Source: Porphyromonadaceae bacterium FC4 | Lineage (GTDB): Bacteria > Bacteroidota > Bacteroidia > Bacteroidales > Porphyromonadaceae | Assembly (NCBI GenBank): GCA_900120395.1 | Contig: LT635553.1 | Location: 424,186 to 488,185, forward strand | Length of the DNA stretch: 64,000 nt | Reading direction: 5' to 3' | In this document: piece by piece, positions 1 to 64,000 of the stretch | Position numbering within the stretch: the stretch's first letter is position 1 | Layout of the letters: every line of letters begins with the position of its first letter | Position numbers and translations under genes: made by a program | The notes under the pieces: generated by a model | Seen by the model: only the letters and a program-made list of their open reading frames with translations | Told to the model about the DNA's origin: nothing | The model's database searches: none

Positions 1-1758
1 ATCATCAATCAGCTGGATCAAGAAAATGCGGACTATGATAATAGCCTCCAGCAGCTGCAGGCACAGTTTGGCAGCAAGGTGGTGCCGGTGCAGTATCCGG
101 TGACGACGGGTCCGGACTTTAATGAGGTCGTAGACGTTCTGACCAATAAGATGTACCGCTGGGGTCCTCAGGGTGGCAAGCCGGAGGTGCTGGATATTCC
201 GGAGAGCGAGAAGGCGCGTGCCACAGAGTACCACAAGGCTCTGGTGGAGGCTGCAGCGGAGCACGACGAGCAGCTCATGGAGCTTTTCTTTGAGAAAGAG
301 ACCCTCACCGAGGATGAGATGCGTCAGGGCATACGTCAAGGGCTGATCAATAGGGATATGTTCCCGGTCTTCTGCGTGAGTGCCGGCAAGGATATGTGCG
401 TGCGCCGTACACTGGAGTTCCTGGGCGACATCGTCCCCTGTACCGACAAGCTGACTCCTCCCGTGACTGAGGATGGTACCACCATAGCTCCGGATACTGC
501 CGGTCCTACGGTCCTCTATTTCTTCAAGTGCGACCTGGAGCCACACGTGGGCGAGGTGATGTACTTCAAGGTGCTGAGCGGTACCGTGCATGAGGGGGAT
601 GACCTGTACAACACCACCCGCCACGATGCCAAGGAGCGGATCACTCAGCTGCTGGCACCCTACGGACCGAATAAGGAGCGCCTGACCGAGATGAAGGCCG
701 GCGATATCGGCTGTACGGTGAAGCTCAAGGATGTGCGGGTAGGTGATACGCTCTGCGAGAAGGGCGTGGCGTACCGTATGCCCAAAGTGGAGTATCCGGC
801 ACCTAAGTATAGACGTGCGATCGTCGCCGTAAACTCCGGTGAGGCGGAGAAGATGAACGCAGCGCTCACCCGTATGCACGCGGAGGATCCGACGTGGATC
901 GTGGAGCAATCCAAGGAGCTCCGGCAGACGATCGTGCATGGACAGGGGGAGTTTCACCTGCGTACGCTGAAGTGGCGTATCGAGAACAATGATAAGATCC
1001 AGGTGGAGTTTCAGGAGCCGCGGATCCCGTACCGTGAGACAATCACCAAGGCTGCCCGTGCGGACTATCGTCACAAGAAGCAGTCCGGCGGAGCGGGACA
1101 GTTCGGTGAAGTACACCTGATCGTGGAGCCCTACACGGAGGGTATGCCGGAGCCGGGAGTCTATAAGCTCAATGGGCAGGAGATTAAGACCTCTCCCAAG
1201 GACACCATCGTAGTAGATCTGGACTGGGGTGGCAAGCTGGTGCTGGTCAACAGTATCGTGGGTGGTGCGATTGATGCTCGCTTCATCCCCGCGATCCAGA
1301 AGGGGATCATGGAGCGGATGGAGCGCGGACCGCTCACCGGCTCCTACGCCCGAGATGTACGTGTCATCATCTACGACGGTAAGATGCACCCGGTGGACAG
1401 CAACGAAGTCTCCTTCATGCTGGCGGGTCGCAACGCCTTTAGCGAGGCGTTTCGCAATGCCGGACCGAAAGTACTGGAGCCGATCTACAATGTGAAGGTA
1501 CAGATCCCGGCTGAGTTTATGGGCGACACGATGAGTGATCTACAGAACCGTCGCGCACTGATCCTCGGGATGGAAAGCATGAAAGGCTACGAGGAGCTCA
1601 ATGCCCGCGTGCCCCTGAAGGAGCTCTCCAACTACTCTACCACACTGAGCTCCATCACCGGAGGTAGAGGATCGTTCAGCATGGCGTTTGCTGAGTATGA
1701 GCTTGTACCGCAGGAAGTGCAGGAGCAATTATTAGCGGCACACGAGGAAGAAGAGTGA
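1..1758 (+). CDS. Elongation factor G-like protein (EF-G2 type), 5' end cut by window
   Basis: The reading frame is open from base 1, so the N-terminal GTPase motifs lie outside the window. What remains is the end of the G domain, domain II (from about residue 160), domain III, domain IV and domain V. Domain IV shows SGGAGQFGEV and the tip GKMHPVDSNEVSF, which keeps the His/Asp of canonical EF-G; domain V shows NRRALILGM and LSSITGGRGSFSM. The protein acts in ribosomal translocation or a related step. It is not in a str operon (no rpsL, rpsG, rpsJ or tuf nearby), and its sequence departs from canonical EF-G at many conserved sites. This fits the second, non-canonical EF-G carried by many Bacteroidota. 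The family call is firm; the EF-G2 assignment is inference. Confidence 0.88.
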   Translation: MINQLDQENADYDNSLQQLQAQFGSKVVPVQYPVTTGPDFNEVVDVLTNKMYRWGPQGGKPEVLDIPESEKARATEYHKALVEAAAEHDEQLMELFFEKETLTEDEMRQGIRQGLINRDMFPVFCVSAGKDMCVRRTLEFLGDIVPCTDKLTPPVTEDGTTIAPDTAGPTVLYFFKCDLEPHVGEVMYFKVLSGTVHEGDDLYNTTRHDAKERITQLLAPYGPNKERLTEMKAGDIGCTVKLKDVRVGDTLCEKGVAYRMPKVEYPAPKYRRAIVAVNSGEAEKMNAALTRMHAEDPTWIVEQSKELRQTIVHGQGEFHLRTLKWRIENNDKIQVEFQEPRIPYRETITKAARADYRHKKQSGGAGQFGEVHLIVEPYTEGMPEPGVYKLNGQEIKTSPKDTIVVDLDWGGKLVLVNSIVGGAIDARFIPAIQKGIMERMERGPLTGSYARDVRVIIYDGKMHPVDSNEVSFMLAGRNAFSEAFRNAGPKVLEPIYNVKVQIPAEFMGDTMSDLQNRRALILGMESMKGYEELNARVPLKELSNYSTTLSSITGGRGSFSMAFAEYELVPQEVQEQLLAAHEEEE

Positions 1759-1777
1759 TGCCCTCACCACTGTAGAG

Positions 1778-1827
1778 CTGACCGGGGGGCCGGACGGATG
1801 ACGAAAAGCTCCCCGGTTAGTTCTATT
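1778..1827 (+). terminator. Probable terminator of the EF-G-like gene
   Basis: A 10-bp stem (1778-1787 with 1811-1820, CTGACCGGGG with CCCCGGTTAG, one G-T pair) starts 19 bases after the stop codon and is followed by a T-rich stretch, TTCTATT. The loop is long and the T-tract weak, so the call is moderate. Confidence 0.45.
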
Positions 1828-1874
1828 AACATCAGTGGGTTACAAGCCTTGGTGCAATTATTTCATCCAAAAGC

Positions 1875-1905
1875 TTTGGTAGAATCAAAATTATTTGTAT
1901 CTTTG
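1875..1905 (+). promoter_or_regulatory. Promoter of tRNA-Asp
   Basis: TTTG at 1875-1878, a 19-bp spacer, then TATCTTTG at 1898-1905. This matches the Bacteroidota sigma-ABfr pattern (-33 TTTG, -7 TAnnTTTG). The predicted start is about 30 bases before the tRNA. Confidence 0.75.
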
Positions 1906-1940
1906 CAAAGTAAAACGAAAGACGATTGCGTCAGTTAACC

Positions 1941-2014
1941 GGTCTGGTAGTTCAGTTGGTTAGAATGCCTGCCTGTCACGCAGGAGGTCACGGGTTCGAG
2001 TCCCGTCCAGACCG
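1941..2014 (+). tRNA. tRNA-Asp (GTC)
   Basis: The acceptor arms GGTCTGG and CCAGACC pair perfectly. The anticodon stem CCTGC/GCAGG encloses the loop CTGTCAC with anticodon GTC, and the T-loop GTTCGAGTC is standard. The discriminator is G and no CCA is encoded. It stands alone with its own promoter and terminator. Confidence 0.97.
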
Positions 2015-2032
2015 CTGGTAATCGAAATTTGG

Positions 2033-2072
2033 AAGGAGGATGTGTTGAAGCTCAACACATCCTCCTTTTTTT
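2033..2072 (+). terminator. Rho-independent terminator after tRNA-Asp
   Basis: A perfect 16-bp stem (2033-2048 with 2052-2067) with a 3-base loop is followed by seven T. It ends the tRNA-Asp transcript. Confidence 0.9.
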
Positions 2073-2272
2073 GCTTGCCCGGAGCGGGTGTCTGTAGCAG
2101 GCAGGATTTGACTCAACGGATATCGGCGTCATGTAATGGCATACAAGACCATACAGAGCGAAAGAGTCGGCATAAATAAGCTCTTAGAGTGCTAAGGAGA
2201 GCAGTAGGGACGATCGATGTCTGGAAGTTGTAGCTCTCTAGTCAGTTGGCCGGTTGTGTCTCAATCAAAAGA
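2073..2272. other. Intergenic stretch with no recognised feature
   Basis: About 200 bases between the tRNA-Asp terminator and the terminator of the barrel gene. I see no open frame with recognisable protein, no promoter match and no repeat here. Confidence 0.5.
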
Positions 2273-2310
2273 AGAGGGTGTATCAAGAACTACATCTTGA
2301 TACACCCTCT
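2273..2310 (-). terminator. Terminator of the PorT-like barrel gene
   Basis: A perfect 16-bp stem (2273-2288 with 2295-2310) lies just past the stop of the minus-strand gene. On the minus strand it is followed by TCTTTTGATT. Confidence 0.75.
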
Positions 2311-2362
2311 CTATGGTGAGGTGACCTCTAGGGATCACCTATCGTCTTTAGATGTGCTTGAC

Positions 2363-3061
2363 TTAGAAGCGGTAACCTACAGTCACGAAGAAGTTGCTGT
2401 TGTTGGTCTTCTCAGCAAATGTTGAGCGTGCCCAGTCCTCGATCTTCTGGGAGAGTTCGCCACTGGTCATGTTCACACCCTTGCTGATGTCCTGGATACC
2501 GAGCTGGTAGCCCAGTCCGAGCATGAAGTGGTTGAACTCAACACCTGCACCGATGTGGAGACCCCAGTCAAAGCGGTTGTAGACCTTGTCCTTGAAAAGA
2601 TCAATGTCGCTTGAGGACTTTGTCTCTGTACCCTTGGTTACTTTGTCTGTACCATTGATACCAAATCCGAGGTATGGACCTGCGTTGACGAATACGTTGG
2701 TGTGATCAGCGACGCCAAAGCGAGCGTTAACCAAGATGGGGATGTCTATGTAGTTGAGCTGACGTACGACGTTAACTGCCTTGTCACCCTCAGACTTTGT
2801 AGAAGCCAGCTTTGCACCCTTCATGGAGAAGTACACACCGGGCTGGAGAGACAGCTGAGCTGCGCCAAGGTCTGTGAATGTCCAGTCGAGGGAGACACCA
2901 CCGCGGAACCCGCTGAGGAGCTCTGCCTTTGCGTTGCCACTGTCGATGTTAGCTAGGTTAGAGCCTTGGTAGCCAAGGTTAACAATAAACGATAGATCCT
3001 GTGCCATGGCACTCATGGAGAGTGCGAGGGCTGCTGTTGCAGCAATGATTATTTTCTTCAT
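2363..3061 (-). CDS. Outer-membrane beta-barrel protein, PorT-like
   Basis: 232 residues. The first 20 form a signal peptide (MKKIIIAATAALALSMSAMA, probable cleavage before QDL). The rest alternates polar and hydrophobic residues with many Gly/Tyr/Phe positions, including LNYIDIPILVNARFG and a closing NFFVTVGYRF with a terminal Phe, as in outer-membrane barrels assembled by BamA. The pattern fits the outer_membrane_beta-brl_2/PorT group, very common in Bacteroidota and usually of unknown cargo. It is monocistronic, with its own promoter (3138-3167) and terminator. Function beyond a small surface barrel cannot be read from the sequence; PorT itself is a type IX secretion component, but this paralogue need not be. 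Confidence 0.8.
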   Translation of the reverse strand: MKKIIIAATAALALSMSAMAQDLSFIVNLGYQGSNLANIDSGNAKAELLSGFRGGVSLDWTFTDLGAAQLSLQPGVYFSMKGAKLASTKSEGDKAVNVVRQLNYIDIPILVNARFGVADHTNVFVNAGPYLGFGINGTDKVTKGTETKSSSDIDLFKDKVYNRFDWGLHIGAGVEFNHFMLGLGYQLGIQDISKGVNMTSGELSQKIEDWARSTFAEKTNNSNFFVTVGYRF

Positions 3062-3137
3062 AACTTTTTCTCTTTGTGTTCTTAATCAATAAACGTTTTC
3101 AAAATTCTAGTGCTGATTTTCAGCATTCATTCACAGA

Positions 3138-3167
3138 CAAAGGTACGTAAAAAAACAATACCTCAAA
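3138..3167 (-). promoter_or_regulatory. Promoter of the PorT-like barrel gene
   Basis: Read on the minus strand: TTTG (3167-3164), 18-bp spacer, TACCTTTG (3145-3138). The leader to the start codon would be about 70 bases. Confidence 0.7.
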
Positions 3168-3246
3168 ACCAATGGTGTGAAAAATACGTTAAGCCACCAA
3201 TCGTCAGCAGTGAAGTAAGAGAATTTTTTGGCCTTCGGATTCGGAC

Positions 3247-3340
3247 AAAAAATTTGACGGATAGTAGCGAAAAGTTTCCAGTAGGAAAGAGAAATGTTTC
3301 ACGGATAGAAGCGAACGGTTTTCAGTAGGAAACTTTTTGC
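3247..3340 (-). repeat. Interspersed 92-bp tandem-hairpin repeat, copy 1
   Basis: Read on the minus strand: CAAAAAG, hairpin TTTCC-TACT-GAAAA (slightly decayed), CGCTTCTATCCGTGAAAC, then a second unit with hairpin TTTCC-TACT-GGAAAC and CGCTACTATCCGTCAAAT, and an oligo-T end. It begins only about 8 bases after the murD stop codon, so the usual left arm is missing here. It marks the downstream end of the shortened division cluster. Confidence 0.9.
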
Positions 3341-3347
3341 CTTCAGA

Positions 3348-4715
3348 TTACTTGCCGGTGCGCTTCTTTGCCTCCGCCTTGAAGCAGTCGCCTCGGTGCT
3401 CGTAGTTGTGAAACAGATCGAACGAGGCACAAGCCGGTGAGAGGAGAAATGTGTCGCCCTCCTCCGTCTTGATCCGGTCCAGTACGCCAAAGGCATCCGT
3501 CATGCTTCGGACATCGTATGCCGGGATCGGCAGGGCGTCAAAGGCTGCGTGGAGCTTTTGGGAGTCGGTGGTGAGGTAGATGAGCGCTTTGCACTTTTGC
3601 TGCACGAGCGGGAGGATCTGTGCATAGTCGTTGCCCTTATCCGTGCCCCCAAGGATGAGGATGGTGCGGTGGTCCTTCATCGCCCCGAGAGCGTAGTGGG
3701 TGGCATCGATATTGGTGGCCTTGGAGTCGTTGATGAAAGTGATGCCGTGCCAGGCGCCTGCCGGCTCCATCCGGTGCGGGATGCCGGCGAAGTGGTCGAG
3801 GGCTTTTTGGACCGTGCCATCGGATAGCGACTGGTCTGCGCCGAGGGCTCTTAGGACAAGGCAGGCTGCCATGACGTTGGCAGCGTTGTGCTCGCCCTTG
3901 AGCTGCATCCGGCTGTAGTCTATAGTGGCAGTGGAACCGCTGTTTAGGCGGAAGTGTAGGACTCCGTCTCTGTAGTACGCCGTGGCGGACTCGTCCTCAA
4001 GCGAGAAGGTGAGCTCCTGCGAGTGAAGGGCGGGGGAGCGTTCCACCAGCTGCCGGGAGATGGGGTCGTCGAGGTTGAGGATGTGTAGGTCGCCGGGGGT
4101 CTGGTTTTGAAAAACGCGCCACTTGGCATCGGCATACTTGTCCAGACTGTGCTCGTAGCGGTCGAGGTGGTCGGGGGTGACGTTGAGGAGGGCGGCTACG
4201 TGGAGCCGAGTGTGGTACATGTGGTCCAGCTGAAAGGAGCTGAGCTCGATGACGTAGTACCGGTGCGGGTCAGAGGCGACACAGCGGGCGAGAGAGGTGC
4301 CGATATTGCCACAGGCTATGGCATCTAGTCCGCAAGCACGCAGGAGGTATGCCGTGAGGGTGGTAGTGGTGGTCTTGCCATTGCTACCTGTGATGCCTAT
4401 GAGCGTGCTGTCGCCTACGAAGCGTGCCGCGTACTCGGGCTCCGAGAGGATGGGGATGCCTGCTTCCTCGCAACGTCGAACCACGGGGGCAGTGTCCGGT
4501 ATGCCCGGGCTCTTGATGACGGCGGTGGCGTGCTCGAGATCGGGGAGCGTGTGCCCACCCTCCTCGTAGGGCACGTCATTTTTGATCAATAGGTCGCGGG
4601 TCTCGGTCAGGAGCGTCCCGCTGTCGGAGAGCAGTACACGGGCACCTTGCTGCTTTGCCAGTAGTGCACTCCAGAGTCCGCTCTCTCCTCCTCCCAGTAC
4701 AATGATGTAATCCAT
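3348..4715 (-). CDS. murD: UDP-N-acetylmuramoyl-L-alanine--D-glutamate ligase
   Basis: 455 residues, normal for MurD. It adds D-glutamate to UDP-MurNAc-L-Ala in the cytoplasm during peptidoglycan synthesis. The N-terminus has a Rossmann-like start (IIVLGGGESGLWSALLA). The Mur ligase ATP site GITGSNGKTTTT is at residues 107-118, and the central domain (LNVTPDHLDRYEH) and C-terminal ligase domain (FINDSKATNIDATHYAL) are typical. The gene starts 7 bases after mraY in one operon from ftsL. In most Bacteroidota ftsW, murG, murC, ftsQ, ftsA and ftsZ follow; here the operon stops and repeat copy 1 follows the stop codon. Confidence 0.97.
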   Translation of the reverse strand: MDYIIVLGGGESGLWSALLAKQQGARVLLSDSGTLLTETRDLLIKNDVPYEEGGHTLPDLEHATAVIKSPGIPDTAPVVRRCEEAGIPILSEPEYAARFVGDSTLIGITGSNGKTTTTTLTAYLLRACGLDAIACGNIGTSLARCVASDPHRYYVIELSSFQLDHMYHTRLHVAALLNVTPDHLDRYEHSLDKYADAKWRVFQNQTPGDLHILNLDDPISRQLVERSPALHSQELTFSLEDESATAYYRDGVLHFRLNSGSTATIDYSRMQLKGEHNAANVMAACLVLRALGADQSLSDGTVQKALDHFAGIPHRMEPAGAWHGITFINDSKATNIDATHYALGAMKDHRTILILGGTDKGNDYAQILPLVQQKCKALIYLTTDSQKLHAAFDALPIPAYDVRSMTDAFGVLDRIKTEEGDTFLLSPACASFDLFHNYEHRGDCFKAEAKKRTGK

Positions 4716-4722
4716 GGTAAAC

Positions 4723-5988
4723 TTACCTGAGCTTTAGCGTGACTATAGTGAGTACCGCCAGCATGATGCCTATGAGCCAAAAGCGGACGGTGATCTTGGA
4801 CTCGGGGACGGCTCTTTTCGGACTCTGTATGAGTGCGTCGATGGTGCCGTTGCCGGGCTTTTGGAAATGGTGGTGCAGAGGGGTCATCTTGAAGACACGA
4901 CGACCGGTGCCGGTGCGTCGCTTGGTCGCCTTGAAGTAGGTCGTCTGGATGATGACCGAGAGGGTCTCGACCAAAAATACTCCGCAGAGGATGGGCAGGA
5001 GGAGCTCTTTGCGGATGATGATGGAGAAGACGGCAATGATCCCGCCCAGCGTGAGGCTACCGGTGTCGCCCATGAAGACCTGTGCAGGGTAGGCGTTGTA
5101 CCAGAGGAAGCCAACGGTAGCACCGATAAAGGCGGCGGCAAAGATCACCAGCTCCTCTGCACCGGGGATGAACATGATGTTGAGGTAGGAGGCAAACTCG
5201 ATGTGCGAACTCATGTAGGCAAAGACACCCAGCACCACCCCAATGATCGCCGAGGAACCTGTGGCGAGGCCGTCGAGCCCGTCCGTGAGGTTGGCACCGT
5301 TGGAGACTGCCATGACGATGAACACAAAGATGAGGGTGACAAAGATGAGGGTGAAGAGTTCGCTGTTTTGCCCCAGGCCGAGCCACTGCGCCACTTCAGC
5401 GTAGTCGAGGTTGTTGTTTTTGACAAAAGGGATGGTGGTCTTGAGCGAGCGAATCTCCGTGGTGTCGAAGACCACATGCTGCTCACCATGCTCAGTGATG
5501 ACCTCGGCGTTGTCCTTGATGACGACTGCCGGGCTTGTCAGCATGACCATCGCGACCAAGACACCCAGACCAAGCTGGGCAATGAGCTTGTACCGACCGT
5601 GAATGCCTTCCTTGTTTTTCTTGAAAATCTTGACGTAGTCGTCGGTAAAGCCCAGGACGCCCAGCCAGAGCGTGGTGACGATCATGAGGAGGATGTAGAT
5701 GTTGTCCAGACGGCAAAAGAGGAGTACCGGCAGGAGGAGCGAGAGTAGGATAATGATCCCGCCCATGCTGGGGGTGCCCACCTTGGCCAGCTGCCCCTCG
5801 ATGTCGAGTGGCCGGATGGAGTCGCTCATCTGTCGGCGACGGAGGAAGTCTATGATTTTGTCTCCTATCAGAGTCGCTAGGATCAGGCTGAGGATCAGAG
5901 CGAGGGCAGCGCGGGTGGAGGTGTAGGTAAATGCTCCGGCTCCGGGAACATCCTGACTCTGTAGGTACTCAAAAAGGTAGTAGAGCAT
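4723..5988 (-). CDS. mraY: Phospho-N-acetylmuramoyl-pentapeptide transferase
   Basis: 421 residues of polytopic membrane protein. MraY moves phospho-MurNAc-pentapeptide onto undecaprenyl phosphate to form lipid I. Visible signatures are GTPSMGGI near the N-terminus, the Asp pair in FTDDYVKIFKKNKEG, NLTDGLDGLA and FMGDTGSLTLGG. It is about 60 residues longer than the E. coli enzyme because of an insertion around residues 155-215 (from AVVIKDNAEVITEHGEQ), an expansion usual in Bacteroidota. Its ATG overlaps the murE stop by one base, so the two are probably translationally coupled. Confidence 0.97.
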   Translation of the reverse strand: MLYYLFEYLQSQDVPGAGAFTYTSTRAALALILSLILATLIGDKIIDFLRRRQMSDSIRPLDIEGQLAKVGTPSMGGIIILLSLLLPVLLFCRLDNIYILLMIVTTLWLGVLGFTDDYVKIFKKNKEGIHGRYKLIAQLGLGVLVAMVMLTSPAVVIKDNAEVITEHGEQHVVFDTTEIRSLKTTIPFVKNNNLDYAEVAQWLGLGQNSELFTLIFVTLIFVFIVMAVSNGANLTDGLDGLATGSSAIIGVVLGVFAYMSSHIEFASYLNIMFIPGAEELVIFAAAFIGATVGFLWYNAYPAQVFMGDTGSLTLGGIIAVFSIIIRKELLLPILCGVFLVETLSVIIQTTYFKATKRRTGTGRRVFKMTPLHHHFQKPGNGTIDALIQSPKRAVPESKITVRFWLIGIMLAVLTIVTLKLR

Positions 5989-7457
5989 CAGTCGTTCTTT
6001 TTCTCGTTTTCAAAAATAACCTTGACCTCCTCTACGTCGCTGAAGTGGTGTCGGACTCCATTGATCTCTTGGTACGGCTCGTGACCCTTTCCTGCGATGA
6101 GGATGATGTCCTTGGGCATAGCCATCGTGCAGGCGGTGCGGATGGCGTCTCGGCGTGAAGTGATGCAGAGCGTGCGTGTCGTCTCCTCTTTGCTCAGTCC
6201 CTTGTACATCTGGGTGATGATGGCATCGGGATCCTCTGTCCGGGGATTGTCCGACGTCAGGATGAGTAGGTCGGAGTAGCGTACCGCCGTGGCTGCCATG
6301 ATGGGGCGCTTGCCGTGGTCGCGGTCGCCGCCTGCACCTACTACTGTGATGATCCGTCCGCCATGGCTCTTTCGGAGCTCAGTTAGCGTCTGCAGGACGT
6401 TTTGGAGCGCATCGGGTGTGTGGGCAAAGTCGACGATGGCGACATAGCCCTTGGGAGAAGTCTGAGCCTGGAAACGCCCCGCAACCGGGCTCAGACCGCT
6501 CAGGATCCGAAGAACCTCCGTGTGGTCTTGCCCCAACAATATCGCTGCTCCGTAGACGGCAAGGATGTTGTAGGCATTGAAGGCCCCTACGAGCCGGGTC
6601 GTCAGCTCGGTGCCGTTGATGAAGAGATCCGTCCCGTCCAGGTGTTGCTCCATGATCTGTCCCTTGAAGTCAGCGTCCCTCTTGAGTGCGTAGGTGTGTA
6701 CCTCGGAGCGGGTGTTTTGGACCATCACTGCACCGTTGGTCTCGTCGATATTGGTGAGCGCAAAGGCGTCTTTTGGAAGCCCGTCAAAGAAAGACTGCTT
6801 GGCGTGAAGGTAGTTGGCAAAAGTCTTGTGGAAGTCCAGGTGGTCGCGGGTAAGGTTGGTGAAGATACCTCCTCTGAATGTCGTCCCTCCGATCCGGTGC
6901 TGGACGACAGAGTGTGAGGAGACTTCCATGAAGGCGTACTCACAGCCTGCCTCCACCATCTGTGCCAAGTACGCCTGCAGGGTGAGGGCATCCGGGGTTG
7001 TGAGTCGGCTCGGTATCTCCTGCCCGTCGACGATGACGCAGACCGTACTGATGAGTCCGCTCTTGTGTCCCAGTCCTGAGAAGAGCCGATACAGGAGTGT
7101 AGCTATCGTGGTCTTGCCATTTGTGCCGGTCACGCCCACCAACTTCAGCTTGTCCGACGGGTGGTCGTAAAAGTTGGCTGCCAGCGGTCCCACTATCACA
7201 TCGGTGTGCTCCACCCGTAGGTAGGTGACCCCTGTCTTCCGCTCTTCGGGTACGGTCTCGCAGAGGATGGCAGTCGCTCCCTTTTCCTCAGCTTGCGCGA
7301 TAAAGTCGTGACCGTCCGTCACTGTTCCGCGGATGGCTACAAAGAGCTCGCCGGGCTGGACGGAGCGAGAGTCGTTGGTTATCCTCGTAATCTCTATCTG
7401 GTCATCACCCTCTATTATCTCATGGGGGATGCCCTTCATCAGTTTATTTAGGATCAT
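5988..7457 (-). CDS. murE: UDP-MurNAc-tripeptide synthetase
   Basis: 489 residues. Adds the third amino acid to UDP-MurNAc-L-Ala-D-Glu. The ATP site GVTGTNGKTT is near residue 110. The residue-binding motif reads DNPR (LTSDNPRTEDPDAI), the form found in diaminopimelate-adding enzymes rather than lysine-adding ones. Whether the meso or LL isomer is used cannot be told from the sequence. It lies 6 bases after ftsI and overlaps mraY by one base. Confidence 0.96.
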   Translation of the reverse strand: MILNKLMKGIPHEIIEGDDQIEITRITNDSRSVQPGELFVAIRGTVTDGHDFIAQAEEKGATAILCETVPEERKTGVTYLRVEHTDVIVGPLAANFYDHPSDKLKLVGVTGTNGKTTIATLLYRLFSGLGHKSGLISTVCVIVDGQEIPSRLTTPDALTLQAYLAQMVEAGCEYAFMEVSSHSVVQHRIGGTTFRGGIFTNLTRDHLDFHKTFANYLHAKQSFFDGLPKDAFALTNIDETNGAVMVQNTRSEVHTYALKRDADFKGQIMEQHLDGTDLFINGTELTTRLVGAFNAYNILAVYGAAILLGQDHTEVLRILSGLSPVAGRFQAQTSPKGYVAIVDFAHTPDALQNVLQTLTELRKSHGGRIITVVGAGGDRDHGKRPIMAATAVRYSDLLILTSDNPRTEDPDAIITQMYKGLSKEETTRTLCITSRRDAIRTACTMAMPKDIILIAGKGHEPYQEINGVRHHFSDVEEVKVIFENEKKND

Positions 7458-7463
7458 GGTTGG

Positions 7464-9641
7464 TTATCTTAGTGTTAGCGTCACTCTATTCCCTTCACTT
7501 ATCTTACGTTCTGCAGGTATGGACTGCTTCTTTACATATCCTCCCTTACCGACCAGGTTCACCTTTAGCCCCAGCATCTCGGCGAGAAAGACCGCATCGG
7601 AGGTCGCCATGCCTACCAGGTAGGGCATACGGCTTGTGATGGGGTCCTTTAGTCGGACTATCTCCACCGTATCGTTGGGCGAGTAGCATGCCCAGTCGCC
7701 ATTTCCCACGATGTCCGGTAGTTTACTCCCGGTCAGGCGCGTTGCTTCCTTCACACTACTGCGTATGCCACCCCCTATATGCTGGGTAAAGACCGCCGTG
7801 CTATCGGCTACATAGCTGCTGAGGGGTACTGCATTGGTGGTGGCTACCGACTGTTCAGCCACTTCTCGGAGCACCCTTCCGGGGATACTCCCCGACGGGT
7901 ACACGCCTCTGGGACGACTCACCACCACGATGCAGCTGTATAGGGGGTCGTCCGCAGGAAAGTAGCCACAAAAGGTCACGACGTGTCCATATCCGGCATA
8001 CCCGCCGCTGCCCGATATCTGAGCCGTACCGGTCTTGCCCGCAATCTGTACAAAAGGAGAGTTCATCGCCTTACCTGTCCCGTTCGTGACCACACCACGG
8101 AGCATCTCCTGAATCTCTGTGATCGACCGCTTGTCGGCGATCCGCTCGTTTTTGACCTTGGGGCCGTTCTTATAAAACTCATGCTCGGCATCGCGCACCG
8201 AGGTGACCAGGTAGGGCTCCATCATCTTACCTCCGTTTGCGATGGCGTTGTAAAAGCGGAGGGTATAGATAGGCGGCATCTGCACTTGGTAGCCAAAGGA
8301 GATCCAGGGCATCGCTCCCGGTCGCCACGCCTCCGGGTTCTTATCGATATACGGCTTCGTCGTACCGGGTATTTCGAGTGCGATCTGGTCAAAGATGTTC
8401 ATGCCATTGAGCGCATCAAAAAACGCCCGATTGTTTGCCGGTGACTCTCCCCCAAAGGTGTGGAGGACTGCTTTTGCCGTACCCACGTTGGACGAAAACT
8501 CTATCGCCTGTGCGTAGGTGATCTTGCCGTACCCCCCACGGTGGGCATTGTGGTCCTTGATCACCAGCCCACGTCCGACACGGTACAGACCATTACCTAC
8601 ATCCACCGTATCAGTGGGCTGCACTCCCCCCTTGCTAAGAGCGGCTAGCATCGATGCGGACTTGAAGGTCGATCCCGGCTCCAATAGGTCTGCCAGGGCA
8701 TGGTTGGTTCGCTCGCCATATCTACCTTCACCCAGCCGATCCAGGTTGGTCATGGCACGAATGGCACCGGTCTTCACCTCCATCACCACAGCACAGCCCC
8801 AGTCTGCGTCCACCTCCATGAGGGTTTCCCTCAGGGCTCGCTCGGTGATGTCCTGTATGTCTACGTTGAGGGTTGTGTAGACGTCCATCCCGTTTTTGGG
8901 CAGCTTGATCGGATCCGGCACCCACCGCTTGGGGACAAAGATGAATCGGTCCAACCCCGGCTCGCCACAGAGGACACTGTCAAAGGCCAGCTCCAGACCA
9001 CTATTGCCATGCGTGATGCCCAGGCTGTCGGCATCCCTCTTGAGGCTGCCGATGGTCCTCTGAGCCAAGCTGCCGTAGGGCATGACACGGCGTACAAACC
9101 GGGTGGTCGTGAAGCCGGTCTTATTTTTGTTGCCTACAGAGAGGTAGGGCATCTGCTGCATCGCCATCAGCTCCATGTGGGACACCTCTCTGTCGACCAC
9201 CTTCCACGAGCGACTGCCGCGCTCATAGCCACGCATCAGGTGCGCCCTGTATCCGGCGGTGCTTTTGTCCTTGAAGTAGGTGCTGAGGTGGTGAGCGAGA
9301 GAGTCTACCTGTGCCGTAAAGAGATCGGCATCAAAGCCTCCCGCCTTGAAGTCTATTCTTGCCTCGTACCTGGGCACACTGATCGCCAGAGGGGTATTTT
9401 CGTCCGAGAAGATGTTTCCCCTCCTGGGCAGGGTCGGTTGGTTCCCCTTGTGCATGTGTGCGTTGAGCCCCTTCCACGCTGCAGCATCGACGGTAGCGGT
9501 CCACGTTGTTTTCACAAAGATAAGGACGGACAGCAGAGACAGCACCAGACCTATGACAAAGTACTTGGTGTACGATGCCTTCACCCGATGCTCTCGTTCC
9601 TCTATGCCCTCACGCAGGCGGTCAGACTCCTTAGTCCTCAT
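7464..9641 (-). CDS. ftsI: Septal peptidoglycan transpeptidase (class B PBP) with PASTA domain
   Basis: 725 residues. A basic cytoplasmic tail is followed by one membrane anchor at about residues 27-45, the PBP dimerisation domain and the transpeptidase domain. Active-site motifs are STFK (nucleophile S324), SSN (383-385) and KTG (536-538). The last ~65 residues form one PASTA domain (MPYLVGMATSDAVFLAEMLG), common in Bacteroidota FtsI and absent from E. coli FtsI. It overlaps ftsL by 4 bases (ATGA) and precedes murE, the usual dcw order. Role: cross-linking of septal peptidoglycan in the divisome. Confidence 0.95.
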   Translation of the reverse strand: MRTKESDRLREGIEEREHRVKASYTKYFVIGLVLSLLSVLIFVKTTWTATVDAAAWKGLNAHMHKGNQPTLPRRGNIFSDENTPLAISVPRYEARIDFKAGGFDADLFTAQVDSLAHHLSTYFKDKSTAGYRAHLMRGYERGSRSWKVVDREVSHMELMAMQQMPYLSVGNKNKTGFTTTRFVRRVMPYGSLAQRTIGSLKRDADSLGITHGNSGLELAFDSVLCGEPGLDRFIFVPKRWVPDPIKLPKNGMDVYTTLNVDIQDITERALRETLMEVDADWGCAVVMEVKTGAIRAMTNLDRLGEGRYGERTNHALADLLEPGSTFKSASMLAALSKGGVQPTDTVDVGNGLYRVGRGLVIKDHNAHRGGYGKITYAQAIEFSSNVGTAKAVLHTFGGESPANNRAFFDALNGMNIFDQIALEIPGTTKPYIDKNPEAWRPGAMPWISFGYQVQMPPIYTLRFYNAIANGGKMMEPYLVTSVRDAEHEFYKNGPKVKNERIADKRSITEIQEMLRGVVTNGTGKAMNSPFVQIAGKTGTAQISGSGGYAGYGHVVTFCGYFPADDPLYSCIVVVSRPRGVYPSGSIPGRVLREVAEQSVATTNAVPLSSYVADSTAVFTQHIGGGIRSSVKEATRLTGSKLPDIVGNGDWACYSPNDTVEIVRLKDPITSRMPYLVGMATSDAVFLAEMLGLKVNLVGKGGYVKKQSIPAERKISEGNRVTLTLR

Positions 9642-10009
9642 CTCTTCACAACTATAGGTGGCGTCTTGGGGATACTCAGGTCGAGGTCTTCGTCCCGGAC
9701 CCTTTGCTCGATGGAGGAGAGACGTCTGGCACCCATCAGGGTGGTCTCTACGGTCACCTGCTCCATCCGTAGTTCGTTGATCTCGCGATTCAGCTGGGCG
9801 ATCTCCTTCTTTCCTCTCAGCAGGGTGTAGCTATTGATCCCCTGCAAGATGAAGAGCAGAGCAAACGCTACGATCCACATCGCATTGCGCAAGGTCAGCT
9901 TTCCTTCTAGAAATGTGCCTTGCGTAATATTCCAAAAGCGCTTCTGCCACGAGCGTTTGTTCTTTGTGCCACCCTTTCTGGGCGCCTGATCGGTAGAGCT
10001 ATCTGCCAT
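9638..10009 (-). CDS. ftsL: FtsL-like cell-division protein
   Basis: 123 residues: a basic cytoplasmic start (KGGTKNKRSWQKRFWNI), one membrane segment (about residues 44-62, MWIVAFALLFILQGINSY), then a periplasmic heptad-rich stretch (KKEIAQLNREINELRMEQVTVE). Size, topology, coiled coil and its place directly before ftsI identify it as FtsL although sequence is poorly conserved in this family. It is the first gene of the operon here; rsmH and mraZ, which normally precede it, are missing, and a promoter and repeat copy 2 stand in their place. Confidence 0.85.
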   Translation of the reverse strand: MADSSTDQAPRKGGTKNKRSWQKRFWNITQGTFLEGKLTLRNAMWIVAFALLFILQGINSYTLLRGKKEIAQLNREINELRMEQVTVETTLMGARRLSSIEQRVRDEDLDLSIPKTPPIVVKR

Positions 10010-10040
10010 TTACCCCGTTTGTTGGTCCTTTTTCTTGCTA

Positions 10041-10048
10041 CAAACTTA
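10041..10048 (-). promoter_or_regulatory. Probable -7 box of the ftsL-murD operon
   Basis: Minus-strand TAAGTTTG, a match to TAnnTTTG, 32 bases before the ftsL start. No well-spaced -33 TTTG is seen (nearest at 24 bp), so support is moderate. Confidence 0.55.
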
Positions 10049-10111
10049 CCCAATTCCCCCATACTAGGCAGCCAAATCGGAGCCGAATAAAAAAGCGAAG
10101 CGTAGTAGCTC

Positions 10112-10202
10112 AAAAATTTCACGGATAGTAGCGAAAAGTTTCCAGTAGGAAAGAAAACGATTTGACGGATAGTAGCGAAATGTTTCCAGTAGGAAACTTT
10201 TG
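10112..10202 (-). repeat. Interspersed 92-bp tandem-hairpin repeat, copy 2
   Basis: Minus-strand reading: AAAAG, hairpin GTTTCC-TACT-GGAAAC, TTTCGCTACTATCCGTCAAAT, second hairpin CTTTCC-TACT-GGAAAC, TTTCGCTACTATCCGTGAAAT, oligo-T. It lies just upstream of the ftsL promoter, at the point where rsmH would be expected. Confidence 0.92.
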
Positions 10203-10486
10203 GCGACCCCACTAGAGGTCGTCAAAGGGGCATGGAGTTGTTGTCCCACGGTTGTTTGTGGACACTGAGTCTCGGATGGATATTTTGGCTGTTTTTGTGG
10301 GTGTTGATCCACCGATATGTCGGGTGATGCTCACTGAAGCAGAAGCGTAAGAAAACGGGAGCCGGGCAGGTGTTCTTTTTAGAGAATTGGGTGGCAGGGC
10401 TTCTGCTGCTCCTGGGGATCGGCATCACACCTCACGGAGCGCAAGCACTCCAACTGACCCTCGGTCGAACCTGCGTGGATAAACGC
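10203..10486. other. Intergenic stretch with no recognised gene
   Basis: Nearly 290 bases between repeat copy 2 and the tmRNA-side hairpin. It begins with an imperfect palindrome (GACCCCACTAGAGGTCGTC, about 10205-10223) related in style to the palindromes near 17400. No convincing coding frame or RNA gene is seen. Confidence 0.5.
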
Positions 10487-10525
10487 AAGCCGCCCGGAGT
10501 CGCACAGTGCGACTCCGGGCGGCTT
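10487..10525 (-). terminator. Strong hairpin downstream of tmRNA
   Basis: A 19-bp perfect inverted repeat (10487-10505 with 10507-10525, rich in GC) lies immediately past the tmRNA 3' end. No long T-run follows on the minus strand, so it may be a processing or stabilising hairpin rather than a classic terminator. Confidence 0.6.
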
Positions 10526-10531
10526 TGTCTC

Positions 10532-10945
10532 GGTGGAGGTGGAGGGATTCGAACCCTCGTCCAAACATGGAACCAACCTGCTTTCTACACGTTTAGCTTT
10601 GCTTTCCGGTTTTCGTCCCGCAGATTAGGTCAAAGCCACCACTCCGCAGGCTTAGTCTCTTGAGTGTCGCTCCGGACGAAAGACGCATCCGAAACCCTTC
10701 CCGATATAAATAGCACCACCGGATCAGACCACCTCGGGCTCACGGTATCTGGGTGATGTCTCGCCGGGAGCAAAAGGCTCAACCGCTAAGAACAAAAGTG
10801 TCTTGTCGTGATCAGAGATCACGCTGCGAGAGCGTAGTTATATTCGCCATTTAAAAAAGGTTGTCATCTAGGATTTGAGTGCCAGCTAACGATGCACTAC
10901 GTGCTTACAAATCAACTCTACATGCTGTCAAAACCGGTCACCCCC
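10532..10945 (-). ncRNA. ssrA: Transfer-messenger RNA (tmRNA)
   Basis: The 5' end GGGGGTG (10945 downward) pairs with CACCTCC near the 3' end (10541-10535), forming the tRNA-like acceptor; the T-arm reads GAGGGTTCGAATCCCTC. The 3' end is ACC followed by G, so the last A of CCA is added after transcription. The tag frame (10848-10819) encodes GEYNYALAA and a TGA stop; the terminal ALAA is the usual proteolysis signal. It acts with SmpB to release stalled ribosomes. About 412 bases, normal length. Confidence 0.95.
10819..10848 (-). other. tmRNA tag-peptide reading frame
   Basis: Codons GGC GAA TAT AAC TAC GCT CTC GCA GCG TGA give the tag GEYNYALAA within the tmRNA. Confidence 0.9.
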
Positions 10946-11008
10946 ATATGGTCCTATGGGCGTCTCACTTTTGTCCATGAGGTCGACTGCCGATCTCTAT
11001 CGGCAAAG

Positions 11009-11016
11009 CAAAGGTA
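11009..11016 (-). promoter_or_regulatory. Probable -7 box of tmRNA
   Basis: Minus-strand TACCTTTG, 64 bases before the mature tmRNA 5' end. The implied precursor leader contains a small hairpin (CCGAT/ATCGG) and would be removed by processing. No clear -33 element. Confidence 0.5.
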
Positions 11017-11043
11017 CCAAAATATTTGGAGCTGCGGAAGTGG

Positions 11044-11481
11044 TTACTCCTTGGTGAGGCGGATCCGCAGGCGGCTGCCGGTGTAGAGCTCAAGGGTGCC
11101 GTCCTCCTTCATGGCGTAGTGGTCGATCTCGCCAAGCACGGACTCCAGGGCATCCTCTATCGCCATGTCTTGGCAGAGCATACGCGTGACAGCCATGACA
11201 CCCAGCTTGAGCTCACCGCGCTCGGGAGTGCAGGTGACCGGTGCGTTGAAAATGTTGCAGCTGAGGTTGCCCCAAGCCTTGTTTTCGGTCAGGTCGATGT
11301 TGAGTGTCGGCGTGTTTTCGGGTGTCAGATCAGCGATGACCAGGTCATCTACCGAGGTGATCACCCAAGCACCCTCGGGTGATGGCTGTGCCTTTTTCTC
11401 ACACGACGTGAGGGCTAGAGTGAAGGCAAGTGCTGTTAGGAGCAGAGTCCCGCTTAGGATTTGTTTGGTGATTGATCTCAT
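11044..11481 (-). CDS. META-domain (HslJ-like) lipoprotein
   Basis: Starting at MRSITKQ gives 145 residues with a lipoprotein signal (LLLTALAFTLALTSC, lipid Cys about residue 27). A further-upstream ATG would place 18 unlikely residues before the signal, so the inner start is chosen. The mature part carries the META/HslJ pattern: GAWVITSVDDL, WGNLSCNIFNAPV (place of the family's GxxGCNxFxG) and MLCQDMAIEDALESVLGEIDHY (family MACPDMxxExxF). Members are small envelope proteins of unclear function, some linked to stress or antibiotic resistance. A promoter is visible at 11525-11532; the gene is divergent from the sulfatase. Confidence 0.85.
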   Translation of the reverse strand: MRSITKQILSGTLLLTALAFTLALTSCEKKAQPSPEGAWVITSVDDLVIADLTPENTPTLNIDLTENKAWGNLSCNIFNAPVTCTPERGELKLGVMAVTRMLCQDMAIEDALESVLGEIDHYAMKEDGTLELYTGSRLRIRLTKE

Positions 11482-11524
11482 GATTTGATTTGATCTAAAA
11501 GTGTACGGTACTGCAGTTGTGAGA

Positions 11525-11532
11525 CAAAGGTA
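11525..11532 (-). promoter_or_regulatory. Probable -7 box of the META lipoprotein gene
   Basis: Minus-strand TACCTTTG, 44 bases before the chosen start. No clear -33. Confidence 0.55.
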
Positions 11533-11566
11533 CAAAATGATATTTAATCGTTTGCAGTGTTTTGTG

Positions 11567-11574
11567 TAGATTTG
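11567..11574 (+). promoter_or_regulatory. Probable -7 box of the sulfatase gene
   Basis: TAGATTTG, 76 bases before the sulfatase start, in the divergent region. The -33 element is not clear. Confidence 0.45.
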
Positions 11575-11650
11575 TTAACTACTTTGGAGGCGGAGCTCTG
11601 CTCGTCTCGAAAGCCGGTCTCCTTTACCCTAACACAAAAGTAAGTAAGCC

Positions 11651-13228
11651 ATGCAGAAAAACAATATCTATCGCTTTGCAACTGGGCTGGGTGCCGTGGC
11701 AGGTGCCGTCCTGCCCACCGCCTGTGACTCCAAGTCAAAAGAGGAAGCAGCACCCACACGGTACAACATCCTTATCATCGAGAGCGATGACCACACCTCG
11801 CAGATGATCTCTGCCTATGGTGGCGAGATCGAGACTCCCAACATCGACCGACTGGCAGAGGAGGGGGTTCGTTTCGACCACGCCTTTGTGGTCAACTCGA
11901 TCTCCGGTCCCTCCCGCGCCTGTCTCCTGACCGGCAAGCATTCGCACAAGAACGGCTTTACCAATAACGAGCACAGTGTCTTCGACGGTGAGCAGCAAAC
12001 CTTCCCCAAGCTGCTGCAGTCAGCAGGGTACCAGACGGCTATCGTCGGGAAGTGGCACCTCACCTCGCTCCCGACCGGCTTTGACCACTGGGAAGTGCTA
12101 CCCGGGCAGGGTGACTACTACAACCCCTCATTCATCACCGCACCCAACGACACAGTGCGCGAAAAAGGTTACGTCACCGACCTGATCACGGACAAGAGTA
12201 TTGACCTGCTCCGAAATAGGGACAAGAGCCGCCCCTTCATGCTGATGGTGCAGCACAAAGCACCGCACCGCAACTGGATGCCCCGCATCGAGGACCTCGA
12301 CATGTATGAGGATGTGACCTTCAAGCTTACGGACAACTTCTTTGACGACTATGCCGGCCGCCCTGCTGCCGCACGAGCAGAGATGAATATTGGTGAGCAT
12401 ATGGACCCTGCCTACGACTGCAAGCTCCTTCGCAAGGACCACCCGACCCACTACTCAAGGACGTACGAGTGGATTCTCTCCGGCATGGATGAGGATGATC
12501 GAGAGAAGTTTGTCGCTTTTTACAGTCCTATGGCGGACCACTACTGGGACAGCGAGATGACCGATCAGGAGCGTATGGAGTACAAGTACCAGCGCTATAT
12601 GCGCGACTATGCCAAGGTGATCCACCCGATCGACCAAGGTGTGGGCCGGATCATCGACTACCTCAAGGAGGAGGGCCTCTGGGACAATACCATCGTCCTC
12701 TATTTGGGTGACCAGGGCTTCTACATGGGCGAGCATGGATGGTTCGACAAGCGATTCATGTACGAGGAGTCCATGCACTACCCGCTCCTGATGCACCTTC
12801 CCAAGGGGCTTGATGCCCGTGGCGCCATCGAAGAGTTGACCCAAAATATCGACCTTGCCCCCACGTTCCTCGAGCTGGCGGGAGTGGAGGTTCCCGAGGA
12901 TATCCAGGGCGAGTCCCTCGTGCCACTGCTGAAAGGAGAGAAGGAGCTGCCCGGTCGGGACAAGATCTACTACCACTTCTATGAGTACCCTGCCGAGCAC
13001 AGCGTGATGCGTCACTATGGGGTGCGCGATGAGCGGTACAAGCTGATCCACTTCTACCGTGACCAAGACTTTTGGGAGCTGTATGACCTCCAAGAGGATC
13101 CGCGCGAGATGAAGAATGTCTACGATGACCCCGCCTACAAGGAGATCGTCGACCGCATGCGCAAGGAGCTGATCGAAGTACAGACGGCGTACGAGGATAC
13201 GCTTGCGCTCCGTCTGAACGGTTTCTGA
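11651..13228 (+). CDS. Serine-type sulfatase (family S1), lipoprotein
   Basis: 525 residues. The N-terminus ends in a lipobox (VLPTAC, Cys about 25), so export and lipid anchoring are likely. Metal and active-site motifs: IIESDDH (metal Asp pair), then SGPSRACLLTGKHSHKNG, the sulfatase signature in its serine form (S-x-P-S-R), in which the Ser is oxidised to formylglycine by an anaerobic maturase that is not in this window. Later LYLGDQGFYMGEHGWFDKRFMYEES contains the second metal site (GDQG, family GDHG). It resembles the N-acetylglucosamine-6-sulfatase/heparan-type branch of Bacteroidota, suggesting removal of sulfate from host glycans; the exact substrate is inference. Monocistronic, followed by a terminator hairpin. 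Confidence 0.9.
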   Translation: MQKNNIYRFATGLGAVAGAVLPTACDSKSKEEAAPTRYNILIIESDDHTSQMISAYGGEIETPNIDRLAEEGVRFDHAFVVNSISGPSRACLLTGKHSHKNGFTNNEHSVFDGEQQTFPKLLQSAGYQTAIVGKWHLTSLPTGFDHWEVLPGQGDYYNPSFITAPNDTVREKGYVTDLITDKSIDLLRNRDKSRPFMLMVQHKAPHRNWMPRIEDLDMYEDVTFKLTDNFFDDYAGRPAAARAEMNIGEHMDPAYDCKLLRKDHPTHYSRTYEWILSGMDEDDREKFVAFYSPMADHYWDSEMTDQERMEYKYQRYMRDYAKVIHPIDQGVGRIIDYLKEEGLWDNTIVLYLGDQGFYMGEHGWFDKRFMYEESMHYPLLMHLPKGLDARGAIEELTQNIDLAPTFLELAGVEVPEDIQGESLVPLLKGEKELPGRDKIYYHFYEYPAEHSVMRHYGVRDERYKLIHFYRDQDFWELYDLQEDPREMKNVYDDPAYKEIVDRMRKELIEVQTAYEDTLALRLNGF

Positions 13229-13255
13229 TCAAGTCCCGTCCTTAGTTCATTTGAG

Positions 13256-13305
13256 GTGGGTGTGTCCAAAACGGTAGTCCCGGACACACCCACTTCTCGT
13301 TTTTG
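13256..13305 (+). terminator. Terminator of the sulfatase gene
   Basis: A perfect 12-bp stem (13256-13267 with 13282-13293) followed by TTCTCGTTTTT. Confidence 0.7.
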
Positions 13306-13360
13306 GAGCGGGCGTCCCAAAGTCGCTTCCTGTTTGGAATGTTTGCCCTTTGGGTTTGGG

Positions 13361-13456
13361 CAAAAAAAATTGACGGATAGTAGCGGAATGTTTCCAGTAG
13401 GAAAGAGAAACGTTTCACGGATAGAAGCGAACGATTTCCAGTAGTAAACTTTTTGC
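13361..13456 (-). repeat. Interspersed 92-bp tandem-hairpin repeat, copy 3
   Basis: Minus-strand orientation. One hairpin is partly decayed (TTTAC-TACT-GGAAAT), the other intact (TTTCC-TACT-GGAAAC). Just outside its oligo-T end is a small inverted repeat (TTTGCCC...GGGCAAA, 13342-13364). It lies between two plus-strand genes and points against them. Confidence 0.9.
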
Positions 13457-13508
13457 CCTCACGTAGTCGGCTTTTTTGGCAGGAGTGGGGTAATTCAAGA
13501 AAAAACGT

Positions 13509-13516
13509 ATATTTGT
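13509..13516 (+). promoter_or_regulatory. Probable -7 box of hpf
   Basis: TATATTTG, a full TAnnTTTG match, giving a leader of about 90 bases to the hpf start. Confidence 0.55.
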
Positions 13517-13612
13517 GATGAGAGGGGTGTGGAAAAGCACGGATATACCTGATAGATGCGACTCGCTTGTGCGTATCAACGAGGTCGCTTAACCATCAAA
13601 ACATGTAAGCGT

Positions 13613-13909
13613 ATGAACATCAAGATCCAAGACATCAACTTTAGTATCAAGGATGACCTAAAGGCCTTTGTGGAGAAGAAAGTAGGGAAGCTCTCCCGCT
13701 TTTACTCCGACATCATCGATGCCAGCGTAGTGCTGACGCTCACGAAGCCTGAGACGAAAGATAACAAGAAGGTCAGAATTACTCTGGCAGTTCCCGGTCC
13801 GGATCTTTTTTCCGAAAAGACTGCCAACACATTTGAAGAAGCAGTGGATGAAGCTTGCGAAGCACTGGAGTCGCAGCTCGAACGCCTCAAGCAGAAACAA
13901 AAGAAGTAA
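13613..13909 (+). CDS. hpf: Ribosome hibernation-promoting factor, short form
   Basis: 98 residues from the ATG at 13613; an upstream in-frame ATG would add 19 residues unlike the family. It has the RaiA/HPF fold pattern: MNIKIQDINFSIKDDLKAFVEKKVGKLSRFY, an alternating strand region, then TFEEAVDEACEALESQLERLKQK at the C-terminus. HPF binds the 30S decoding region and inactivates ribosomes in stationary phase. It lacks the long-form C-terminal dimerisation domain, so 100S formation would need another factor. Monocistronic, convergent with recQ. Confidence 0.92.
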   Translation: MNIKIQDINFSIKDDLKAFVEKKVGKLSRFYSDIIDASVVLTLTKPETKDNKKVRITLAVPGPDLFSEKTANTFEEAVDEACEALESQLERLKQKQKK

Positions 13910-13932
13910 CGTACCTAATATACAGACGAGAA

Positions 13933-13964
13933 ATGGGCTGTGTCGCACTTGCGGCGCAGCCCAT
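13933..13964. terminator. Bidirectional hairpin between hpf and recQ
   Basis: A 14-bp stem (13933-13946 with 13951-13964, G-T pairs included) with loop ACTT sits between two convergent genes. The T-runs are weak on both sides. Confidence 0.6.
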
Positions 13965-13993
13965 GTTGTTTATGGTCCTGCGATGAAGTCGCT

Positions 13994-15538
13994 CTAAACC
14001 TTGCGCTTGATTTGGAAAGGGGTGAGCCTGAAGGATTCTTGCCCGCGCAGTACTTTTTGCCCCAGAGGAGTGACGTGGAGGGTGCTCCCCTGTCCGTAGT
14101 CTATGTACATCAGTCCGTAGAGGATCATCTGGTAGATGTAGTCCTGCCACTCGAGTGCCGACAGGTCTCGCCCCACGCCGTAGGTGGGGAGGCGGTGGTA
14201 GCCGTAGTGTAGCACTTCCAGACGCCGGGAGCCGCGGAGTATGTCGATCACCAGGGGCAGGGTGACCCGCTCGCCGGTGCGGATCACTGCGCTCATGGCT
14301 TTTTGTGCGGGGATGGTGCCGTCGATGGTGGGCTCCTTGGGCAGCAGGCAGGCGTCGCAGTTGTGGCAGTCCTCCTCTACCCGTGTGCCGAAGTAGCCGA
14401 GGAGCACCCGACGCCGGCAGACTTGCGACTCGCAGAATTGCTTCATGTACTCCATCTTTTGGCGCGAGAGGTCCTGCAGGGTGGTGTTTTGGATCATCTT
14501 GTTGAGGGCAAAGATGTCGGCGTAGGAGTAAAAGAGCAGTGCGGCAGCCGGCTCGCCATCTCGTCCGGCACGCCCGATCTCCTGGTAGTACTCCTCGATG
14601 TTTTTGGGCATGTTGTAGTGGATGACCCAGCGCACATCGGGCTTGTCGATGCCCATGCCAAAGGCGACTGTGGCGCAGACTGCCGTGACCTGACCGGATA
14701 AGAACGCATTGTGCACCAGAGCACGCTCCGTAGCGGACATGCTGGCGTGGTAGGGTAGGGCGCGGATGCCTTGGTCGTTGAGAAACGACGCCAGCATCTC
14801 AGTGTCCTTGCGTGAGGTGGCGTAGATGATCCCGCTGCTCTCTGAGTCGTTTTCCTCTTGCTCCGTGATGAAGTCGACGATCTCCCGCAGCTTGTCGGCT
14901 TTTTTGCGTCCTCGTCGTACGGCAAGACGGATATTGGGGCGGTCAAAGTCCCCGACGACCTCTATCGGATTGACCATCTGCAGTTGGGCGAGGATGTCCT
15001 GGCGCGTGGCAGGGTCAGCAGTGGCGGTGAGTGCCAGCAGTGGGATGGAGGGCATCTCCTCCTTGATGACCCCGAGCTGCGCATACTCCGGACGAAAGTC
15101 GTGCCCCCACTGGCTGATGCAGTGAGCTTCGTCGATAGCGATAAGCGAGATGGTACTCTGTCGCAGGATTTGCATGCCGAGGGCACTAAAGAGTGTCTCG
15201 GGACTGAGGTACAGTATCTTGACCCGCTCCGACCGGATGAGGAGTAGTACGTTTTGGCGCATCTCGTTGTTCAGGCTGCTGTTGAGCGTGGCAGCGGGTA
15301 TCCCCAGACTGTCGAGCTGCTTGATCTGATTCTGCATGAGCGAGATGAGCGGGGAGATGACGAGGGTGATACCGGGCAGCATGAGCGCCGGCAGCTGGTA
15401 GCAGAGCGACTTGCCCCCGCCGGTGGGGAGGATGACCAGCTGGTCTTTCCCCTGCAGAGCATTCGCCACTACCTCCTCCTGATGTTCGCGGAAAGAGGAG
15501 TAGCCGAAGTAGGTATGCAGTGCTTCCAGTGGGGTCAT
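13994..15538 (-). CDS. recQ: ATP-dependent DNA helicase RecQ, short form without HRDC
   Basis: 514 residues. Superfamily 2 helicase motifs: LPTGGGKS at 37-44, IDEAHCISQWGHDFRPEY with DEAH at 136-139, then motif VI region EYYQEIGRAGRDGEPA. The zinc site follows (CESQVCRRRVLLGYFG...CHNCDAC). It ends soon after the RQC winged-helix region; the C-terminal HRDC domain of E. coli RecQ (about 610 residues) is absent. It unwinds DNA 3'-5' in recombinational repair. It lies 1 base after pncC, last gene of a tsaD-pncC-recQ operon. Confidence 0.94.
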   Translation of the reverse strand: MTPLEALHTYFGYSSFREHQEEVVANALQGKDQLVILPTGGGKSLCYQLPALMLPGITLVISPLISLMQNQIKQLDSLGIPAATLNSSLNNEMRQNVLLLIRSERVKILYLSPETLFSALGMQILRQSTISLIAIDEAHCISQWGHDFRPEYAQLGVIKEEMPSIPLLALTATADPATRQDILAQLQMVNPIEVVGDFDRPNIRLAVRRGRKKADKLREIVDFITEQEENDSESSGIIYATSRKDTEMLASFLNDQGIRALPYHASMSATERALVHNAFLSGQVTAVCATVAFGMGIDKPDVRWVIHYNMPKNIEEYYQEIGRAGRDGEPAAALLFYSYADIFALNKMIQNTTLQDLSRQKMEYMKQFCESQVCRRRVLLGYFGTRVEEDCHNCDACLLPKEPTIDGTIPAQKAMSAVIRTGERVTLPLVIDILRGSRRLEVLHYGYHRLPTYGVGRDLSALEWQDYIYQMILYGLMYIDYGQGSTLHVTPLGQKVLRGQESFRLTPFQIKRKV

Positions 15539-15539
15539 G

Positions 15540-16022
15540 TTACTCCGACTCTTGTAGGTACGTCAGGAGAATGTCCAGAGCCTGGTAGGTGATATTGAGC
15601 TGGTTTTGCCGACGTCCGCTATCGGGTAGCTCGACCCACTTGGCTGTGGTGCCGGTGGGTGTGGCTATGCCTATCCAGGCGGCAGCAGGAGCTATGCCCT
15701 CGCTCTCGGACGGTCCGCAGACGCCGGTGCTGGAGAGGGCGTAGGTGGTTCCTGCCAGCCGGCGGACGTGTGCCGCCATTGCTCTCGCCGTCTTCTCGGA
15801 GACCAGCCCGTCGGACAGTTCATCCCGGGTTAGTCCCAGTACCTGCTCTTTGCTGGTGCGTTGGTAGCTGACCACGCCCGTATGCAGCCATTCCGAAGCT
15901 CCCGGCTCCGAGGAGAGGGTGGCGACGATGTTGCCGCCCGTACAGCTCTCGGCTGTGGCGATTGTGGCATGACGAGCGACCAGCCATTGTGCCAACGTAT
16001 GGACGACCTCAGATCTCGACAC
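15540..16022 (-). CDS. pncC: Nicotinamide-nucleotide amidohydrolase / CinA C-terminal domain protein
   Basis: The family core is intact: ATAESCTGGNIVATLSSEPGAS, TGVVSYQ, ALSSTGVCGPSESEG (family SGIAGPxGG, changed here). PncC deamidates NMN to NaMN in pyridine-nucleotide recycling. A GTG at 16022 gives about 160 residues, the usual length of the single-domain form, and overlaps tsaD by 14 bases. The first ATG (16091) would add 23 residues and overlap tsaD by 83 bases, so GTG is preferred. The start is the least certain point. Confidence 0.85.
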   Translation of the reverse strand: MSRSEVVHTLAQWLVARHATIATAESCTGGNIVATLSSEPGASEWLHTGVVSYQRTSKEQVLGLTRDELSDGLVSEKTARAMAAHVRRLAGTTYALSSTGVCGPSESEGIAPAAAWIGIATPTGTTAKWVELPDSGRRQNQLNITYQALDILLTYLQESE

Positions 16023-17061
16023 GAGAGAAAGGGGTATCAGCCAGACTGCTGCGTCTGCCGCTGTGGTACTGAAATGCTCCCGCCATGGCAATCATGGCGG
16101 CGTTGTCGGTGGTATACGAAAATGGAGGAATGAAGACCTTGTGCCCCGTCGCCTCGCCATAGGCTATGAAAGCGTCACGCAGACCGGTGTTGGCAGATAC
16201 ACCACCGGCTACCGCCACCTGGTTGATCCCCAGATCCTTCGCAGCCTGAGCCAGTTTTTCCATCAGGATGTCGATCACGGTCTTCTGGAGTGCGGCGCAG
16301 AGGTCCTCTTTATTTTTCTCCACAAAGTCCGGGTCCTCCCTGAGGTGATCCCTCAGCGTGTAGAGAAAAGAGGTCTTGAGCCCGCTAAAACTGTAGTCAT
16401 AGCCGTCCACCTGTGGCTTGGCAAAAGTGAAAGCCGTCGGATCACCCTGATTGGCAAGCCTATTCACCACGGGACCTCCCGGGTAGCCCAGCCCCATCAC
16501 TTTGGCACACTTGTCAAAGGCCTCACCCGCGGCATCGTCTATCGTCTTGCCAATGATCTCCATGTCGATCGGGCTCTTGACCAAGATGATCTGCGAGTTG
16601 CCTCCCGACACCAGCAGGCAGAGGAAGGGAAACGCCGGAGTCTCGGTCTGCTCGTCTGGCTGCCGGATGAAGTGTGCAGACACATGACCCTGTAGGTGGT
16701 TCACGTCCACCATCGGGATCCGGAGCGCCTGGCTCATCCCTTTGGCAAACGAAGTGCCTACCAGCAGGGAGCCGAGCAGTCCCGGTCCGCGCGTGTAGGC
16801 GATGAGGTCGACGTCGGCAGCCTGCATGCCGGCTTGGCGGAGTGCTTCGGACACCACGGGGATGACGTTTTGGAGATGCGCCCGACTGGCGAGCTCCGGC
16901 ACCACACCGCCGTACTGCTCATGGACTTTTTGCGACGCGATGACGTTGGAGAGCAGAGTATTGCCCCGGAGGACGGCTGCCGAAGTATCGTCGCATGAGG
17001 ACTCGAGACCCAGGATGACCAGGTTCGGATCCAAGTATTTATCTAGGGAGTGATCAGTCAT
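16009..17061 (-). CDS. tsaD: tRNA N6-threonylcarbamoyladenosine transferase component TsaD
   Basis: 350 residues from MTDHSLDKYL; upstream in-frame ATGs run into the tRNA-Gln region and are rejected. ILGLESSCDDTSAAVL opens the ASKHA fold; the metal-binding HxxxH motif is in NHLQGHVSAHF, followed by LCLLVSGGNSQI and VAVAGGVSANTGLR. With TsaB and TsaE it transfers threonylcarbamoyl to A37 of ANN-decoding tRNAs. It has a -7 box (17086-17093). Confidence 0.96.
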   Translation of the reverse strand: MTDHSLDKYLDPNLVILGLESSCDDTSAAVLRGNTLLSNVIASQKVHEQYGGVVPELASRAHLQNVIPVVSEALRQAGMQAADVDLIAYTRGPGLLGSLLVGTSFAKGMSQALRIPMVDVNHLQGHVSAHFIRQPDEQTETPAFPFLCLLVSGGNSQIILVKSPIDMEIIGKTIDDAAGEAFDKCAKVMGLGYPGGPVVNRLANQGDPTAFTFAKPQVDGYDYSFSGLKTSFLYTLRDHLREDPDFVEKNKEDLCAALQKTVIDILMEKLAQAAKDLGINQVAVAGGVSANTGLRDAFIAYGEATGHKVFIPPFSYTTDNAAMIAMAGAFQYHSGRRSSLADTPFSRVEI

Positions 17062-17085
17062 ATCGATTTTGCTTTTATCAGTACT

Positions 17086-17093
17086 CAAAGGTA
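17086..17093 (-). promoter_or_regulatory. Probable -7 box of tsaD
   Basis: Minus-strand TACCTTTG, 25 bases before the tsaD start; it partly overlaps the oligo-T tract of the tRNA-Gln terminator, so the two sites are packed together. Confidence 0.5.
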
Positions 17094-17134
17094 CAAAAAA
17101 AGCACCTTCCGCCGGTATTGCTGCGAAAGGTGCT
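17094..17134 (-). terminator. Terminator of tRNA-Gln
   Basis: On the minus strand AGCACCTTTCGC...GGAAGGTGCT folds into a stem with internal mismatches and is followed by seven T. Confidence 0.75.
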
Positions 17135-17136
17135 CT

Positions 17137-17210
17137 TGGCTGACCCATGAGGATTCGAACCTCAACAGACAGAACCAAAACCTGTAGTGCTACCATTACA
17201 CCATGGGTCA
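17137..17210 (-). tRNA. tRNA-Gln (TTG)
   Basis: Acceptor arms TGACCCA/TGGGTCA pair perfectly. The anticodon stem ACAGG/TCTGT encloses TTTTGGT with anticodon TTG; the T-loop is GGTTCGAATCC. The discriminator is G and CCA is encoded (17139-17137). Confidence 0.96.
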
Positions 17211-17232
17211 GTGCTTTGATCAAATTGCTTTG

Positions 17233-17240
17233 CAAAGGTA
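17233..17240 (-). promoter_or_regulatory. Probable -7 box of tRNA-Gln
   Basis: Minus-strand TACCTTTG, 22 bases before the tRNA. Confidence 0.6.
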
Positions 17241-17397
17241 CAAAAATAATTCATATCCCGCAAAAGGAGGCTCATTCGCCCTACTTCGTAATATGAATGG
17301 CGACTCCGCCAGAGGTCGTTTCTTCATAGCCGGGTGGTCGAGGAGGGGCGAATGCCCCGACGAAGACCCCCGGGAAGACGAATGCCCCATTAATCCC

Positions 17398-17745
17398 CGA
17401 CCCCGCTAGGGGTCGAACAACCTAGCCCCGGGTCATAGCTCCGAAGGAGCGTCTGACCCGGGGTGACCGATCCGCTCTTGCACCCCGACCCCGACGCACG
17501 TCGGGGTCGTACAATGGCATCTGAAGGTACGACTCCAACGTCCGTCGGAGTCGTGTTTTGGGGAGAGCTCGTCTTCCCAGGGTCAGATGCTCCTTCGGAG
17601 CTCTGACCCTGGGCTATTGATGTATGACCCCGACGAATGTCGGGGTCAATACTCTGTCCGTCCTTTTTCCGAATACTCAACTGCGAAAGAACGACCCCGT
17701 AGGGGTCGAACAATTTACAGCTACGCAGGAGGACCCCTACGGGGT
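17398..17745. repeat. Array of eight palindromes (REP-like), non-coding
   Basis: Eight stem-loops in 348 bases: CGACCCC/GGGGTCG at 17398-17415 and 17692-17708 (both followed by AACAA); CCCGGGTCA/TGACCCGGG with an inner GCTCC/GGAGC at 17426-17463 and its variant at 17576-17613; GACCCCGACG/CGTCGGGGTC at 17487-17508 and a relative at 17625-17648; ACGACTCC/GGAGTCGT at 17529-17554; ACCCC/GGGGT at 17733-17745. Three of the types occur twice, in the order A-B-C...B-C-A, so the block may have arisen partly by duplication. No coding frame is credible. The 120 bases before it (17280-17397) hold similar but shorter imperfect repeats. Confidence 0.8.
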
Positions 17746-17756
17746 GCTGCTGACCA

Positions 17757-17850
17757 ACAAAAAGTTTCCAGTAGGAAAGAGTTCGCTTCTATCCGTGAAA
17801 CGTTTCTCTTTCCTACCGGAAACTTTTGGCTACTATCCGTGAAACTTTTT
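17757..17850 (+). repeat. Interspersed 92-bp tandem-hairpin repeat, copy 4 (rearranged)
   Basis: The first hairpin has the loop in the opposite sense (GTTTCC-AGTA-GGAAAG) while the second is in the usual sense (CTTTCC-TACC-GGAAAC), so the two hairpins are inverted copies of each other. Both ends, CAAAAAGTTTC and GAAACTTTTTTG, form a terminal inverted repeat. The outside arm typical of the family is on the right (ends CTGTTTTTCAG at 17900), opposite to what the inner units predict. Confidence 0.88.
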
Positions 17851-17909
17851 TGCTATCGGGTAGTGCTGTTTTTCGACATCCGTATTTGTCTGTTTTTCAG
17901 AGGGTATGG

Positions 17910-20282
17910 TCAGAGATCGGTGAGGGTGAGCGGGGTGTCGGGCGTAATGGTGTGCGTGGTGCGGGTACCGTCACTGTGTAGGAGCTCAAAGGTGGCGGAA
18001 GGTAGACCGGTGCTGAAGGTGGCAGAGGTGGGGTGACCCTGCTCCCAGGTGAGGTCTACGATCACCCCACCGCGAGCGACCAGCCCCGTGTACGAGCCGG
18101 ATGCCCACTCGTCGGGTAGCGCAGGTAGCAGCTCGATGAAGCCCTCGTGGCTCTGGAGGAGCATCTCGGCAATGGCTGCTGTGCCGCCAAAGTTACCATC
18201 GATCTGGAAGGGCGGGTGGGCGCAAAAGAGGTTGGGGTAGGTGCCGCTGGAGTGCTTGGAGCGATCAGCGGGATCGATGGCAGGGTGCAGCAGGCTCGCC
18301 AGTAGCTTGTGTGCGCGGTTACCATCCTTGAGACGTGCCCAGAAGTTGATCTTCCATGCGCGGCTCCATCCGGTGGCTTCGTCCCCGCGTCGGTTGAGGG
18401 TCATCTCGGCAGCCTTTGCCAGGTCGGGTGTGTGGTGCGGGGTGATCTGGTAGCCCGGGTAGAGGCCGTAGAGGTGCGACACGTGGCGGTGGTGCGGCTC
18501 CGCCTCCTTGTAGTCCTCAAGCCACTCCTGCAGGTAGCCCTCCTTGCTGATCTGGTGTGGTGCCAGGCGGGGCAGGGCGTTTGCCATACGGGTGAGTGCG
18601 GGGTCGTAGACGCGGAGGATAGCGGCGGCATCAAGGGTGTTGTTGAAGAGCTCGCGGATGATCTGCATATCCATGGTGGGTCCCATGCAGACGTAGAGCG
18701 GGCCCTCGCCCTCAGCCGTGATGAAGCCGTTTTCGGGCGAAGAGGAGGGAGCGGTCACGAGCCAGCCGTGGGTAGGCTCCTCGATGAGTGAGGCGAGGAA
18801 AAACTGTGCTGCCTCGAGCATCACCGGGTATGCCTCTCTGAGAAAGGCGGTGTCGCGTGTGAAGGCGAAGTGCTCCCACAGGTGCTGGCAGAGCCATGCT
18901 CCGCCGGTATTGGTGGCACCCCATGAAGCGTGCTCTCCAGGGGCTGTGAAGTGCCAGGGATTGGATATCGGGTGAGCGACCCAGCCCTCGGTGCCGTAGA
19001 AGGTACGAGCGGTACGCCTGCCACTGGGGACGAGGTCGCGTGTGAAGTCGAGCAGTGGCTCGTGTAGCTCGCTGAGGTTGGTGACCTCGGCGGGCCAGTA
19101 GTTCATCTGCACGTTGATGTTGAGGTGGTAGTCGCCATTCCACGGGAGCTGGGTATCCTTAGCCCACAGTCCCTGGAGGTTTGCCGGCCAGGAGTCGGGT
19201 CTCGAAGAGGAGATGAGGAGGTAGCGACCGTAGTTGAAGTACAGCGCCACAAATGCCGGGTCGTGCGTCTCCGCAAAGCGTGCCAGCCGCACGTCTGTGG
19301 GGAGTTGGTGGGTCGTTGTATCTGCGGCGGAGAGCGAAAGGGTTACCCTTCCGTAGCCCTCCTCGTAGCCGGCAATGTGGTCGCGGAGCAACTCCTCGTA
19401 CTCCACGCCCTGTAGCTTGTCGAGCTCTGTCGTCGGGTCCTGAGGGTTGACTCCGGAGGGTGGGGTGTTGTCCGTAGCGGCAGCCACGAAAATAAGCACT
19501 GCATCGGCATCGGCTATGGTGACGGCATCATCGGTGGTGCGGACTGCACCTCCCTCTGCTACAAAGCGTACCTCGGCTGAGAAGTTGGTCCCCCGGTCGC
19601 CCCCAAATCCATCGGGAAGCTGTCCTCTCATGTAGAGCCGTCCGTCTCGTGCTGTGCAGGTGGCGTTTTCGGGACGGGTGAGCTTGGCAGAAAAGGAGAT
19701 CTGCCCCTTGCGGTCTGCACTCAGGCGGATGACGATGACATCCGGCTCGCCCTGGCAGGCGAAGTAGGTGCGGGTGTAGTGGGTCGAGTCGATATCAAAG
19801 AAAGTGTGCGCCAGAGCGGAGTCGAGGAGGAGCTCGCGCTTGTACTTCGTCGGGTCGGCTGTGGGTAGGCGGTGCTCCAGCTCGAGGTAGCCGAGTACCT
19901 GGTAGGAGCCGTAGGGCTTATCGGCACCGCTGCCAAACGAACTGCCCTCTCCACCGCACTGGAAGTGCTCGTACATCAGCTGCTGTGCCGTGGCGTTGTC
20001 TCCGTGCAGGAGTGCTTCGCGGATGGGCTTGAGGTACTGCTGTGCCGTGGGGGAGAAGGCGGTGCTGTCCGGGCTGCCGCTCCACATGCTGATGTCGTTG
20101 AGTGGGATCTTTTCGGTCCGGATGTCGCCGGCTACGGTCAATCCGAGTCGTCCGTTGCCGAGGGGGAGGCTGCTCTCCCACTCTTGGGCAGGCCGGTCGT
20201 ACCATAGGAGGTTGCTCTGGGCAATGCCCGACAGAGGCAGCAGGGTGCCAAGCAGGAGGAGCAGAAGTCTTGATGAAGTCAT
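17910..20282 (-). CDS. Glycoside hydrolase family 95 alpha-L-fucosidase
   Basis: 790 residues from [12 protein letters not shown], which gives a clean signal peptide (cleavage after SGIAQ); the upstream ATG is rejected. [24 protein letters not shown] is the GH95 N-terminal signature; later come [50 protein letters not shown] and [18 protein letters not shown], all typical of the family's (alpha/alpha)6 barrel and surrounding regions. GH95 enzymes release alpha-1,2-linked fucose (or galactose) from host or milk glycans by inversion. It is exported to the periplasm. It follows the chromate-transporter pair by 4 bases and ends just before repeat copy 4. No SusC/SusD pair or sensor lies nearby. 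Confidence 0.93.
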
Positions 20283-20286
20283 AGCA

Positions 20287-20814
20287 CTATATGTATACAA
20301 TGTATCCTGCGACTCCGGCAAGGACGATGAGCAGGATGGGGTGAATCTTTTTGGAAAGGACAGCCACAAGGGTCACGAAGAAGAAGATGTAGCTGACCGG
20401 GTCGATGAAGTTTTCTTTATTCATGAGGATCAGGGCGGCAGCCATGATCAGTCCCACGCATGCAGGGCGTATGCCGGCAAAGACCGCCTCGACGTGGGCG
20501 TTGTTTTTGAAGCGAGCAAAGGAGAGCGAGATGAGCAGGACGAGCACAAAGGAGGGCAGCATCACTGCCAGGGTGGCTACGATACTCCCCCAGACCGAAC
20601 CGGTGACCGTATAGCCGATGTAGGTGGCGCTATTGATACCGATGGGGCCCGGGGTCATCTGCGAGATGGCGACAATGTCGGTGAACTCCTGGATCGTAAG
20701 CCAGCCGTGGATGTCCACCACCTCCTCCTGGATCAGGGTGAGCATGGCGTAGCCTCCGCCGAAGCCGAGGAGCCCGATCTTGATATAAACGAGGAAGAGC
20801 TGTAGGTAGATCAT
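20287..20814 (-). CDS. Chromate transporter half-protein 2 (CHR domain)
   Basis: 175 residues from [14 protein letters not shown], overlapping the first half-gene by 4 bases (ATGA). One CHR domain: [20 protein letters not shown] then [18 protein letters not shown], with about six membrane segments. In two-gene CHR systems the halves form a heterodimer. Family members export chromate, but many natural substrates are unknown. Nothing in the context points to chromate resistance. Confidence 0.88.
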
Positions 20815-21416
20815 GGGTGAAGTCGCTCTCGGATGATGCGCACGTAGAGCCAGCCCATCAGTGCGCTGACGATGATGACGGTGACGGGGCTTACTCCCAG
20901 AAATGCAACCAGCCCGGCACTGAGGATGGGTATCCAGAGGTACTTCCAGCTCAGGTGCAGAGCCCGCCACACCGATATACATGGTGCAAAGATCAGAGCC
21001 ACGACGGCGGGACGAATCCCCTTGAAGACCGCCTCGATGACGGCGTTGCCCTTTAGGTGGCTCGCATAGATGGCTACCAGAAGTATGATCAGAAAGCTGG
21101 GGAGCGTACAGCCGATGCCGCAGATGATCGCTCCGATGGTCCCCTGGAGCCGGTAGCCGATGAAGATGGAGATATTGACCGCAAAGACTCCGGGCAGCGA
21201 CTGAGCTACCGCAAAGAGGTCGATGAACTCCTCATCCTTCAGCCACTTTTGCTTGTCCACGATCTCCTGCCGGATCAGCTCCAGCATCGCATAGCCGCCA
21301 CCGAAGGTGAAGCCTCCGATGACGAAAAAGGTGCGGAAGAGCTGCCACAGCATGCGGGGATTGATGGCTTGCCGAGGTGCTTTTTGGTGCTCTACGGGAG
21401 AGGGAGATGAGGACAT
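20811..21416 (-). CDS. Chromate transporter half-protein 1 (CHR domain)
   Basis: 201 residues, one CHR domain: [25 protein letters not shown], then VAQSLPGVFAVNISIFIGYRL (family PGP replaced by PGV), followed by hydrophobic helices. A short hydrophilic head of about 20 residues precedes the domain. It pairs with the next gene (4-base overlap). It starts 69 bases after ribBA stops, so it may have its own promoter, not recognised. Confidence 0.86.
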   Translation of the reverse strand: MSSSPSPVEHQKAPRQAINPRMLWQLFRTFFVIGGFTFGGGYAMLELIRQEIVDKQKWLKDEEFIDLFAVAQSLPGVFAVNISIFIGYRLQGTIGAIICGIGCTLPSFLIILLVAIYASHLKGNAVIEAVFKGIRPAVVALIFAPCISVWRALHLSWKYLWIPILSAGLVAFLGVSPVTVIIVSALMGWLYVRIIRERLHP

Positions 21417-21485
21417 CTTGGTGGGAATAGTCTAGGACTTTCGGTCGGGTAAGTGGTTCGTGCTCTAATGATAGTGACGGGGTAT

Positions 21486-22700
21486 TCAGACGTTGTGCAG
21501 GTCGTGCCCCATCTTTTCTTTTTTGGTGCGCTGGTAGCGGACGTTGTACTTATTGGGCTCGATCTCCAGAGGGATATTCTCCACAATCTCTATGCCATAG
21601 CTCTCGAGACCGATGCGCTTGACGGGGTTGTTGGTCAGGAGGCGCATCTTTTTCACCCCGAGGAGACGAAGAATCTCCGCACCGACACCGTAGTCTCGCT
21701 CGTCCGGGTCAAAGCCGAGGTGGACATTGGCCTCGACTGTGTCGAGTCCCTCCTGCTGCAGCTTGTAGGCCTCTATCTTTTTCATCAGTCCTATGCCACG
21801 GCCCTCTTGGTTGAGGTAAATGACGATACCGCGTCCCTCTTTTTCGATCGCCTGCATGGCACGGTGGAGTTGGTCGCCACAGTCGCAGCGGAAAGAGCCA
21901 AAGATATCTCCGGTGATGCAACTGCTGTGTAGGCGTACCAGCACCGGCTGTCCGTCTTTGATGTCGCCCTTGATGAGCGCGACGTGCTCACGCCCGTTGC
22001 TCACCTGGCGGAATGGTATGATGTGAAAGTCGCCGTACTTGGTAGGCAGGAGAGCCTCAGTGCCCATCTCCACAATACTCTCCGACTGGAGGCGGTACTT
22101 GATGAGGTCTGCGATGGAGATGATCTTGAAGCCGTACTTCTCCCGGAGCTTTACCAGCTGAGGAAGGCGAGCCATGGTGCCATCCTCGTTGATCACTTCG
22201 ATAAGGCAGGCAACGGGATTCATACCGGCTAGGCGCGCCAGGTCTACAGCCGCTTCGGTATGTCCGGCACGTCGGAGGACACCCTTGTTTTTTGCTCTCA
22301 AGGGGCTGATGTGTCCGGGTCGTGCAAGGTCGGAGGGTTTGGTGCGAGCGTCTGCCAGAGCATTGATCGTCGTAGCGCGGTCGTACATGGATACTCCGGT
22401 GGTCACGCCATGCCCGATGAGATCCACGGTGACCGTGAAGGGTGTCTCGTGCAGGGAGGTGTTGTCGGATACTTGGTAGGGTAAGTGGAGCATGTCCGCC
22501 CAGTCCTCGGACATGGGTGTACAGAGTACGCCACGACCGTGGGACATCATGAAGTTCACAATCTCGGGGGTAACCTTCTCGGCAGAGATGATGAAGTCTC
22601 CTTCATTCTCGCGATCCTCGTCGTCAACAACTATGACGATCTTTCCGGACTTGTAGTCCTCTATTGCTTCTTCAATGGTGTTTAGTTTGAACTTGTCCAT
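21486..22700 (-). CDS. ribBA: Bifunctional DHBP synthase / GTP cyclohydrolase II
   Basis: 404 residues. The N-terminal RibB half has [17 protein letters not shown] and MSHGRGVLC; the C-terminal RibA half has the zinc Cys set in [26 protein letters not shown] and [11 protein letters not shown]. Together they make the two riboflavin precursors from ribulose-5-phosphate and GTP. It follows the LptF/G-type gene by 23 bases. There is no room for an FMN riboswitch directly upstream, so control is probably through the operon. Confidence 0.96.
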
Positions 22701-22723
22701 CTCTCTTCTTTAAGTGATTGGTT

Positions 22724-24784
22724 TTATGGTGTAGTGGTTTGTTTTGTGTGGGAGCTTACACGCTGTACCTCGCCCAACACCTGTTGGTTGACGTCCAGCA
22801 GCCGCTTGATTTCTCTCAGATATACCCGTTCGCGTACTCGGTAGTGGAGGTACATCAGCAGCCCGATGGGGAAGACGATCATGCAGACGGCACTGAGCCA
22901 CTTCTGCGCAGGTCGGTAGGTCTTACTCACCTGCTCCAGCTGCGGGTAGGCTCCCAGACGGTGTACGAGTAGGATGTCAGGCGAGTGTTGAAGGTTGGAG
23001 ATGATCCGGTGGATCAGCTCATTGATCCGGTGGCGCTCCTCGGTGCGGTGTATCCCGAGGAAAAACTTGATGTAGTGCATGTTGCCCCGATACTTGATGA
23101 TCTGGGCAAACTCCGATAGTGCCAGTATGTCTTGCTCCGCCTGTGCGTAGTCAGCACCTACCGATAGATCAGAGCGGGGTACGACGTTGCGGGCGGTATT
23201 GGTTCCCAGGAGCTTTCTCATACTATTCGCCAGGCTATCCATCCTCAGCTTGTTGGCGTCGATGGTCGCGATGTAGCAGAGTAAAATGCCGACGGAGCCT
23301 AGTGCTATATTTGGTAGCCACATGCCAAACCAAACCTCCCAGGCGCCACTCCTTGCCATCTTGATTCCCGTTGACTCAAGGAAGTAAAAGATGATGAAAA
23401 AGAAGACGGCGACCACGAATGGAATACCGACACCACCCTTCCTGATAAGTGCACCGAGGGGAGCTCCGACCAAGAAAAAGACGATGCACGCTACGGGGTA
23501 GGTCATCTTCCGCCAGTACTCAAACTCGTTCTTTTTCTTGAGGCTCTCCATCTCGTCCTGCTCCATGTTGGTGAAGTAGATGTCACTCTGACGACTGTTG
23601 AGTACAGAGCTTGAGGTCTCGTAGAGTTGCCGCTTTTGGCTCATGCCCATGGCGCTTAGCTTCTTCGCCATGTCGTACCGGGCTTGCTCCTCCACAGGCA
23701 ACTCTGCAAACGTATTGACGGGATTGCGATCCGGTGTTTGCTCCGGAGGTGCGACCGACCCTTCTTCCGGGGTTTCACTGAGGGACGCTTGGGCACTCCG
23801 CTCCCCTTTTTCTTCATTGTTCGCCAGTGTTTGGCTGACGGTGGTGGGGGCTCTTCCTGCTTTGGCGAACGTCTGCATGACGTTGTCGCGCTGTATGATC
23901 GTCTGTCTGTTCACACGAGACACCGAGTCGATCTCTATCCGCAGAGAGTCGGTGTAGGCACTGAGTTGCCACATGTTTTTGCCCACAAACTGGCTGCTCA
24001 GCATCCCCTCATCCACCATGTTGAGGCTTGCATCAAAGGCTATTTGCACCACCTTCTTATCAAACTGTTCCCGCATGTATGGCTCCAGTCCCGAGCTGGT
24101 CGAGTAGTAGCTCTTTTGCTCCCTCAGGTTGCGAAACGACTCACCCGATAGGAGCTCCAGCACGAGGACATTCCCATTCTTGATCGAGTAGAGACGACCG
24201 GAGTCTGCACGAAGTACCGTAGCGTTTTGAAAGCCATTCTTGTACTCGTAGATCATCATGTCGTACATCATCTTTCGCTCGTTGTCCTTATGCTCCACGT
24301 AGATGCTGTACCCGTCGATCTCCTTGTAAAAGACCCCGGCGGGGATAGCGAGCTCGGGGGACTTGTTTTTGATCGAAAAGTAGTACTGCCAAAACTTCAC
24401 CTGTGAAGTGATCATCAGGTCGTTTTGGAAAACAAACAGCCCTGCACCGATCATGATGGACAGCACAAAGAGGGGCTTGAGGATGCGGACCAGTGGGATA
24501 CCGGCTGCCCGCATGGAGAGAAGCTCAAGCCGCTCTCCGAGGTTGCCAAACGTCATGAGCGAGGCGACCAGCATCGCCAAGACCAGTCCCAGAGGGGCAA
24601 CGGTCATGGCGGCATAAAACATCAGCCTCAGGAAGACAATCGTGTCCACTCCTTTGCCGACGATATCCCCCACGAAGCGCCATAGCAGCTGCATCACCAC
24701 GATGAACCAGGCCACCGCAAAGCTCCCGATGAGCAGCGGTATGAAGGTCTTGATGATGTAGGTATAGAGCTTCTTGATCCTCAC
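22724..24784 (-). CDS. LptF/LptG-family permease
   Basis: 686 residues, much longer than E. coli LptF/G (about 360). The first ~120 residues hold three membrane helices of the YjgP/YjgQ fold, followed by a periplasmic beta-jellyroll-like part (IPAGVFYKEIDGYSIYVEHKD). A low-complexity linker (about 310-365, rich in E, P, S) leads to the remaining helices (YPVACIVFFLVGAPLGALIRKGG). The last ~160 residues form an extra tail with one more helix. LptF/G extract LPS with LptB at the inner membrane. The long linker and tail are often seen in Bacteroidota members. Which of LptF or LptG it replaces cannot be decided here. Confidence 0.88.
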   Translation of the reverse strand: MRIKKLYTYIIKTFIPLLIGSFAVAWFIVVMQLLWRFVGDIVGKGVDTIVFLRLMFYAAMTVAPLGLVLAMLVASLMTFGNLGERLELLSMRAAGIPLVRILKPLFVLSIMIGAGLFVFQNDLMITSQVKFWQYYFSIKNKSPELAIPAGVFYKEIDGYSIYVEHKDNERKMMYDMMIYEYKNGFQNATVLRADSGRLYSIKNGNVLVLELLSGESFRNLREQKSYYSTSSGLEPYMREQFDKKVVQIAFDASLNMVDEGMLSSQFVGKNMWQLSAYTDSLRIEIDSVSRVNRQTIIQRDNVMQTFAKAGRAPTTVSQTLANNEEKGERSAQASLSETPEEGSVAPPEQTPDRNPVNTFAELPVEEQARYDMAKKLSAMGMSQKRQLYETSSSVLNSRQSDIYFTNMEQDEMESLKKKNEFEYWRKMTYPVACIVFFLVGAPLGALIRKGGVGIPFVVAVFFFIIFYFLESTGIKMARSGAWEVWFGMWLPNIALGSVGILLCYIATIDANKLRMDSLANSMRKLLGTNTARNVVPRSDLSVGADYAQAEQDILALSEFAQIIKYRGNMHYIKFFLGIHRTEERHRINELIHRIISNLQHSPDILLVHRLGAYPQLEQVSKTYRPAQKWLSAVCMIVFPIGLLMYLHYRVRERVYLREIKRLLDVNQQVLGEVQRVSSHTKQTTTP

Positions 24785-24806
24785 GGTAGGGAGCGATGCT
24801 TACAGA

Positions 24807-26417
24807 CTACTTGGCGTACGCCACCATCCTGGTCTCTCGGATGACCGTGATCTTGACCTGACCGGGGTAGGTCATCTCGTCCTCTATCTGTCGGGCTATA
24901 GCACCGGAGAGCTCCTGCGTCTGTGCGTCGCTGATCTTGTCTGCCCCCACTATCACGCGCAGTTCTCTACCCGCCTGTATCGCATAGGTCTTGATGACTC
25001 CCGGATAGGAGAGAGCCACCTTCTCCAGACTGTCTAGGCGCTTGATGTACGCCTCGGCTATTTCGCGGCGAGCTCCCGGGCGTGCTCCGCTGATCGAGTC
25101 GCACACCTGGACAATAGGGGCGATCAGACTCTTCATCTCTATGTCGTCGTGGTGTGCTCCTACAGCATTGCAGATATCTGGCTTCTCCTTGTATTTCTCA
25201 CAGAGCTTCATGCCCAGCAGTGCGTGAGGCATTTCCGGCTCATCATCAGGCACTTTACCTATATCGTGCAGCAGGCCTGCCCGGCGGGCTTTCTTGGGGT
25301 TCAGTCCCAGCTCCGACGCCATTACGGCAGAGAGGTTGGCGGTCTCACGAGCGTGCTGCAGTAGGTTTTGCCCATAGGAGGAGCGGTACTTCATCTTCCC
25401 GACCAGACGGATCAGCTCCGGGTGAAGACCGTGTATGCCCAGGTCGATGACGGTACGCTTGCCGGTCTCGACTATCTCGTCCTCTATCTGCTCCCGTACC
25501 TTCTCCACCACCTCCTCTATCCGTGCCGGGTGGATACGTCCGTCCTGTACCAGCTGGTGCAGTGCGAGGCGCGCTATCTCACGACGCACGGGGTCAAAGC
25601 AGGAGAGTACGATCGCCTCCGGGGTGTCATCGACGATCACCTCCACGCCGGTGGCAGCCTCCAGTGCCCGGATGTTGCGTCCTTCGCGACCGATGATGCG
25701 TCCCTTGATCTCATCGCTGTCGATGTGAAAGATGGTGACGGCGTTCTCGATGGCTGTTTCGGCGGCAACACGCTGGATCGTCTTGATCACAATGTTCTTT
25801 GCCTGAAAGTTTGCCGACATCTTTGCCTCGTCGATGATCTCATTGACCATGACCTCTGCCTCTGCCCGTGCCTCTTCCTTGAGGCTCTCTACGAGTCGAG
25901 CCTTTGCCTCTTCGGCGGAGAGACCGCTGATGGTCTCCAGCTCGGCAGCTTCGCGTCGGCGGATGAGGTCCAGCTCTGCTTCGCGCTCTTTGTTGAATTG
26001 CAGCTGCTTCTCGAGCGACTCCTCCTTTTGATCCAGCTCTTTGGTGCGGCGTATCAGCTCCTCCTGCTTGCGGTGTACCGACTGCTCTCTATCCTTCAGC
26101 TTGGTCTCTACCGTCTGGAGTTTGCTTTGTCTCACCTGTACCTCCCGGTCGAGTGCATTCTTTCGTTTCAAAAACTCCTCCTTTACCTCCAGGAGCTTGT
26201 TCTTCTTTTGCAGATCGGCATCTGCTTTTGCCTTATTGATGAGGTCTTCACTGTCTGCCAGTGCTTTACTTCTGATTTGGTCGACCTCCTCCTTAGCCTG
26301 TGCCAGTAGCCTGTCTCGCTCCTCAAAGCTTCTCCTGCTCAGCTCCCGCCAAGTGAAGTAGCCTGCCACGGATAGGAATAGTACGGCTAGGATTATTGTT
26401 AGTATTATTGGATTCAT
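24807..26417 (-). CDS. rny: Ribonuclease Y
   Basis: 536 residues: an N-terminal membrane anchor ([18 protein letters not shown]), a long coiled coil (about 35-200, many E/K/R), a KH domain ([23 protein letters not shown]) and an HD domain ([31 protein letters not shown]). RNase Y starts mRNA decay at the membrane. It follows zapA after 71 bases. Confidence 0.96.
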
Positions 26418-26488
26418 TTATGGATTGTTTTCTAGTGATGGTTGATAGTAGTGCGTTTGTTCCCTCCGCCACTGTGGTGTGGACCGCG

Positions 26489-26812
26489 TCATGCGTCACC
26501 GTCATCGATCCTGTCGAGTAGCTCTATCACCTCCTGCAGTCGGGTGTCCGTGTTGGATGCTTTTTCCTCATGGGTCAGCTGCTCCAGGCGGTTTGCCAGG
26601 TGCAGTGCGACATAGGAGAGTATCTGTACATCGGACGCATCCGGATAGGCGCTTGAGTACTGGCTCACGAGACTCCCTGCGGTAGTCGCTCCATCACGCA
26701 GACACTTCTCCACGATAGGGTCGCGCGGTATCCGCAGCGCCATGCGTTCGTTCCCGATGCGTACATTGATCCGCCAGTTGTTCTTCTTTTCTTCTGAGGG
26801 GAGTGTAGTCAT
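26489..26812 (-). CDS. zapA: Cell division protein ZapA
   Basis: 107 residues from MTTLPSEEKK; this ATG overlaps the previous gene by 4 bases. The N-terminal half has the ZapA core WRINVRIGNERMALRIPRDPIVEKCLRDGATTAGSLVSQYSSAYPD (abridged pattern: INVxIxxxxYxLxVxxxxE), then ILSYVALHLANRLEQL and a C-terminal helix suited to coiled-coil dimerisation. ZapA bundles FtsZ filaments. Context (coiled-coil partner before, rny after) is typical for Bacteroidota. Confidence 0.85.
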   Translation of the reverse strand: MTTLPSEEKKNNWRINVRIGNERMALRIPRDPIVEKCLRDGATTAGSLVSQYSSAYPDASDVQILSYVALHLANRLEQLTHEEKASNTDTRLQEVIELLDRIDDGDA

Positions 26813-27123
26813 CTGATGCCGTTCTCCAGTAGGTCGAGACACTGATCCACGATGCCAATCATTTCGTTGACTTCTTGGCGTAGCTCCAGTACAGGAGCTA
26901 TTGCTGTGGTATCACCGCGTACAGATAGCTTCTGTTCGAGCGCTCGAATGTTCGTCTTCAGTTGCTCCTGGTCTTGCAGCAGCTTCTCTCTTTCCTCTCG
27001 CAGCTCCAGTAGCTGTGCATGCTGACGGTTGTACTTGTCTGCTAGGTGGTTGGCTTTGCTCTCGAGGAGTGTGAGGAGACGTTCGCGCCGGTTTCGGTCT
27101 TCTGTCTTACTCTTGGTAGCCAC
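26809..27123 (-). CDS. Small coiled-coil protein, possibly ZapB-like
   Basis: 104 residues, almost entirely predicted helix with heptads (LADKYNRQHAQLLELREERE, LLQDQEQLKTNIRALEQKLS). No catalytic motif, signal or membrane segment. It overlaps fabD by 17 bases and zapA by 4 bases. Close coupling to zapA suggests a divisome partner like ZapB, but that is inference from position and coiled coil only. Confidence 0.7.
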   Translation of the reverse strand: MATKSKTEDRNRRERLLTLLESKANHLADKYNRQHAQLLELREEREKLLQDQEQLKTNIRALEQKLSVRGDTTAIAPVLELRQEVNEMIGIVDQCLDLLENGIR

Positions 27124-27994
27124 TTACGGTCACGGAGCTGTCAATCTTCTGGATCAAGCCCTGAAGTACTCTGCCCGGTCCAAACTCTACAAAGCTTCCG
27201 GCTCCATCCTCGATCATCTTCTGAGTGAGTTGGGTCCAGAGCACAGGAGAAGAGAGCTGCTTGACTAGGTTGTCGCGGATCTCGTCTGCCTTGGTATGCG
27301 GCAGTGCGTCTACATTTTGGTAGACGGGGCAGGAGGCATTGCCAAAGGAGGCATCGCTGATCGCCTGAGCCAGCTCTTCGCGTGCCGGCTCCATGAAGGG
27401 ACTGTGAAAAGCTCCCCCTACCTTTAGCGGTAGAGCACGCTTGGCGCCCGCTGCTTTGGCTCTGTCGCACGCCTCCTCTACACCCTTGATAGAGCCGGAT
27501 ATCACCACCTGACCGGGGCAGTTGAAGTTTGCCGCAACGACCGTCTCACCCGCTATGCTGTCGCAGATCTCGATGACCTCTTCGTTGGATAGACCGAGGA
27601 TGGCTGCCATGGTAGAGGGGTGAGCTTCGCACGCCTTCTGCATGGCATGCGCACGCTTGGAGACCAGAGTCAGTGCCTCCTCAAAGCTGAGGACACCTGC
27701 CACCGCCAGTGCCGTAAACTCTCCCAGTGAGTGTCCTGCCACCATGTGGGGCTGTTGCTCGGCACCGCGGATGCGGGCTGCGATATAGGAGTGTACGAAG
27801 ACAGCCGGCTGAGTTACTTGCGTCTGCTTGAGTGCTTCGTCTGTTCCGGAAAAGAGAGTGTCGGTTAGTCGAAAACCGAGGACTTCATTTGCTTTTTCAA
27901 AAAGGTCGCGAGCCTCGCTGTAGCTGTCGTATAGGCTCTTGCCCATACCTACAAACTGAGCTCCCTGACCGGGAAAAACGTATGCTGTTTTCAT
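27107..27994 (-). CDS. fabD: Malonyl-CoA:ACP transacylase
   Basis: 295 residues from MKTAYVFPGQGAQFVGMG; an ATG 12 codons upstream is less likely. The nucleophile elbow is GHSLGEFTAL, and the catalytic His is in GGAFHSPFM. It loads malonyl onto ACP for fatty-acid synthesis. It is the first gene of the long minus-strand run, with a clear promoter at 28038-28066. Confidence 0.96.
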   Translation of the reverse strand: MKTAYVFPGQGAQFVGMGKSLYDSYSEARDLFEKANEVLGFRLTDTLFSGTDEALKQTQVTQPAVFVHSYIAARIRGAEQQPHMVAGHSLGEFTALAVAGVLSFEEALTLVSKRAHAMQKACEAHPSTMAAILGLSNEEVIEICDSIAGETVVAANFNCPGQVVISGSIKGVEEACDRAKAAGAKRALPLKVGGAFHSPFMEPAREELAQAISDASFGNASCPVYQNVDALPHTKADEIRDNLVKQLSSPVLWTQLTQKMIEDGAGSFVEFGPGRVLQGLIQKIDSSVTVSGYQE

Positions 27995-28037
27995 TAGGAT
28001 ATATCTAAATTTTGGTGTGTACAACACCACTAATGCA

Positions 28038-28066
28038 CAAACTTACCAAAAAATGATGGGACAAAG
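28038..28066 (-). promoter_or_regulatory. Promoter of fabD and the genes after it
   Basis: Minus-strand TTTG (28066-28063), 17-bp spacer, TAAGTTTG (28045-28038). The leader would be about 37 bases. Confidence 0.65.
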
Positions 28067-28136
28067 CGTTTTATCTTAGGTTAATAGCAGGCACCCGGAT
28101 TAGAATTCCTTATGTTTTTCCGAGCTCAAAACCCGC

Positions 28137-28229
28137 CAAAAAATTTGACGGATAGAAGCGAAAGGTTTCCAGTAGGAAAGCGAACGATTTGACGGATAGA
28201 AGAGATCTGTTTCCAGTAGGAAACTTTTG
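28137..28229 (-). repeat. Interspersed 92-bp tandem-hairpin repeat, copy 5
   Basis: Minus-strand orientation with two intact hairpins (GTTTCC-TACT-GGAAAC, CTTTCC-TACT-GGAAAC) and two CTATCCGTCAAAT blocks. The degenerate arm ends CTGAAAAACA at 28278, 49 bases outside the AAAAG edge. It lies in the divergent region between fabD and the AlaX-like gene. Confidence 0.92.
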
Positions 28230-28378
28230 GGGATCGGGCAGGGCGTTTTTTTGATGCGGGCAATCTTTTGTTTTTCAGTTGGTTGTTGTGTCGCTCTTTT
28301 TCTCTGCTTTTTCTGCCGGAGACAAGCCGGCTGGACACGGACACCGAACGGCTGCACAAGTGTGAATCCGAATTTCCG

Positions 28379-28386
28379 TAACTTTG
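28379..28386 (+). promoter_or_regulatory. Probable -7 box of the AlaX-like gene
   Basis: TAACTTTG, only 13 bases before the first ATG, so the leader would be extremely short or absent. Confidence 0.5.
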
Positions 28387-28399
28387 GTCCGTATTTATT

Positions 28400-28891
28400 A
28401 TGATGAAACAAAAGGTCGTGTTCAACGAACACAATAAGAAAGAGTATCCGCCCATGCACACGGTCGAACATGTGCTCAATGCGGCGATGGTGAAGCTTTT
28501 TGGGACCGGGAGGAGTGTCAGCGCGCATGTCGAGCAAAAGAAGTCCAGGATGGACTTTCGCACGGACTTTGTCCCGACAGATGAGGACCTCCGACGACTG
28601 GAGGAGGAGATCAACCGCGTGCTTGACCTGGATCTGCCGGTCACCTACCAGGTAGTGAATAAGTCTGAGGCGGAGCAGTATGGGGTGGACGTGAGCCGTA
28701 TCCCGGAGGATGCTTCGGAGGCGGTGCGCCTGGTGCGGGTGGGGGATTACGATATCTGTCTCTGCATCGGTGAGCATGTGGAGCATACGCGTCAGTGCGG
28801 GCATATAGACCTCTACGCTCATGCCTACAACCCCGAGACAGGACGGTGGCGGGTGCGCTTCAAGCTGATCGACCCGGACCCCTTGTACTGA
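28400..28891 (+). CDS. Stand-alone aminoacyl-tRNA editing domain protein (AlaX/tRNA_SAD-like)
   Basis: 163 residues. Zinc-site motifs of the AlaRS/ThrRS editing domain are both present: H20xxxH24 (HTVEHVLNAAM) and C122xxxH126 in CIGEHVEHTRQCG, which parallels the CGGTHVxxTxxIG motif of the family. There is no tRNA-synthetase catalytic domain. Such proteins hydrolyse misacylated tRNA, usually Ser- or Gly-tRNA(Ala). The remainder matches AlaX weakly, so the substrate is open. Two adjacent ATG codons (28400, 28403) are possible starts. Followed by the VOC gene after 34 bases. Confidence 0.72.
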   Translation: MMKQKVVFNEHNKKEYPPMHTVEHVLNAAMVKLFGTGRSVSAHVEQKKSRMDFRTDFVPTDEDLRRLEEEINRVLDLDLPVTYQVVNKSEAEQYGVDVSRIPEDASEAVRLVRVGDYDICLCIGEHVEHTRQCGHIDLYAHAYNPETGRWRVRFKLIDPDPLY

Positions 28892-28925
28892 CCGCCCCGG
28901 TATTAACTTCAAAACAAAACGTAGA

Positions 28926-29312
28926 ATGATGGAACAACGTAAACCTGCAAGATTTGATCACTTCAACTTTAACGTCCTGGATCTTCAGCGCAGCCTGGAT
29001 TTTTATGAAAAGGCACTCGGGCTGAAGGAGGTGCGCCGCAAAGAGGCGGAGGATGGCTCCTATATACTGGTCTACCTGGGTGACGGGCAGACGGACTTCA
29101 CGCTCGAGCTGACCTGGCTGCGTGACCGCAAGGAGCCATATGACCTGGGAGATCTGGAGTTTCACCTCTGTCTGAGGGTGCATGGGGACTACGACGAGTG
29201 GAGGGCGTACCACAAGGAGATGGGTGCTGTCTGCTATGAGAACGAAAAGATGGGGCTCTACTTCATCAACGACCCCGATGGCTACTGGATCGAGATACTA
29301 CCGGTGAAGTAG
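28926..29312 (+). CDS. VOC-family (glyoxalase I-like) protein
   Basis: 128 residues. FDHFNFNVLDLQRSLDFYEKALGL opens the first beta-alpha-beta-beta-beta module; a second module follows with EFHLCLRV and ends YFINDPDGYWIEILP. Metal ligands of glyoxalase I are matched by H12, E55, H82 and E123 by position in the pattern. This would support lactoylglutathione lyase-type chemistry, but VOC proteins are functionally broad. Between the AlaX-like gene and the CoA-transferase. Confidence 0.85.
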   Translation: MMEQRKPARFDHFNFNVLDLQRSLDFYEKALGLKEVRRKEAEDGSYILVYLGDGQTDFTLELTWLRDRKEPYDLGDLEFHLCLRVHGDYDEWRAYHKEMGAVCYENEKMGLYFINDPDGYWIEILPVK

Positions 29313-29355
29313 TCGGGGTGCCCTCACATTATTTTATTCATTAGTCAGATATTAG

Positions 29356-30621
29356 ATGCGCAAGGTAACGATAGAGGAGGCTGTACGGGAGATAGAGGAT
29401 GGGGCTTCGATAGTGATGGGGCAAGCCGCCGTCACTGCGGATCTCTTTACGGACGAGTTGGTCCGCCAAAAGGAGAGCCACAGAGGGCTCAAGCTCTTTC
29501 ACCTGATCCACCTGGGCAGGCAGGATCACTTGGCGCCGGACATGGCGGACTGTGTCGAGGTGAGAACGATGTTCGTCTACGGTCGGGAGATGGTACAGGC
29601 GGTGGCTGAGCGTCGGGCGCAGTACATCCCGTGCCACTTTAGTGACCTGCCGGGGTTCATGGGGGACACGATACCGGTAGACTGGGCGGTGGTGCAGGTC
29701 ACCCCACCGGACCATATGGGGCGGTATAGCCTGAGTGTCGGCTGTGACTATGCTCAGCCCGCCGTGCGCAAGGCTAAGCGGATCCTTGCCATCGTGAATG
29801 ATCAGCTGCCCTTTGTCCACGGCGACAACTTCGTCACCCGTGATCAGATTGACCTCTTTGTGGAACACAGTCAGCCCCCATTTTGTGTCCGTCCAAAGGC
29901 TCCGACCGAGCTGGAGGAGGCGATAGCCGATATCTGCACAAAGTACATACCCGATGGGGCTACACTACAGGCAGGCATCGGTGGTATCCCTGATGCGGTG
30001 CTGGCAAGACTGACCGGGCGCAGAGATCTGGGCATCCATACCGAGCTGCTGACGCCCGGTGTACAAAAGCTGTATGAGGCGGGGGCGATCACCGGTGCCA
30101 AGAAGGGGCATCGGACAGGCAAGATCATTGCGACGATGGCTCTCGGGGACCGGGCTTTTTACGACTGGCTGGATCACAATGAGGAGGTGGAGCTGTACCC
30201 GGCGGATGTGGTCAATGACTTTGATGAGATCGCTGCCAACGACCGAATGATCTCCATCAACTCCGCCGTGGAGGTGGATCTGCGGGGACAGGTGAATGCC
30301 GAGATGATCGACGGACGAATGTACAGCGGCTCGGGTGGACAGGTCGACTTTGTCCGCGGAGCCTCTCGCTCCAGAGGAGGGCACAGCATCTTGGCTCTGC
30401 CCTCTACGGCAAAAGGGGGTACGGTATCTCGAATTGTCCCCCGGCTGGGGAGCTCTTCGATCGTCACGACGTTGCGCAACGATGTGGACATCATCGCTAC
30501 CGAGTACGGGGCGGTGGAGCTGCGTGGTCTGACCGAGCGTGACCGTGCAAAGGCACTGATCTCGATAGCCCACCCTAAGTTTAGGGAAGAGTTGGAGGCG
30601 CAGTGGGCTGCTATTCTATGA
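29356..30621 (+). CDS. Acetyl-CoA hydrolase/transferase family protein (4-hydroxybutyrate CoA-transferase-like)
   Basis: 421 residues. The family's acyl-accepting glutamate lies in LGIHTELLTPG (E230). Other landmarks are GATLQAGIGGIPDAVL, MYSGSGGQVDFVRGASRSRGG and IVTTLRNDVDIIATEYG. It moves CoA between acetyl-CoA and a carboxylate such as 4-hydroxybutyrate or butyrate. Porphyromonas ferments amino acids to butyrate through such enzymes, so this fits the organism, but the preferred acid cannot be read from sequence. The small gap after it is convergent with the GNAT gene. Confidence 0.9.
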   Translation: MRKVTIEEAVREIEDGASIVMGQAAVTADLFTDELVRQKESHRGLKLFHLIHLGRQDHLAPDMADCVEVRTMFVYGREMVQAVAERRAQYIPCHFSDLPGFMGDTIPVDWAVVQVTPPDHMGRYSLSVGCDYAQPAVRKAKRILAIVNDQLPFVHGDNFVTRDQIDLFVEHSQPPFCVRPKAPTELEEAIADICTKYIPDGATLQAGIGGIPDAVLARLTGRRDLGIHTELLTPGVQKLYEAGAITGAKKGHRTGKIIATMALGDRAFYDWLDHNEEVELYPADVVNDFDEIAANDRMISINSAVEVDLRGQVNAEMIDGRMYSGSGGQVDFVRGASRSRGGHSILALPSTAKGGTVSRIVPRLGSSSIVTTLRNDVDIIATEYGAVELRGLTERDRAKALISIAHPKFREELEAQWAAIL

Positions 30622-30645
30622 GCCGTCAGCGGTGATTATCCGGGC

Positions 30646-31170
30646 TTACTCGCTACAGCCGTAGACTTTTGTCCTAAGGGTGTGAACAGCATCGTCGGGG
30701 AGCTGTCCTTTCGTACACATGAGGCGAAGGGGCAGCTCCTCGTCTGTCTCGCGGTAGGGTGGCTGGAGGTAGGGCGTGTCCAGTAGGTGAAGCCCGTGCC
30801 GCTCGTAGAAGGAGATGCGCCGGCGGGTGTCGTCATCGATGGGAAGCTCGACCTCGAGGAGCAGCGGCGTGTCGGCTACCCGGTCGAGCAACCAGCGGAT
30901 CGCACCGCCACCGTAGCCTTTTTGCCGCGCTTCGGGTGCTATGGCGAAGTGCTCGAGGTAGATGAATGAGGGAAACTCCCAGAAGTGCATGAAGCCGATA
31001 TAGACCCCCTCATCGGAAAAAGCAAAGGAGCAAAAGCCACTCTTACCATCCAGTAGATCGACAAGCAGTGGGACATCTCGACGCTCTACGGCAGGAAACG
31101 CTGCGGTGTAGGTCTGTACGATTTCGGACCAGAGTGGGTCGTGGGTGCTGGTAATTTGATGCGTGATCAT
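30646..31170 (-). CDS. GNAT-family N-acetyltransferase
   Basis: 174 residues from MITHQITSTHD, overlapping the DUF2851 gene by 4 bases. The acetyl-CoA loop is EHFAIAPEARQKGYGGGAIRWL (family Q/RxxGxG/A). The final helix and strand FYERHGLHLLDTPY are typical of GNAT. Acceptor unknown. Last gene of the uvrA-DUF2851-GNAT unit. Confidence 0.88.
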   Translation of the reverse strand: MITHQITSTHDPLWSEIVQTYTAAFPAVERRDVPLLVDLLDGKSGFCSFAFSDEGVYIGFMHFWEFPSFIYLEHFAIAPEARQKGYGGGAIRWLLDRVADTPLLLEVELPIDDDTRRRISFYERHGLHLLDTPYLQPPYRETDEELPLRLMCTKGQLPDDAVHTLRTKVYGCSE

Positions 31171-32438
31171 CGATGTTGGGTACGAAAGTATTCGAAAATA
31201 AGGGGGGCGACAGGACAGCTCAGGCACCGATAAGGCGTGCAGTAGTGCTCGTAGAGCTGGAGCATCGCCTGGGTGTCGGCGGTGGAGACGGGTGTGATGC
31301 CGTTTTGCTCAAATAGCCGAATGACCCGGTTGCGCTCGGGAGGGAGCTCGTCGAGGTGGTCCAAGGCAGCCTGCGCCATGGCTTCGTTCCCAATACTCTT
31401 GGTATAGAGGTAGGCGGTAGGGAGGATGGCGTTGATGAGCAGGGTGAGGACGGTCGCTTGTCCGGGACCGCCCATGCGCCGCTTCATCGGCTGCCCAAAG
31501 TCTATGTGCGTTTGCCAATACTCGCTCGGCGGGTGGCTGAGAAGGCTTGTCAGGGTGGTGTAGTCTTGGTTGACGAGGGCTGTGCGCAGCTCGTCCTCAC
31601 GGTGTATGATCTGTGCGGCTATGGCAAGCATCCGTGGCGGATAGGAGGGTGGGCGCACCCTGAGCTTCCTGAAAACACCCTGCGGTAGGGGCTCCAGAGC
31701 AAACTTTTCGCGGTAAAAGGCGTACTCTCTCCCCAGTTCGGCCTCGTACGAATCACGGGGCTCGGGGGAGATCTGACCGGCTTGTCCCAGGAGCATGGCT
31801 TCGAGTGCGGAGGGGTCAGAGGCGTGCTTCTTTAGGTAGGTGTAGGGTAGGGAGCGGGCGACTTGCTCCATCACGTCGTTGTTTTGGTGCGCACCGAGGT
31901 ACCGCATCAGTGCGTGGTAAAAGAAGGTGTTGGAGTAGGTGCCGGCTGTCGTCCCGGTACGTTTCTCGAGCTTTTGGTGCATCCGCTCTCGGAGCAAGCC
32001 GGGAACTAAGGCGCGAAAACGATCGGTGCCGACGTAGGACAGCTCGGGAGTGCAGCGTAGTGCTTGGTCGCTCAGCTCGAGTTGCTCGATACGGCGCACC
32101 ACCTCGTCGTCCACACTGAGGATAGCCGTAGGCACCGCTCTGCCGGTGGCATCGATGGTGCCGCCGGGTGCGTCGTCCTGCAAGACCACATGGAGTACCA
32201 CGCTGCTGTAGCGCGGATCCGTCTCGTGGTGGTGCCGCTGCCAGTCGGAAGCGCGGAGGTGCATCTCTACTGCTCCCGCCCACACGATCCCCCCGATCTG
32301 TACCTTTGCGACCAAGAAATCCGGGCCGTCTCCAATGTTGTACTGGCCGACATCGAGGACAGAGACGGGCACTCCATCCAGTGTGACGGTGTCGTAGAGT
32401 CGGTTCTCCCAGATATAGTGCAGCATGCGCTCCCTCAC
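31167..32438 (-). CDS. DUF2851 family protein
   Basis: 423 residues. The N-terminal stretch MRERMLHYIWENRLYD, then GDGPDFLVAKVQIGGIVWAGAVEMHLRASDWQRHHH and YSSVVLHVVLQDD, is the strongly conserved core of DUF2851. The near C-terminal Cys cluster CTPYRCLSCPVAPL could bind metal. The EMHLRASDW segment with nearby D/E/H residues has a nuclease-like look, but this is only an impression. It overlaps uvrA and the GNAT gene by 4 bases each. Confidence 0.85.
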   Translation of the reverse strand: MRERMLHYIWENRLYDTVTLDGVPVSVLDVGQYNIGDGPDFLVAKVQIGGIVWAGAVEMHLRASDWQRHHHETDPRYSSVVLHVVLQDDAPGGTIDATGRAVPTAILSVDDEVVRRIEQLELSDQALRCTPELSYVGTDRFRALVPGLLRERMHQKLEKRTGTTAGTYSNTFFYHALMRYLGAHQNNDVMEQVARSLPYTYLKKHASDPSALEAMLLGQAGQISPEPRDSYEAELGREYAFYREKFALEPLPQGVFRKLRVRPPSYPPRMLAIAAQIIHREDELRTALVNQDYTTLTSLLSHPPSEYWQTHIDFGQPMKRRMGGPGQATVLTLLINAILPTAYLYTKSIGNEAMAQAALDHLDELPPERNRVIRLFEQNGITPVSTADTQAMLQLYEHYCTPYRCLSCPVAPLIFEYFRTQHR

Positions 32439-35242
32439 TCCTTCATTGATTCCTTTAGGTATTGAGCGGTAAAGGAGTCGTGGACCTCGAGGAGACCCTC
32501 CGGCGTGCCTTGGTAGACGAGGTGTCCGCCCTCCTTTCCTCCGTCCGGTCCCAGGTCGATCACGTAGTCCGCACTCTTGATCACCTCCATATTGTGCTCC
32601 ACGATGACGACCGTGTGCCCCTCATCGATCAGCGCCCTAAAAGCCTCCATCAAGACGTGGATGTCGTGAATGTGCAGACCGGTGGTGGGCTCGTCGAAGA
32701 TGAAGAGGGTATGCTCGCGCCGCTTACCGACCAGGTAGGACGCCAGCTTTACCCGCTGACTCTCTCCACCGGACAGGGTGCTGGAGTTTTGTCCCAGCTT
32801 CACGTAGCCCAGCCCTACTCGCTCTAGGACGCTTAGTGAGGAGACGATGCTACTGCAGTAGGGCTCTTTATCGGCGTACGCCCCAAAGAAGGCGACCGCC
32901 TCACTGACCGTCAAGTCGAGGATGTCGGAGATGTTTTTGTCGTGAAAGCGTACCTCCAGGATATCGTCCTGAAACCGCTTGCCATGACACTCTTCGCACT
33001 CGATCTCCATGTCTGCCATGAACTGCATCTCCACCGTCACGACCCCCTCGCCTTGGCAGTACTCACAGCGTCCGCCCTCTCTATTGAATGAGAAAAAGCC
33101 GGCGTTGAAGCCCAGTTGCTTGGATAGCGGTTGTTCCGCCATTAGGTTGCGGATGTCGTCGTAGGCACCGACGTAGGTGACGGGGTTGGAGCGTGTACTC
33201 TTTCCGAGGGCATCCTGCGTGACGTACTCGATCTGCTTGATGTCCTTCGTGTTGCCGGTAATCTCGTCGCAGGCGATGTTGTCCAGTGGCAGGCCGTTCT
33301 TGAGGTTGTTGACTCCCTCGTAAAAGACCTCGTGCACCAGCGTACTTTTGCCACTACCGCTGACGCCGGTTACTACGGTCATCACGTTGAGTGGAAAGGT
33401 GACATCGATGCTCTTGAGGTTGTGCTTGTACGCCCCCTTTACTTCGATCTTGCGGTCAAAGGTGCGCCGCTCCTTTACCGGCGGCATCTGCATGCGCCCG
33501 GTCAGGTACTCCACCGTGTAGGACTTGGTAGGCTTGGCAGGCAACTCTCGGGGACTGCCCTCATAGACGATCTCTCCTCCCAGCCTCCCGGCATCGGGTC
33601 CCATATCGATGATCAGGTCAGCCGCCCGGATCACCTCCTCGTCATGCTCCACGACCACGACGGTGTTGCCCGCCGCTGTGAGCTCGCGAATGATGTTGAT
33701 CAGCAGGTGCGTGTCCCGGGCGTGCAGACCGATACTCGGCTCGTCCAGGATGTAGAGCGCACCTATCAGTCCGCCACTGAGTGACTTGGCGAGGGTGATT
33801 CTCTGGCTCTCTCCGCCACTGAGTGTCCCAGCGATACGTCCGAGGGTCAGGTACCCCAGCCCTATGGCGTTGAGAAAGCCCACCCGCCGCCGCAACTCGT
33901 CCAGCAGCTGCTCGCCTATCTTCAGGTCCTCCGCCGGCAGCTCGAGCTTCTGCAGCCAGTCGTCTAGCTCCGAGATGGACATCTCCACCAGGTCACCAAT
34001 GCTCTTGCCTGCTATCTTGACATAAAAAGACTCCTTCTTCAGCCGGCGCCCCTTGCAGGTCGGGCAGGTCGACTTCCCTCTGTAGCGTGCCAGCATGATG
34101 CGGTAGTGCATCTTGTGGGTGTTTTTGCGCAAAAAGTCAAAAAAGTCATTGATCCCATACACCTGCCCCGGTATGCCGTCCCACAGGAGGTCGTGCTCCG
34201 CCTCCGTGAGCTTGTAGTAGGGCTTGTGAATCGGGAAGTCCAGGTCGGCAGTGTCACGGATGAAGCGATCCTTCCACTTCGACATCTTTGGCCCCCTCCA
34301 GCACATCACGCACTCCTCGTAGAGGGAGAGACGCTTGTCTTTGATCACCCGGTCCTCGTCTATGCCCATCACCTTTCCGTAGCCCTCGCAGGTGGGGCAG
34401 GCTCCGAGTGTGCTGTTAAACGAAAAAAGCTTGTCCGTCGGCTCCTCAAAAAGGATCCCATCCGCCTCGAATCGGTCGTTGAATGCCTTTTCACCGCCCT
34501 CCCAGACGACGAGACAGTCCCCCCGCCCCTCAAAAAAAGCCGTCTCCACCGAGTCACCGATGCGTATATTGGTAGCATCTCTATCCGGCTGCACCCGTAC
34601 GCGGTCTACGACGAGGTACATCCCACTCTTTTTCATCCGCGCCAGTCCTTTCTCCTCGAGCAGGTCGCTGATCCGAACCACCTCGCCATCTTTGAGCAGG
34701 CGCACGTAGCCGTTTGCCAGCTGCAGCTGCAGGTGCTCTTCCAGTGGACGCCCGTGGGGTACCAGCATAGGCGCACAGATCATCACCGCCGTGTCCGGGG
34801 CAAGCGAGTTCACAAAGTCCACGACATCCCCCGTGCTGTGCCTCTTGACCTCCTCCCCGCTGACCGGGCTGTAGGTGTGTCCCACCCGGGCAAAAAACAT
34901 CCGCAGGTAGTCATAGACCTCCGTCATGGTCCCCACGGTGCTTCGCGGCGTACGGTTGGGCACCCGCTGTCGGATGGCTATGGCAGGCGGTATCCCGGTG
35001 ATGTAGTCCGCCTCGGGCTTGCTCATCTTGCTCACAAACTGCCGGGCATACACGCTCAGACTCTCCACGTACCGACGCTGCCCCTCGGCGTAGAGCGTGT
35101 CAAAAGCCAAGGAACTCTTGCCACTGCCACTGAGCCCCGAGATGACCACAAACTTCCCCCGAGGGATTTTCAGAGATACATTCTTCAGGTTATTGACCCG
35201 TACCCCGTGGATGTCTATATATTTTTGATTGTCTTTCCCCAT
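32435..35242 (-). CDS. uvrA: Excinuclease ABC subunit A
   Basis: 935 residues, full length. Two ABC ATPase units: first Walker A SGLSGSGKSSLAFDT, second GVSGSGKSTLVHEV; signatures LSGGESQRI and LSGGESQRV. The zinc modules are ACPTCEGYGK/CPTCKGRRL and CEYCQGEGV...CEECHGKRF. UvrA finds bulky DNA lesions for UvrB. First gene of its operon, with a -7 box at 35267-35274. Confidence 0.98.
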   Translation of the reverse strand: MGKDNQKYIDIHGVRVNNLKNVSLKIPRGKFVVISGLSGSGKSSLAFDTLYAEGQRRYVESLSVYARQFVSKMSKPEADYITGIPPAIAIRQRVPNRTPRSTVGTMTEVYDYLRMFFARVGHTYSPVSGEEVKRHSTGDVVDFVNSLAPDTAVMICAPMLVPHGRPLEEHLQLQLANGYVRLLKDGEVVRISDLLEEKGLARMKKSGMYLVVDRVRVQPDRDATNIRIGDSVETAFFEGRGDCLVVWEGGEKAFNDRFEADGILFEEPTDKLFSFNSTLGACPTCEGYGKVMGIDEDRVIKDKRLSLYEECVMCWRGPKMSKWKDRFIRDTADLDFPIHKPYYKLTEAEHDLLWDGIPGQVYGINDFFDFLRKNTHKMHYRIMLARYRGKSTCPTCKGRRLKKESFYVKIAGKSIGDLVEMSISELDDWLQKLELPAEDLKIGEQLLDELRRRVGFLNAIGLGYLTLGRIAGTLSGGESQRITLAKSLSGGLIGALYILDEPSIGLHARDTHLLINIIRELTAAGNTVVVVEHDEEVIRAADLIIDMGPDAGRLGGEIVYEGSPRELPAKPTKSYTVEYLTGRMQMPPVKERRTFDRKIEVKGAYKHNLKSIDVTFPLNVMTVVTGVSGSGKSTLVHEVFYEGVNNLKNGLPLDNIACDEITGNTKDIKQIEYVTQDALGKSTRSNPVTYVGAYDDIRNLMAEQPLSKQLGFNAGFFSFNREGGRCEYCQGEGVVTVEMQFMADMEIECEECHGKRFQDDILEVRFHDKNISDILDLTVSEAVAFFGAYADKEPYCSSIVSSLSVLERVGLGYVKLGQNSSTLSGGESQRVKLASYLVGKRREHTLFIFDEPTTGLHIHDIHVLMEAFRALIDEGHTVVIVEHNMEVIKSADYVIDLGPDGGKEGGHLVYQGTPEGLLEVHDSFTAQYLKESMKE

Positions 35243-35266
35243 TCTTTACGTACTTGTTCAGGACAG

Positions 35267-35274
35267 CAAAGTTA
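35267..35274 (-). promoter_or_regulatory. Probable -7 box of uvrA
   Basis: Minus-strand TAACTTTG, 25 bases before the uvrA start. Confidence 0.5.
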
Positions 35275-35400
35275 CCAATTTCGCACCACCGTATCCACTT
35301 TGTGCACCATCAGCCCCGTTACCGGGCGAAAAAGAGGCGGTTCTTTTATATCTCTGATAAACAGGTGGATATGAGCGCAAGAAAAGTGGGCGGCTGAGGG

Positions 35401-35495
35401 CAAAAAGTTTCCTACTGGAAACCTTTCGCTTCTATCCGTCAAATCGTTTTCTTTCCTACTGGAAACTTTCCGCTTCTATCCGTGAAACTTTTTGG
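35401..35495 (+). repeat. Interspersed 92-bp tandem-hairpin repeat, copy 6
   Basis: Plus orientation, close to the consensus: GTTTCC-TACT-GGAAAC, TTTCGCTTCTATCCGTCAAAT, CTTTCC-TACT-GGAAAC, CGCTTCTATCCGTGAAAC, oligo-T. The left arm begins TGATAAACAG at 35355, 47 bases out. It lies between uvrA and the end of the glycosyltransferase gene, pointing against both. Confidence 0.93.
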
Positions 35496-35596
35496 CACGA
35501 TACGGGGTGGTGAAAAACCGAGGGCTTTGGAGGTGATGGCTCTGTCGCTGTCCCTTTTTGCACTTGTTTGTGAAGCCCTAACTTGCCGAAGCGTGG

Positions 35597-36532
35597 TCAG
35601 GATGCGAAAGCGCCCTCGATGAAGCCGATGCCGTAGCCAAAGTGCTGGACGAAAGCGGCTGCCACGCAGTGCAGAGCTTCGTGCAGGCTGTACCCCTTGA
35701 ACGCTGCGTCTACAAAAATAAGAACGGCATAGAGGAGCGGCAGCTGGATTAACCCGAACGCTACGCAGAAGAAGCAACCAAGAACGAAGAAGGTCGGCAG
35801 GAAGTGAACCGCCTTGAGCGTGCCGGGGTGCTTCTTTTGGAGCGCCCACCTTGCTTTACCGCTGTGACGAACTTGCTGAAAGAACTGACCGAACGAGGTG
35901 CGTCGCTTGTGGTAGAGCCAGCAGTCGGCAAATAGCGCGCTACGGTAGCCGGCTTCGATGACCCGCATACTAAAGTCCAGGTCCTCCCCGTACCGCATCG
36001 TGGTGTCAAAGCCACCGACACGGTCAAATACTTCCTTGCGGACACCCATGTTGAAGGTGCGGGGGTAAAAGCGGTCGCTCATCTGCCTGCTGCTTCCCCG
36101 GATGCCTCCGGTGGTCAAGAGCGCTGTCATGCTGTAGCTGATCCCCTTTTGGGTGGGGGTGAAGCTGTCGTGTCCCCGATCGGGTCCGCCCCAGAGGTCT
36201 GCTTTTTGCTCACGGAGCTCCGCCGACACCTCTCGGAGGTAGCCGGGTGGGAGAATCGTGTCGGAGTCCAAGAAGATCAGCCACTCCTCTTCGGCACGAC
36301 TAGCTCCGTAGTTACGCGCACCGGAGGGGCCGCTGTTTTCTTGCGCGAGGTAGTGGATCGGGAAGGAGGCAGTCCGGTACTGCTCCACCACCTGCTCGGC
36401 GGTGATGGTGGAGCCATCCTCCACGACAATAACCTCGACAGGGTCGTATGGCACCTCCTGTAGCAGAAGGCTGTCCAGCAGCTCACGGAGCTCGTCCGGA
36501 CGGTTGTAGAGCGGGATGATGATGGAGATCAT
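35597..36532 (-). CDS. Glycosyltransferase family 2
   Basis: 311 residues. GT-A fold signatures: [39 protein letters not shown], and the metal-binding LIFLDSDTILPPGYL. A hydrophobic C-terminal region (about 250-280) suggests membrane association. It overlaps rfbB by 4 bases and so probably acts in building a surface glycan (LPS or capsule) that uses dTDP-sugar. Sugar and acceptor unknown. Confidence 0.9.
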   Translation of the reverse strand: MISIIIPLYNRPDELRELLDSLLLQEVPYDPVEVIVVEDGSTITAEQVVEQYRTASFPIHYLAQENSGPSGARNYGASRAEEEWLIFLDSDTILPPGYLREVSAELREQKADLWGGPDRGHDSFTPTQKGISYSMTALLTTGGIRGSSRQMSDRFYPRTFNMGVRKEVFDRVGGFDTTMRYGEDLDFSMRVIEAGYRSALFADCWLYHKRRTSFGQFFQQVRHSGKARWALQKKHPGTLKAVHFLPTFFVLGCFFCVAFGLIQLPLLYAVLIFVDAAFKGYSLHEALHCVAAAFVQHFGYGIGFIEGAFAS

Positions 36533-37605
36533 GGGAGAGGAGTGTGCTGCCGGTGGTACATGGTGTGGTAGTAGGTGCGGTAGTCACCGCCGGTGACGCG
36601 CTCCAGCCACTTCCGGTGGTCGAGGTACCAGCGCACGGTGTGGCGGATCCCTTCCTCAAATGTGACCGAGGGCTCCCAGCCGAGCTCGTCTTTGATCTTT
36701 TGTGCATCGATGGCGTAGCGCAGGTCGTGCCCTTTGCGGTCCTTTACAAACGTGATGAGGGGCAGCGAGTGTCCCTCGGGGTTGCCCAGCATTTCGTCCA
36801 CGATGCGGATGACCGTCTTGATCAGGTCGATGTTGCGCCACTCATTGTTGCCACCGATGTTGTAGGTCTCCCCCGGCGTGCCTCGGTGCAGGATGAGGTC
36901 GATGGCGCGCACATGATCCTCCACGTAGAGCCAGTCTCGGATGTTCTCCCCCTTGCCGTACACCGGTATGGGGGTGCCGGTGCGGATGTTGTGAATCATG
37001 AGGGGAATCAGCTTCTCGGGAAACTGGTAGGGACCGTAGTTATTGGAGCAGTTGGAGATCAGTATGGGTAGTCCGTAGGTGTCGTGGTAGGCGCGGACGA
37101 AGTGGTCGCTGGAGGCTTTGCTGGCGGAGTAAGGGGAGTGGGGCTCGTAGCGGTTGGTCTCGGTGAACGCCGGCTCCCCGGGCTGCAGCGCACCGTACAC
37201 TTCGTCCGTCGAGATGTGAAAGAAGCGTGCCCGCTCCATGAGGTCGTGCTTCTCCCAGTACTCCAGGGTCGCCTGTAGGAGCGAGAGAGTGCCGAGGACG
37301 TTGGTACGGGCGAAGACGAAGGGATCCGAGATGCTACGGTCCACATGGCTCTCTGCTGCGGTGTTGAGCACAGCGTCTATCCGGTGCGTATTCATCACCT
37401 CTCTCAGGGTCGGATAGTCCGCGATGTCTGCGTGGATGAACGTATAGTTCGGACGATCTTGGATGTCGGCGAGGTTGTCCGGGTTGCCCGCATAGGTGAG
37501 CTTATCCAGGTTGTAGATATGACTGCCGGGATATTTCTCGACCAGATAGCGGACGAGATTGGAGCCGATGAAGCCAGCCCCCCCGGTGACGAGTATATTT
37601 TTCAT
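36529..37605 (-). CDS. rfbB: dTDP-glucose 4,6-dehydratase
   Basis: 358 residues, extended SDR. NAD site [14 protein letters not shown], catalytic [20 protein letters not shown] (YxxxK) and the DEVYGAL motif with the preceding Thr (ISTDEVYG). It makes dTDP-4-keto-6-deoxyglucose, second step to dTDP-rhamnose or related sugars. It overlaps rfbA and the glycosyltransferase by 4 bases each. rfbC and rfbD are not in the window. Confidence 0.95.
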
Positions 37606-38522
37606 GATTCGAAAGAGGTGTTTTGATTCGCTACTTTTAGGAGGTAGTCGCCGTACTCATTTTTGGACATGCTCTCGGCAGACTTTAGGAGTTGATCGCG
37701 GGAGATCCAGCCGTGGGCAAAGGCGATCTCCTCGAGACAGGCGACCTTCAGACCCTGGCGCTTTTGGATCACTTCGACAAAGGAGGCTGCTTCGCTCAGC
37801 GAGCCAAAGGTGCCGGTGTCCAGCCAGGCAAACCCTCTGCCCATCAACGTGACGTCCAGCTTGCCGGAGCGGAGGTAGGCGTCGTTGACAGCGGTGATCT
37901 CCAGCTCTCCCCGCGCCGAAGGCTCTATGGACTTGGCAATGTCGATCACGCTGTTGGGGTAGAAGTAGAGCCCTACCACGGCGTTGTGCGACTGCGGATG
38001 CTCGGGCTTCTCCTCGATGTGGACCGGGATGCCGTCCTTGTTGAGCGTGACCACGCCGTATTGCCCGGGTGAGTCCACCCAGTAGCCGAATATATGGGCG
38101 TGCTCTCGCGTCCGTACACTCTGTACGGCGGCATGGAGCATGCCCGACAGCCCCCGGCCGTAGAAGATGTTGTCCCCCAGAATGAGGCAGACATCGGCGT
38201 CGCCTATGAACTCCTCGCCAATGATGAAAGCCTGCGCCAGACCATCGGGTGAGGGCTGCTCGGCATAGGAGAGACGGAGCCCGTAGTCGCTGCCATCACC
38301 CAGCAGATGCCGAAAGGCAGGCAGATCATGGGGCGTGGAGATGATGAGGATGTCGCGTATGCCTGCCAACATAAGTGTCGAGATCGGGTAGTAGATCATG
38401 GGCTTGTCGTAGACCGGCAGGAGCTGCTTGCTGATCCCCTTGGTGATAGGGTAGAGGCGCGTGCCTGATCCTCCGGCGAGGACGATGCCCTTGATGGGCG
38501 AGGGGTTTCCTATAGGTGGCAT
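37602..38522 (-). CDS. rfbA: Glucose-1-phosphate thymidylyltransferase
   Basis: 306 residues. Nucleotide-binding [19 protein letters not shown] and the later [26 protein letters not shown] and [10 protein letters not shown] are the RmlA hallmarks. It makes dTDP-glucose, first step of the pathway continued by rfbB. First gene of the three-gene unit; no clear TAnnTTTG is seen upstream. The short N-terminal MPPIGNPSP could be shortened, since the conserved part starts at KGIVLAGG. Confidence 0.95.
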
Positions 38523-38633
38523 ATGGTGGTGAACGTGTAAGGTTGCGGGGCACGAAGTTGGTGCGTCCCGATTGGTAGCCTAAACATACCGATTTTTTAC
38601 GTAACCGAGGGACGGGGAGATTACTCAATCAGC

Positions 38634-38665
38634 GCTCACGCATTTGAAGTTTAGAGATAGTCGGT
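38634..38665 (+). repeat. Left inverted repeat of the 401-bp element
   Basis: 32 bases, mirrored at 39003-39034 with one mismatch. Confidence 0.85.
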
Positions 38666-38772
38666 AGTGATGATGTCGGTGGAGTCCTTGGTGGCATTGG
38701 TCGTTTGCTGAGCCGAGGGGGCTCTTTTTCTTCTTTTTCTTCAACCTCTCAAAAAAAAAGTGACGTGTACTG

Positions 38773-38863
38773 AAAAAAGTTTCCTACTGGGAACAGATCG
38801 CTACTATCCGTCAAATCATTTTCTTTCCTACTGGAAACATTTCTCTTATATCCGTCAAATTTT
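38773..38863 (+). repeat. Interspersed 92-bp tandem-hairpin repeat, copy 7
   Basis: Plus orientation; first hairpin has one change (GTTTCC-TACT-GGGAAC), the second is intact. Both CTATCCGTCAAAT-type blocks are present (one reads TATATCCGTCAAAT). It sits inside the inverted-repeat element, and the usual left arm is replaced by other sequence. Confidence 0.9.
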
Positions 38864-38998
38864 CCACCCCTCCCCGAACGGCAAAAATAGGGGCACTTGG
38901 TGCCTTGCCGTCTTCCTTAGTTCGTCCCCCATGCGGTACTTGATGTCATAATTGATGATAAAGTGCAACTCCTCCTCCGTAAAGTCATAATACTCAGT
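38854..38998 (-). pseudogene. Remnant resembling the C-terminus of an adenine-specific DNA methylase
   Basis: The minus-strand frame reads TEYYDFTEEELHFIINYDIK then YRMGDELRKTARHQ and stops at a TGA inside repeat copy 7. The segment FTEEELxFIINYDIKYRMG is a familiar tail of Eco57I-type/N6 methylases of restriction systems. A TAG stops the frame upstream, and no start or catalytic part is left, so this is a fragment. Family recognition is from memory of the motif. Confidence 0.5.
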
Positions 38999-39002
38999 CC
39001 CC

Positions 39003-39034
39003 ACCGACTACCTCTAAACTTCAAATGCGTGAGC
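39003..39034 (-). repeat. Right inverted repeat of the 401-bp element
   Basis: Mirror of 38634-38665, 31 of 32 bases. It begins 16 bases past the ABC-F stop codon. Confidence 0.85.
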
Positions 39035-39049
39035 CCGGGGACGGGGAGA

Positions 39050-40909
39050 CTACTCGATCTCGCTAAGCTCGAGCCAGCGTAGCTCTTTCTCGTCGATCTC
39101 TGCCTTGAGCGCCGAGTACTGATTGGCTAGCCGGGTCAGCTCTTCCGGGTCGCTTGTTCCGCTGTTCATGGTGTCGGCGACGGCTTGGAGCTGTGCTTGT
39201 AGCTCGGGTAGTTCGTTTTCGATGGCTTCGAACTCCTGTTGTTCCTTGTACGATCGTTTCTTCTTTCGCTCTTGCCGAGGCTTGGGCGTGACGAGCTTGG
39301 TGGGCTCGGCATTTGTCATAGGCGCGGAGCTCTTTTTCTGAAGGCGGTAGTCGGTGTAGTTGCCGGGGAAGTCCTCGATGGTGCCGTCACCGGTGAAGAC
39401 AAAGAGGTGCTCCGCCAGCCGATCCATAAAGAAACGGTCGTGCGATACCACCAGCAGACATCCGCCAAAGTCCGTGAGGTACTCCTCGAGCACCTGGATC
39501 GTGGGAATGTCCAGATCGTTGGTTGGCTCGTCGAGGACTAGGAAGTTGGGATTGTCCATCAGTACGGTGCAGAGCTGCAGCCTCCGCTTCTCCCCTCCGC
39601 TGAGCTTAGCTACGTAGTCTTGTTGCCGTGCGGGGCTAAAGAGAAAGCGGTTGAGAAACTGCATGGCACTTACACTCCGTCCGTTGCCAAGCATGATGTG
39701 CTCAGCCCGGTCGGTTATGACTTCGATTACCTTTTTGTCGTCCGAAAAAGTAGGCGGGGTCTGAGCAAAGTAGCCGAAGCGGACGGTCTCTCCCACTGTG
39801 ATCTCACCCGACGATGGCGGGAGCAAGCCCATGATCAGCTTGAGGAAGGTGGTCTTTCCGGCGCCGTTGGGTCCGATGATACCGACGCGATCCCGGCGGG
39901 CAAAGTCGTAGGTGAAGTCCTTGAGCACCACCTTGTCTCCGAAGGACTTGCAGAGGTTGCGTGCCTCAAAGATTTTCTTCCCTATGTAGACATCTCCTGC
40001 ACTCTCCAGTGTGGGTTGCCGGGAGGTCGAGGTGGTCTGTAGGCGCTCCTTTGTCTCGTGAAAGGCATCCTTGCGGTACTTCGCCTTGGAGGAGCGTGCC
40101 TGAGGCGTGCTCCTCATCCACTCCAGCTCTCTGCGGTAGATGTTTCGGAGCGTCTGCTGCTCTGCCTCCATTTGGTTCAACCGCTCTTGCCGCTTCTCCA
40201 GGTAGAGGGAGTAATTGCCCTCGTAGGTGTAGAGCTTGTGGTTGTCCAGCTCGATGATGGTGTCGCACACCTGGTCGAGGAAGTACCGGTCGTGGGTGAC
40301 CATCAGGAGTGTGACCGGCTTCTCCCTCAGGTAATCCTCCAGCCACTCAGTCACGTCCGGGTCGAGGTGGTTGGTTGGCTCGTCCAGGATCAAAAAGCCG
40401 GGACTATCGAGGAGTACAGAGGCGAGTGCTATTCGCTTGTTCTCGCCACCGGAGAGTCCTTTTGTGGATCGGGTGGGATCGGTCAGATGGAGGCGGTCGA
40501 GGAGGGCGGTGAGCTCGCGGGTGATCTGCCAGGCATCCAGCGCATCCATCTGCGCCATCGCCTTCATCAGGGCGTGGGGGTCTTGGCTTTTCTCCGCCTG
40601 CTCGTACTGAGTGATGGCGTCCCTGAGCTCCGGTCGGATGCCGCTCAGGCAGGCAGAGAGGATGTCCGGGTAGCTGCTAAAGTCCGCCTGCTGCGGCAGG
40701 TAGGCGACGCGCGTCTCCTTGGGGATCGTGATGGTGCCCTCGTCGGCAGGCTCCTGTCCGACAAGTATGCGGAGCAGGGTGCTCTTGCCGGCACCGTTGG
40801 GGGCGATGAGCCCTACCTTTTGCCCCTCTTCGATGAAAAACGTCAAGTCCTCAAAGAGCTCCAGTATCCCAAAACTCTTGGACAAATTCTCTACTTGCAG
40901 TACCGCCAT
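39050..40909 (-). CDS. ABC-F family ATP-binding protein (Uup/EttA-like)
   Basis: 619 residues. Two ABC domains in one chain with no membrane part: first Walker A GLIAPNGAGKSTLLRIL, signature LSGGENKRIALA; second Walker A GIIGPNGAGKTTFLKLI, signature LSGGEKRRLQLC. A linker rich in charged residues (about 230-310) lies between. The C-terminal ~70 residues form a coiled coil (ELPELQAQLQAVADTMN), as in Uup. ABC-F proteins act on ribosomes or DNA rather than transport. 6 bases after holB; its 3' end touches the inverted-repeat element. Confidence 0.93.
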   Translation of the reverse strand: MAVLQVENLSKSFGILELFEDLTFFIEEGQKVGLIAPNGAGKSTLLRILVGQEPADEGTITIPKETRVAYLPQQADFSSYPDILSACLSGIRPELRDAITQYEQAEKSQDPHALMKAMAQMDALDAWQITRELTALLDRLHLTDPTRSTKGLSGGENKRIALASVLLDSPGFLILDEPTNHLDPDVTEWLEDYLREKPVTLLMVTHDRYFLDQVCDTIIELDNHKLYTYEGNYSLYLEKRQERLNQMEAEQQTLRNIYRRELEWMRSTPQARSSKAKYRKDAFHETKERLQTTSTSRQPTLESAGDVYIGKKIFEARNLCKSFGDKVVLKDFTYDFARRDRVGIIGPNGAGKTTFLKLIMGLLPPSSGEITVGETVRFGYFAQTPPTFSDDKKVIEVITDRAEHIMLGNGRSVSAMQFLNRFLFSPARQQDYVAKLSGGEKRRLQLCTVLMDNPNFLVLDEPTNDLDIPTIQVLEEYLTDFGGCLLVVSHDRFFMDRLAEHLFVFTGDGTIEDFPGNYTDYRLQKKSSAPMTNAEPTKLVTPKPRQERKKKRSYKEQQEFEAIENELPELQAQLQAVADTMNSGTSDPEELTRLANQYSALKAEIDEKELRWLELSEIE

Positions 40910-40915
40910 TGTTGC

Positions 40916-42097
40916 TTATGAGGTATAGGATCGTGCGAAATGAACCATGAGGTCAAAGAAGACCATCTTCGTGTTGGCATTCTGCCGGAGTTCGCTCCGT
41001 GCCCTACCGAGGTCGTCCATCAGCTCGGGGTAAACCGAGAGGGGCAGACGCTCCGCAATCCTCTGCAGACGCGGGAGGTCGGCAGGGGGGATGTAGACCG
41101 CATCGGTGACCCCCAGTCTTAGGGCGTTGGCTTCGCGCAGGAGCCCCGTCACCTTGTCCACCATGTCAATCACGTGGGGGCGGCTCTCCTTGGCCAGCTC
41201 TTCGGTCAGGCTCTGAAACTTCCTCGGGTCACTCATCAGCGTCGTCTCCAAAAATTGGAGTGCCTGCTCCAGCAGGGTGTCCTCCGCCCCCGATGCAAGC
41301 TGCAAAGCTCGGTGGAGATTGCCCTGAGCGAGGTGGGCTATCTCTGCCGACTCATCCGCAGCCACGCCATACTTAGTAGCCAGAAGCTCCTGCAGCTCCT
41401 CCTCCGGAATGGGTGGGACACGCACCATCTGAAACCGGCTGACGATGGTCGGCAGCAGCAGGTCGGGACGGTGGCTCACGGCAAGGAAAAGCATCTCCTC
41501 AGGCGGTTCCTCAAAGAGCTTGAGCAGCTTATTGGCTGTGTCGGTCCGCATCGTCTCGGGCTGCCAGATCAGCACCACCTGATGCCGACTCTGGAAGGAC
41601 TTGAGGACGCTCTTCTTGGAGAGCTTATCCGCCTCGGCGACCAGGATGTTCAGCTGCTTGTTGCCGGAGTTGAGCGTCTCCTTCCACTCTTGGTCGGTGA
41701 AGCGCACATGCTGCCTCATCATCTTGGCAAAGGCGTCGGCAAAGTCGCTTGCCGTGGTCTCCTTGTCCCCCTCCTTGGCAATGGGGTAGATGATGCTAAA
41801 GTCCGGGTGCTCGCCTTCGTTCATCTGGCGACAGGAGAGACAGGTCCCGCAGGGGCCTTCGGAGGTAGGGTGCTCGCAGAGGATATGGCGGGCAAACGCC
41901 ATTGCGAGGGGTAATGCCTCTCCTCCCGGCTTCCCGGTGAAGAGCAGGGCGTGAGGGATGGTGGCATGCGCCACCAGTTCGCACAGATGACTGATCTGCG
42001 CTGCCTGCCCGTAGACCTCACCGTAGGTGGGGATGATGCGCTCCGGAGTCGCCAAGGGATCAGTAGTTCGTGTCGTTTCGGTCGATATTCCCGCCAA
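40916..42097 (-). CDS. holB: DNA polymerase III subunit delta'
   Basis: 393 residues. YGQAAQISHLCELVAHATIPHALLFTGKPG matches the AAA+ start of delta'; the P-loop is altered as expected for delta'. A zinc module CEHPTSEGPCGTCLSCRQM follows, then LNILVAEADKLSKKSVLK, LLKLFEEPPEEMLFLAVSHRPDLLLPTIVSRFQ (sensor region). It is part of the clamp loader. The ATG overlaps the DHOD-like gene by 38 bases; no better start is seen. Confidence 0.92.
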   Translation of the reverse strand: MAGISTETTRTTDPLATPERIIPTYGEVYGQAAQISHLCELVAHATIPHALLFTGKPGGEALPLAMAFARHILCEHPTSEGPCGTCLSCRQMNEGEHPDFSIIYPIAKEGDKETTASDFADAFAKMMRQHVRFTDQEWKETLNSGNKQLNILVAEADKLSKKSVLKSFQSRHQVVLIWQPETMRTDTANKLLKLFEEPPEEMLFLAVSHRPDLLLPTIVSRFQMVRVPPIPEEELQELLATKYGVAADESAEIAHLAQGNLHRALQLASGAEDTLLEQALQFLETTLMSDPRKFQSLTEELAKESRPHVIDMVDKVTGLLREANALRLGVTDAVYIPPADLPRLQRIAERLPLSVYPELMDDLGRARSELRQNANTKMVFFDLMVHFARSYTS

Positions 42098-43097
42098 AGC
42101 TGTCCACCGGGCGGTCGTCGTGGCTGCTGAAGTGCTTCATGAATTGGCTCCTCTGCATTACATTGGCATGATCAATGCGTGTGGCTGCCAGTCTGCCCAC
42201 TACCTCATCGATGCCGGCGTACTTGTGCTCCTCCATCCACTTGGTCAGGTAGGCGAGGCTCTCCTCTATGATGCGTGCACCACCCTTGTAGAGGGCTGTG
42301 CAGTACTGTACGGCATCAGCTCCTGCGAGCAGTCCTTTCACGAGGTCCTTGCCGTCACGTGCTCCGGAGGAGATGGCGATCGAGAGATCCGGCACTGCAC
42401 CGCGCACCAGTGAGGTGTAGCGTATGCCATCCAGCAAGTCGGTCTCGCTGCTAAATATAGGACCGGAGACGATCGCCTCATTGTGTATGTCGATGTCCGG
42501 TAAGTAGCTCCTGTTGAAAAGCACCACACCCCCTGCTCCGGATATAGAGAGGCTCCGGCAGAGGCTGATGATATTGGTGTAGTACTTAGACAGCTTGAGC
42601 GTGATCGGCACCCGGGGGAGTGCTTTCGTAAGGTCTGCGACCATCTGTACCAGCCCCTTTTCCGCCGTACCCCACTCCTGAGCTCGGTCGGTATCGATGC
42701 GCATGACGTTGAGTTCGAGTGCATCGGCTCCTGCCTCGACGAGCGAGTGGGCATACTCCATCCACGTGTCAGCCTTGTAGCAGTTGATGCTGGCAATGAC
42801 CGGTATCTCCAGACTGTCCTTGCACGCCTTGATGAGGTCCGTGTGCTCGGAGAGGGCGTGGTCTTGGACGTAGCTCTGCAGATACTCCATCGCGCCGGGA
42901 AAGTCGCTGCTGCTCTCGAGGTTGGATACCTCTTGCTCCATCTGCTCTTCAAAGATGGACTTGAGCACTACGGCTCCCGCACCGGCGTTGGCTAGCTCTT
43001 TTATCTTCTTTGGGTCGCTGGTCAGCCCTGAGCTGGCTATGATTAGCGGACTGCGCAGGCTCAGCTTGTTTGCATACTTGGTGGAGGTGTTTGCCAT
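42060..43097 (-). CDS. Dihydroorotate dehydrogenase-like FMN protein
   Basis: 345 residues. A TIM-barrel of the PyrD type: LRSPLIIASSGLTSDPKKIKEL, AGAGAVVLKSIFEEQ, PVIASINCYKADTWMEYA, then ITLKLSKYYTNI and LLAGADAVQYCTALYKGGARII at the phosphate-binding end. The catalytic Cys/Ser region of true PyrD is not clear, and this sequence class in Bacteroidota is usually a paralogue distinct from pyrD. Reaction unproven. First gene of a unit with holB and the ABC-F gene; -7 box at 43175-43182. Confidence 0.82.
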   Translation of the reverse strand: MANTSTKYANKLSLRSPLIIASSGLTSDPKKIKELANAGAGAVVLKSIFEEQMEQEVSNLESSSDFPGAMEYLQSYVQDHALSEHTDLIKACKDSLEIPVIASINCYKADTWMEYAHSLVEAGADALELNVMRIDTDRAQEWGTAEKGLVQMVADLTKALPRVPITLKLSKYYTNIISLCRSLSISGAGGVVLFNRSYLPDIDIHNEAIVSGPIFSSETDLLDGIRYTSLVRGAVPDLSIAISSGARDGKDLVKGLLAGADAVQYCTALYKGGARIIEESLAYLTKWMEEHKYAGIDEVVGRLAATRIDHANVMQRSQFMKHFSSHDDRPVDSFGGNIDRNDTNY

Positions 43098-43174
43098 AAC
43101 GTTGGGACGATATATTCTGGTATTAAAAACGTTCTTTTTCTTTACTTTCTTATCCGGATCCTCCCCTCCTCATA

Positions 43175-43182
43175 CAAAGATA
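43175..43182 (-). promoter_or_regulatory. Probable -7 box of the DHOD-like gene
   Basis: Minus-strand TATCTTTG, 78 bases before the start. Confidence 0.5.
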
Positions 43183-43272
43183 ACAAGAAAATGCGACCTA
43201 TAGATTTGTGCTCGTGTATCTTGTTGATAAGTAAATAGTTGTAACCATTAAAAGGTTTGAAGCCTGAATGCC

Positions 43273-43364
43273 AAAAAGTTTCCTACTGGAAACCGTTTGC
43301 TTCTATCCGTCAAATCGTTTTCTTTCCTACTGGAAACATTTCGCTACTATCCGTCTAATTTTTT
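43273..43364 (+). repeat. Interspersed 92-bp tandem-hairpin repeat, copy 8
   Basis: Plus orientation, very near the consensus; both hairpins intact. The left arm begins TGATAA at 43225, 48 bases out. It lies in the divergent region between the DHOD-like gene and the DUF4301 gene. Confidence 0.93.
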
Positions 43365-43446
43365 GTGCGGATCCACGACGAAAAAAACGGAGTCGTTTTG
43401 CGGTTTGATTGTTTGGCAGTTCCGTCTCAAGTGTGAAGTATTTTGG

Positions 43447-43454
43447 TACATTTG
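43447..43454 (+). promoter_or_regulatory. Probable -7 box of the DUF4301 gene
   Basis: TACATTTG, 44 bases before the start codon; spacing to a TTTG is not convincing. Confidence 0.5.
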
Positions 43455-43497
43455 TGAGAGAAGGAGACGAGCGATATCTCATAACTAAACTAATGGT

Positions 43498-45081
43498 ATG
43501 AACAAAGAAACATACGAGCCTACGGCAGCCGATTTGGCTCAGATTGAGAACCTGGGCATCAGTCGTGCGCAGCTGGAGAAGCAGCTGACGGCCTTTGAGG
43601 AGGGAATCCCCTACCTCAGCATAGTACGGGCAGCAGACAGCAAGAGCGGGGTCACCGTCCTGACCGAAAAGCAGTCCGTGGCAGCCCTGGAGACTTGGGC
43701 GCAGCTGCTCCGGGACCCTGCGGTGAATGTACTCAAGTTTGTCCCCGCTTCGGGAGCTGCATCTCGGATGTTCAAGGATCTGCACCGCTTCTTGGCAGGA
43801 GAGGACCCCACACCATCGGTACAAGAAGTGCTGGACAACCTGACTCACTTTGCCTTTTACGACGCACTCAACCGCGCCTGTATGCTCGGGGAGGGGGGCA
43901 AGACGGTGCCCAAGCTCCTGGAGCGGGGCGAGGCGCGTGTCGTCATCAAGTACCTGCTCACAGAGGTGGGGCTCAACTACGCCAACCTCCCAAAGGCGTT
44001 GGTGCTTTTTCACAAGTACCCACAGGTGTCTCGGACGGCGATGGAGGAGCACCTCGCCGAGGGGGCGATGTACACGCGCAACAGCAAGGGGATTACCCGT
44101 CTACACTTCACCCTCTCTCCGGAGCACATCAAGCCTTTTGATGCGCTGCTGCAGAGACGAAAGGCGGCCCTGGAGGAGGCGTACAGTACGATCTTCCAGG
44201 TCACACACTCTATCCAAAAGTCCAGCACGGATACCGTAGCGGTGGATCTCGAGAACCACCCTCTCAGGGATGAGGATGGCGAGCTGATCTTTCGTCCGGG
44301 CGGACACGGAGCACTCATCGAGAACCTCAACGAGGTGGATGCCGACATCATTTTCATCAAAAATATAGACAACGTGGTGCCGGACTTTCAGAAGAGCAGC
44401 ACCATCATCCACAAAAAGATCCTCGGCGGGTACCTGGTACAGCTGAGGGACCGGGTGTACCACTACGCCGCGGAGCTGTCGAATACGCCCAAGCCCAGCA
44501 CAAGCCTTCTTTCGGAGGTGCAGTCCTTTTTGCGGGACGCCTTTTGCATCGAGACGGACGAACTGTCGAGCGTGGAGGGAGATGACCCGCTGGCTGAGCT
44601 CCAGAAGGAGGAGAACCGCGGGGCTCTCGCCCGGACACTCAGACAACTCCTCAACCGCCCCATACGGGTGTGCGGCATGGTGCGTAATGATGGCGAGCCC
44701 GGTGGAGGGCCATATATCGTGCGGGATAAGGAGGGACGAACCAGCCTGCAGATACTGGAGAAGTCCCAGGTCGACATGAACAACATCCACGCAAGGGAGC
44801 AGTACGAAAGCAGTCGGTACTTCAACCCCGTGGACCTGGTCTGCTGCATCAAGGACTACAGAGGCAATAAGTACGACCTCCGGCTCTTTGTCGATCCGGA
44901 TACCGGATTCATCAGCAATAAGAGTAAGGGAGGCAGGGAGCTGAAGGCACTGGAGCTGCCGGGTCTCTGGAACGGCGCAATGAGCCGATGGAATACCGCA
45001 TTTGTAGAGGTGCCGGCGGATACGTTTAACCCCGTGAAGACGGTCAACGACCTGCTGAGACCCGCTCACTCCGTAGAGTGA
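43498..45081 (+). CDS. DUF4301 family protein
   Basis: 527 residues. KFVPASGAASRMFKDLHRFL is the conserved N-terminal signature, with a GxGTRM-like look to nucleotidyltransferase loops. Later parts include ALVLFHKYPQVSRTAMEEHL, FRPGGHGALIENLNEVDADIIFIKNIDNV and CGMVRNDGEPGGGPY. The pattern of phosphate-binding Gly loops plus HGALIENL suggests a nucleotide-sugar or phosphate-using enzyme, but no function is known to me. Cytoplasmic, no signal. Followed after 41 bases by the aminopeptidase gene. Confidence 0.85.
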   Translation: MNKETYEPTAADLAQIENLGISRAQLEKQLTAFEEGIPYLSIVRAADSKSGVTVLTEKQSVAALETWAQLLRDPAVNVLKFVPASGAASRMFKDLHRFLAGEDPTPSVQEVLDNLTHFAFYDALNRACMLGEGGKTVPKLLERGEARVVIKYLLTEVGLNYANLPKALVLFHKYPQVSRTAMEEHLAEGAMYTRNSKGITRLHFTLSPEHIKPFDALLQRRKAALEEAYSTIFQVTHSIQKSSTDTVAVDLENHPLRDEDGELIFRPGGHGALIENLNEVDADIIFIKNIDNVVPDFQKSSTIIHKKILGGYLVQLRDRVYHYAAELSNTPKPSTSLLSEVQSFLRDAFCIETDELSSVEGDDPLAELQKEENRGALARTLRQLLNRPIRVCGMVRNDGEPGGGPYIVRDKEGRTSLQILEKSQVDMNNIHAREQYESSRYFNPVDLVCCIKDYRGNKYDLRLFVDPDTGFISNKSKGGRELKALELPGLWNGAMSRWNTAFVEVPADTFNPVKTVNDLLRPAHSVE

Positions 45082-45122
45082 AACCATAGATACGAAAACA
45101 ATCAACAACACAAACATAAAAT

Positions 45123-46919
45123 ATGAAAGAAGAAATCATCTCCAGACTAGATAACCTACGCGCATCCATGGCAAAAGCTAATCTGGATGCTTACATCGTA
45201 CCCAGCTCCGATCAGCACCTGAGCGAGTATACTCCCGAAGTGTGGCAGTACCGCCAGTGGATCTCGAGCTTCATGGGGTCCGCCGGTACGGTAGTGGTCA
45301 CGGCGGATGAGGCGCTCCTGTGGACCGACTCCCGGTATTTCCTGGAGGCAACCGCAACACTTGAGGGAACCTCGATCCAACTAATGAAGGAGGGGATGCC
45401 CGGAGTACCGACCATCTCGGACTACCTGCGCACCAACGACCGGGTGAAGCGGGTCGGCTTTTTTGGTCGCTCGATAGCTGCCAGCAGTGCTCTGGACTAC
45501 ATCCGTGAGCTGAAGATAGGAGGCGTGAAGGTGGTGACCGACCGCGACCTCATTGCCGACATCATGGAGGAGAAGATGGAGATACCGACCCATCCTTTTT
45601 TCAACCAACCGATGGAGTACGCCGGTAAGAGCACGGCGGAAAAGGTGGAGATGACCCGCCGGGCACTTGCCGATGGCGGTGCCGATACCATCATCCTCAC
45701 CATGCTGGATGAGGTGGCTTGGCTCTTCAACGTACGAGGCGCAGACGTGGACTACAACCCCGTGGGCATAGCTTACGGTATGATCACTCCGGAGGAGGTC
45801 TGCTTTTATACCCTGCCGGAGAAGCTGACCGATGAGGTGCGCCGTACACTGGAGGAGAATGGAGTGACCGTCAAACCTTATGAGGAGATATATAAGGAGG
45901 TGCGCACCTTTGGAGATAGTCAGGTGATATGGGTCGATCCGGCTCGCACCAATTACGCCTTTTATGACGCCATCCCCGCCGGCTGTACACAGGTGCATAA
46001 GCTCAGCCCGATCACGCTGCTCAAGGCTCAAAAGAACGAAGCAGAGTACGAGGGCAGCAAGGCGGTGATGAGGAGAGATGCTGTCGCACTGACTCGATTC
46101 TTCATCTGGCTGGAGAAGACCCTCGAGGAGGGCGGGCACCCGACAGAGTACGAGACGGACGTGAAGCTGGCAGAGTTTAGAGCTCAAGGCAAGCACTACG
46201 TCAGCGATTCATTTGCTACCATCGCCGGCTACAACGGTAATGGTGCCATCGTCCACTACCACGCTACGCCGGAGGGATCCGCTGCACTGGAGAAAAAAGG
46301 CATCTTCCTGCTCGACTCCGGCGGACAGTACCACGACGGAACCACCGACATTACCCGCACGGTATCTCTGGATGGACAGCCTACACCTCAGCAGAAGCAC
46401 GACTATACTAACGTGCTCAAGGGACATATCAGTATTGCTACAGCTATCTTCCCCGCCGGGACGAGAGGAGCTCAGCTGGATGTCTTGGCGCGTCGCTACC
46501 TATGGAACGAGTGCAAGATGTACACCCACGGTACCGGGCATGGAGTAGGACACTTCCTCAACGTCCACGAAGGACCGCAGAACATTCGCCTCGAAGAAAA
46601 TGCAACGCCACTACTTCCCGGTATGGTAACCTCCAATGAGCCGGGATATTACCTTGCAGGTCAGTACGGTATCCGTATCGAGAACCTTATCCGGACAGTC
46701 CCCTATCGTACGGGCGAAGATGGTGTTCCCTTCTATCGTTTCGAGACCCTCACGCTCTGCTATCTGGACAATAGCCTGGTCGAAGCAGAGCTGCTTACCG
46801 ATGATGAGCTGAAGTGGTACAACGACTATCAGCAGTGGGTCTACGATGAGATCTCCCCTCTACTCCGGTCCGACGAGGCGGAGTGGCTGCGCCAAAAGAC
46901 TCTACCCCTCAGTCGCTAA
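45123..46919 (+). CDS. Xaa-Pro aminopeptidase (M24B)
   Basis: 598 residues: two creatinase-like N-terminal domains, then the pita-bread catalytic domain. Metal ligands: Asp pair in LLDSGGQYHDGTTDITRTV, His in HGTGHGVGHFLNVHEGP, Glu in MVTSNEPGYYLAGQYGIRIEN. It removes N-terminal residues ahead of proline; useful to a peptide-fermenting bacterium. No signal peptide, so cytoplasmic. Ends 3 bases before the next gene. Confidence 0.95.
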   Translation: MKEEIISRLDNLRASMAKANLDAYIVPSSDQHLSEYTPEVWQYRQWISSFMGSAGTVVVTADEALLWTDSRYFLEATATLEGTSIQLMKEGMPGVPTISDYLRTNDRVKRVGFFGRSIAASSALDYIRELKIGGVKVVTDRDLIADIMEEKMEIPTHPFFNQPMEYAGKSTAEKVEMTRRALADGGADTIILTMLDEVAWLFNVRGADVDYNPVGIAYGMITPEEVCFYTLPEKLTDEVRRTLEENGVTVKPYEEIYKEVRTFGDSQVIWVDPARTNYAFYDAIPAGCTQVHKLSPITLLKAQKNEAEYEGSKAVMRRDAVALTRFFIWLEKTLEEGGHPTEYETDVKLAEFRAQGKHYVSDSFATIAGYNGNGAIVHYHATPEGSAALEKKGIFLLDSGGQYHDGTTDITRTVSLDGQPTPQQKHDYTNVLKGHISIATAIFPAGTRGAQLDVLARRYLWNECKMYTHGTGHGVGHFLNVHEGPQNIRLEENATPLLPGMVTSNEPGYYLAGQYGIRIENLIRTVPYRTGEDGVPFYRFETLTLCYLDNSLVEAELLTDDELKWYNDYQQWVYDEISPLLRSDEAEWLRQKTLPLSR

Positions 46920-46922
46920 GCA

Positions 46923-47453
46923 ATGGCAGTGATCCAAACAGTCCGGGGCTTTACTCCGAAGATTGCCGAGGATGTCTTCCTTGCCACCAATGCTACAGTG
47001 GTGGGGGACGTAGAGATCGGAGTCGGGAGCAGTGTCTGGTTCTCCGCCGTCGTCCGAGGCGATGTGAATAGCATCCGCATCGGCAAAGGTGTGAATATCC
47101 AGGACGGAGCCGTCATCCATACCCTCTACGAGAAGTCGGTGAGCATCCTTGAGGACAATGTCTCCGTGGGGCACAATGCGATCATCCACGGGGCGCACCT
47201 CTGTGAGGGTGCCCTGATAGGCATGGGGGCTATCGTCATGGACCATGCTGTCGTCGGCAAAGGGGCAGTCGTGGCTGCCGGAGCCGTCGTCCTTAGCGGC
47301 ACCGAGATCGAGCCGGGAGCCCTCTATGCGGGTGTGCCGGCTAAGTTTGTGAAGCAGCTCAGCGATGAGCAGACGCAGTTCCTCAGTGTGCGGACGGCAA
47401 AGAACTACCAGATGTATGCCTCTTGGTTTCCACCTCAGGAGGACTTGGAGTAG
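46923..47453 (+). CDS. Gamma carbonic anhydrase-like hexapeptide-repeat protein
   Basis: 176 residues of left-handed beta-helix repeats (VVGDVEIGVGSSVWFSAVVRGD, INIQDG-type turns). The three zinc His positions are matched: IQDGAVIHT, VGHNAIIHGAHL. PAKFVKQLSDEQ at the C-terminus is typical. Either a carbonic anhydrase or a YrdA-type protein of unknown reaction. Confidence 0.9.
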   Translation: MAVIQTVRGFTPKIAEDVFLATNATVVGDVEIGVGSSVWFSAVVRGDVNSIRIGKGVNIQDGAVIHTLYEKSVSILEDNVSVGHNAIIHGAHLCEGALIGMGAIVMDHAVVGKGAVVAAGAVVLSGTEIEPGALYAGVPAKFVKQLSDEQTQFLSVRTAKNYQMYASWFPPQEDLE

Positions 47454-47474
47454 CCGTTTGCTCCGGTTATAAAG

Positions 47475-47518
47475 AGAGTCGGGGCTTGTGCCAAAAAGCG
47501 CAAGCCCCGACTCTTTTC
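47475..47518. terminator. Bidirectional terminator
   Basis: A perfect 14-bp stem (47475-47488 with 47501-47514) between convergent genes, with TTTT on the plus side and A-rich sequence on the other side that reads as T on the minus strand. Confidence 0.85.
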
Positions 47519-47537
47519 TTATGCTCTGACGAAGCGA

Positions 47538-48296
47538 TCAGAAGCGGTAGCCAAAGGTGAAGTTCATGAAGATCGGGTAGAGGTCCATACCTGTGCCCTT
47601 GAAAGCCTTCTGGAAGATCGTACCTACGCCCCAGGTCAGGTCCGCATTGACCGTGAAGTCCCGTATCGCCAGCCACGATCCTCCTACCTGAAATCCTCCG
47701 TTGTGCCGCCTGAGGTGCTCGTTGAAGTTGTACGCCCCCATGCTGTCGTCCTCAAAGGTCAGCTTCTCACCCACCGGAGTGCCGACCCGCAGGTAGCCAT
47801 CCGATACAAACCCCGTAAAGCTCTGGCTGAGCATATAGGAGTAATAAAAGCCACCTCTCACTTTCCAACTCTTGTTGAGCCGATAGTTGAGCATCACCGG
47901 CAGAGTCAGTGCTGTAGCAGAGTAGGAGGTAGACACCTTGCCAGTATAGTAGCCCTCTATGTTTTGCTCGGAGCTGACGATCTCGGTTCGCTGGTTCTTG
48001 ACTTGTGCCGTGGTCTTCATCCCCTTTTCCTCAAACTTCAGACCCATCGAGACACCCAGCTTGGGCGTCGTGGGGAGCCAGCGGGTGACCACCACTTCCG
48101 CAGTACCATTCAGTCGGGGGCTGTATTCGTCTATGCTGCGTACCTCAGCCGTTAGTGGGAAAGGCGATACGGCACCGATGTTCACCCCCTGCTTCACCTC
48201 CACGTCCCATCCCAACTGCCTATGCCGAGGGGTGTCATCGGCGATGACGTTCACTACCACAGTCAGGAGACAGATTATAAATAGTTGCTTCTTCAT
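47538..48296 (-). CDS. Outer-membrane beta-barrel protein, PorT-like
   Basis: 252 residues with a signal peptide (MKKQLFIICLLTVVVNVIA, cleavage near residue 19). Alternating strands (VSMGLKFEEKGMKTTAQ, ALTLPVMLNYRLNKSWKVRGGFYYSYML) and a closing NFTFGYRF with terminal Phe. Overlaps the PCMD lipoprotein gene by 4 bases, suggesting a paired surface system. Confidence 0.82.
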   Translation of the reverse strand: MKKQLFIICLLTVVVNVIADDTPRHRQLGWDVEVKQGVNIGAVSPFPLTAEVRSIDEYSPRLNGTAEVVVTRWLPTTPKLGVSMGLKFEEKGMKTTAQVKNQRTEIVSSEQNIEGYYTGKVSTSYSATALTLPVMLNYRLNKSWKVRGGFYYSYMLSQSFTGFVSDGYLRVGTPVGEKLTFEDDSMGAYNFNEHLRRHNGGFQVGGSWLAIRDFTVNADLTWGVGTIFQKAFKGTGMDLYPIFMNFTFGYRF

Positions 48297-49426
48297 TTGT
48301 CGGACTCTTCTTCTTTGGTGAATATCTTTACCTCATCCACAGTCAGCGTACTTCCTACTGCGCCCTCAAACTTGGCGGCATTGATACTTGATGTAAAGAC
48401 AATGGAGTAGTTGTACTTGCCTTCCTTGAGCTTTGCGGGGTCAATCGTCTTGCCCTGATGGGACACGAATGGGATATTGAACCGATGCCACTCTCCGTCG
48501 GGCTGCTTATCTTCCACACGTGCCACTAGGACAAGGTCTTCGTGATCCAGTGCGTTGGTTCCATCCAGGTATTCCGTGCCGTTGGAGGTGTCAAAGACGA
48601 TGGCGTAGATGTCAAAAGTATCCACGGCTCCCGATATCTTCTTGCCTTTTTTGTCCGTTACCACCGGGCCGGGCGTATAGCGATAGTACCCCTCCAGGTA
48701 GGCCGGCTCCTCCACGATTGGGGTGCCAAACTTGGTTGACTTCAGTGGAGAACCGATCAAGTTGTCGGTGTCCAGCTTGCCAATAAAGAGGTTGCCACCG
48801 GCGATAGGCATGCCAAACATCTTACCTGCCACCCCGGTATCCTGAGTCACGAGGCAGGCGGCTTTGCCCTTATAGCCATCCTCGGTCTGGAAGGTCGGGT
48901 ACTTGTTGGCAGGAGCGTTGGAGTTCGCTATGGAGAAGCCAAGATTGCCGCTCGTCCAGTCCATTGTGGGCTCACCCTCCTTATCAACCTCGTAGAAGAT
49001 GTGAAAGTACTCCTTCCCATCATGCACATGCATGCGAGCGTGCTCAAAGCTGAAGCTCATCGGCTGCTTCTGCACCACGGAGACTCGGTACTCCTTGGTC
49101 CACTGCTTGTCCTCAGAGGTGACGGTGTAGGTCTGGGGCTTGGTGAAGTCACGGGCGACTCCGGATGCCGGCTCGATGGTGGCGCCGGGCGTCAGCTCAA
49201 AGGTAGGCGCCAGATTCGAAGCCTCTTCCCAGGACGGGAGGTAGAGGGTCACTGTATTATTCGTTAGGACCGCAGGGCGTAGGAGCTCCACTCCCTTTAG
49301 CTCTATCTTTAGGATATCCGCCTCTGCGTTGGGCGCTTCGCTCCGAATACAGCCGGGAAGCGCATTAAAGAAAAGGACGAGGCTTATTGCCTCCAGGCAT
49401 CTTCTCATCAGTGATATTGCTTTCAT
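48293..49426 (-). CDS. PCMD-domain lipoprotein
   Basis: 377 residues. Lipoprotein signal (LVLFFNALPGC, Cys about 26). The first third (about 35-115) is a DUF5018/BACON-like Ig-type domain (ILKIELKGVELLRPAVLTNN, TYTVTSEDKQWTKEYRVSV). The rest is the putative carbohydrate-metabolism domain: MDWTSGNLGFSIANSNAP, GKAACLVTQDTG, and DIYAIVFDT near the end. These are surface lipoproteins of Bacteroidota, thought to bind carbohydrate but unproven. Coupled to the barrel gene by a 4-base overlap. Confidence 0.85.
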   Translation of the reverse strand: MKAISLMRRCLEAISLVLFFNALPGCIRSEAPNAEADILKIELKGVELLRPAVLTNNTVTLYLPSWEEASNLAPTFELTPGATIEPASGVARDFTKPQTYTVTSEDKQWTKEYRVSVVQKQPMSFSFEHARMHVHDGKEYFHIFYEVDKEGEPTMDWTSGNLGFSIANSNAPANKYPTFQTEDGYKGKAACLVTQDTGVAGKMFGMPIAGGNLFIGKLDTDNLIGSPLKSTKFGTPIVEEPAYLEGYYRYTPGPVVTDKKGKKISGAVDTFDIYAIVFDTSNGTEYLDGTNALDHEDLVLVARVEDKQPDGEWHRFNIPFVSHQGKTIDPAKLKEGKYNYSIVFTSSINAAKFEGAVGSTLTVDEVKIFTKEEESDK

Positions 49427-49536
49427 TAAGTTCGTATTCCTATTGCATCAAAAAGAGTCCCTCCCACCCTGCGTGACCAAAGCCCACCGGCTCTCGATGA
49501 CCGATGCCCGGGGTGGACACTCTTCATTTTAGGGGG

Positions 49537-49569
49537 CAAATGTACCAATTAATACGCTGAAGAAACAAA
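49537..49569 (-). promoter_or_regulatory. Promoter of the PCMD-barrel gene pair
   Basis: Minus-strand TTTG (49569-49566), 21-bp spacer, TACATTTG (49544-49537). The leader is about 105 bases, long enough for control elements; none recognised. Confidence 0.65.
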
Positions 49570-49722
49570 GTCGCCTCAAGCGCTGACCGTCCGAACCGGA
49601 GTCAATTACTTCCCTTTGCAGCGGAGTGAAATTGATGACCTGTAAGGAGTCAAATCGCCAACGTCTGTATAGTATTGATAAACAGACGGATATGCAACCC
49701 GAAAAGCGAGACGCATGATTGC

Positions 49723-49814
49723 AAAAAGTTTCCTACTGGAAACCCTTTGCTTCTATCCGTCAAATCGTTCGCTTTCCTACTGGAAACTTTTTGCTACTAT
49801 CCGTCAAATTTTTT
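49723..49814 (+). repeat. Interspersed 92-bp tandem-hairpin repeat, copy 9
   Basis: Plus orientation; both hairpins intact and both CTATCCGTCAAAT blocks present. The left arm begins TTGATAAACAG at 49675, 47 bases out. It lies between the PCMD promoter and the end of aroK. Confidence 0.93.
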
Positions 49815-49859
49815 GGGCTCAAATTTGGAGCAAAAAAAACATATGGGATTCCCTGCGTG

Positions 49860-50387
49860 CTAAAGCTGCAGGACCCGGATAATCTCACGCACGATAGCTT
49901 GCTCATCCTCCGGGGTGACCATCGTGTCTGCGTCGATCGTGTGGTGGGCGCGGGTGTAGTACTGCTCGCGTGTGGGGAGGGTGTCGCGGACGTATGCGGA
50001 GAGCTCCTCCCGGGACTTGCCTGCCACCAGCGGGCGTGTCTCGCGTACCAGGTAGAGCCGCTCCGCCAGTACCTCCGGTGAGGCGCTGAGGTAGAGGACA
50101 GTGCCTGCCCGGAGCAGAAGGTCGAGGTTGTCCTCATGGGTGACCAGTCCGCCACCCGTGGAGATGACCGTGTCCTGCCGGTGCACCAGCTCGATGAGGG
50201 CAGCGCGCTCACGCTTGCGAAACTTCTCGATACCGCAGGCTGCGAACATCTGGGAGATCGTGCTATGGTAGCGTGCTTGCAAAAAGGTGTCGGTGTCGAT
50301 GAAGTCCAGCTCTAGGGCATTGGCGAGCCGGTGACCTATCGTGGTCTTGCCCACGCCGCTGAATCCGATGATGAAGATGGGTCTCAT
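49860..50387 (-). CDS. aroK: Shikimate kinase
   Basis: 175 residues from MRPIFIIGFSGVGKTTIGH; the earlier ATG adds 12 residues ahead of the P-loop strand and is rejected. Walker A GFSGVGKTT, shikimate site FIDTDTFLQ and FRKRERAALIEL, STGGGLV and the LID Arg in RETRPLVAG. It phosphorylates shikimate in aromatic amino-acid synthesis. It begins 15 bases past a strong terminator, with no visible promoter between. Confidence 0.95.
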   Translation of the reverse strand: MRPIFIIGFSGVGKTTIGHRLANALELDFIDTDTFLQARYHSTISQMFAACGIEKFRKRERAALIELVHRQDTVISTGGGLVTHEDNLDLLLRAGTVLYLSASPEVLAERLYLVRETRPLVAGKSREELSAYVRDTLPTREQYYTRAHHTIDADTMVTPEDEQAIVREIIRVLQL

Positions 50388-50401
50388 ACGTTGGTCTCTA
50401 A

Positions 50402-50446
50402 ATAAAAACTCCACCCACATCATACGAAAGGATGATGTGGGTGGAG
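50402..50446 (-). terminator. Rho-independent terminator of the TPR/OmpA-like lipoprotein gene
   Basis: Perfect 15-bp stem (50409-50423 with 50432-50446), followed on the minus strand by TTTTTATT. Confidence 0.92.
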
Positions 50447-50498
50447 CGGAAACATTGGGGATTCCTTTTATGCTAATATAATAGGTGTCTTCCCGGCT

Positions 50499-52202
50499 TT
50501 AGCGAACCAGCGTGCTAAAGAAGGGCATCGTGCGGTACTTGGCAAAGTCGCGGTCGTCCTTGAGCCTGAGCGCCAAGGATGGATCTGCCTGTACGGCAGC
50601 CGTGAGGCCTTCGCTTACCAGGTCGGTCTGTGCGGTGCGTGCACCGATCAGAGCGCGGAGGTAGTGCGTCTGAGCATCGGGGCGTACCACCTGCTCGAGG
50701 AGCTGCATAGCTCGGTTGTAGTCCTGGTTGAGGATCTGTGCGAGAATACCGTTGTTGGTAGGCGTATTGTAGAGCTCGCGGGCAGCCTCTGCGTAGCGTC
50801 CCTCTTGCATGTATATGAGTCCTAGTGCTTCGTTGACCTCGGGTACGTTGCTGACCTGACCGATGAGGGTCTTGCCCTGGCTGAGGTCGCCACTCTGTAG
50901 CTTGAGCAGACCTTGGTTCATCTGCACCTCTTCGGCTGTGACGCCTGCTGCACTTGCTACCGCCTGAGCTTTGTCGAAGTACTGCGCTGCGAGACCGTAG
51001 TTCTCGTTTTGGTAAGCGAGTACTCCGAGGTTGTTGAACGCCCGGTAGTCTCTCGGGAAGAGCGATGTGGTGGTGGAGTAGATCTTTTCTTGAGCACCTC
51101 GGTCGTCAGTGAGCGTCGCCGCATAGAGGATCTCGTCTATAGAGAGCTGTGCAGGACGTGTGGCAGCCAAGTCGCTGATCTCTTTGTCGCTCTTGCCAAT
51201 GATCTGGATATTTGCCACGAGACGGGAGCGGCGGAGCTGCGGGAGTATCTCGTCGGCAAGCTGGCTGAATACGGAGGAGATGTTTTTGATCTCACGCTCG
51301 CGTACCTCGGGGTCGGGGTACATGGCCAGCACACGGAGGACAAGGTCCTTGTCCTGGAGGTTGCTCTGCTCCACGAGAGCCTTGAAGCCCTCCCAGTCCT
51401 GTGCCGTGTAGTGAGCTGCTACCGGAGCATCTACATCCATGCGCTTGAGCTCGCGGCGGAGGTAGTCGGAGGTGTTTTGCTCACGACGCTCGGCGAGCTT
51501 TTCGTTTAGCTCGAGTCCACCGTCAGGCGAAGCATACGCCTGTACCTCGACGTCTACCTTTTGGTTGGGGGTGATGTGTGCACTCTCCACGATGTTTTTC
51601 CACTCGCGGACGTCGGCGCTGTTGAGCTCGCCGGAGCGGAGGTTGGCTTGCTGGATGAGGAAGTGGATGTTGGCATCGTAGTTTTCCTTGATGATGCGCT
51701 GAAACTTGTCCGGCGCAATCGCAGGAGTGACGAAGCGTGCATCTGCCAGAGATTCGGTAGCGATCACTCCCTCACCGATCTTTAGGTCGGGGAGGTTCAC
51801 CGTCTTGCCCTTGATGGTAGCATTGAACATGAGGACAAGCTCGGAGTTGCGCATGGCGGGATCCCAGGGGAAGTCCGAGTTGAGGACGTGCGTGGATGGC
51901 GTCTTGAATGCTACGGTCTGAGCATTGCCGCGGACGCTTTCGCCTTGGAAGGTGTAGGCTGTGCCCCACTTTTCTCCTGTGGCGTACTTGAGTACCGGAG
52001 TGATACGCACAGTGGCGTTTTTGTTGAACCACTTAGCCGGGAAGCGTACGGTGATGGTGGCAGGCACCTGTCCACCCCGGAGTACGAGGGGCTGTGGATC
52101 CACGGTTACTTGCTTTGAATCCAGTGGTTTGAGTGTCCCTGCGCAGGAGGCCAGCAGTAGGGCCATGACACCTGCTAAGAATAGGGTCGCTGTTTTTTTC
52201 AT
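50499..52202 (-). CDS. TPR lipoprotein with embedded OmpA-like segment
   Basis: 567 residues from MKKTATLFLAGVMALLLASC, a lipoprotein signal with the lipid Cys at about residue 20; the earlier ATG is rejected. The N-terminal ~150 residues look like beta-sandwich (VTVDPQPLVLRGGQVPATITVRF). Around 225-265 comes VDVEVQAYASPDGGLELNEK then LAERREQNTSDYLRREL, an OmpA-type peptidoglycan-binding pattern. From about 365 the chain is TPR (AFNNLGVLAYQNENYGLAAQYFDKA, EALGLIYMQEGRYAEAARE). A large outer-membrane lipoprotein of this layout is abundant in P. gingivalis vesicles, but that link is from memory. It may bridge cell wall and outer membrane. Confidence 0.85.
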   Translation of the reverse strand: MKKTATLFLAGVMALLLASCAGTLKPLDSKQVTVDPQPLVLRGGQVPATITVRFPAKWFNKNATVRITPVLKYATGEKWGTAYTFQGESVRGNAQTVAFKTPSTHVLNSDFPWDPAMRNSELVLMFNATIKGKTVNLPDLKIGEGVIATESLADARFVTPAIAPDKFQRIIKENYDANIHFLIQQANLRSGELNSADVREWKNIVESAHITPNQKVDVEVQAYASPDGGLELNEKLAERREQNTSDYLRRELKRMDVDAPVAAHYTAQDWEGFKALVEQSNLQDKDLVLRVLAMYPDPEVREREIKNISSVFSQLADEILPQLRRSRLVANIQIIGKSDKEISDLAATRPAQLSIDEILYAATLTDDRGAQEKIYSTTTSLFPRDYRAFNNLGVLAYQNENYGLAAQYFDKAQAVASAAGVTAEEVQMNQGLLKLQSGDLSQGKTLIGQVSNVPEVNEALGLIYMQEGRYAEAARELYNTPTNNGILAQILNQDYNRAMQLLEQVVRPDAQTHYLRALIGARTAQTDLVSEGLTAAVQADPSLALRLKDDRDFAKYRTMPFFSTLVR

Positions 52203-52243
52203 GTTGCTATTGTGTGTTTGAGTTTTGTAGAAAAACAAATTGG

Positions 52244-52705
52244 TTATACGATGTCGTTGGGGGCAGCCTCATCGGGGAGGTACTCGTCGTAGCTCTCACC
52301 AAACGTGGCGAGCTCTCGGACCAGCGAACTACTCACGAGACTGAGCTCCGGATCTGCCATGAGGAATAGGGTCTCTACGCCAAACTTCAGACGATTGACC
52401 TCGGATATGGGGCGCTCGACCTCGAAGTCTGAGGCGTTGCGCAGACCGCGTATGAGGACTTTTGCTCCGATCTCCTGAGCGTAGCGGGCGAGTATGCCGT
52501 CGTGAACCGTGACGTGTACCCGGGGATCCGACCGGTATAGGGTGCGGATGCTCTCGAGACGCTGCTCGGGAGTCATGAAGGGTCTCTTTTGGATGTTTAC
52601 GCCGATAACGATGTGAAGCTCGTCGAGGAGCGTGAGCGCACGTCGCACAATGTCTGCGTGACCCTTCGTGAAAGGATCAAAGCTGCCTCCGTATACTCCT
52701 ATCAT
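52244..52705 (-). CDS. coaD: Pantetheine-phosphate adenylyltransferase
   Basis: 153 residues. YGGSFDPFTKGHADIVRRAL has the T/HxGH nucleotidyltransferase site; IRGLRNASDFEVERPISEVNR and DPELSLVSSSLVREL complete the family. It makes dephospho-CoA. Overlaps the topoisomerase gene by 4 bases. Confidence 0.96.
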   Translation of the reverse strand: MIGVYGGSFDPFTKGHADIVRRALTLLDELHIVIGVNIQKRPFMTPEQRLESIRTLYRSDPRVHVTVHDGILARYAQEIGAKVLIRGLRNASDFEVERPISEVNRLKFGVETLFLMADPELSLVSSSLVRELATFGESYDEYLPDEAAPNDIV

Positions 52706-54588
52706 AGCTCTAGCTGTTCGTCTACTTGTAGGTTCTCGACGATGAAGTCTTGTCGCTCTGGCGTGTTTTTGCCCATGTAGAACTCCAGAAGCTCCTTGAT
52801 GTTGTCCTCTTTTTTCATCACCACAGGATCCAGTCGCATATCTTCGTTGATGAAGTTTTTGAACTCCTCAGGTGTGATTTCTCCAAGCCCCTTGAAGCGG
52901 GTGACGTGTGCGCCTGAGCCGAGCTTCTTTACCGCTTCGTCTCGCTCTGCTTCATCGTAGCAGTAGACGGTACTCTTGTCGTTCTTGTCGCGGACTCTGA
53001 AGAGGGGGGTCTGCAGGATGAACACGTGGTTTTGGCGGATCAGGTCGGGAAAAAACTGGAGGAAGAAGGTAATGATCAGGAGGCGAATGTGCATGCCGTC
53101 GACGTCCGCATCGGTAGCAACGATCACTTTGTTGTACCGGAGGTCGTCGATGCTGTCCTCTATGTTGAGCGCCGCTTGCAGGAGGTTGAACTCCTCGTTT
53201 TCGTACACAATCGCCTTTGATAGACCGTGGGAGTTGAGCGGCTTCCCCCTGAGGGAAAAGACCGCCTGGTACTCGGCGTCCCGGCTCTGCGTGATGCTAC
53301 CGCTTGCCGAGAGGCCCTCGGTGATAAAGATGGCGGTGTCCTCGGGGTTCACAGCCTTGGGGTTGTTGTAGTGTACGGTGCAGTCGCGCAGTTTCTTATT
53401 GAAGACAGCAGCTTTCTTCACTCGCTCTTTCGCCTTTTTGCTGATGCCGGAGAGAGCTTTTCGCTCCCGCTCGTTCTCCTGCACTTTTTTCAGGAGCGCT
53501 TCGGCGGTGTCCGAGTGTATGTGCAGGTAGTCGTCCAGGTGGGACTTTAGGAAGTCGCCCACAAACTTCTGGATCGATATGCCTCCCTCTACGATCTCAC
53601 GAGAGCCGAGCTTTGTTTTCGTCTGGCTCTCAAAGAGCGGCTCCTGTATGCGTATGCTGATTGCAGCAGTGATACCGGAGCGGATGTCGTTGTAGTCAAA
53701 GTTTTTCCCAAAGAAGTCCTTGATCACCCGAGCCACGCTCTCCTTGAATGCAGATAGGTGCGTGCCGCCATGTATGGTGTTTTGTCCGTTGACAAAGGAG
53801 TAGTACTCCTCGCCATACTGGGTGGAGTGGGTGATCGCCACCTCTATGTCTTTTCCGGTGAAGTGTATGATGGGGTAGAGCGGGTCACTGGTCATGTTGT
53901 CCTCCAGCAGGTCCAGGAGCCCGTTTTTGCTGATAAAGCGCTTCCCGTTTAGGTGGATTGCCAAGCCGGGCTGCAGGTATCCGTACATCCGGACCATCTC
54001 CTCGCAAAACTCCTCTTGGTACTTGTAGTTCCTAAATATGGTCTCATCCGGCAAGAATGAAACCTGTGTACCGTTGGGCTCATTGGGTGCCTCAAAAAGC
54101 TCCGTGCTGCTGACCAGGTTCCCTCGCTCAAAGATCACCGTGCGCCCAAAGCCCTCGCGGTAGGAGGTTACCTCAGTGCGGTCACTGAGAGCATTGACGG
54201 CCTTGAGTCCGACACCGTTGAGTCCGACCACTTTCTTGAATACCTCGCTATCATACTTAGCCCCGGTATTCATGGTCCCGACGGCTTTCTCCAGAGAGGC
54301 TTGCGGGATACCTCGGCCGTGGTCGCGTACAGTCACGTGGCGACCATCCTCGATGGTGATATAGATAGCCCGACCGAACCCCATCGTATACTCATCGATG
54401 GCGTTGTCGATGACCTCCTTCAGCAGCACATATATACCGTCATCCTTGGCTGTGCCATCCCCCAGCTTCCCAATGTACATACCCGGTCTGAGCCGGATAT
54501 GCTCCATCGGAGACAGGGTCGCCATCTTGTCATCGGTATACTCTGCTGCTTCGGGTATGTCCCTCTTGATATCTATATCTTCGCTCAT
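52702..54588 (-). CDS. parE: DNA topoisomerase IV subunit B
   Basis: 628 residues. GHKL ATPase: KEVIDNAIDEY, VRDHGRGIPQ, GLNGVGLKAVNAL. Toprim: FITEGLSASGSI, DADVDGMHIRLL, and RFKGLGEI near the end. The EGLSASGS form (not EGDSAGGS) and lack of the gyrase-type insert point to the ParE branch. With ParA/ParC partner (not in window) it decatenates chromosomes. 9 bases after the acetyltransferase gene. Confidence 0.93.
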   Translation of the reverse strand: MSEDIDIKRDIPEAAEYTDDKMATLSPMEHIRLRPGMYIGKLGDGTAKDDGIYVLLKEVIDNAIDEYTMGFGRAIYITIEDGRHVTVRDHGRGIPQASLEKAVGTMNTGAKYDSEVFKKVVGLNGVGLKAVNALSDRTEVTSYREGFGRTVIFERGNLVSSTELFEAPNEPNGTQVSFLPDETIFRNYKYQEEFCEEMVRMYGYLQPGLAIHLNGKRFISKNGLLDLLEDNMTSDPLYPIIHFTGKDIEVAITHSTQYGEEYYSFVNGQNTIHGGTHLSAFKESVARVIKDFFGKNFDYNDIRSGITAAISIRIQEPLFESQTKTKLGSREIVEGGISIQKFVGDFLKSHLDDYLHIHSDTAEALLKKVQENERERKALSGISKKAKERVKKAAVFNKKLRDCTVHYNNPKAVNPEDTAIFITEGLSASGSITQSRDAEYQAVFSLRGKPLNSHGLSKAIVYENEEFNLLQAALNIEDSIDDLRYNKVIVATDADVDGMHIRLLIITFFLQFFPDLIRQNHVFILQTPLFRVRDKNDKSTVYCYDEAERDEAVKKLGSGAHVTRFKGLGEITPEEFKNFINEDMRLDPVVMKKEDNIKELLEFYMGKNTPERQDFIVENLQVDEQLEL

Positions 54589-54597
54589 TTATTCTGC

Positions 54598-55800
54598 TTA
54601 GAGTTGTTTTACATAGCAGCGACGGCGCTTGTGGTGTACCTTCTTGAAGTAGTTCCACTGCAGCTGCACGCTCTTGTTGTCCTCTAGTTCGGGGTTGCTC
54701 TCCACGTAGTTGACCTGGTACTTGTTGACGGAGGGGATCAGGTCTTCAAAAATGAGAGCGTTTACTCCCTTACCTTGGTACTTAGGGTGTATGCCTATCA
54801 GCATCAGGTCGATGATGTCTGCCTTGTCGCTGTTGAGTGCGCTGAGCAGATGGATAAATCCTGTAGGCAGTAGCCTCCCGTTCGCCTTTTGAAGTGCTCG
54901 GGACAGACTGGGCAGTGCCAGACCAAATCCGATCAGCTCTCCCGTCGTCTCCACCACTACCAGACTGAGGAGGTCGGTTTTCACCAGAGGTATGTATGCG
55001 TCGATGTAGTACTGTATCTGCTTGTCGGTCAGCTCAGTCACTCCGTAGAGGTGGGCGTAGCTTTCGTTGATCAGGTCAAAGAGTGCTTGCCCGTAGAGCT
55101 CCTTTAGTTCTTTCTTGTTGTCCACGTGGATGACGCGCACTCCATACTTCTTCCGCACGATGTCGCTCACCCGCCGGTGTCGCTCGGGGACCGACTTGGG
55201 GACATATATCTTGTACTCCTGCCAGTCCACATCCTTCTGGTAGCCGAGTCGCACCATGTGCTCGGGGTAGTAGGGGTAGTTGTAGCTCGCCGTCACCGTC
55301 CCAAGCTGCTCAAACCCCTCTATCAGCATGCCCTCGCGGTCTAGGTCTGTGAAGCCCAGAGGACCATGTATCTCGTCGCACCCTTTTTTCCTAGCCCACT
55401 CCTCCACAGCGGCGAAGAGCATGTCCACCACCTTGCTGTCGTCGATGAAGTCGATGTACCCAAAGCGAGCACGCTTTTGCCCCCACTTCTCGTTCGCACG
55501 GTGGTTGATGATCCCGGCTATGCGCCCCACCACTCTATCGCCACGGCAGACCATGTAGCAGACGAGGTCACAAAACTCCAGAGCAGGGTTTTTTCCGGGC
55601 GTGAGTGCCGCTATTTCGTCATTGATCAGGAGTGGTACGTGGTATGGGTCGCCATCATAGAGGTCGATATTAAACTTCACAAAGTCCTTGAGGTCACTCT
55701 TGGACCGGACTTCCTTTAGGCGAAGCGCCTGGGACTCATAGCCTTTGTTCCGGAGATAGCGCCGGACTTTGTTTTTGTATTCTTCTATTCCAAAACCCAT
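54598..55800 (-). CDS. GNAT-like acetyltransferase, large YghO type
   Basis: 400 residues. FGYIDFIDDSKVVDMLFAAVEEWARKKGCDEIHGPLGFTDLDREGML is the conserved core of this family; the C-terminal half is GNAT-like (LIGFGLALPSLSRAL, IDLMLIGIHPKYQGKGVNALIF). Function unknown; often near lipid or envelope genes. First gene of a unit that continues with parE and coaD; -7 box at 55862-55869. Confidence 0.85.
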   Translation of the reverse strand: MGFGIEEYKNKVRRYLRNKGYESQALRLKEVRSKSDLKDFVKFNIDLYDGDPYHVPLLINDEIAALTPGKNPALEFCDLVCYMVCRGDRVVGRIAGIINHRANEKWGQKRARFGYIDFIDDSKVVDMLFAAVEEWARKKGCDEIHGPLGFTDLDREGMLIEGFEQLGTVTASYNYPYYPEHMVRLGYQKDVDWQEYKIYVPKSVPERHRRVSDIVRKKYGVRVIHVDNKKELKELYGQALFDLINESYAHLYGVTELTDKQIQYYIDAYIPLVKTDLLSLVVVETTGELIGFGLALPSLSRALQKANGRLLPTGFIHLLSALNSDKADIIDLMLIGIHPKYQGKGVNALIFEDLIPSVNKYQVNYVESNPELEDNKSVQLQWNYFKKVHHKRRRCYVKQL

Positions 55801-55861
55801 GATGGTAGTCTTTGATTTCTCTTGCGTGGTTCAAGCGTATGATCCACTATACTTCTAGGTA

Positions 55862-55869
55862 CAAAGATA
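55862..55869 (-). promoter_or_regulatory. Probable -7 box of the YghO-type gene
   Basis: Minus-strand TATCTTTG, 62 bases before the start. Confidence 0.55.
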
Positions 55870-55963
55870 CCTAAAATATAGTTTGTAGCAGGAAGCAGGT
55901 CCACTTGGTTCGGGGCAATCGGACCAGAGGTCCCCTCTGTTTTTTTCGACTCCGCAATCAAGC

Positions 55964-56056
55964 CAAAAAGTTTCACGGATAGTAGCAAAATATTTCCAGT
56001 AGGAAAGAATACGATTTGACGGATAGAAGCGAAAGGTTTCCAGTAGGAAATTTTTC
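55964..56056 (-). repeat. Interspersed 92-bp tandem-hairpin repeat, copy 10
   Basis: Minus-strand orientation: hairpins TTTCC-TACT-GGAAAC and CTTTCC-TACT-GGAAAT, with CTTCTATCCGTCAAAT and CTACTATCCGTGAAAC. The arm ends TATCAG at 56104, 48 bases outside. In the divergent region between the acetyltransferase and PpiD-like genes. Confidence 0.92.
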
Positions 56057-56104
56057 GCATGCTGGCACCTGGTTTTTTCACACCTGTATCCTTATGACTA
56101 TCAG

Positions 56105-56350
56105 CCGGATGTGTAATTTTTCGATTCGGGCTGTTTCGTATGCGGATAGGATCGACTCTGTCCTGACGCTCTGAGCCCGTTTTTGACCCGAGAACTGCAA
56201 AAACGGCGACGTGGTCTGCAGCAAGAAGCATCCTCTTTTTCGCCTTAATCCGGCTTTCCGAAGCGATACGACGGCTTAGGCTCTTGGTGTTGTTCACACG
56301 AATTCAATCAGAATTTGTGATTTTTTGGAAGCGCTCACGAAGGGGCAGAG
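56105..56350. other. Intergenic stretch upstream of the PpiD-like gene
   Basis: About 245 bases with no recognisable gene or repeat, although it is unusually long for a divergent promoter region in this window. Confidence 0.45.
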
Positions 56351-56382
56351 TTTGATTAATTGCCGAAAAATGACTACCTTCG
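56351..56382 (+). promoter_or_regulatory. Promoter of the PpiD-like gene
   Basis: TTTG at 56351-56354, 20-bp spacer, TACCTTCG at 56375-56382 (one base off TAnnTTTG; TTCG is a common variant). Leader about 40 bases. Confidence 0.72.
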
Positions 56383-56428
56383 CACACTGAATACGTGTGC
56401 AACGATAGTATAAGCAACATTTGTATAA

Positions 56429-58576
56429 ATGGCAACTTTAGAAAAAATTAGAAACAGGGCAGGGTGTCTGGTCATGGTGATTGGCTTTGCCCTTTTGGCA
56501 TTCCTTGCCGGTGACCTTATTAATGGTGGATCTACGCTACTGAGAGCGCGTGAGCTAAACGCTTTTTCGGTCAATAAAGAGACGGTCCAGATCCAGGATT
56601 ACAACAGCCGTGTAGAGCAGATGACGGAGCAGTTTAGGGCTCAGGGGCAGACGCTCAACGAGGCTCAGACGGTGCAGCTGCGCAACCAGGTCTTTTCGAC
56701 CATGGTGGCTGAGCAGATCCTGCACGAAGAGGCAAATAAGATCGGACTGGCTGTGACACCGGAGGAGACTTTCGAACTGGTGCAGGGCGACTATATCTCT
56801 CCGGTCATCCTCAATAACCCGATGTTCCTCAATCCTGAGACCGGGACTTTCAACAAAGCGGAGCTCCTCAATTTTCTAAAGACGCTGAACGATAAGTCTG
56901 CCTCCTATACCCCCGAGGTACAGGCTCAGATGGATCAGCTCAAGTCCATGTGGATGGAGACGGAGAAGCAGGTGCGCAACTATAGCCTGAGTGAAAAGTA
57001 CACCAACCTGATCGCCAAGGCGATTGTCGCCAACTCTCTGGAGGTGAAGCGTGCTCATGCCACAGATCAGACCGTGTCGAATCTCGTCTATGTCGGACAG
57101 AATGCGCGCCTCGTGAGTGACTCGCTCGTGAACGTCACCGATGCCGACCTCAAGGCGTACTACGACGCTCACAAGGAGCTCGTGCGTACTCAGCCCGGTG
57201 CTGTGGTGGATCTCATCTACGCCAACATCACACCATCCGATGCCGACTACCAAAAGGCTAAGGACGATGCCGGCGCCGCTCGCGAAGAGCTGCTCAACGG
57301 CGAGGACCCTTCTCTCGTGCTCGGTGAGTACTCCGACATCCCATACAACAACGTCTACATCTCTCTGGCAGAGCTTCAGAACTCCGGTCTACCACAGCAA
57401 GTCCTGGAGTTTGTCACCAACGCTACGGCGGGTCAGGTATCTGACGTGATGGCTGAGGGGGACAACTACCTGGTGGCAATGCTTGCCGGAAAGAAAAACA
57501 GCCCGGAGAGCCTCCGTGTCCGCCACATCGTGCTGGCACCAAAGGGCTCCTATAAAGGACAGGTAGATGCCGACAGCCTGCTGCAAGTACTACAGGCTAC
57601 CCCGGCCGCATTTGCAGCTGCGGCAGAAGAACACTCGCTGGATCGCAACTCCAGCCAAAAGGGTGGCGAGATCGGTTGGCTCAACGAAGCACAAGCGACT
57701 CAGTACATCGGAGCTGACTTTGCAGACGCTATCTATAAGGCGACTGTGGGGCGTCCATTTGAGTTTACCTCCAAGTTTGGCGAGCACCTCATCCTAGTCG
57801 AGGAGGCGCGTGCCAATGTCGATAAGTATAATATCGCCCTTGCCGTCAACCAAGTAACGGCCAGCACCGATACGCAAACACGTGTCTACAACGACCTGAG
57901 CCACTTCCTCGCCAACAACAAGGACGTCGAAGGCATCGACACAGCTGCGATCAACGCCGGCTATCAGGTGCTCGACGACCTCAGAGTGATGAGTGCACAG
58001 CCCATGGTGGCAAACAACATCCCCGAGAGCCGTGAGGTGATTCGCTGGGCGATGAACAACAAAAAGGGCGAGGTATCCTCCATCATGGAGGCGGGCGACA
58101 AGTATGTTGTTGCGCGCGTCGTGGACAAGTTTGCTGAGGGCTATGCCGACCTGAAGAGTGTCGAGAACCAGCTCCGCCCGATCGTCGCAAGCGAAAAGAA
58201 GACAGACTACCTGTACGACCAGCTGACCGCAGCGGGCTACAGCAGTCTGCAGGCTTATGCCGACGCTTGCGGACAGCCCATCGACACGCTCAACTATGTC
58301 AAGTACAGCACCCCGCAGCTCGAGGCTATCGGCTCAGAACCGGCACTCAATGCTGTGGCTGCATTTGCCCCGCTCAATACGCCTACTCCGGTCAAGGGCA
58401 ATGGTAGCGTGTACCTGGTCAACGTCCTCTCTCGTGAGAGTGACCCCACCGCAGCTGCCGAGGATGCGACCAAGGTAGAGCTCACCAACAGCCGCAGAGG
58501 ACTGGTGCGCATGCGTGCCCTGGACGTAGTCATGAGCAAAGCTGACATCAAGGACCTACGCTGGAAGTTCTTCTAA
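56429..58576 (+). CDS. Membrane-anchored periplasmic peptidyl-prolyl isomerase (PpiD/SurA-like)
   Basis: 715 residues. One N-terminal membrane helix (CLVMVIGFALLAFLAGDLI), a SurA_N-like chaperone region (about 35-200), then a parvulin (PpiC) domain near 340-450: SLRVRHIVLAPKGS, GGEIGWLNEAQATQYIG, PFEFTSKFGEHLILVEEA. A second, more degenerate parvulin-like part may follow (about 480-600). It should help fold exported and outer-membrane proteins. Monocistronic. Confidence 0.92.
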   Translation: MATLEKIRNRAGCLVMVIGFALLAFLAGDLINGGSTLLRARELNAFSVNKETVQIQDYNSRVEQMTEQFRAQGQTLNEAQTVQLRNQVFSTMVAEQILHEEANKIGLAVTPEETFELVQGDYISPVILNNPMFLNPETGTFNKAELLNFLKTLNDKSASYTPEVQAQMDQLKSMWMETEKQVRNYSLSEKYTNLIAKAIVANSLEVKRAHATDQTVSNLVYVGQNARLVSDSLVNVTDADLKAYYDAHKELVRTQPGAVVDLIYANITPSDADYQKAKDDAGAAREELLNGEDPSLVLGEYSDIPYNNVYISLAELQNSGLPQQVLEFVTNATAGQVSDVMAEGDNYLVAMLAGKKNSPESLRVRHIVLAPKGSYKGQVDADSLLQVLQATPAAFAAAAEEHSLDRNSSQKGGEIGWLNEAQATQYIGADFADAIYKATVGRPFEFTSKFGEHLILVEEARANVDKYNIALAVNQVTASTDTQTRVYNDLSHFLANNKDVEGIDTAAINAGYQVLDDLRVMSAQPMVANNIPESREVIRWAMNNKKGEVSSIMEAGDKYVVARVVDKFAEGYADLKSVENQLRPIVASEKKTDYLYDQLTAAGYSSLQAYADACGQPIDTLNYVKYSTPQLEAIGSEPALNAVAAFAPLNTPTPVKGNGSVYLVNVLSRESDPTAAAEDATKVELTNSRRGLVRMRALDVVMSKADIKDLRWKFF

Positions 58577-58612
58577 GATCTTCAACCAGCTAAAGATCCT
58601 GAGTTATCTATA

Positions 58613-58662
58613 CAAGAGGGTGTGCCGGAGCATGAGTCTCCGGCACACCCTCTTGCCTTTTT
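58613..58662 (+). terminator. Rho-independent terminator of the PpiD-like gene
   Basis: Perfect 18-bp stem (58613-58630 with 58638-58655), then CCTTTTT. Confidence 0.93.
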
Positions 58663-58821
58663 CGAAAGAGAGATGAGCTATCTTGCATGGGGCTAAGGAG
58701 GCAGAGAGTCCGCCTGTGAGTGTGGTTGAGTCCTACCTTTTGTCTCTTTGCTTCGGGTGTGAACTGATGTTGGCAAGTATTATTCGATGCTCATTGCGGC
58801 CGGGGGTTGAGAAATGTTTGC

Positions 58822-58829
58822 TATATTTG
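58822..58829 (+). promoter_or_regulatory. Probable -7 box of the PIN-PhoH gene
   Basis: TATATTTG, 68 bases before the start. The rest of 58663-58896 shows only a small hairpin (GGTCGGATCTCCGACTCC, 58853-58870). Confidence 0.55.
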
Positions 58830-58896
58830 TCTGAGAACGAAAAACTTTGTAGGTCGGATCTCCGACTCCGTCAACCTGAAAAACCAACCGATAACC

Positions 58897-60237
58897 ATGG
58901 CAAAGAAAAACTACGTACTGGATACGAACGTCATCCTGCATGACTATAACTGTATAGCCAACTTTCAGGACAATGATGTGTACATCCCGATCACCGTTCT
59001 TGAGGAGGTTGATCGCTTCAAAAAAGGCTATGACCAGATCAACTTTAATGCGCGCGCTTTTGCCAGAATCCTTGACGAAAGCATTGAGAATACATCGGAC
59101 AGTGTCCATGTGATGTCTAATGGCGTCGAGATTAACTCTGATGGGGGCAAGGTCTTTATCCTCACGAATGCACAAAGACACCCAAAGGTGCAGGAAGCCT
59201 TTCAGAGCGATCTAAACGATCACCGCATCCTCTCTGCCGCTCTCACACTGGCTGAAAGCGATACGACCAAGCCTACCATCCTGGTCACCAAGGATGTGAA
59301 TCTCCGCATCAAAGCGATAGCCCTCGGACTGAAGGCGGAGGACTACACGACTGACAAGGTCAATGTGGAGGATATCTTTGCCACGGCAAACCAAGAGGTG
59401 GAGATCCCTGACTCGGGGGTGATCGACAGTCTCTATCTGTCGAAAAACAGCGGACTGCCTCTGGAGGAGGCACAGCTGCCCTTCACGCCCTTCCCCAATC
59501 AGACCTTTACTCTCAAGAGTCCCGGTGGAACGGCTCTGGTCCGCGTGGATAGCGAGGCAGAGACACTGAGGACGGTGGATAAGAAGACACTCACCGGGAT
59601 CTCACCCCGCAATGCTGAGCAGGCACTTGCCTTTGATGTCCTGAGCGACCCCTCCCTTTCGCTCATCGCACTGACCGGGACAGCAGGCACCGGTAAGACC
59701 CTGCTGGCACTCGCTGCTGCACTTGCACAGATGGATGACTATCAGCAGCTCTTGCTGGCTCGTCCGATCGTGGCACTTTCCAACAAAGACATAGGCTTCT
59801 TGCCCGGAGGGTACAAGGAAAAGATTACCCCGTACATGCAGCCGCTCTTTGATAACCTCAATGTCATCAAGAACCAGCTGGGCAATACCTCCGCTCAACT
59901 CCAGAAGATAGAGGAGCTGCAAAAAGAAGAGCGTCTGGTGATCGAGGCGCTGGCGTTCATCCGCGGACGCTCCCTCAATAACACCATCTGCATCATCGAC
60001 GAAGCACAAAACCTCACCCCACAGGAGATCAAGACCGTGATCACCAGGGCAGGGGACAACACCCGCATGATCTTCACCGGAGACGTACAGCAGATAGACT
60101 CTCCCTACCTGGAAGAGCACAGCAACGGTCTCTCTTACATGATCGAGCGTATGAGAGGGGAGTCGTTTTTCGCACACGTCAACCTGGTCCATGGCGAGCG
60201 CTCGCAGCTCAGTGATGCGGCAGCACGCAAACTCTAA
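58897..60237 (+). CDS. PIN domain-PhoH ATPase fusion (PhoH2-like)
   Basis: 446 residues from MAKKNYVLDTNVILHDY; upstream ATG rejected. N-terminal PIN domain (about 1-150) with acidic residues in VLDTNV, VLEEVDRFK, DHRILSAAL, VTKDVNLR. C-terminal PhoH domain with Walker A GTAGTGKT at 261-268 and Walker B TICIIDEAQNLTPQE. PIN-PhoH proteins act as RNA helicase-nucleases in other bacteria; here that is by family. Followed by the oadA-like gene after 48 bases. Confidence 0.93.
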   Translation: MAKKNYVLDTNVILHDYNCIANFQDNDVYIPITVLEEVDRFKKGYDQINFNARAFARILDESIENTSDSVHVMSNGVEINSDGGKVFILTNAQRHPKVQEAFQSDLNDHRILSAALTLAESDTTKPTILVTKDVNLRIKAIALGLKAEDYTTDKVNVEDIFATANQEVEIPDSGVIDSLYLSKNSGLPLEEAQLPFTPFPNQTFTLKSPGGTALVRVDSEAETLRTVDKKTLTGISPRNAEQALAFDVLSDPSLSLIALTGTAGTGKTLLALAAALAQMDDYQQLLLARPIVALSNKDIGFLPGGYKEKITPYMQPLFDNLNVIKNQLGNTSAQLQKIEELQKEERLVIEALAFIRGRSLNNTICIIDEAQNLTPQEIKTVITRAGDNTRMIFTGDVQQIDSPYLEEHSNGLSYMIERMRGESFFAHVNLVHGERSQLSDAAARKL

Positions 60238-60285
60238 GACATAAGCTGACAAAATACAGACACTATAATATAGAGCCCAAAAGAT

Positions 60286-62055
60286 ATGGCCAAAAGAAGT
60301 ATTCAATTCAGTCTCATGTACCGGGACATGTTTCAGAGTTCCGGGAAGTATCAGCCCCGTGCCGAGCAGCTTGAGCGTATAGCTCCGGCGATCATCGACA
60401 TGGGCTGTTTTTCACGTGTAGAGACGAACGGAGGAGCCTTTGAGCAAGTGCAGCTCCTCTACGGTGAGAACCCGAATAAGGCGGTGCGTGCCTTCACCCA
60501 CGCCTTCAACGAAGCCGGCATCCAGACGCACATGCTGGATCGCGGACTCAACGGACTGCGTATGTACCCCGTGCCCGCCGATGTGCGCAAGCTCATGTAC
60601 CGGGTCAAAAAAGCACAGGGCGTGGACATTACCCGCATATTTGACGGACTAAACGACCCGAGAAACATCATTCCGTCGATCGTCTATGCCAAGGAGGCGG
60701 GCATGATCCCGCAGGGTACGCTCTGCATCACCCACTCGCCGGTGCATACGGTCGAGTACTACCTCGGTGTAGCTGCTCAGCTCATCGAGGCGGGTGCGGA
60801 GGAGATCTGCCTCAAGGATATGGCAGGGGTCGGACGCCCGGCTACGCTGGGTAAGATCGTGAAGGGAATCAAGGAGAGTTACCCTCATATCCTCGTCGAG
60901 TACCACGGACACACCGGTCCCGGATTTTCGGTCGCCTCTATGATGGAGGTGGCACGTGCCGGGGTGGATGTCCTGGATGTGGCGGTTGAGCCACTGGCGT
61001 GGGGTAAGATCCACCCGGATGTGATCACTATCCAGGCGATGCTGGAGGATGCGGGATTTGACGTGCCCAAGGTAAACATGAATGCCTACATGAAGGTGCG
61101 GGCGCTCACGCAGGAGTTCCTAGACGACTTCCTCGGGTACTTCACCAACTTCACCAACCTCCGCATGAGCTCTCTGCTGGTAGGCTGCGGTCTCCCCGGT
61201 GGTATGATGGGCTCCATGATGGCGGACCTCAAGGGGATCCACTCGGCGATCAACATGTTTCATCGCCAAAACAACACCCCCGAGCTCAGTATGGACGACC
61301 TGCTGGTGAAGCTCTTTCAGGAGGTCGAGTACACTTGGCCAAAACTGGGCTACCCGCCTCTGGTTACGCCGTACAGTCAGTACGTCAAGAATATTTCCCT
61401 CATGAATGTATTCAATATGGAGCGCGGTGAGGGACGTTGGCAGGCGATCGATGCCAAGGCGTGGGATATGATCCTCGGAAAGGCGGGACGACTGCCGGGC
61501 AAACTTGACCCGGAGATTGTCGCACTGGCAAAAGAGAAGGGGTATGAGTTCACTGACGAGGATCCTCAAAACAACTATCCCGATGAGCTCGATAAGTACC
61601 GCAAGATCATGGACGAAGAGGGCTGGGAGTATGGACCCGACGATGAGGAGCTCTTTGAGCTGGCGATGCACGAGCAGCAGTACCGCGACTACAAGAGCGG
61701 TGTCGCCAAGGAACGTTTTGAGCAAGACCTGGCGAAGCTGAAGGCTGAGAAGGAGGCGAAGGAAGGCTATACCGTCGAGGATGTGCGCGCACTGGAGCGT
61801 GCGAACCTCATCCCTATCGCTGCACCTATCAGCGGTCAGCTCTTTTGGGAGGTGGACCTGATGGATCGATCGGCGGCTCCGGCTATTGGGACGAAGTATG
61901 AGGAGGGCGACACTTTTGCCTTCATCCAGTCTCAAGAGACCTACAGCGTCGACATCCCCGTGCGTATTCCCGGAGTACTCCGAGAGGTGGTCGCTCAGCA
62001 GGGCGCCTTTGTACGCAAGGGTGAGGTCATTGCTTACCTCGCAGCCAAGGAATGA
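60286..62055 (+). CDS. Oxaloacetate decarboxylase/pyruvate carboxylase alpha-subunit-like protein
   Basis: 589 residues. The carboxyltransferase barrel (about 1-290) shows FSLMYRDMFQSSG, RVETNGGAFE, TRIFDGLNDPRN, ICLKDMAGVG (the Lys that is carboxylated in the family) and VEYHGHTGPGFS (metal His pair). The PYC_OADA part follows to about 480. The last ~75 residues look like a biotinyl/lipoyl domain, but where the biotin Lys motif (AMKM) should be it reads SQETYSVDIP, so no biotinylation is expected. In a multi-subunit pump the biotin would be on a separate small subunit. Ends with a 4-base overlap with the next gene. Confidence 0.85.
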   Translation: MAKRSIQFSLMYRDMFQSSGKYQPRAEQLERIAPAIIDMGCFSRVETNGGAFEQVQLLYGENPNKAVRAFTHAFNEAGIQTHMLDRGLNGLRMYPVPADVRKLMYRVKKAQGVDITRIFDGLNDPRNIIPSIVYAKEAGMIPQGTLCITHSPVHTVEYYLGVAAQLIEAGAEEICLKDMAGVGRPATLGKIVKGIKESYPHILVEYHGHTGPGFSVASMMEVARAGVDVLDVAVEPLAWGKIHPDVITIQAMLEDAGFDVPKVNMNAYMKVRALTQEFLDDFLGYFTNFTNLRMSSLLVGCGLPGGMMGSMMADLKGIHSAINMFHRQNNTPELSMDDLLVKLFQEVEYTWPKLGYPPLVTPYSQYVKNISLMNVFNMERGEGRWQAIDAKAWDMILGKAGRLPGKLDPEIVALAKEKGYEFTDEDPQNNYPDELDKYRKIMDEEGWEYGPDDEELFELAMHEQQYRDYKSGVAKERFEQDLAKLKAEKEAKEGYTVEDVRALERANLIPIAAPISGQLFWEVDLMDRSAAPAIGTKYEEGDTFAFIQSQETYSVDIPVRIPGVLREVVAQQGAFVRKGEVIAYLAAKE

Positions 62056-62471
62056 GTGCGGAGCTGCCCGGGACGATCTTTGACCCAATCAGGCAACAAC
62101 GCGTAAAGCTGACACCGGAGGAGCGTGTGCGCCAAGCGATGGTGTACACGCTCATCCACTCCTATGGCTATCCCCCGGAGCTCATGGCAAACGAAGCATG
62201 CATCACGGTGGGAAAGGTCAGCCGACGCTGTGACACCGTCGTCTACTCGCGGGAGCGGCGGCCGCTCATGATCCTGGAGTACAAAGCTCCGACTGTCCCG
62301 CTGACGCAGGATGTGGTGGTGCAGGCCTTTCAGTACAACAGCGTCCTCTGCGTCCCCGTCATCGTGCTTACCAATGGACACGAACTGCTTGCCTACCACA
62401 TAGGGTACGACGGTGCACCGACCACGCAGTTGCCCGAGCTACCTACTTACGCCGCACTGCTTAGTCTGTAG
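62052..62471 (+). CDS. HsdR_N-like (PD-(D/E)xK) stand-alone domain protein
   Basis: 139 residues. RVRQAMVYTLIHSYGYPPELM then RRCDTVVYSRERRPLMILEYKAP matches the type I restriction R-subunit N-terminal domain of the HSDR_N_2 type. The Asp and ExK pair (CDTVVY, LEYKAP) are kept, so the fold's nuclease site could be intact. There is no helicase part and no HsdM/S nearby, so it is not a restriction system. Biological role unknown; common as a small gene in Bacteroidota. Confidence 0.82.
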   Translation: MSAELPGTIFDPIRQQRVKLTPEERVRQAMVYTLIHSYGYPPELMANEACITVGKVSRRCDTVVYSRERRPLMILEYKAPTVPLTQDVVVQAFQYNSVLCVPVIVLTNGHELLAYHIGYDGAPTTQLPELPTYAALLSL

Positions 62472-62519
62472 TTTGTGCCTCTCCGGTGGGTTTTATCCCG
62501 AAGACTCATGTATCGAAAT

Positions 62520-62562
62520 AAAAGAGAAGCGTACTTGATTCTGTCAGGCACGCTTCTCTTTT
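62520..62562. terminator. Bidirectional terminator between the HsdR_N-like gene and pfp
   Basis: Perfect 13-bp stem (62520-62532 with 62550-62562, AAAAGAGAAGCGT) with a 17-base loop; A/T-rich arms supply the U-tract in both directions. Confidence 0.85.
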
Positions 62563-62591
62563 CTGCGTATAGTGCTAGATGACTGTCGCCT

Positions 62592-64000
62592 TTACTCGTG
62601 CTCCAGCTTGAGCGTCTCAGTAGGCATGTCGCACACGCTCTCCGGTCCGAAGTACTGGATGGGTCCGGGGTAGATGTAGCAAGTCTTCCTTGCCCACTCG
62701 CCTCTGTTCGCTGCAAACGTCTTGAAAGGCTTGCCCTCTAGGTCTACCAGCGCCTTGCGGATCACCGGCTTTTGCTCGCCATGGCGACGCTCGATATTCA
62801 TCATCATGGTGATGGGGATACCTCCGGGGATCCACTCCTTCACGCTCTTGGTGAGGTTGCGGACGGAGCTCATGTAGCCGGTCTTGCCGGATGCGATGAG
62901 CTGAGAAGCGGTATAGCCCAGTGAGTAGCAGTAGTCGGAGTCAAAGTTGGAGGGCGCAGCGCAGCGGCCTTCGTAGCCAAAGAAGTGGCGCTGTACGGCA
63001 AACTTCCCCGTGTACTTACCTTCCTTCTTCCACTTAGCCAGCTTCTCCTCTACCAGTGTGGCGAGCAGCTTCTCTGTCTCGATCAGTGATACCTGTACGT
63101 TGCCGTGGGGGTCGCGGTCAGCAGTGAGCTGCTGAGCAACCTCTGCGGGTAGCTCTGAGAGGATCTCGGCGTTCTTCTCTGAGAGGTACTTGATCACCTC
63201 CTTTGGAAGATCTTCCTTGGAGACTCCTGCCAGCTCCGCTTCCTTCTGAGCCAATACATCATTGAGCTCGCTGATGAGAGCTCTCATGGCGGGGATGAAC
63301 TCGATCAGCCCCTCCGGGATCAGGACGGTACCAAAGTTGTTGCCATCCTCTGCACGCTCAGCGACGGCAGTAGCGATCTGCTTGACGATGTCGTCCAGGC
63401 TCTGCTCCTTTGCCTCCACCTCTTCGGAGATGATGCAGACGTTGGGCTGAGTCTTGAGAGCACACTCCAGTGCGATGTGGCTGGCGGAGCGTCCCATGAG
63501 CTTGATGAAGTGCCAGTACTTGCGTGCCGAGTTGCAGTCACGCTGGATATTACCGATCACCTCTGAGTAGACCTTGGTCGCGGTGTCAAAGCCAAACGAA
63601 GTCTCGATCTGCTCATTCTTCAGGTCGCCATCGATGGTCTTGGGACAGCCGATCACCTGTACGCCGGCATTGATCTCCTTGTAGTACTCAGCGAGGACAC
63701 AAGCATTGGTGTTGGAGTCGTCTCCACCGATGATCACGAGTGCGCTGATGCCCAGTTCGTGGAGGATGGTCAGCCCCTTGTCAAATTGCTCCTTAGTCTC
63801 CAGCTTGGTGCGTCCGGAGCCGATGATGTCAAAGCCACCGGTATTTCGGTATTCGTCAATAATGTCTGAGGTCAGCTCGATGTACTTGTGGTCGATCAGC
63901 CCTGCAGGTCCCATCAAGAATCCGTACAGCTTGCTCTCCTTGTGGATGTTCTTGATCCCGTCAAAAAGTCCAGCGATCACGTTGTGCCCGCCCGGTGCTT
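62592..64000 (-). CDS. pfp: Diphosphate--fructose-6-phosphate 1-phosphotransferase, 5' end cut by window
   Basis: The frame is open to the window edge (upstream codons read APGGHN before VIAGLFDG), so the true start lies outside. [16 protein letters not shown] carries the PPi-type GGDDS in place of the ATP-type [15 protein letters not shown] is the fructose-6-phosphate site and catalytic base region (TIDGD), [13 protein letters not shown] follows. It belongs to the long PPi-dependent PFK class found in plants, spirochaetes and Bacteroidota, giving reversible glycolysis with pyrophosphate. Confidence 0.95.

Follow-up and report, generated by a model that had tools for sequence, protein, structure and literature searches.

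The palindromic array that fills the gap between tRNA-Gln and the 3′ end of a gene labelled a fucosidase in an earlier, sequence-only reading of this DNA is probably a cluster of REP-like non-autonomous elements. These elements would belong with, and be mobilised by, the one TnpA encoded in the genome, an HUH/Y1 enzyme of subclass 1.2. The system is REP/RAYT-like in its working but is built on a subclass-1.2 TnpA and, by protein class, is not RAYT, because this protein carries the motifs of subclass 1.2 and fails the RAYT model. REPs and their RAYTs are a model of how a domesticated transposase persists together with a population of tiny non-autonomous DNA replicators. Subclass 1.2 is described without typical IS ends and without REPs, the relevant table of Quentin 2018 giving ‘no’ for REP and the subclass being generally without typical terminal structures (PMC6006769, in part).

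Within the window, by which is meant the whole 64 kb stretch of DNA that was analysed, sequence inspection and a hairpin scan recovered, at 17398–17745, all eight strong palindromes that had been placed there by the sequence-only reading, two of them nested. The array itself starts at about 17301, some 100 bp to the left of the start given by that reading, with a degenerate short hairpin that 8 nt separate from a TAG, followed by a long hairpin of type A (Table 1). The folding energy of 17320–17760 (441 bp) is −243.1 kcal/mol, whereas 100 dinucleotide shuffles average −163.4 (sd 6.9), which puts the array at z −11.5, and four of the 17 hairpins of the 64 kb window (stem ≥7, loop 2–6) fall inside these 441 bp; the palindromes of the array are therefore far above chance. 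Separate folding z-scores from mononucleotide shuffles were given no weight. The claim that three types of palindrome each occur twice stands for the CGACCCC..GGGGTCG-AACAA type, which is found twice in the array, but needs correction for the other two. The second long nested palindrome, with arms CCCAGGGTCA/TGACCCTGGG, is an inverted copy of the first and does not repeat CCGGGTCA literally; the two GACCCCGAC palindromes differ slightly in their arms. The description of ‘mixed types’ lying side by side also needs correction: all three belong to a single unit as its modules and are not independent repeats.

Table 1. Anatomy of the array, in window coordinates
Feature	Position	Strand	Remarks
Degenerate short hairpin (CGACTCCGCCAGAGGTCG), opens type-A unit	17301..17318	+	From sequence; 8 nt before TAG
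TAG, type-A unit	17327..17329	+	
Long nested hairpin, type A	17330..17373	+	Unit A profile: 76 matches (E ≤1e-5) in 32 of 40 own-genome sequences
Short hairpin S1, common to two units (closes A, opens B1)	17398..17415	+	
TAG, unit B1	17423..17425	+	7 nt after S1, immediately before long hairpin
Long nested hairpin, unit B1	17426..17463	+	
Closing hairpin S2, unit B1	17486..17509	+	
Closing hairpin S2, unit B2; tail-to-tail junction B1/B2	17529..17554	-	Window pair, gap -4
Long nested hairpin, unit B2	17576..17613	-	Inverted copy of 17426-17463, with matched two-sided change
TAG, unit B2 (CTA on +)	17614..17616	-	8 nt from B2 short hairpin
Opening short hairpin, unit B2	17625..17648	-	
Short hairpin of a partial unit	17692..17708	+	Followed by 9 nt and CAG (17718-17720)
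Final short palindrome of array	17733..17745	.	

Abutting the array, at 17758–17855, is another dispersed repeat, about 96 bp long, for which at least 68 genome BLAST matches were found at E ≤0.01, at least 40 being strong (E ≤1.3e-23, self included; 40 of 264 first-look candidates scored). GTTTCCAGTAGGAAA occurs eight times in the window, and a stretch similar to the repeat abuts a B unit beside the tnpA gene (L039, about 3829–3915). Other long perfect stem-loops of the window, with stems of 14–18 bp, lie at 2033–2067, 2273–2310, 10487–10525, 47475–47514, 50409–50446 and 58613–58655, that at 10487–10525 adjoining the tmRNA gene.

Copies of the array's components are dispersed throughout the 2.12 Mb genome (G000; four contigs), in which the pattern CGACCCC-N2..10-GGGGTCG forms an exact hairpin 179 times and the reversed control pattern 0 times. 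The palindromes are thus not unique to the window locus, which was a test set beforehand in the sequence-only reading. As a BLAST query, the array block returned 213 genome matches at E ≤10, a count inflated by palindromic double hits; merged by eye, these represent at least about 45 cluster sites, most of which are covered by the 39 stretches that were fetched. By a crude rule (ORFs ≥120 aa), 42 of 43 clusters are intergenic, and the hairpins are therefore high-copy, mostly intergenic palindromes of the kind that defines REPs. The genes around the 43 clusters are in tandem in 25 cases, divergent in nine and convergent in eight, with one cluster inside an ORF; under the same rule, no bias of gene orientation was seen, convergent pairs included.

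The repeat unit is ordered as a short GC hairpin, 7–9 nt, TAG or CAG, a long nested hairpin, a spacer and a closing short hairpin. Profile searches of 40 sequences, comprising the 39 genome stretches and 5 kb of the window, found 65 copies of unit B (~122 bp; E ≤1e-18) in 26 sequences and 76 matches to unit A (~113 bp; E ≤1e-5) in 32. Neighbouring units are joined either by common hairpins or as inverted tail-to-tail doublets, in a BIME/REPIN-like manner, and 34 of the 65 B units stand in such doublets, the inverted pairs by which REPs are recognised. The foot of the B long hairpin, readable in 57 of 65 copies, is NTAG in 45 (GTAG itself in 4), NCAG in 10 and ATAA in 2. When 59 of the 65 B units are aligned, 19 consensus pairs emerge, three of which are changed on both sides. 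Two of these two-sided changes are large (29 C-G versus 29 A-U; 29 C-G versus 29 U-A) and divide the B units into two subtypes, although they may reflect few events.

The genome holds a single PF01797 gene (E ≤1), at C4:787647–788075, which is outside the window and about 300 kb past its end. The frame is intact, with 142 codons, and the gene sits in a dense repeat cluster with unit repeats on both sides (L039 2080–3830), as is characteristic of an enzyme gene of the RAYT/TnpA_REP kind. Together with the 179 hairpins, the presence of this Y1 transposase gene within a repeat cluster supports the REP/BIME-like character first suggested for the array. The protein has the motifs DHVH, WQ and YIENQQKHH, the catalytic HUH, WQ and Y being intact in sequence, and on these predicted motifs it fits subclass 1.2 of Quentin 2018 (DH[VI]H, WQ, Y---Q--HH; PMC6006769, in part). 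Its closest solved proteins by sequence are IS200/IS605-type transposases, ISHp608 included, and it passes the IS200/IS605 model NF033573 (76.9 bits, cut-off 55). The RAYT model NF047646 gave 35.2 bits against a cut-off of 80, with no match anywhere in the genome at E ≤1e-15, and YIENQQKHH does not have the Y..NP motif; on these grounds a class-2 RAYT identity was rejected. The expectation of a RAYT-like, IS200/IS605-type transposase was accordingly borne out as far as one Y1 gene in a repeat cluster is concerned, but not as to a class-2 RAYT, the TnpA being of the subclass-1.2 type. A single copy agrees with the low copy number of subclass 1.2, and the one PF01797 match is not the set of several near-identical tnpA-bearing copies expected of an IS.

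The biochemistry of IS200/IS605 elements and REPs (PMC8266576, PMC8612924, both in part) suggests how such repeats could spread. TnpA would bind the hairpin on single-stranded, probably lagging-strand, DNA, and its tyrosine, Y114, would cleave at, or by means of, a TAG-containing site. The released strand would then be rejoined elsewhere, preferentially beside existing hairpins, and rejoining of this kind would generate both hairpin-sharing units and inverted doublets. The shared hairpins and tail-to-tail doublets fit this strand-rejoining model, short of proof. At the window locus, the array is probably neutral, with at most side effects on neighbouring mRNA.

Among 12 genomes of the genus, a TnpA match (E ≤1e-5) is present in four and the GACCCC hairpin in five (G000 179, G010 82, G005 29, G001 5 and G006 2 hairpins, the control pattern occurring once in G005). 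All four TnpA genomes are among the five hairpin genomes (Fisher p 0.010, without phylogenetic correction); the fifth, G010, has no TnpA match in an assembly that is 53% complete. G025, of a second genus of the family, has two hairpins. In G012 and G035, also members of this family, a TnpA match goes with zero hairpins of this particular GACCCC pattern, which counts against the link between the two. The tnpA flanks of other genomes match repeat populations that lie chiefly in the genome of origin or in a sister of it. With the G005 flank as query, 95 matches were found in G005 versus 14 in G001, 13 in G006 and 0 in G010, and with that of G001, 75 in G001 and 66 in G006 versus 14 in G005, 1 in G000 and 0 in G010. 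A tnpA flank from a distant genus had 58 matches at many places in its own genome, and five further genomes, including three congeners, gave 0 each.

The order of short hairpin, spacer, TAG and long hairpin recurs across the genomes of the genus with quite different hairpin sequences. It was counted 71 times in G000 (spacing 7 in 30, 8 in 27 and 9 in 7; TAG in 59 and CAG in 12), a few of these being due to chance, 21 times in G005, always at 9 nt, and 11 times in G001/G006, always at 7–8 nt. The same rule gave 0 in G010, where the arrangement is visible by eye with an interrupted long stem (L195–L197). Because the stretches were chosen by flank or block similarity, the weight rests on the comparison between genomes and not on counts within them. 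The tsaD neighbourhoods of 11 congeners (1.5 kb each side) contain neither tRNA-Gln nor GACCCC hairpins, and therefore no orthologous empty site is demonstrable.

A wider sample consisted of 29 order-level and 80 named loci (the best 80 of 573), and so represents best-scoring, not random, relatives; the named records are mostly Bacteroidota, with some titled Ignavibacteria, Verrucomicrobia, Planctomycetes, Calditrichota and other groups. At 35 loci (six at genus level, including our own, and the 29 at order level), the Y motif was readable in 33, of which 32 fit subclass 1.2 (L089 does not), and a DH[VI]H/NH[VI]H pattern was found in 28. Direct flank repeats (E <1e-6) are present at 21 of the 35; the 14 without paired repeats at this threshold include some at a contig end. 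In the named set, paired flank repeats occur at 27 of 64 testable loci (16 of the 80 were not testable) versus 11 of 232 random positions, a contrast that may be overstated, since most of the random positions fall in genes. Among the loci with paired flank repeats are L148, L163, L166 and L175, whose subclass-1.2-like TnpA genes come from records under the titles Calditrichota, Verrucomicrobiales, Planctomycetaceae and Anaerolineales; all are MAGs, in which mis-binning is possible.

Less open to inflation by genic controls are the offset of TAG and the comparison with class-2 RAYT loci. Hairpin density is 2.6/kb in tnpA flanks (114 loci) versus 0.66/kb in control stretches (73 loci). Over 810 hairpin sides, the distance of TAG from the hairpin foot peaks at 8 nt (74) and 9 nt (82), with 2 to 11 at each other distance in the range 0–15. 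A TAG at 8/9 nt is present at 57 of 90 testable loci (out of the 109 best-scoring), on both sides in 16 of those 57, and this signature is absent from 33 of the 90, which counts against the link with TnpA. At the same 90 loci, TAG is found at 3/4 nt in eight and at 13/14 nt in eight, and only 3 of 101 control windows have it at 8/9 nt. At class-2 RAYT loci from the same order, hairpins are about as dense (2.7/kb), but just 3 of 26 testable loci (of 30) have TAG at 8/9 nt. Fisher tests on such counts take the loci as independent, though they are related. GTAG-type feet are rare at the short hairpins of the distant loci.

Two other origins of the array have to be weighed against mobilisation by TnpA. 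The repeats could be MITE-like elements moved by some other transposase, the TnpA gene having merely landed in, or preferring, existing hairpin clusters. ISPpu9, which inserts in the REPs of Pseudomonas putida (PMC8450116, in part), is a precedent, and the many hairpins of G010, with no TnpA match, would agree with such a history. It is nevertheless an unlikely one: many lineages that differ in hairpin sequence have the same spacing signature at their subclass-1.2 genes, and this signature is rare at class-2 RAYT loci despite equal hairpin density, whilst the repeats of each genome match its own tnpA flanks and TnpA is single-copy in our genome, unlike an active IS.

It is far less probable still, indeed very improbable, that the hairpins serve neighbouring genes by terminating transcription or stabilising mRNA, and have been kept for this function and not as mobile repeats. 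Terminator-like sites number 2 versus 1.0 ± 1.0 in shuffles, a result on which terminators were rejected as the origin of the array, and among known RNA families only tRNA reached the Rfam gathering score. The strong folding, the position of the array where the minus-strand ORF 17910–20369 has its 3′ end, and the T-rich tail that follows the hairpin 17708–17692 on the minus strand would all suit a terminator. Against one, the clusters have no bias towards convergent genes, and copies of the same 113–122 bp units are found at many sites. The preferred explanation remains a set of non-autonomous elements belonging with the subclass-1.2 TnpA.

This explanation invites comparison with systems already described, for which we draw on parts of the papers cited. 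REPs, BIMEs and REPINs with a class-2 TnpA_REP (RAYT) are exemplified by the group 2 REPtron of Escherichia coli (PMC8266576, PMC6006769, PMC3733652). The present system resembles the E. coli type in its many intergenic palindromes, inverted doublets, irregular long-hairpin stem, AG-ending tag at the foot and single Y1 gene within a repeat cluster. It differs in that its enzyme is of class 1 (Y---Q--HH) and fails the RAYT model, its units are 113–122 bp long with three hairpins, and its key signature is a TAG 7–9 nt beyond a hairpin, with a GTAG foot confined to 4 of 57 long hairpins. The motifs DH[VI]H, WQ and Y---Q--HH, the low copy number and the occurrence in Bacteroidetes are shared with TnpA_Y1 subclass 1.2; unlike that subclass as described (PMC6006769), the tnpA studied here stands amid a large population of repeats and matches it. 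Genes for TnpA of subclass 2.6 and class 3 have atypical hairpins on their flanks that do not follow the GTAG rule and are also found elsewhere, one class-3 genome having about 600 copies (PMC6006769). Such flanking hairpins and dispersed copies are also seen here, but the enzyme classes differ, as does the foot (CnGA in class 3; PMC6006769).

The closest solved proteins are of the kind found in the IS200/IS605 elements IS608 and ISDra2 (PMC8612924), which share hairpin ends and, presumably, single-strand transposition with the present system. Those elements, however, are IS that contain several genes or move by themselves, with TTAC or TTGAT targets (PMC8612924), whereas our genome has a single copy of the gene together with a large population of non-coding repeats. 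BrickBuilt and other MITEs of Porphyromonas gingivalis (PMC4596501), from a possibly related host, are likewise intergenic, dispersed and non-coding, but have IS5-type terminal inverted repeats, tandem repeats of 23 or 41 nt and about 10–20 copies (PMC4596501). No report of REPs for subclass 1.2 was found in the parts of the open-access literature consulted.

A broader proposal, which we consider evenly balanced, is that subclass-1.2 TnpA and hairpin repeats constitute a phylum-wide REP system of Bacteroidota, separate from both IS200/IS605 elements and class-2 RAYTs. Its code would be a GC hairpin with TAG at a fixed 8–9 nt beyond, TAG serving as the cleavage or guide site; in the genus of the window, a second long hairpin would have been added exactly at the TAG, converting simple REPs into chained composite units of 110–125 bp. 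A common hairpin-spacer-TAG signature provides the orphan subclass 1.2 with candidate substrates and a directly testable cleavage site, and may connect IS200/IS605 elements with RAYTs. A different arrangement was seen at four loci (L103, L155, L166 and L173), at which subclass-1.2-like TnpA genes have inverted, not direct, flank repeats of 43–57 bp, recalling the ‘TIRYT’ arrangement (PMC3733652, in part).
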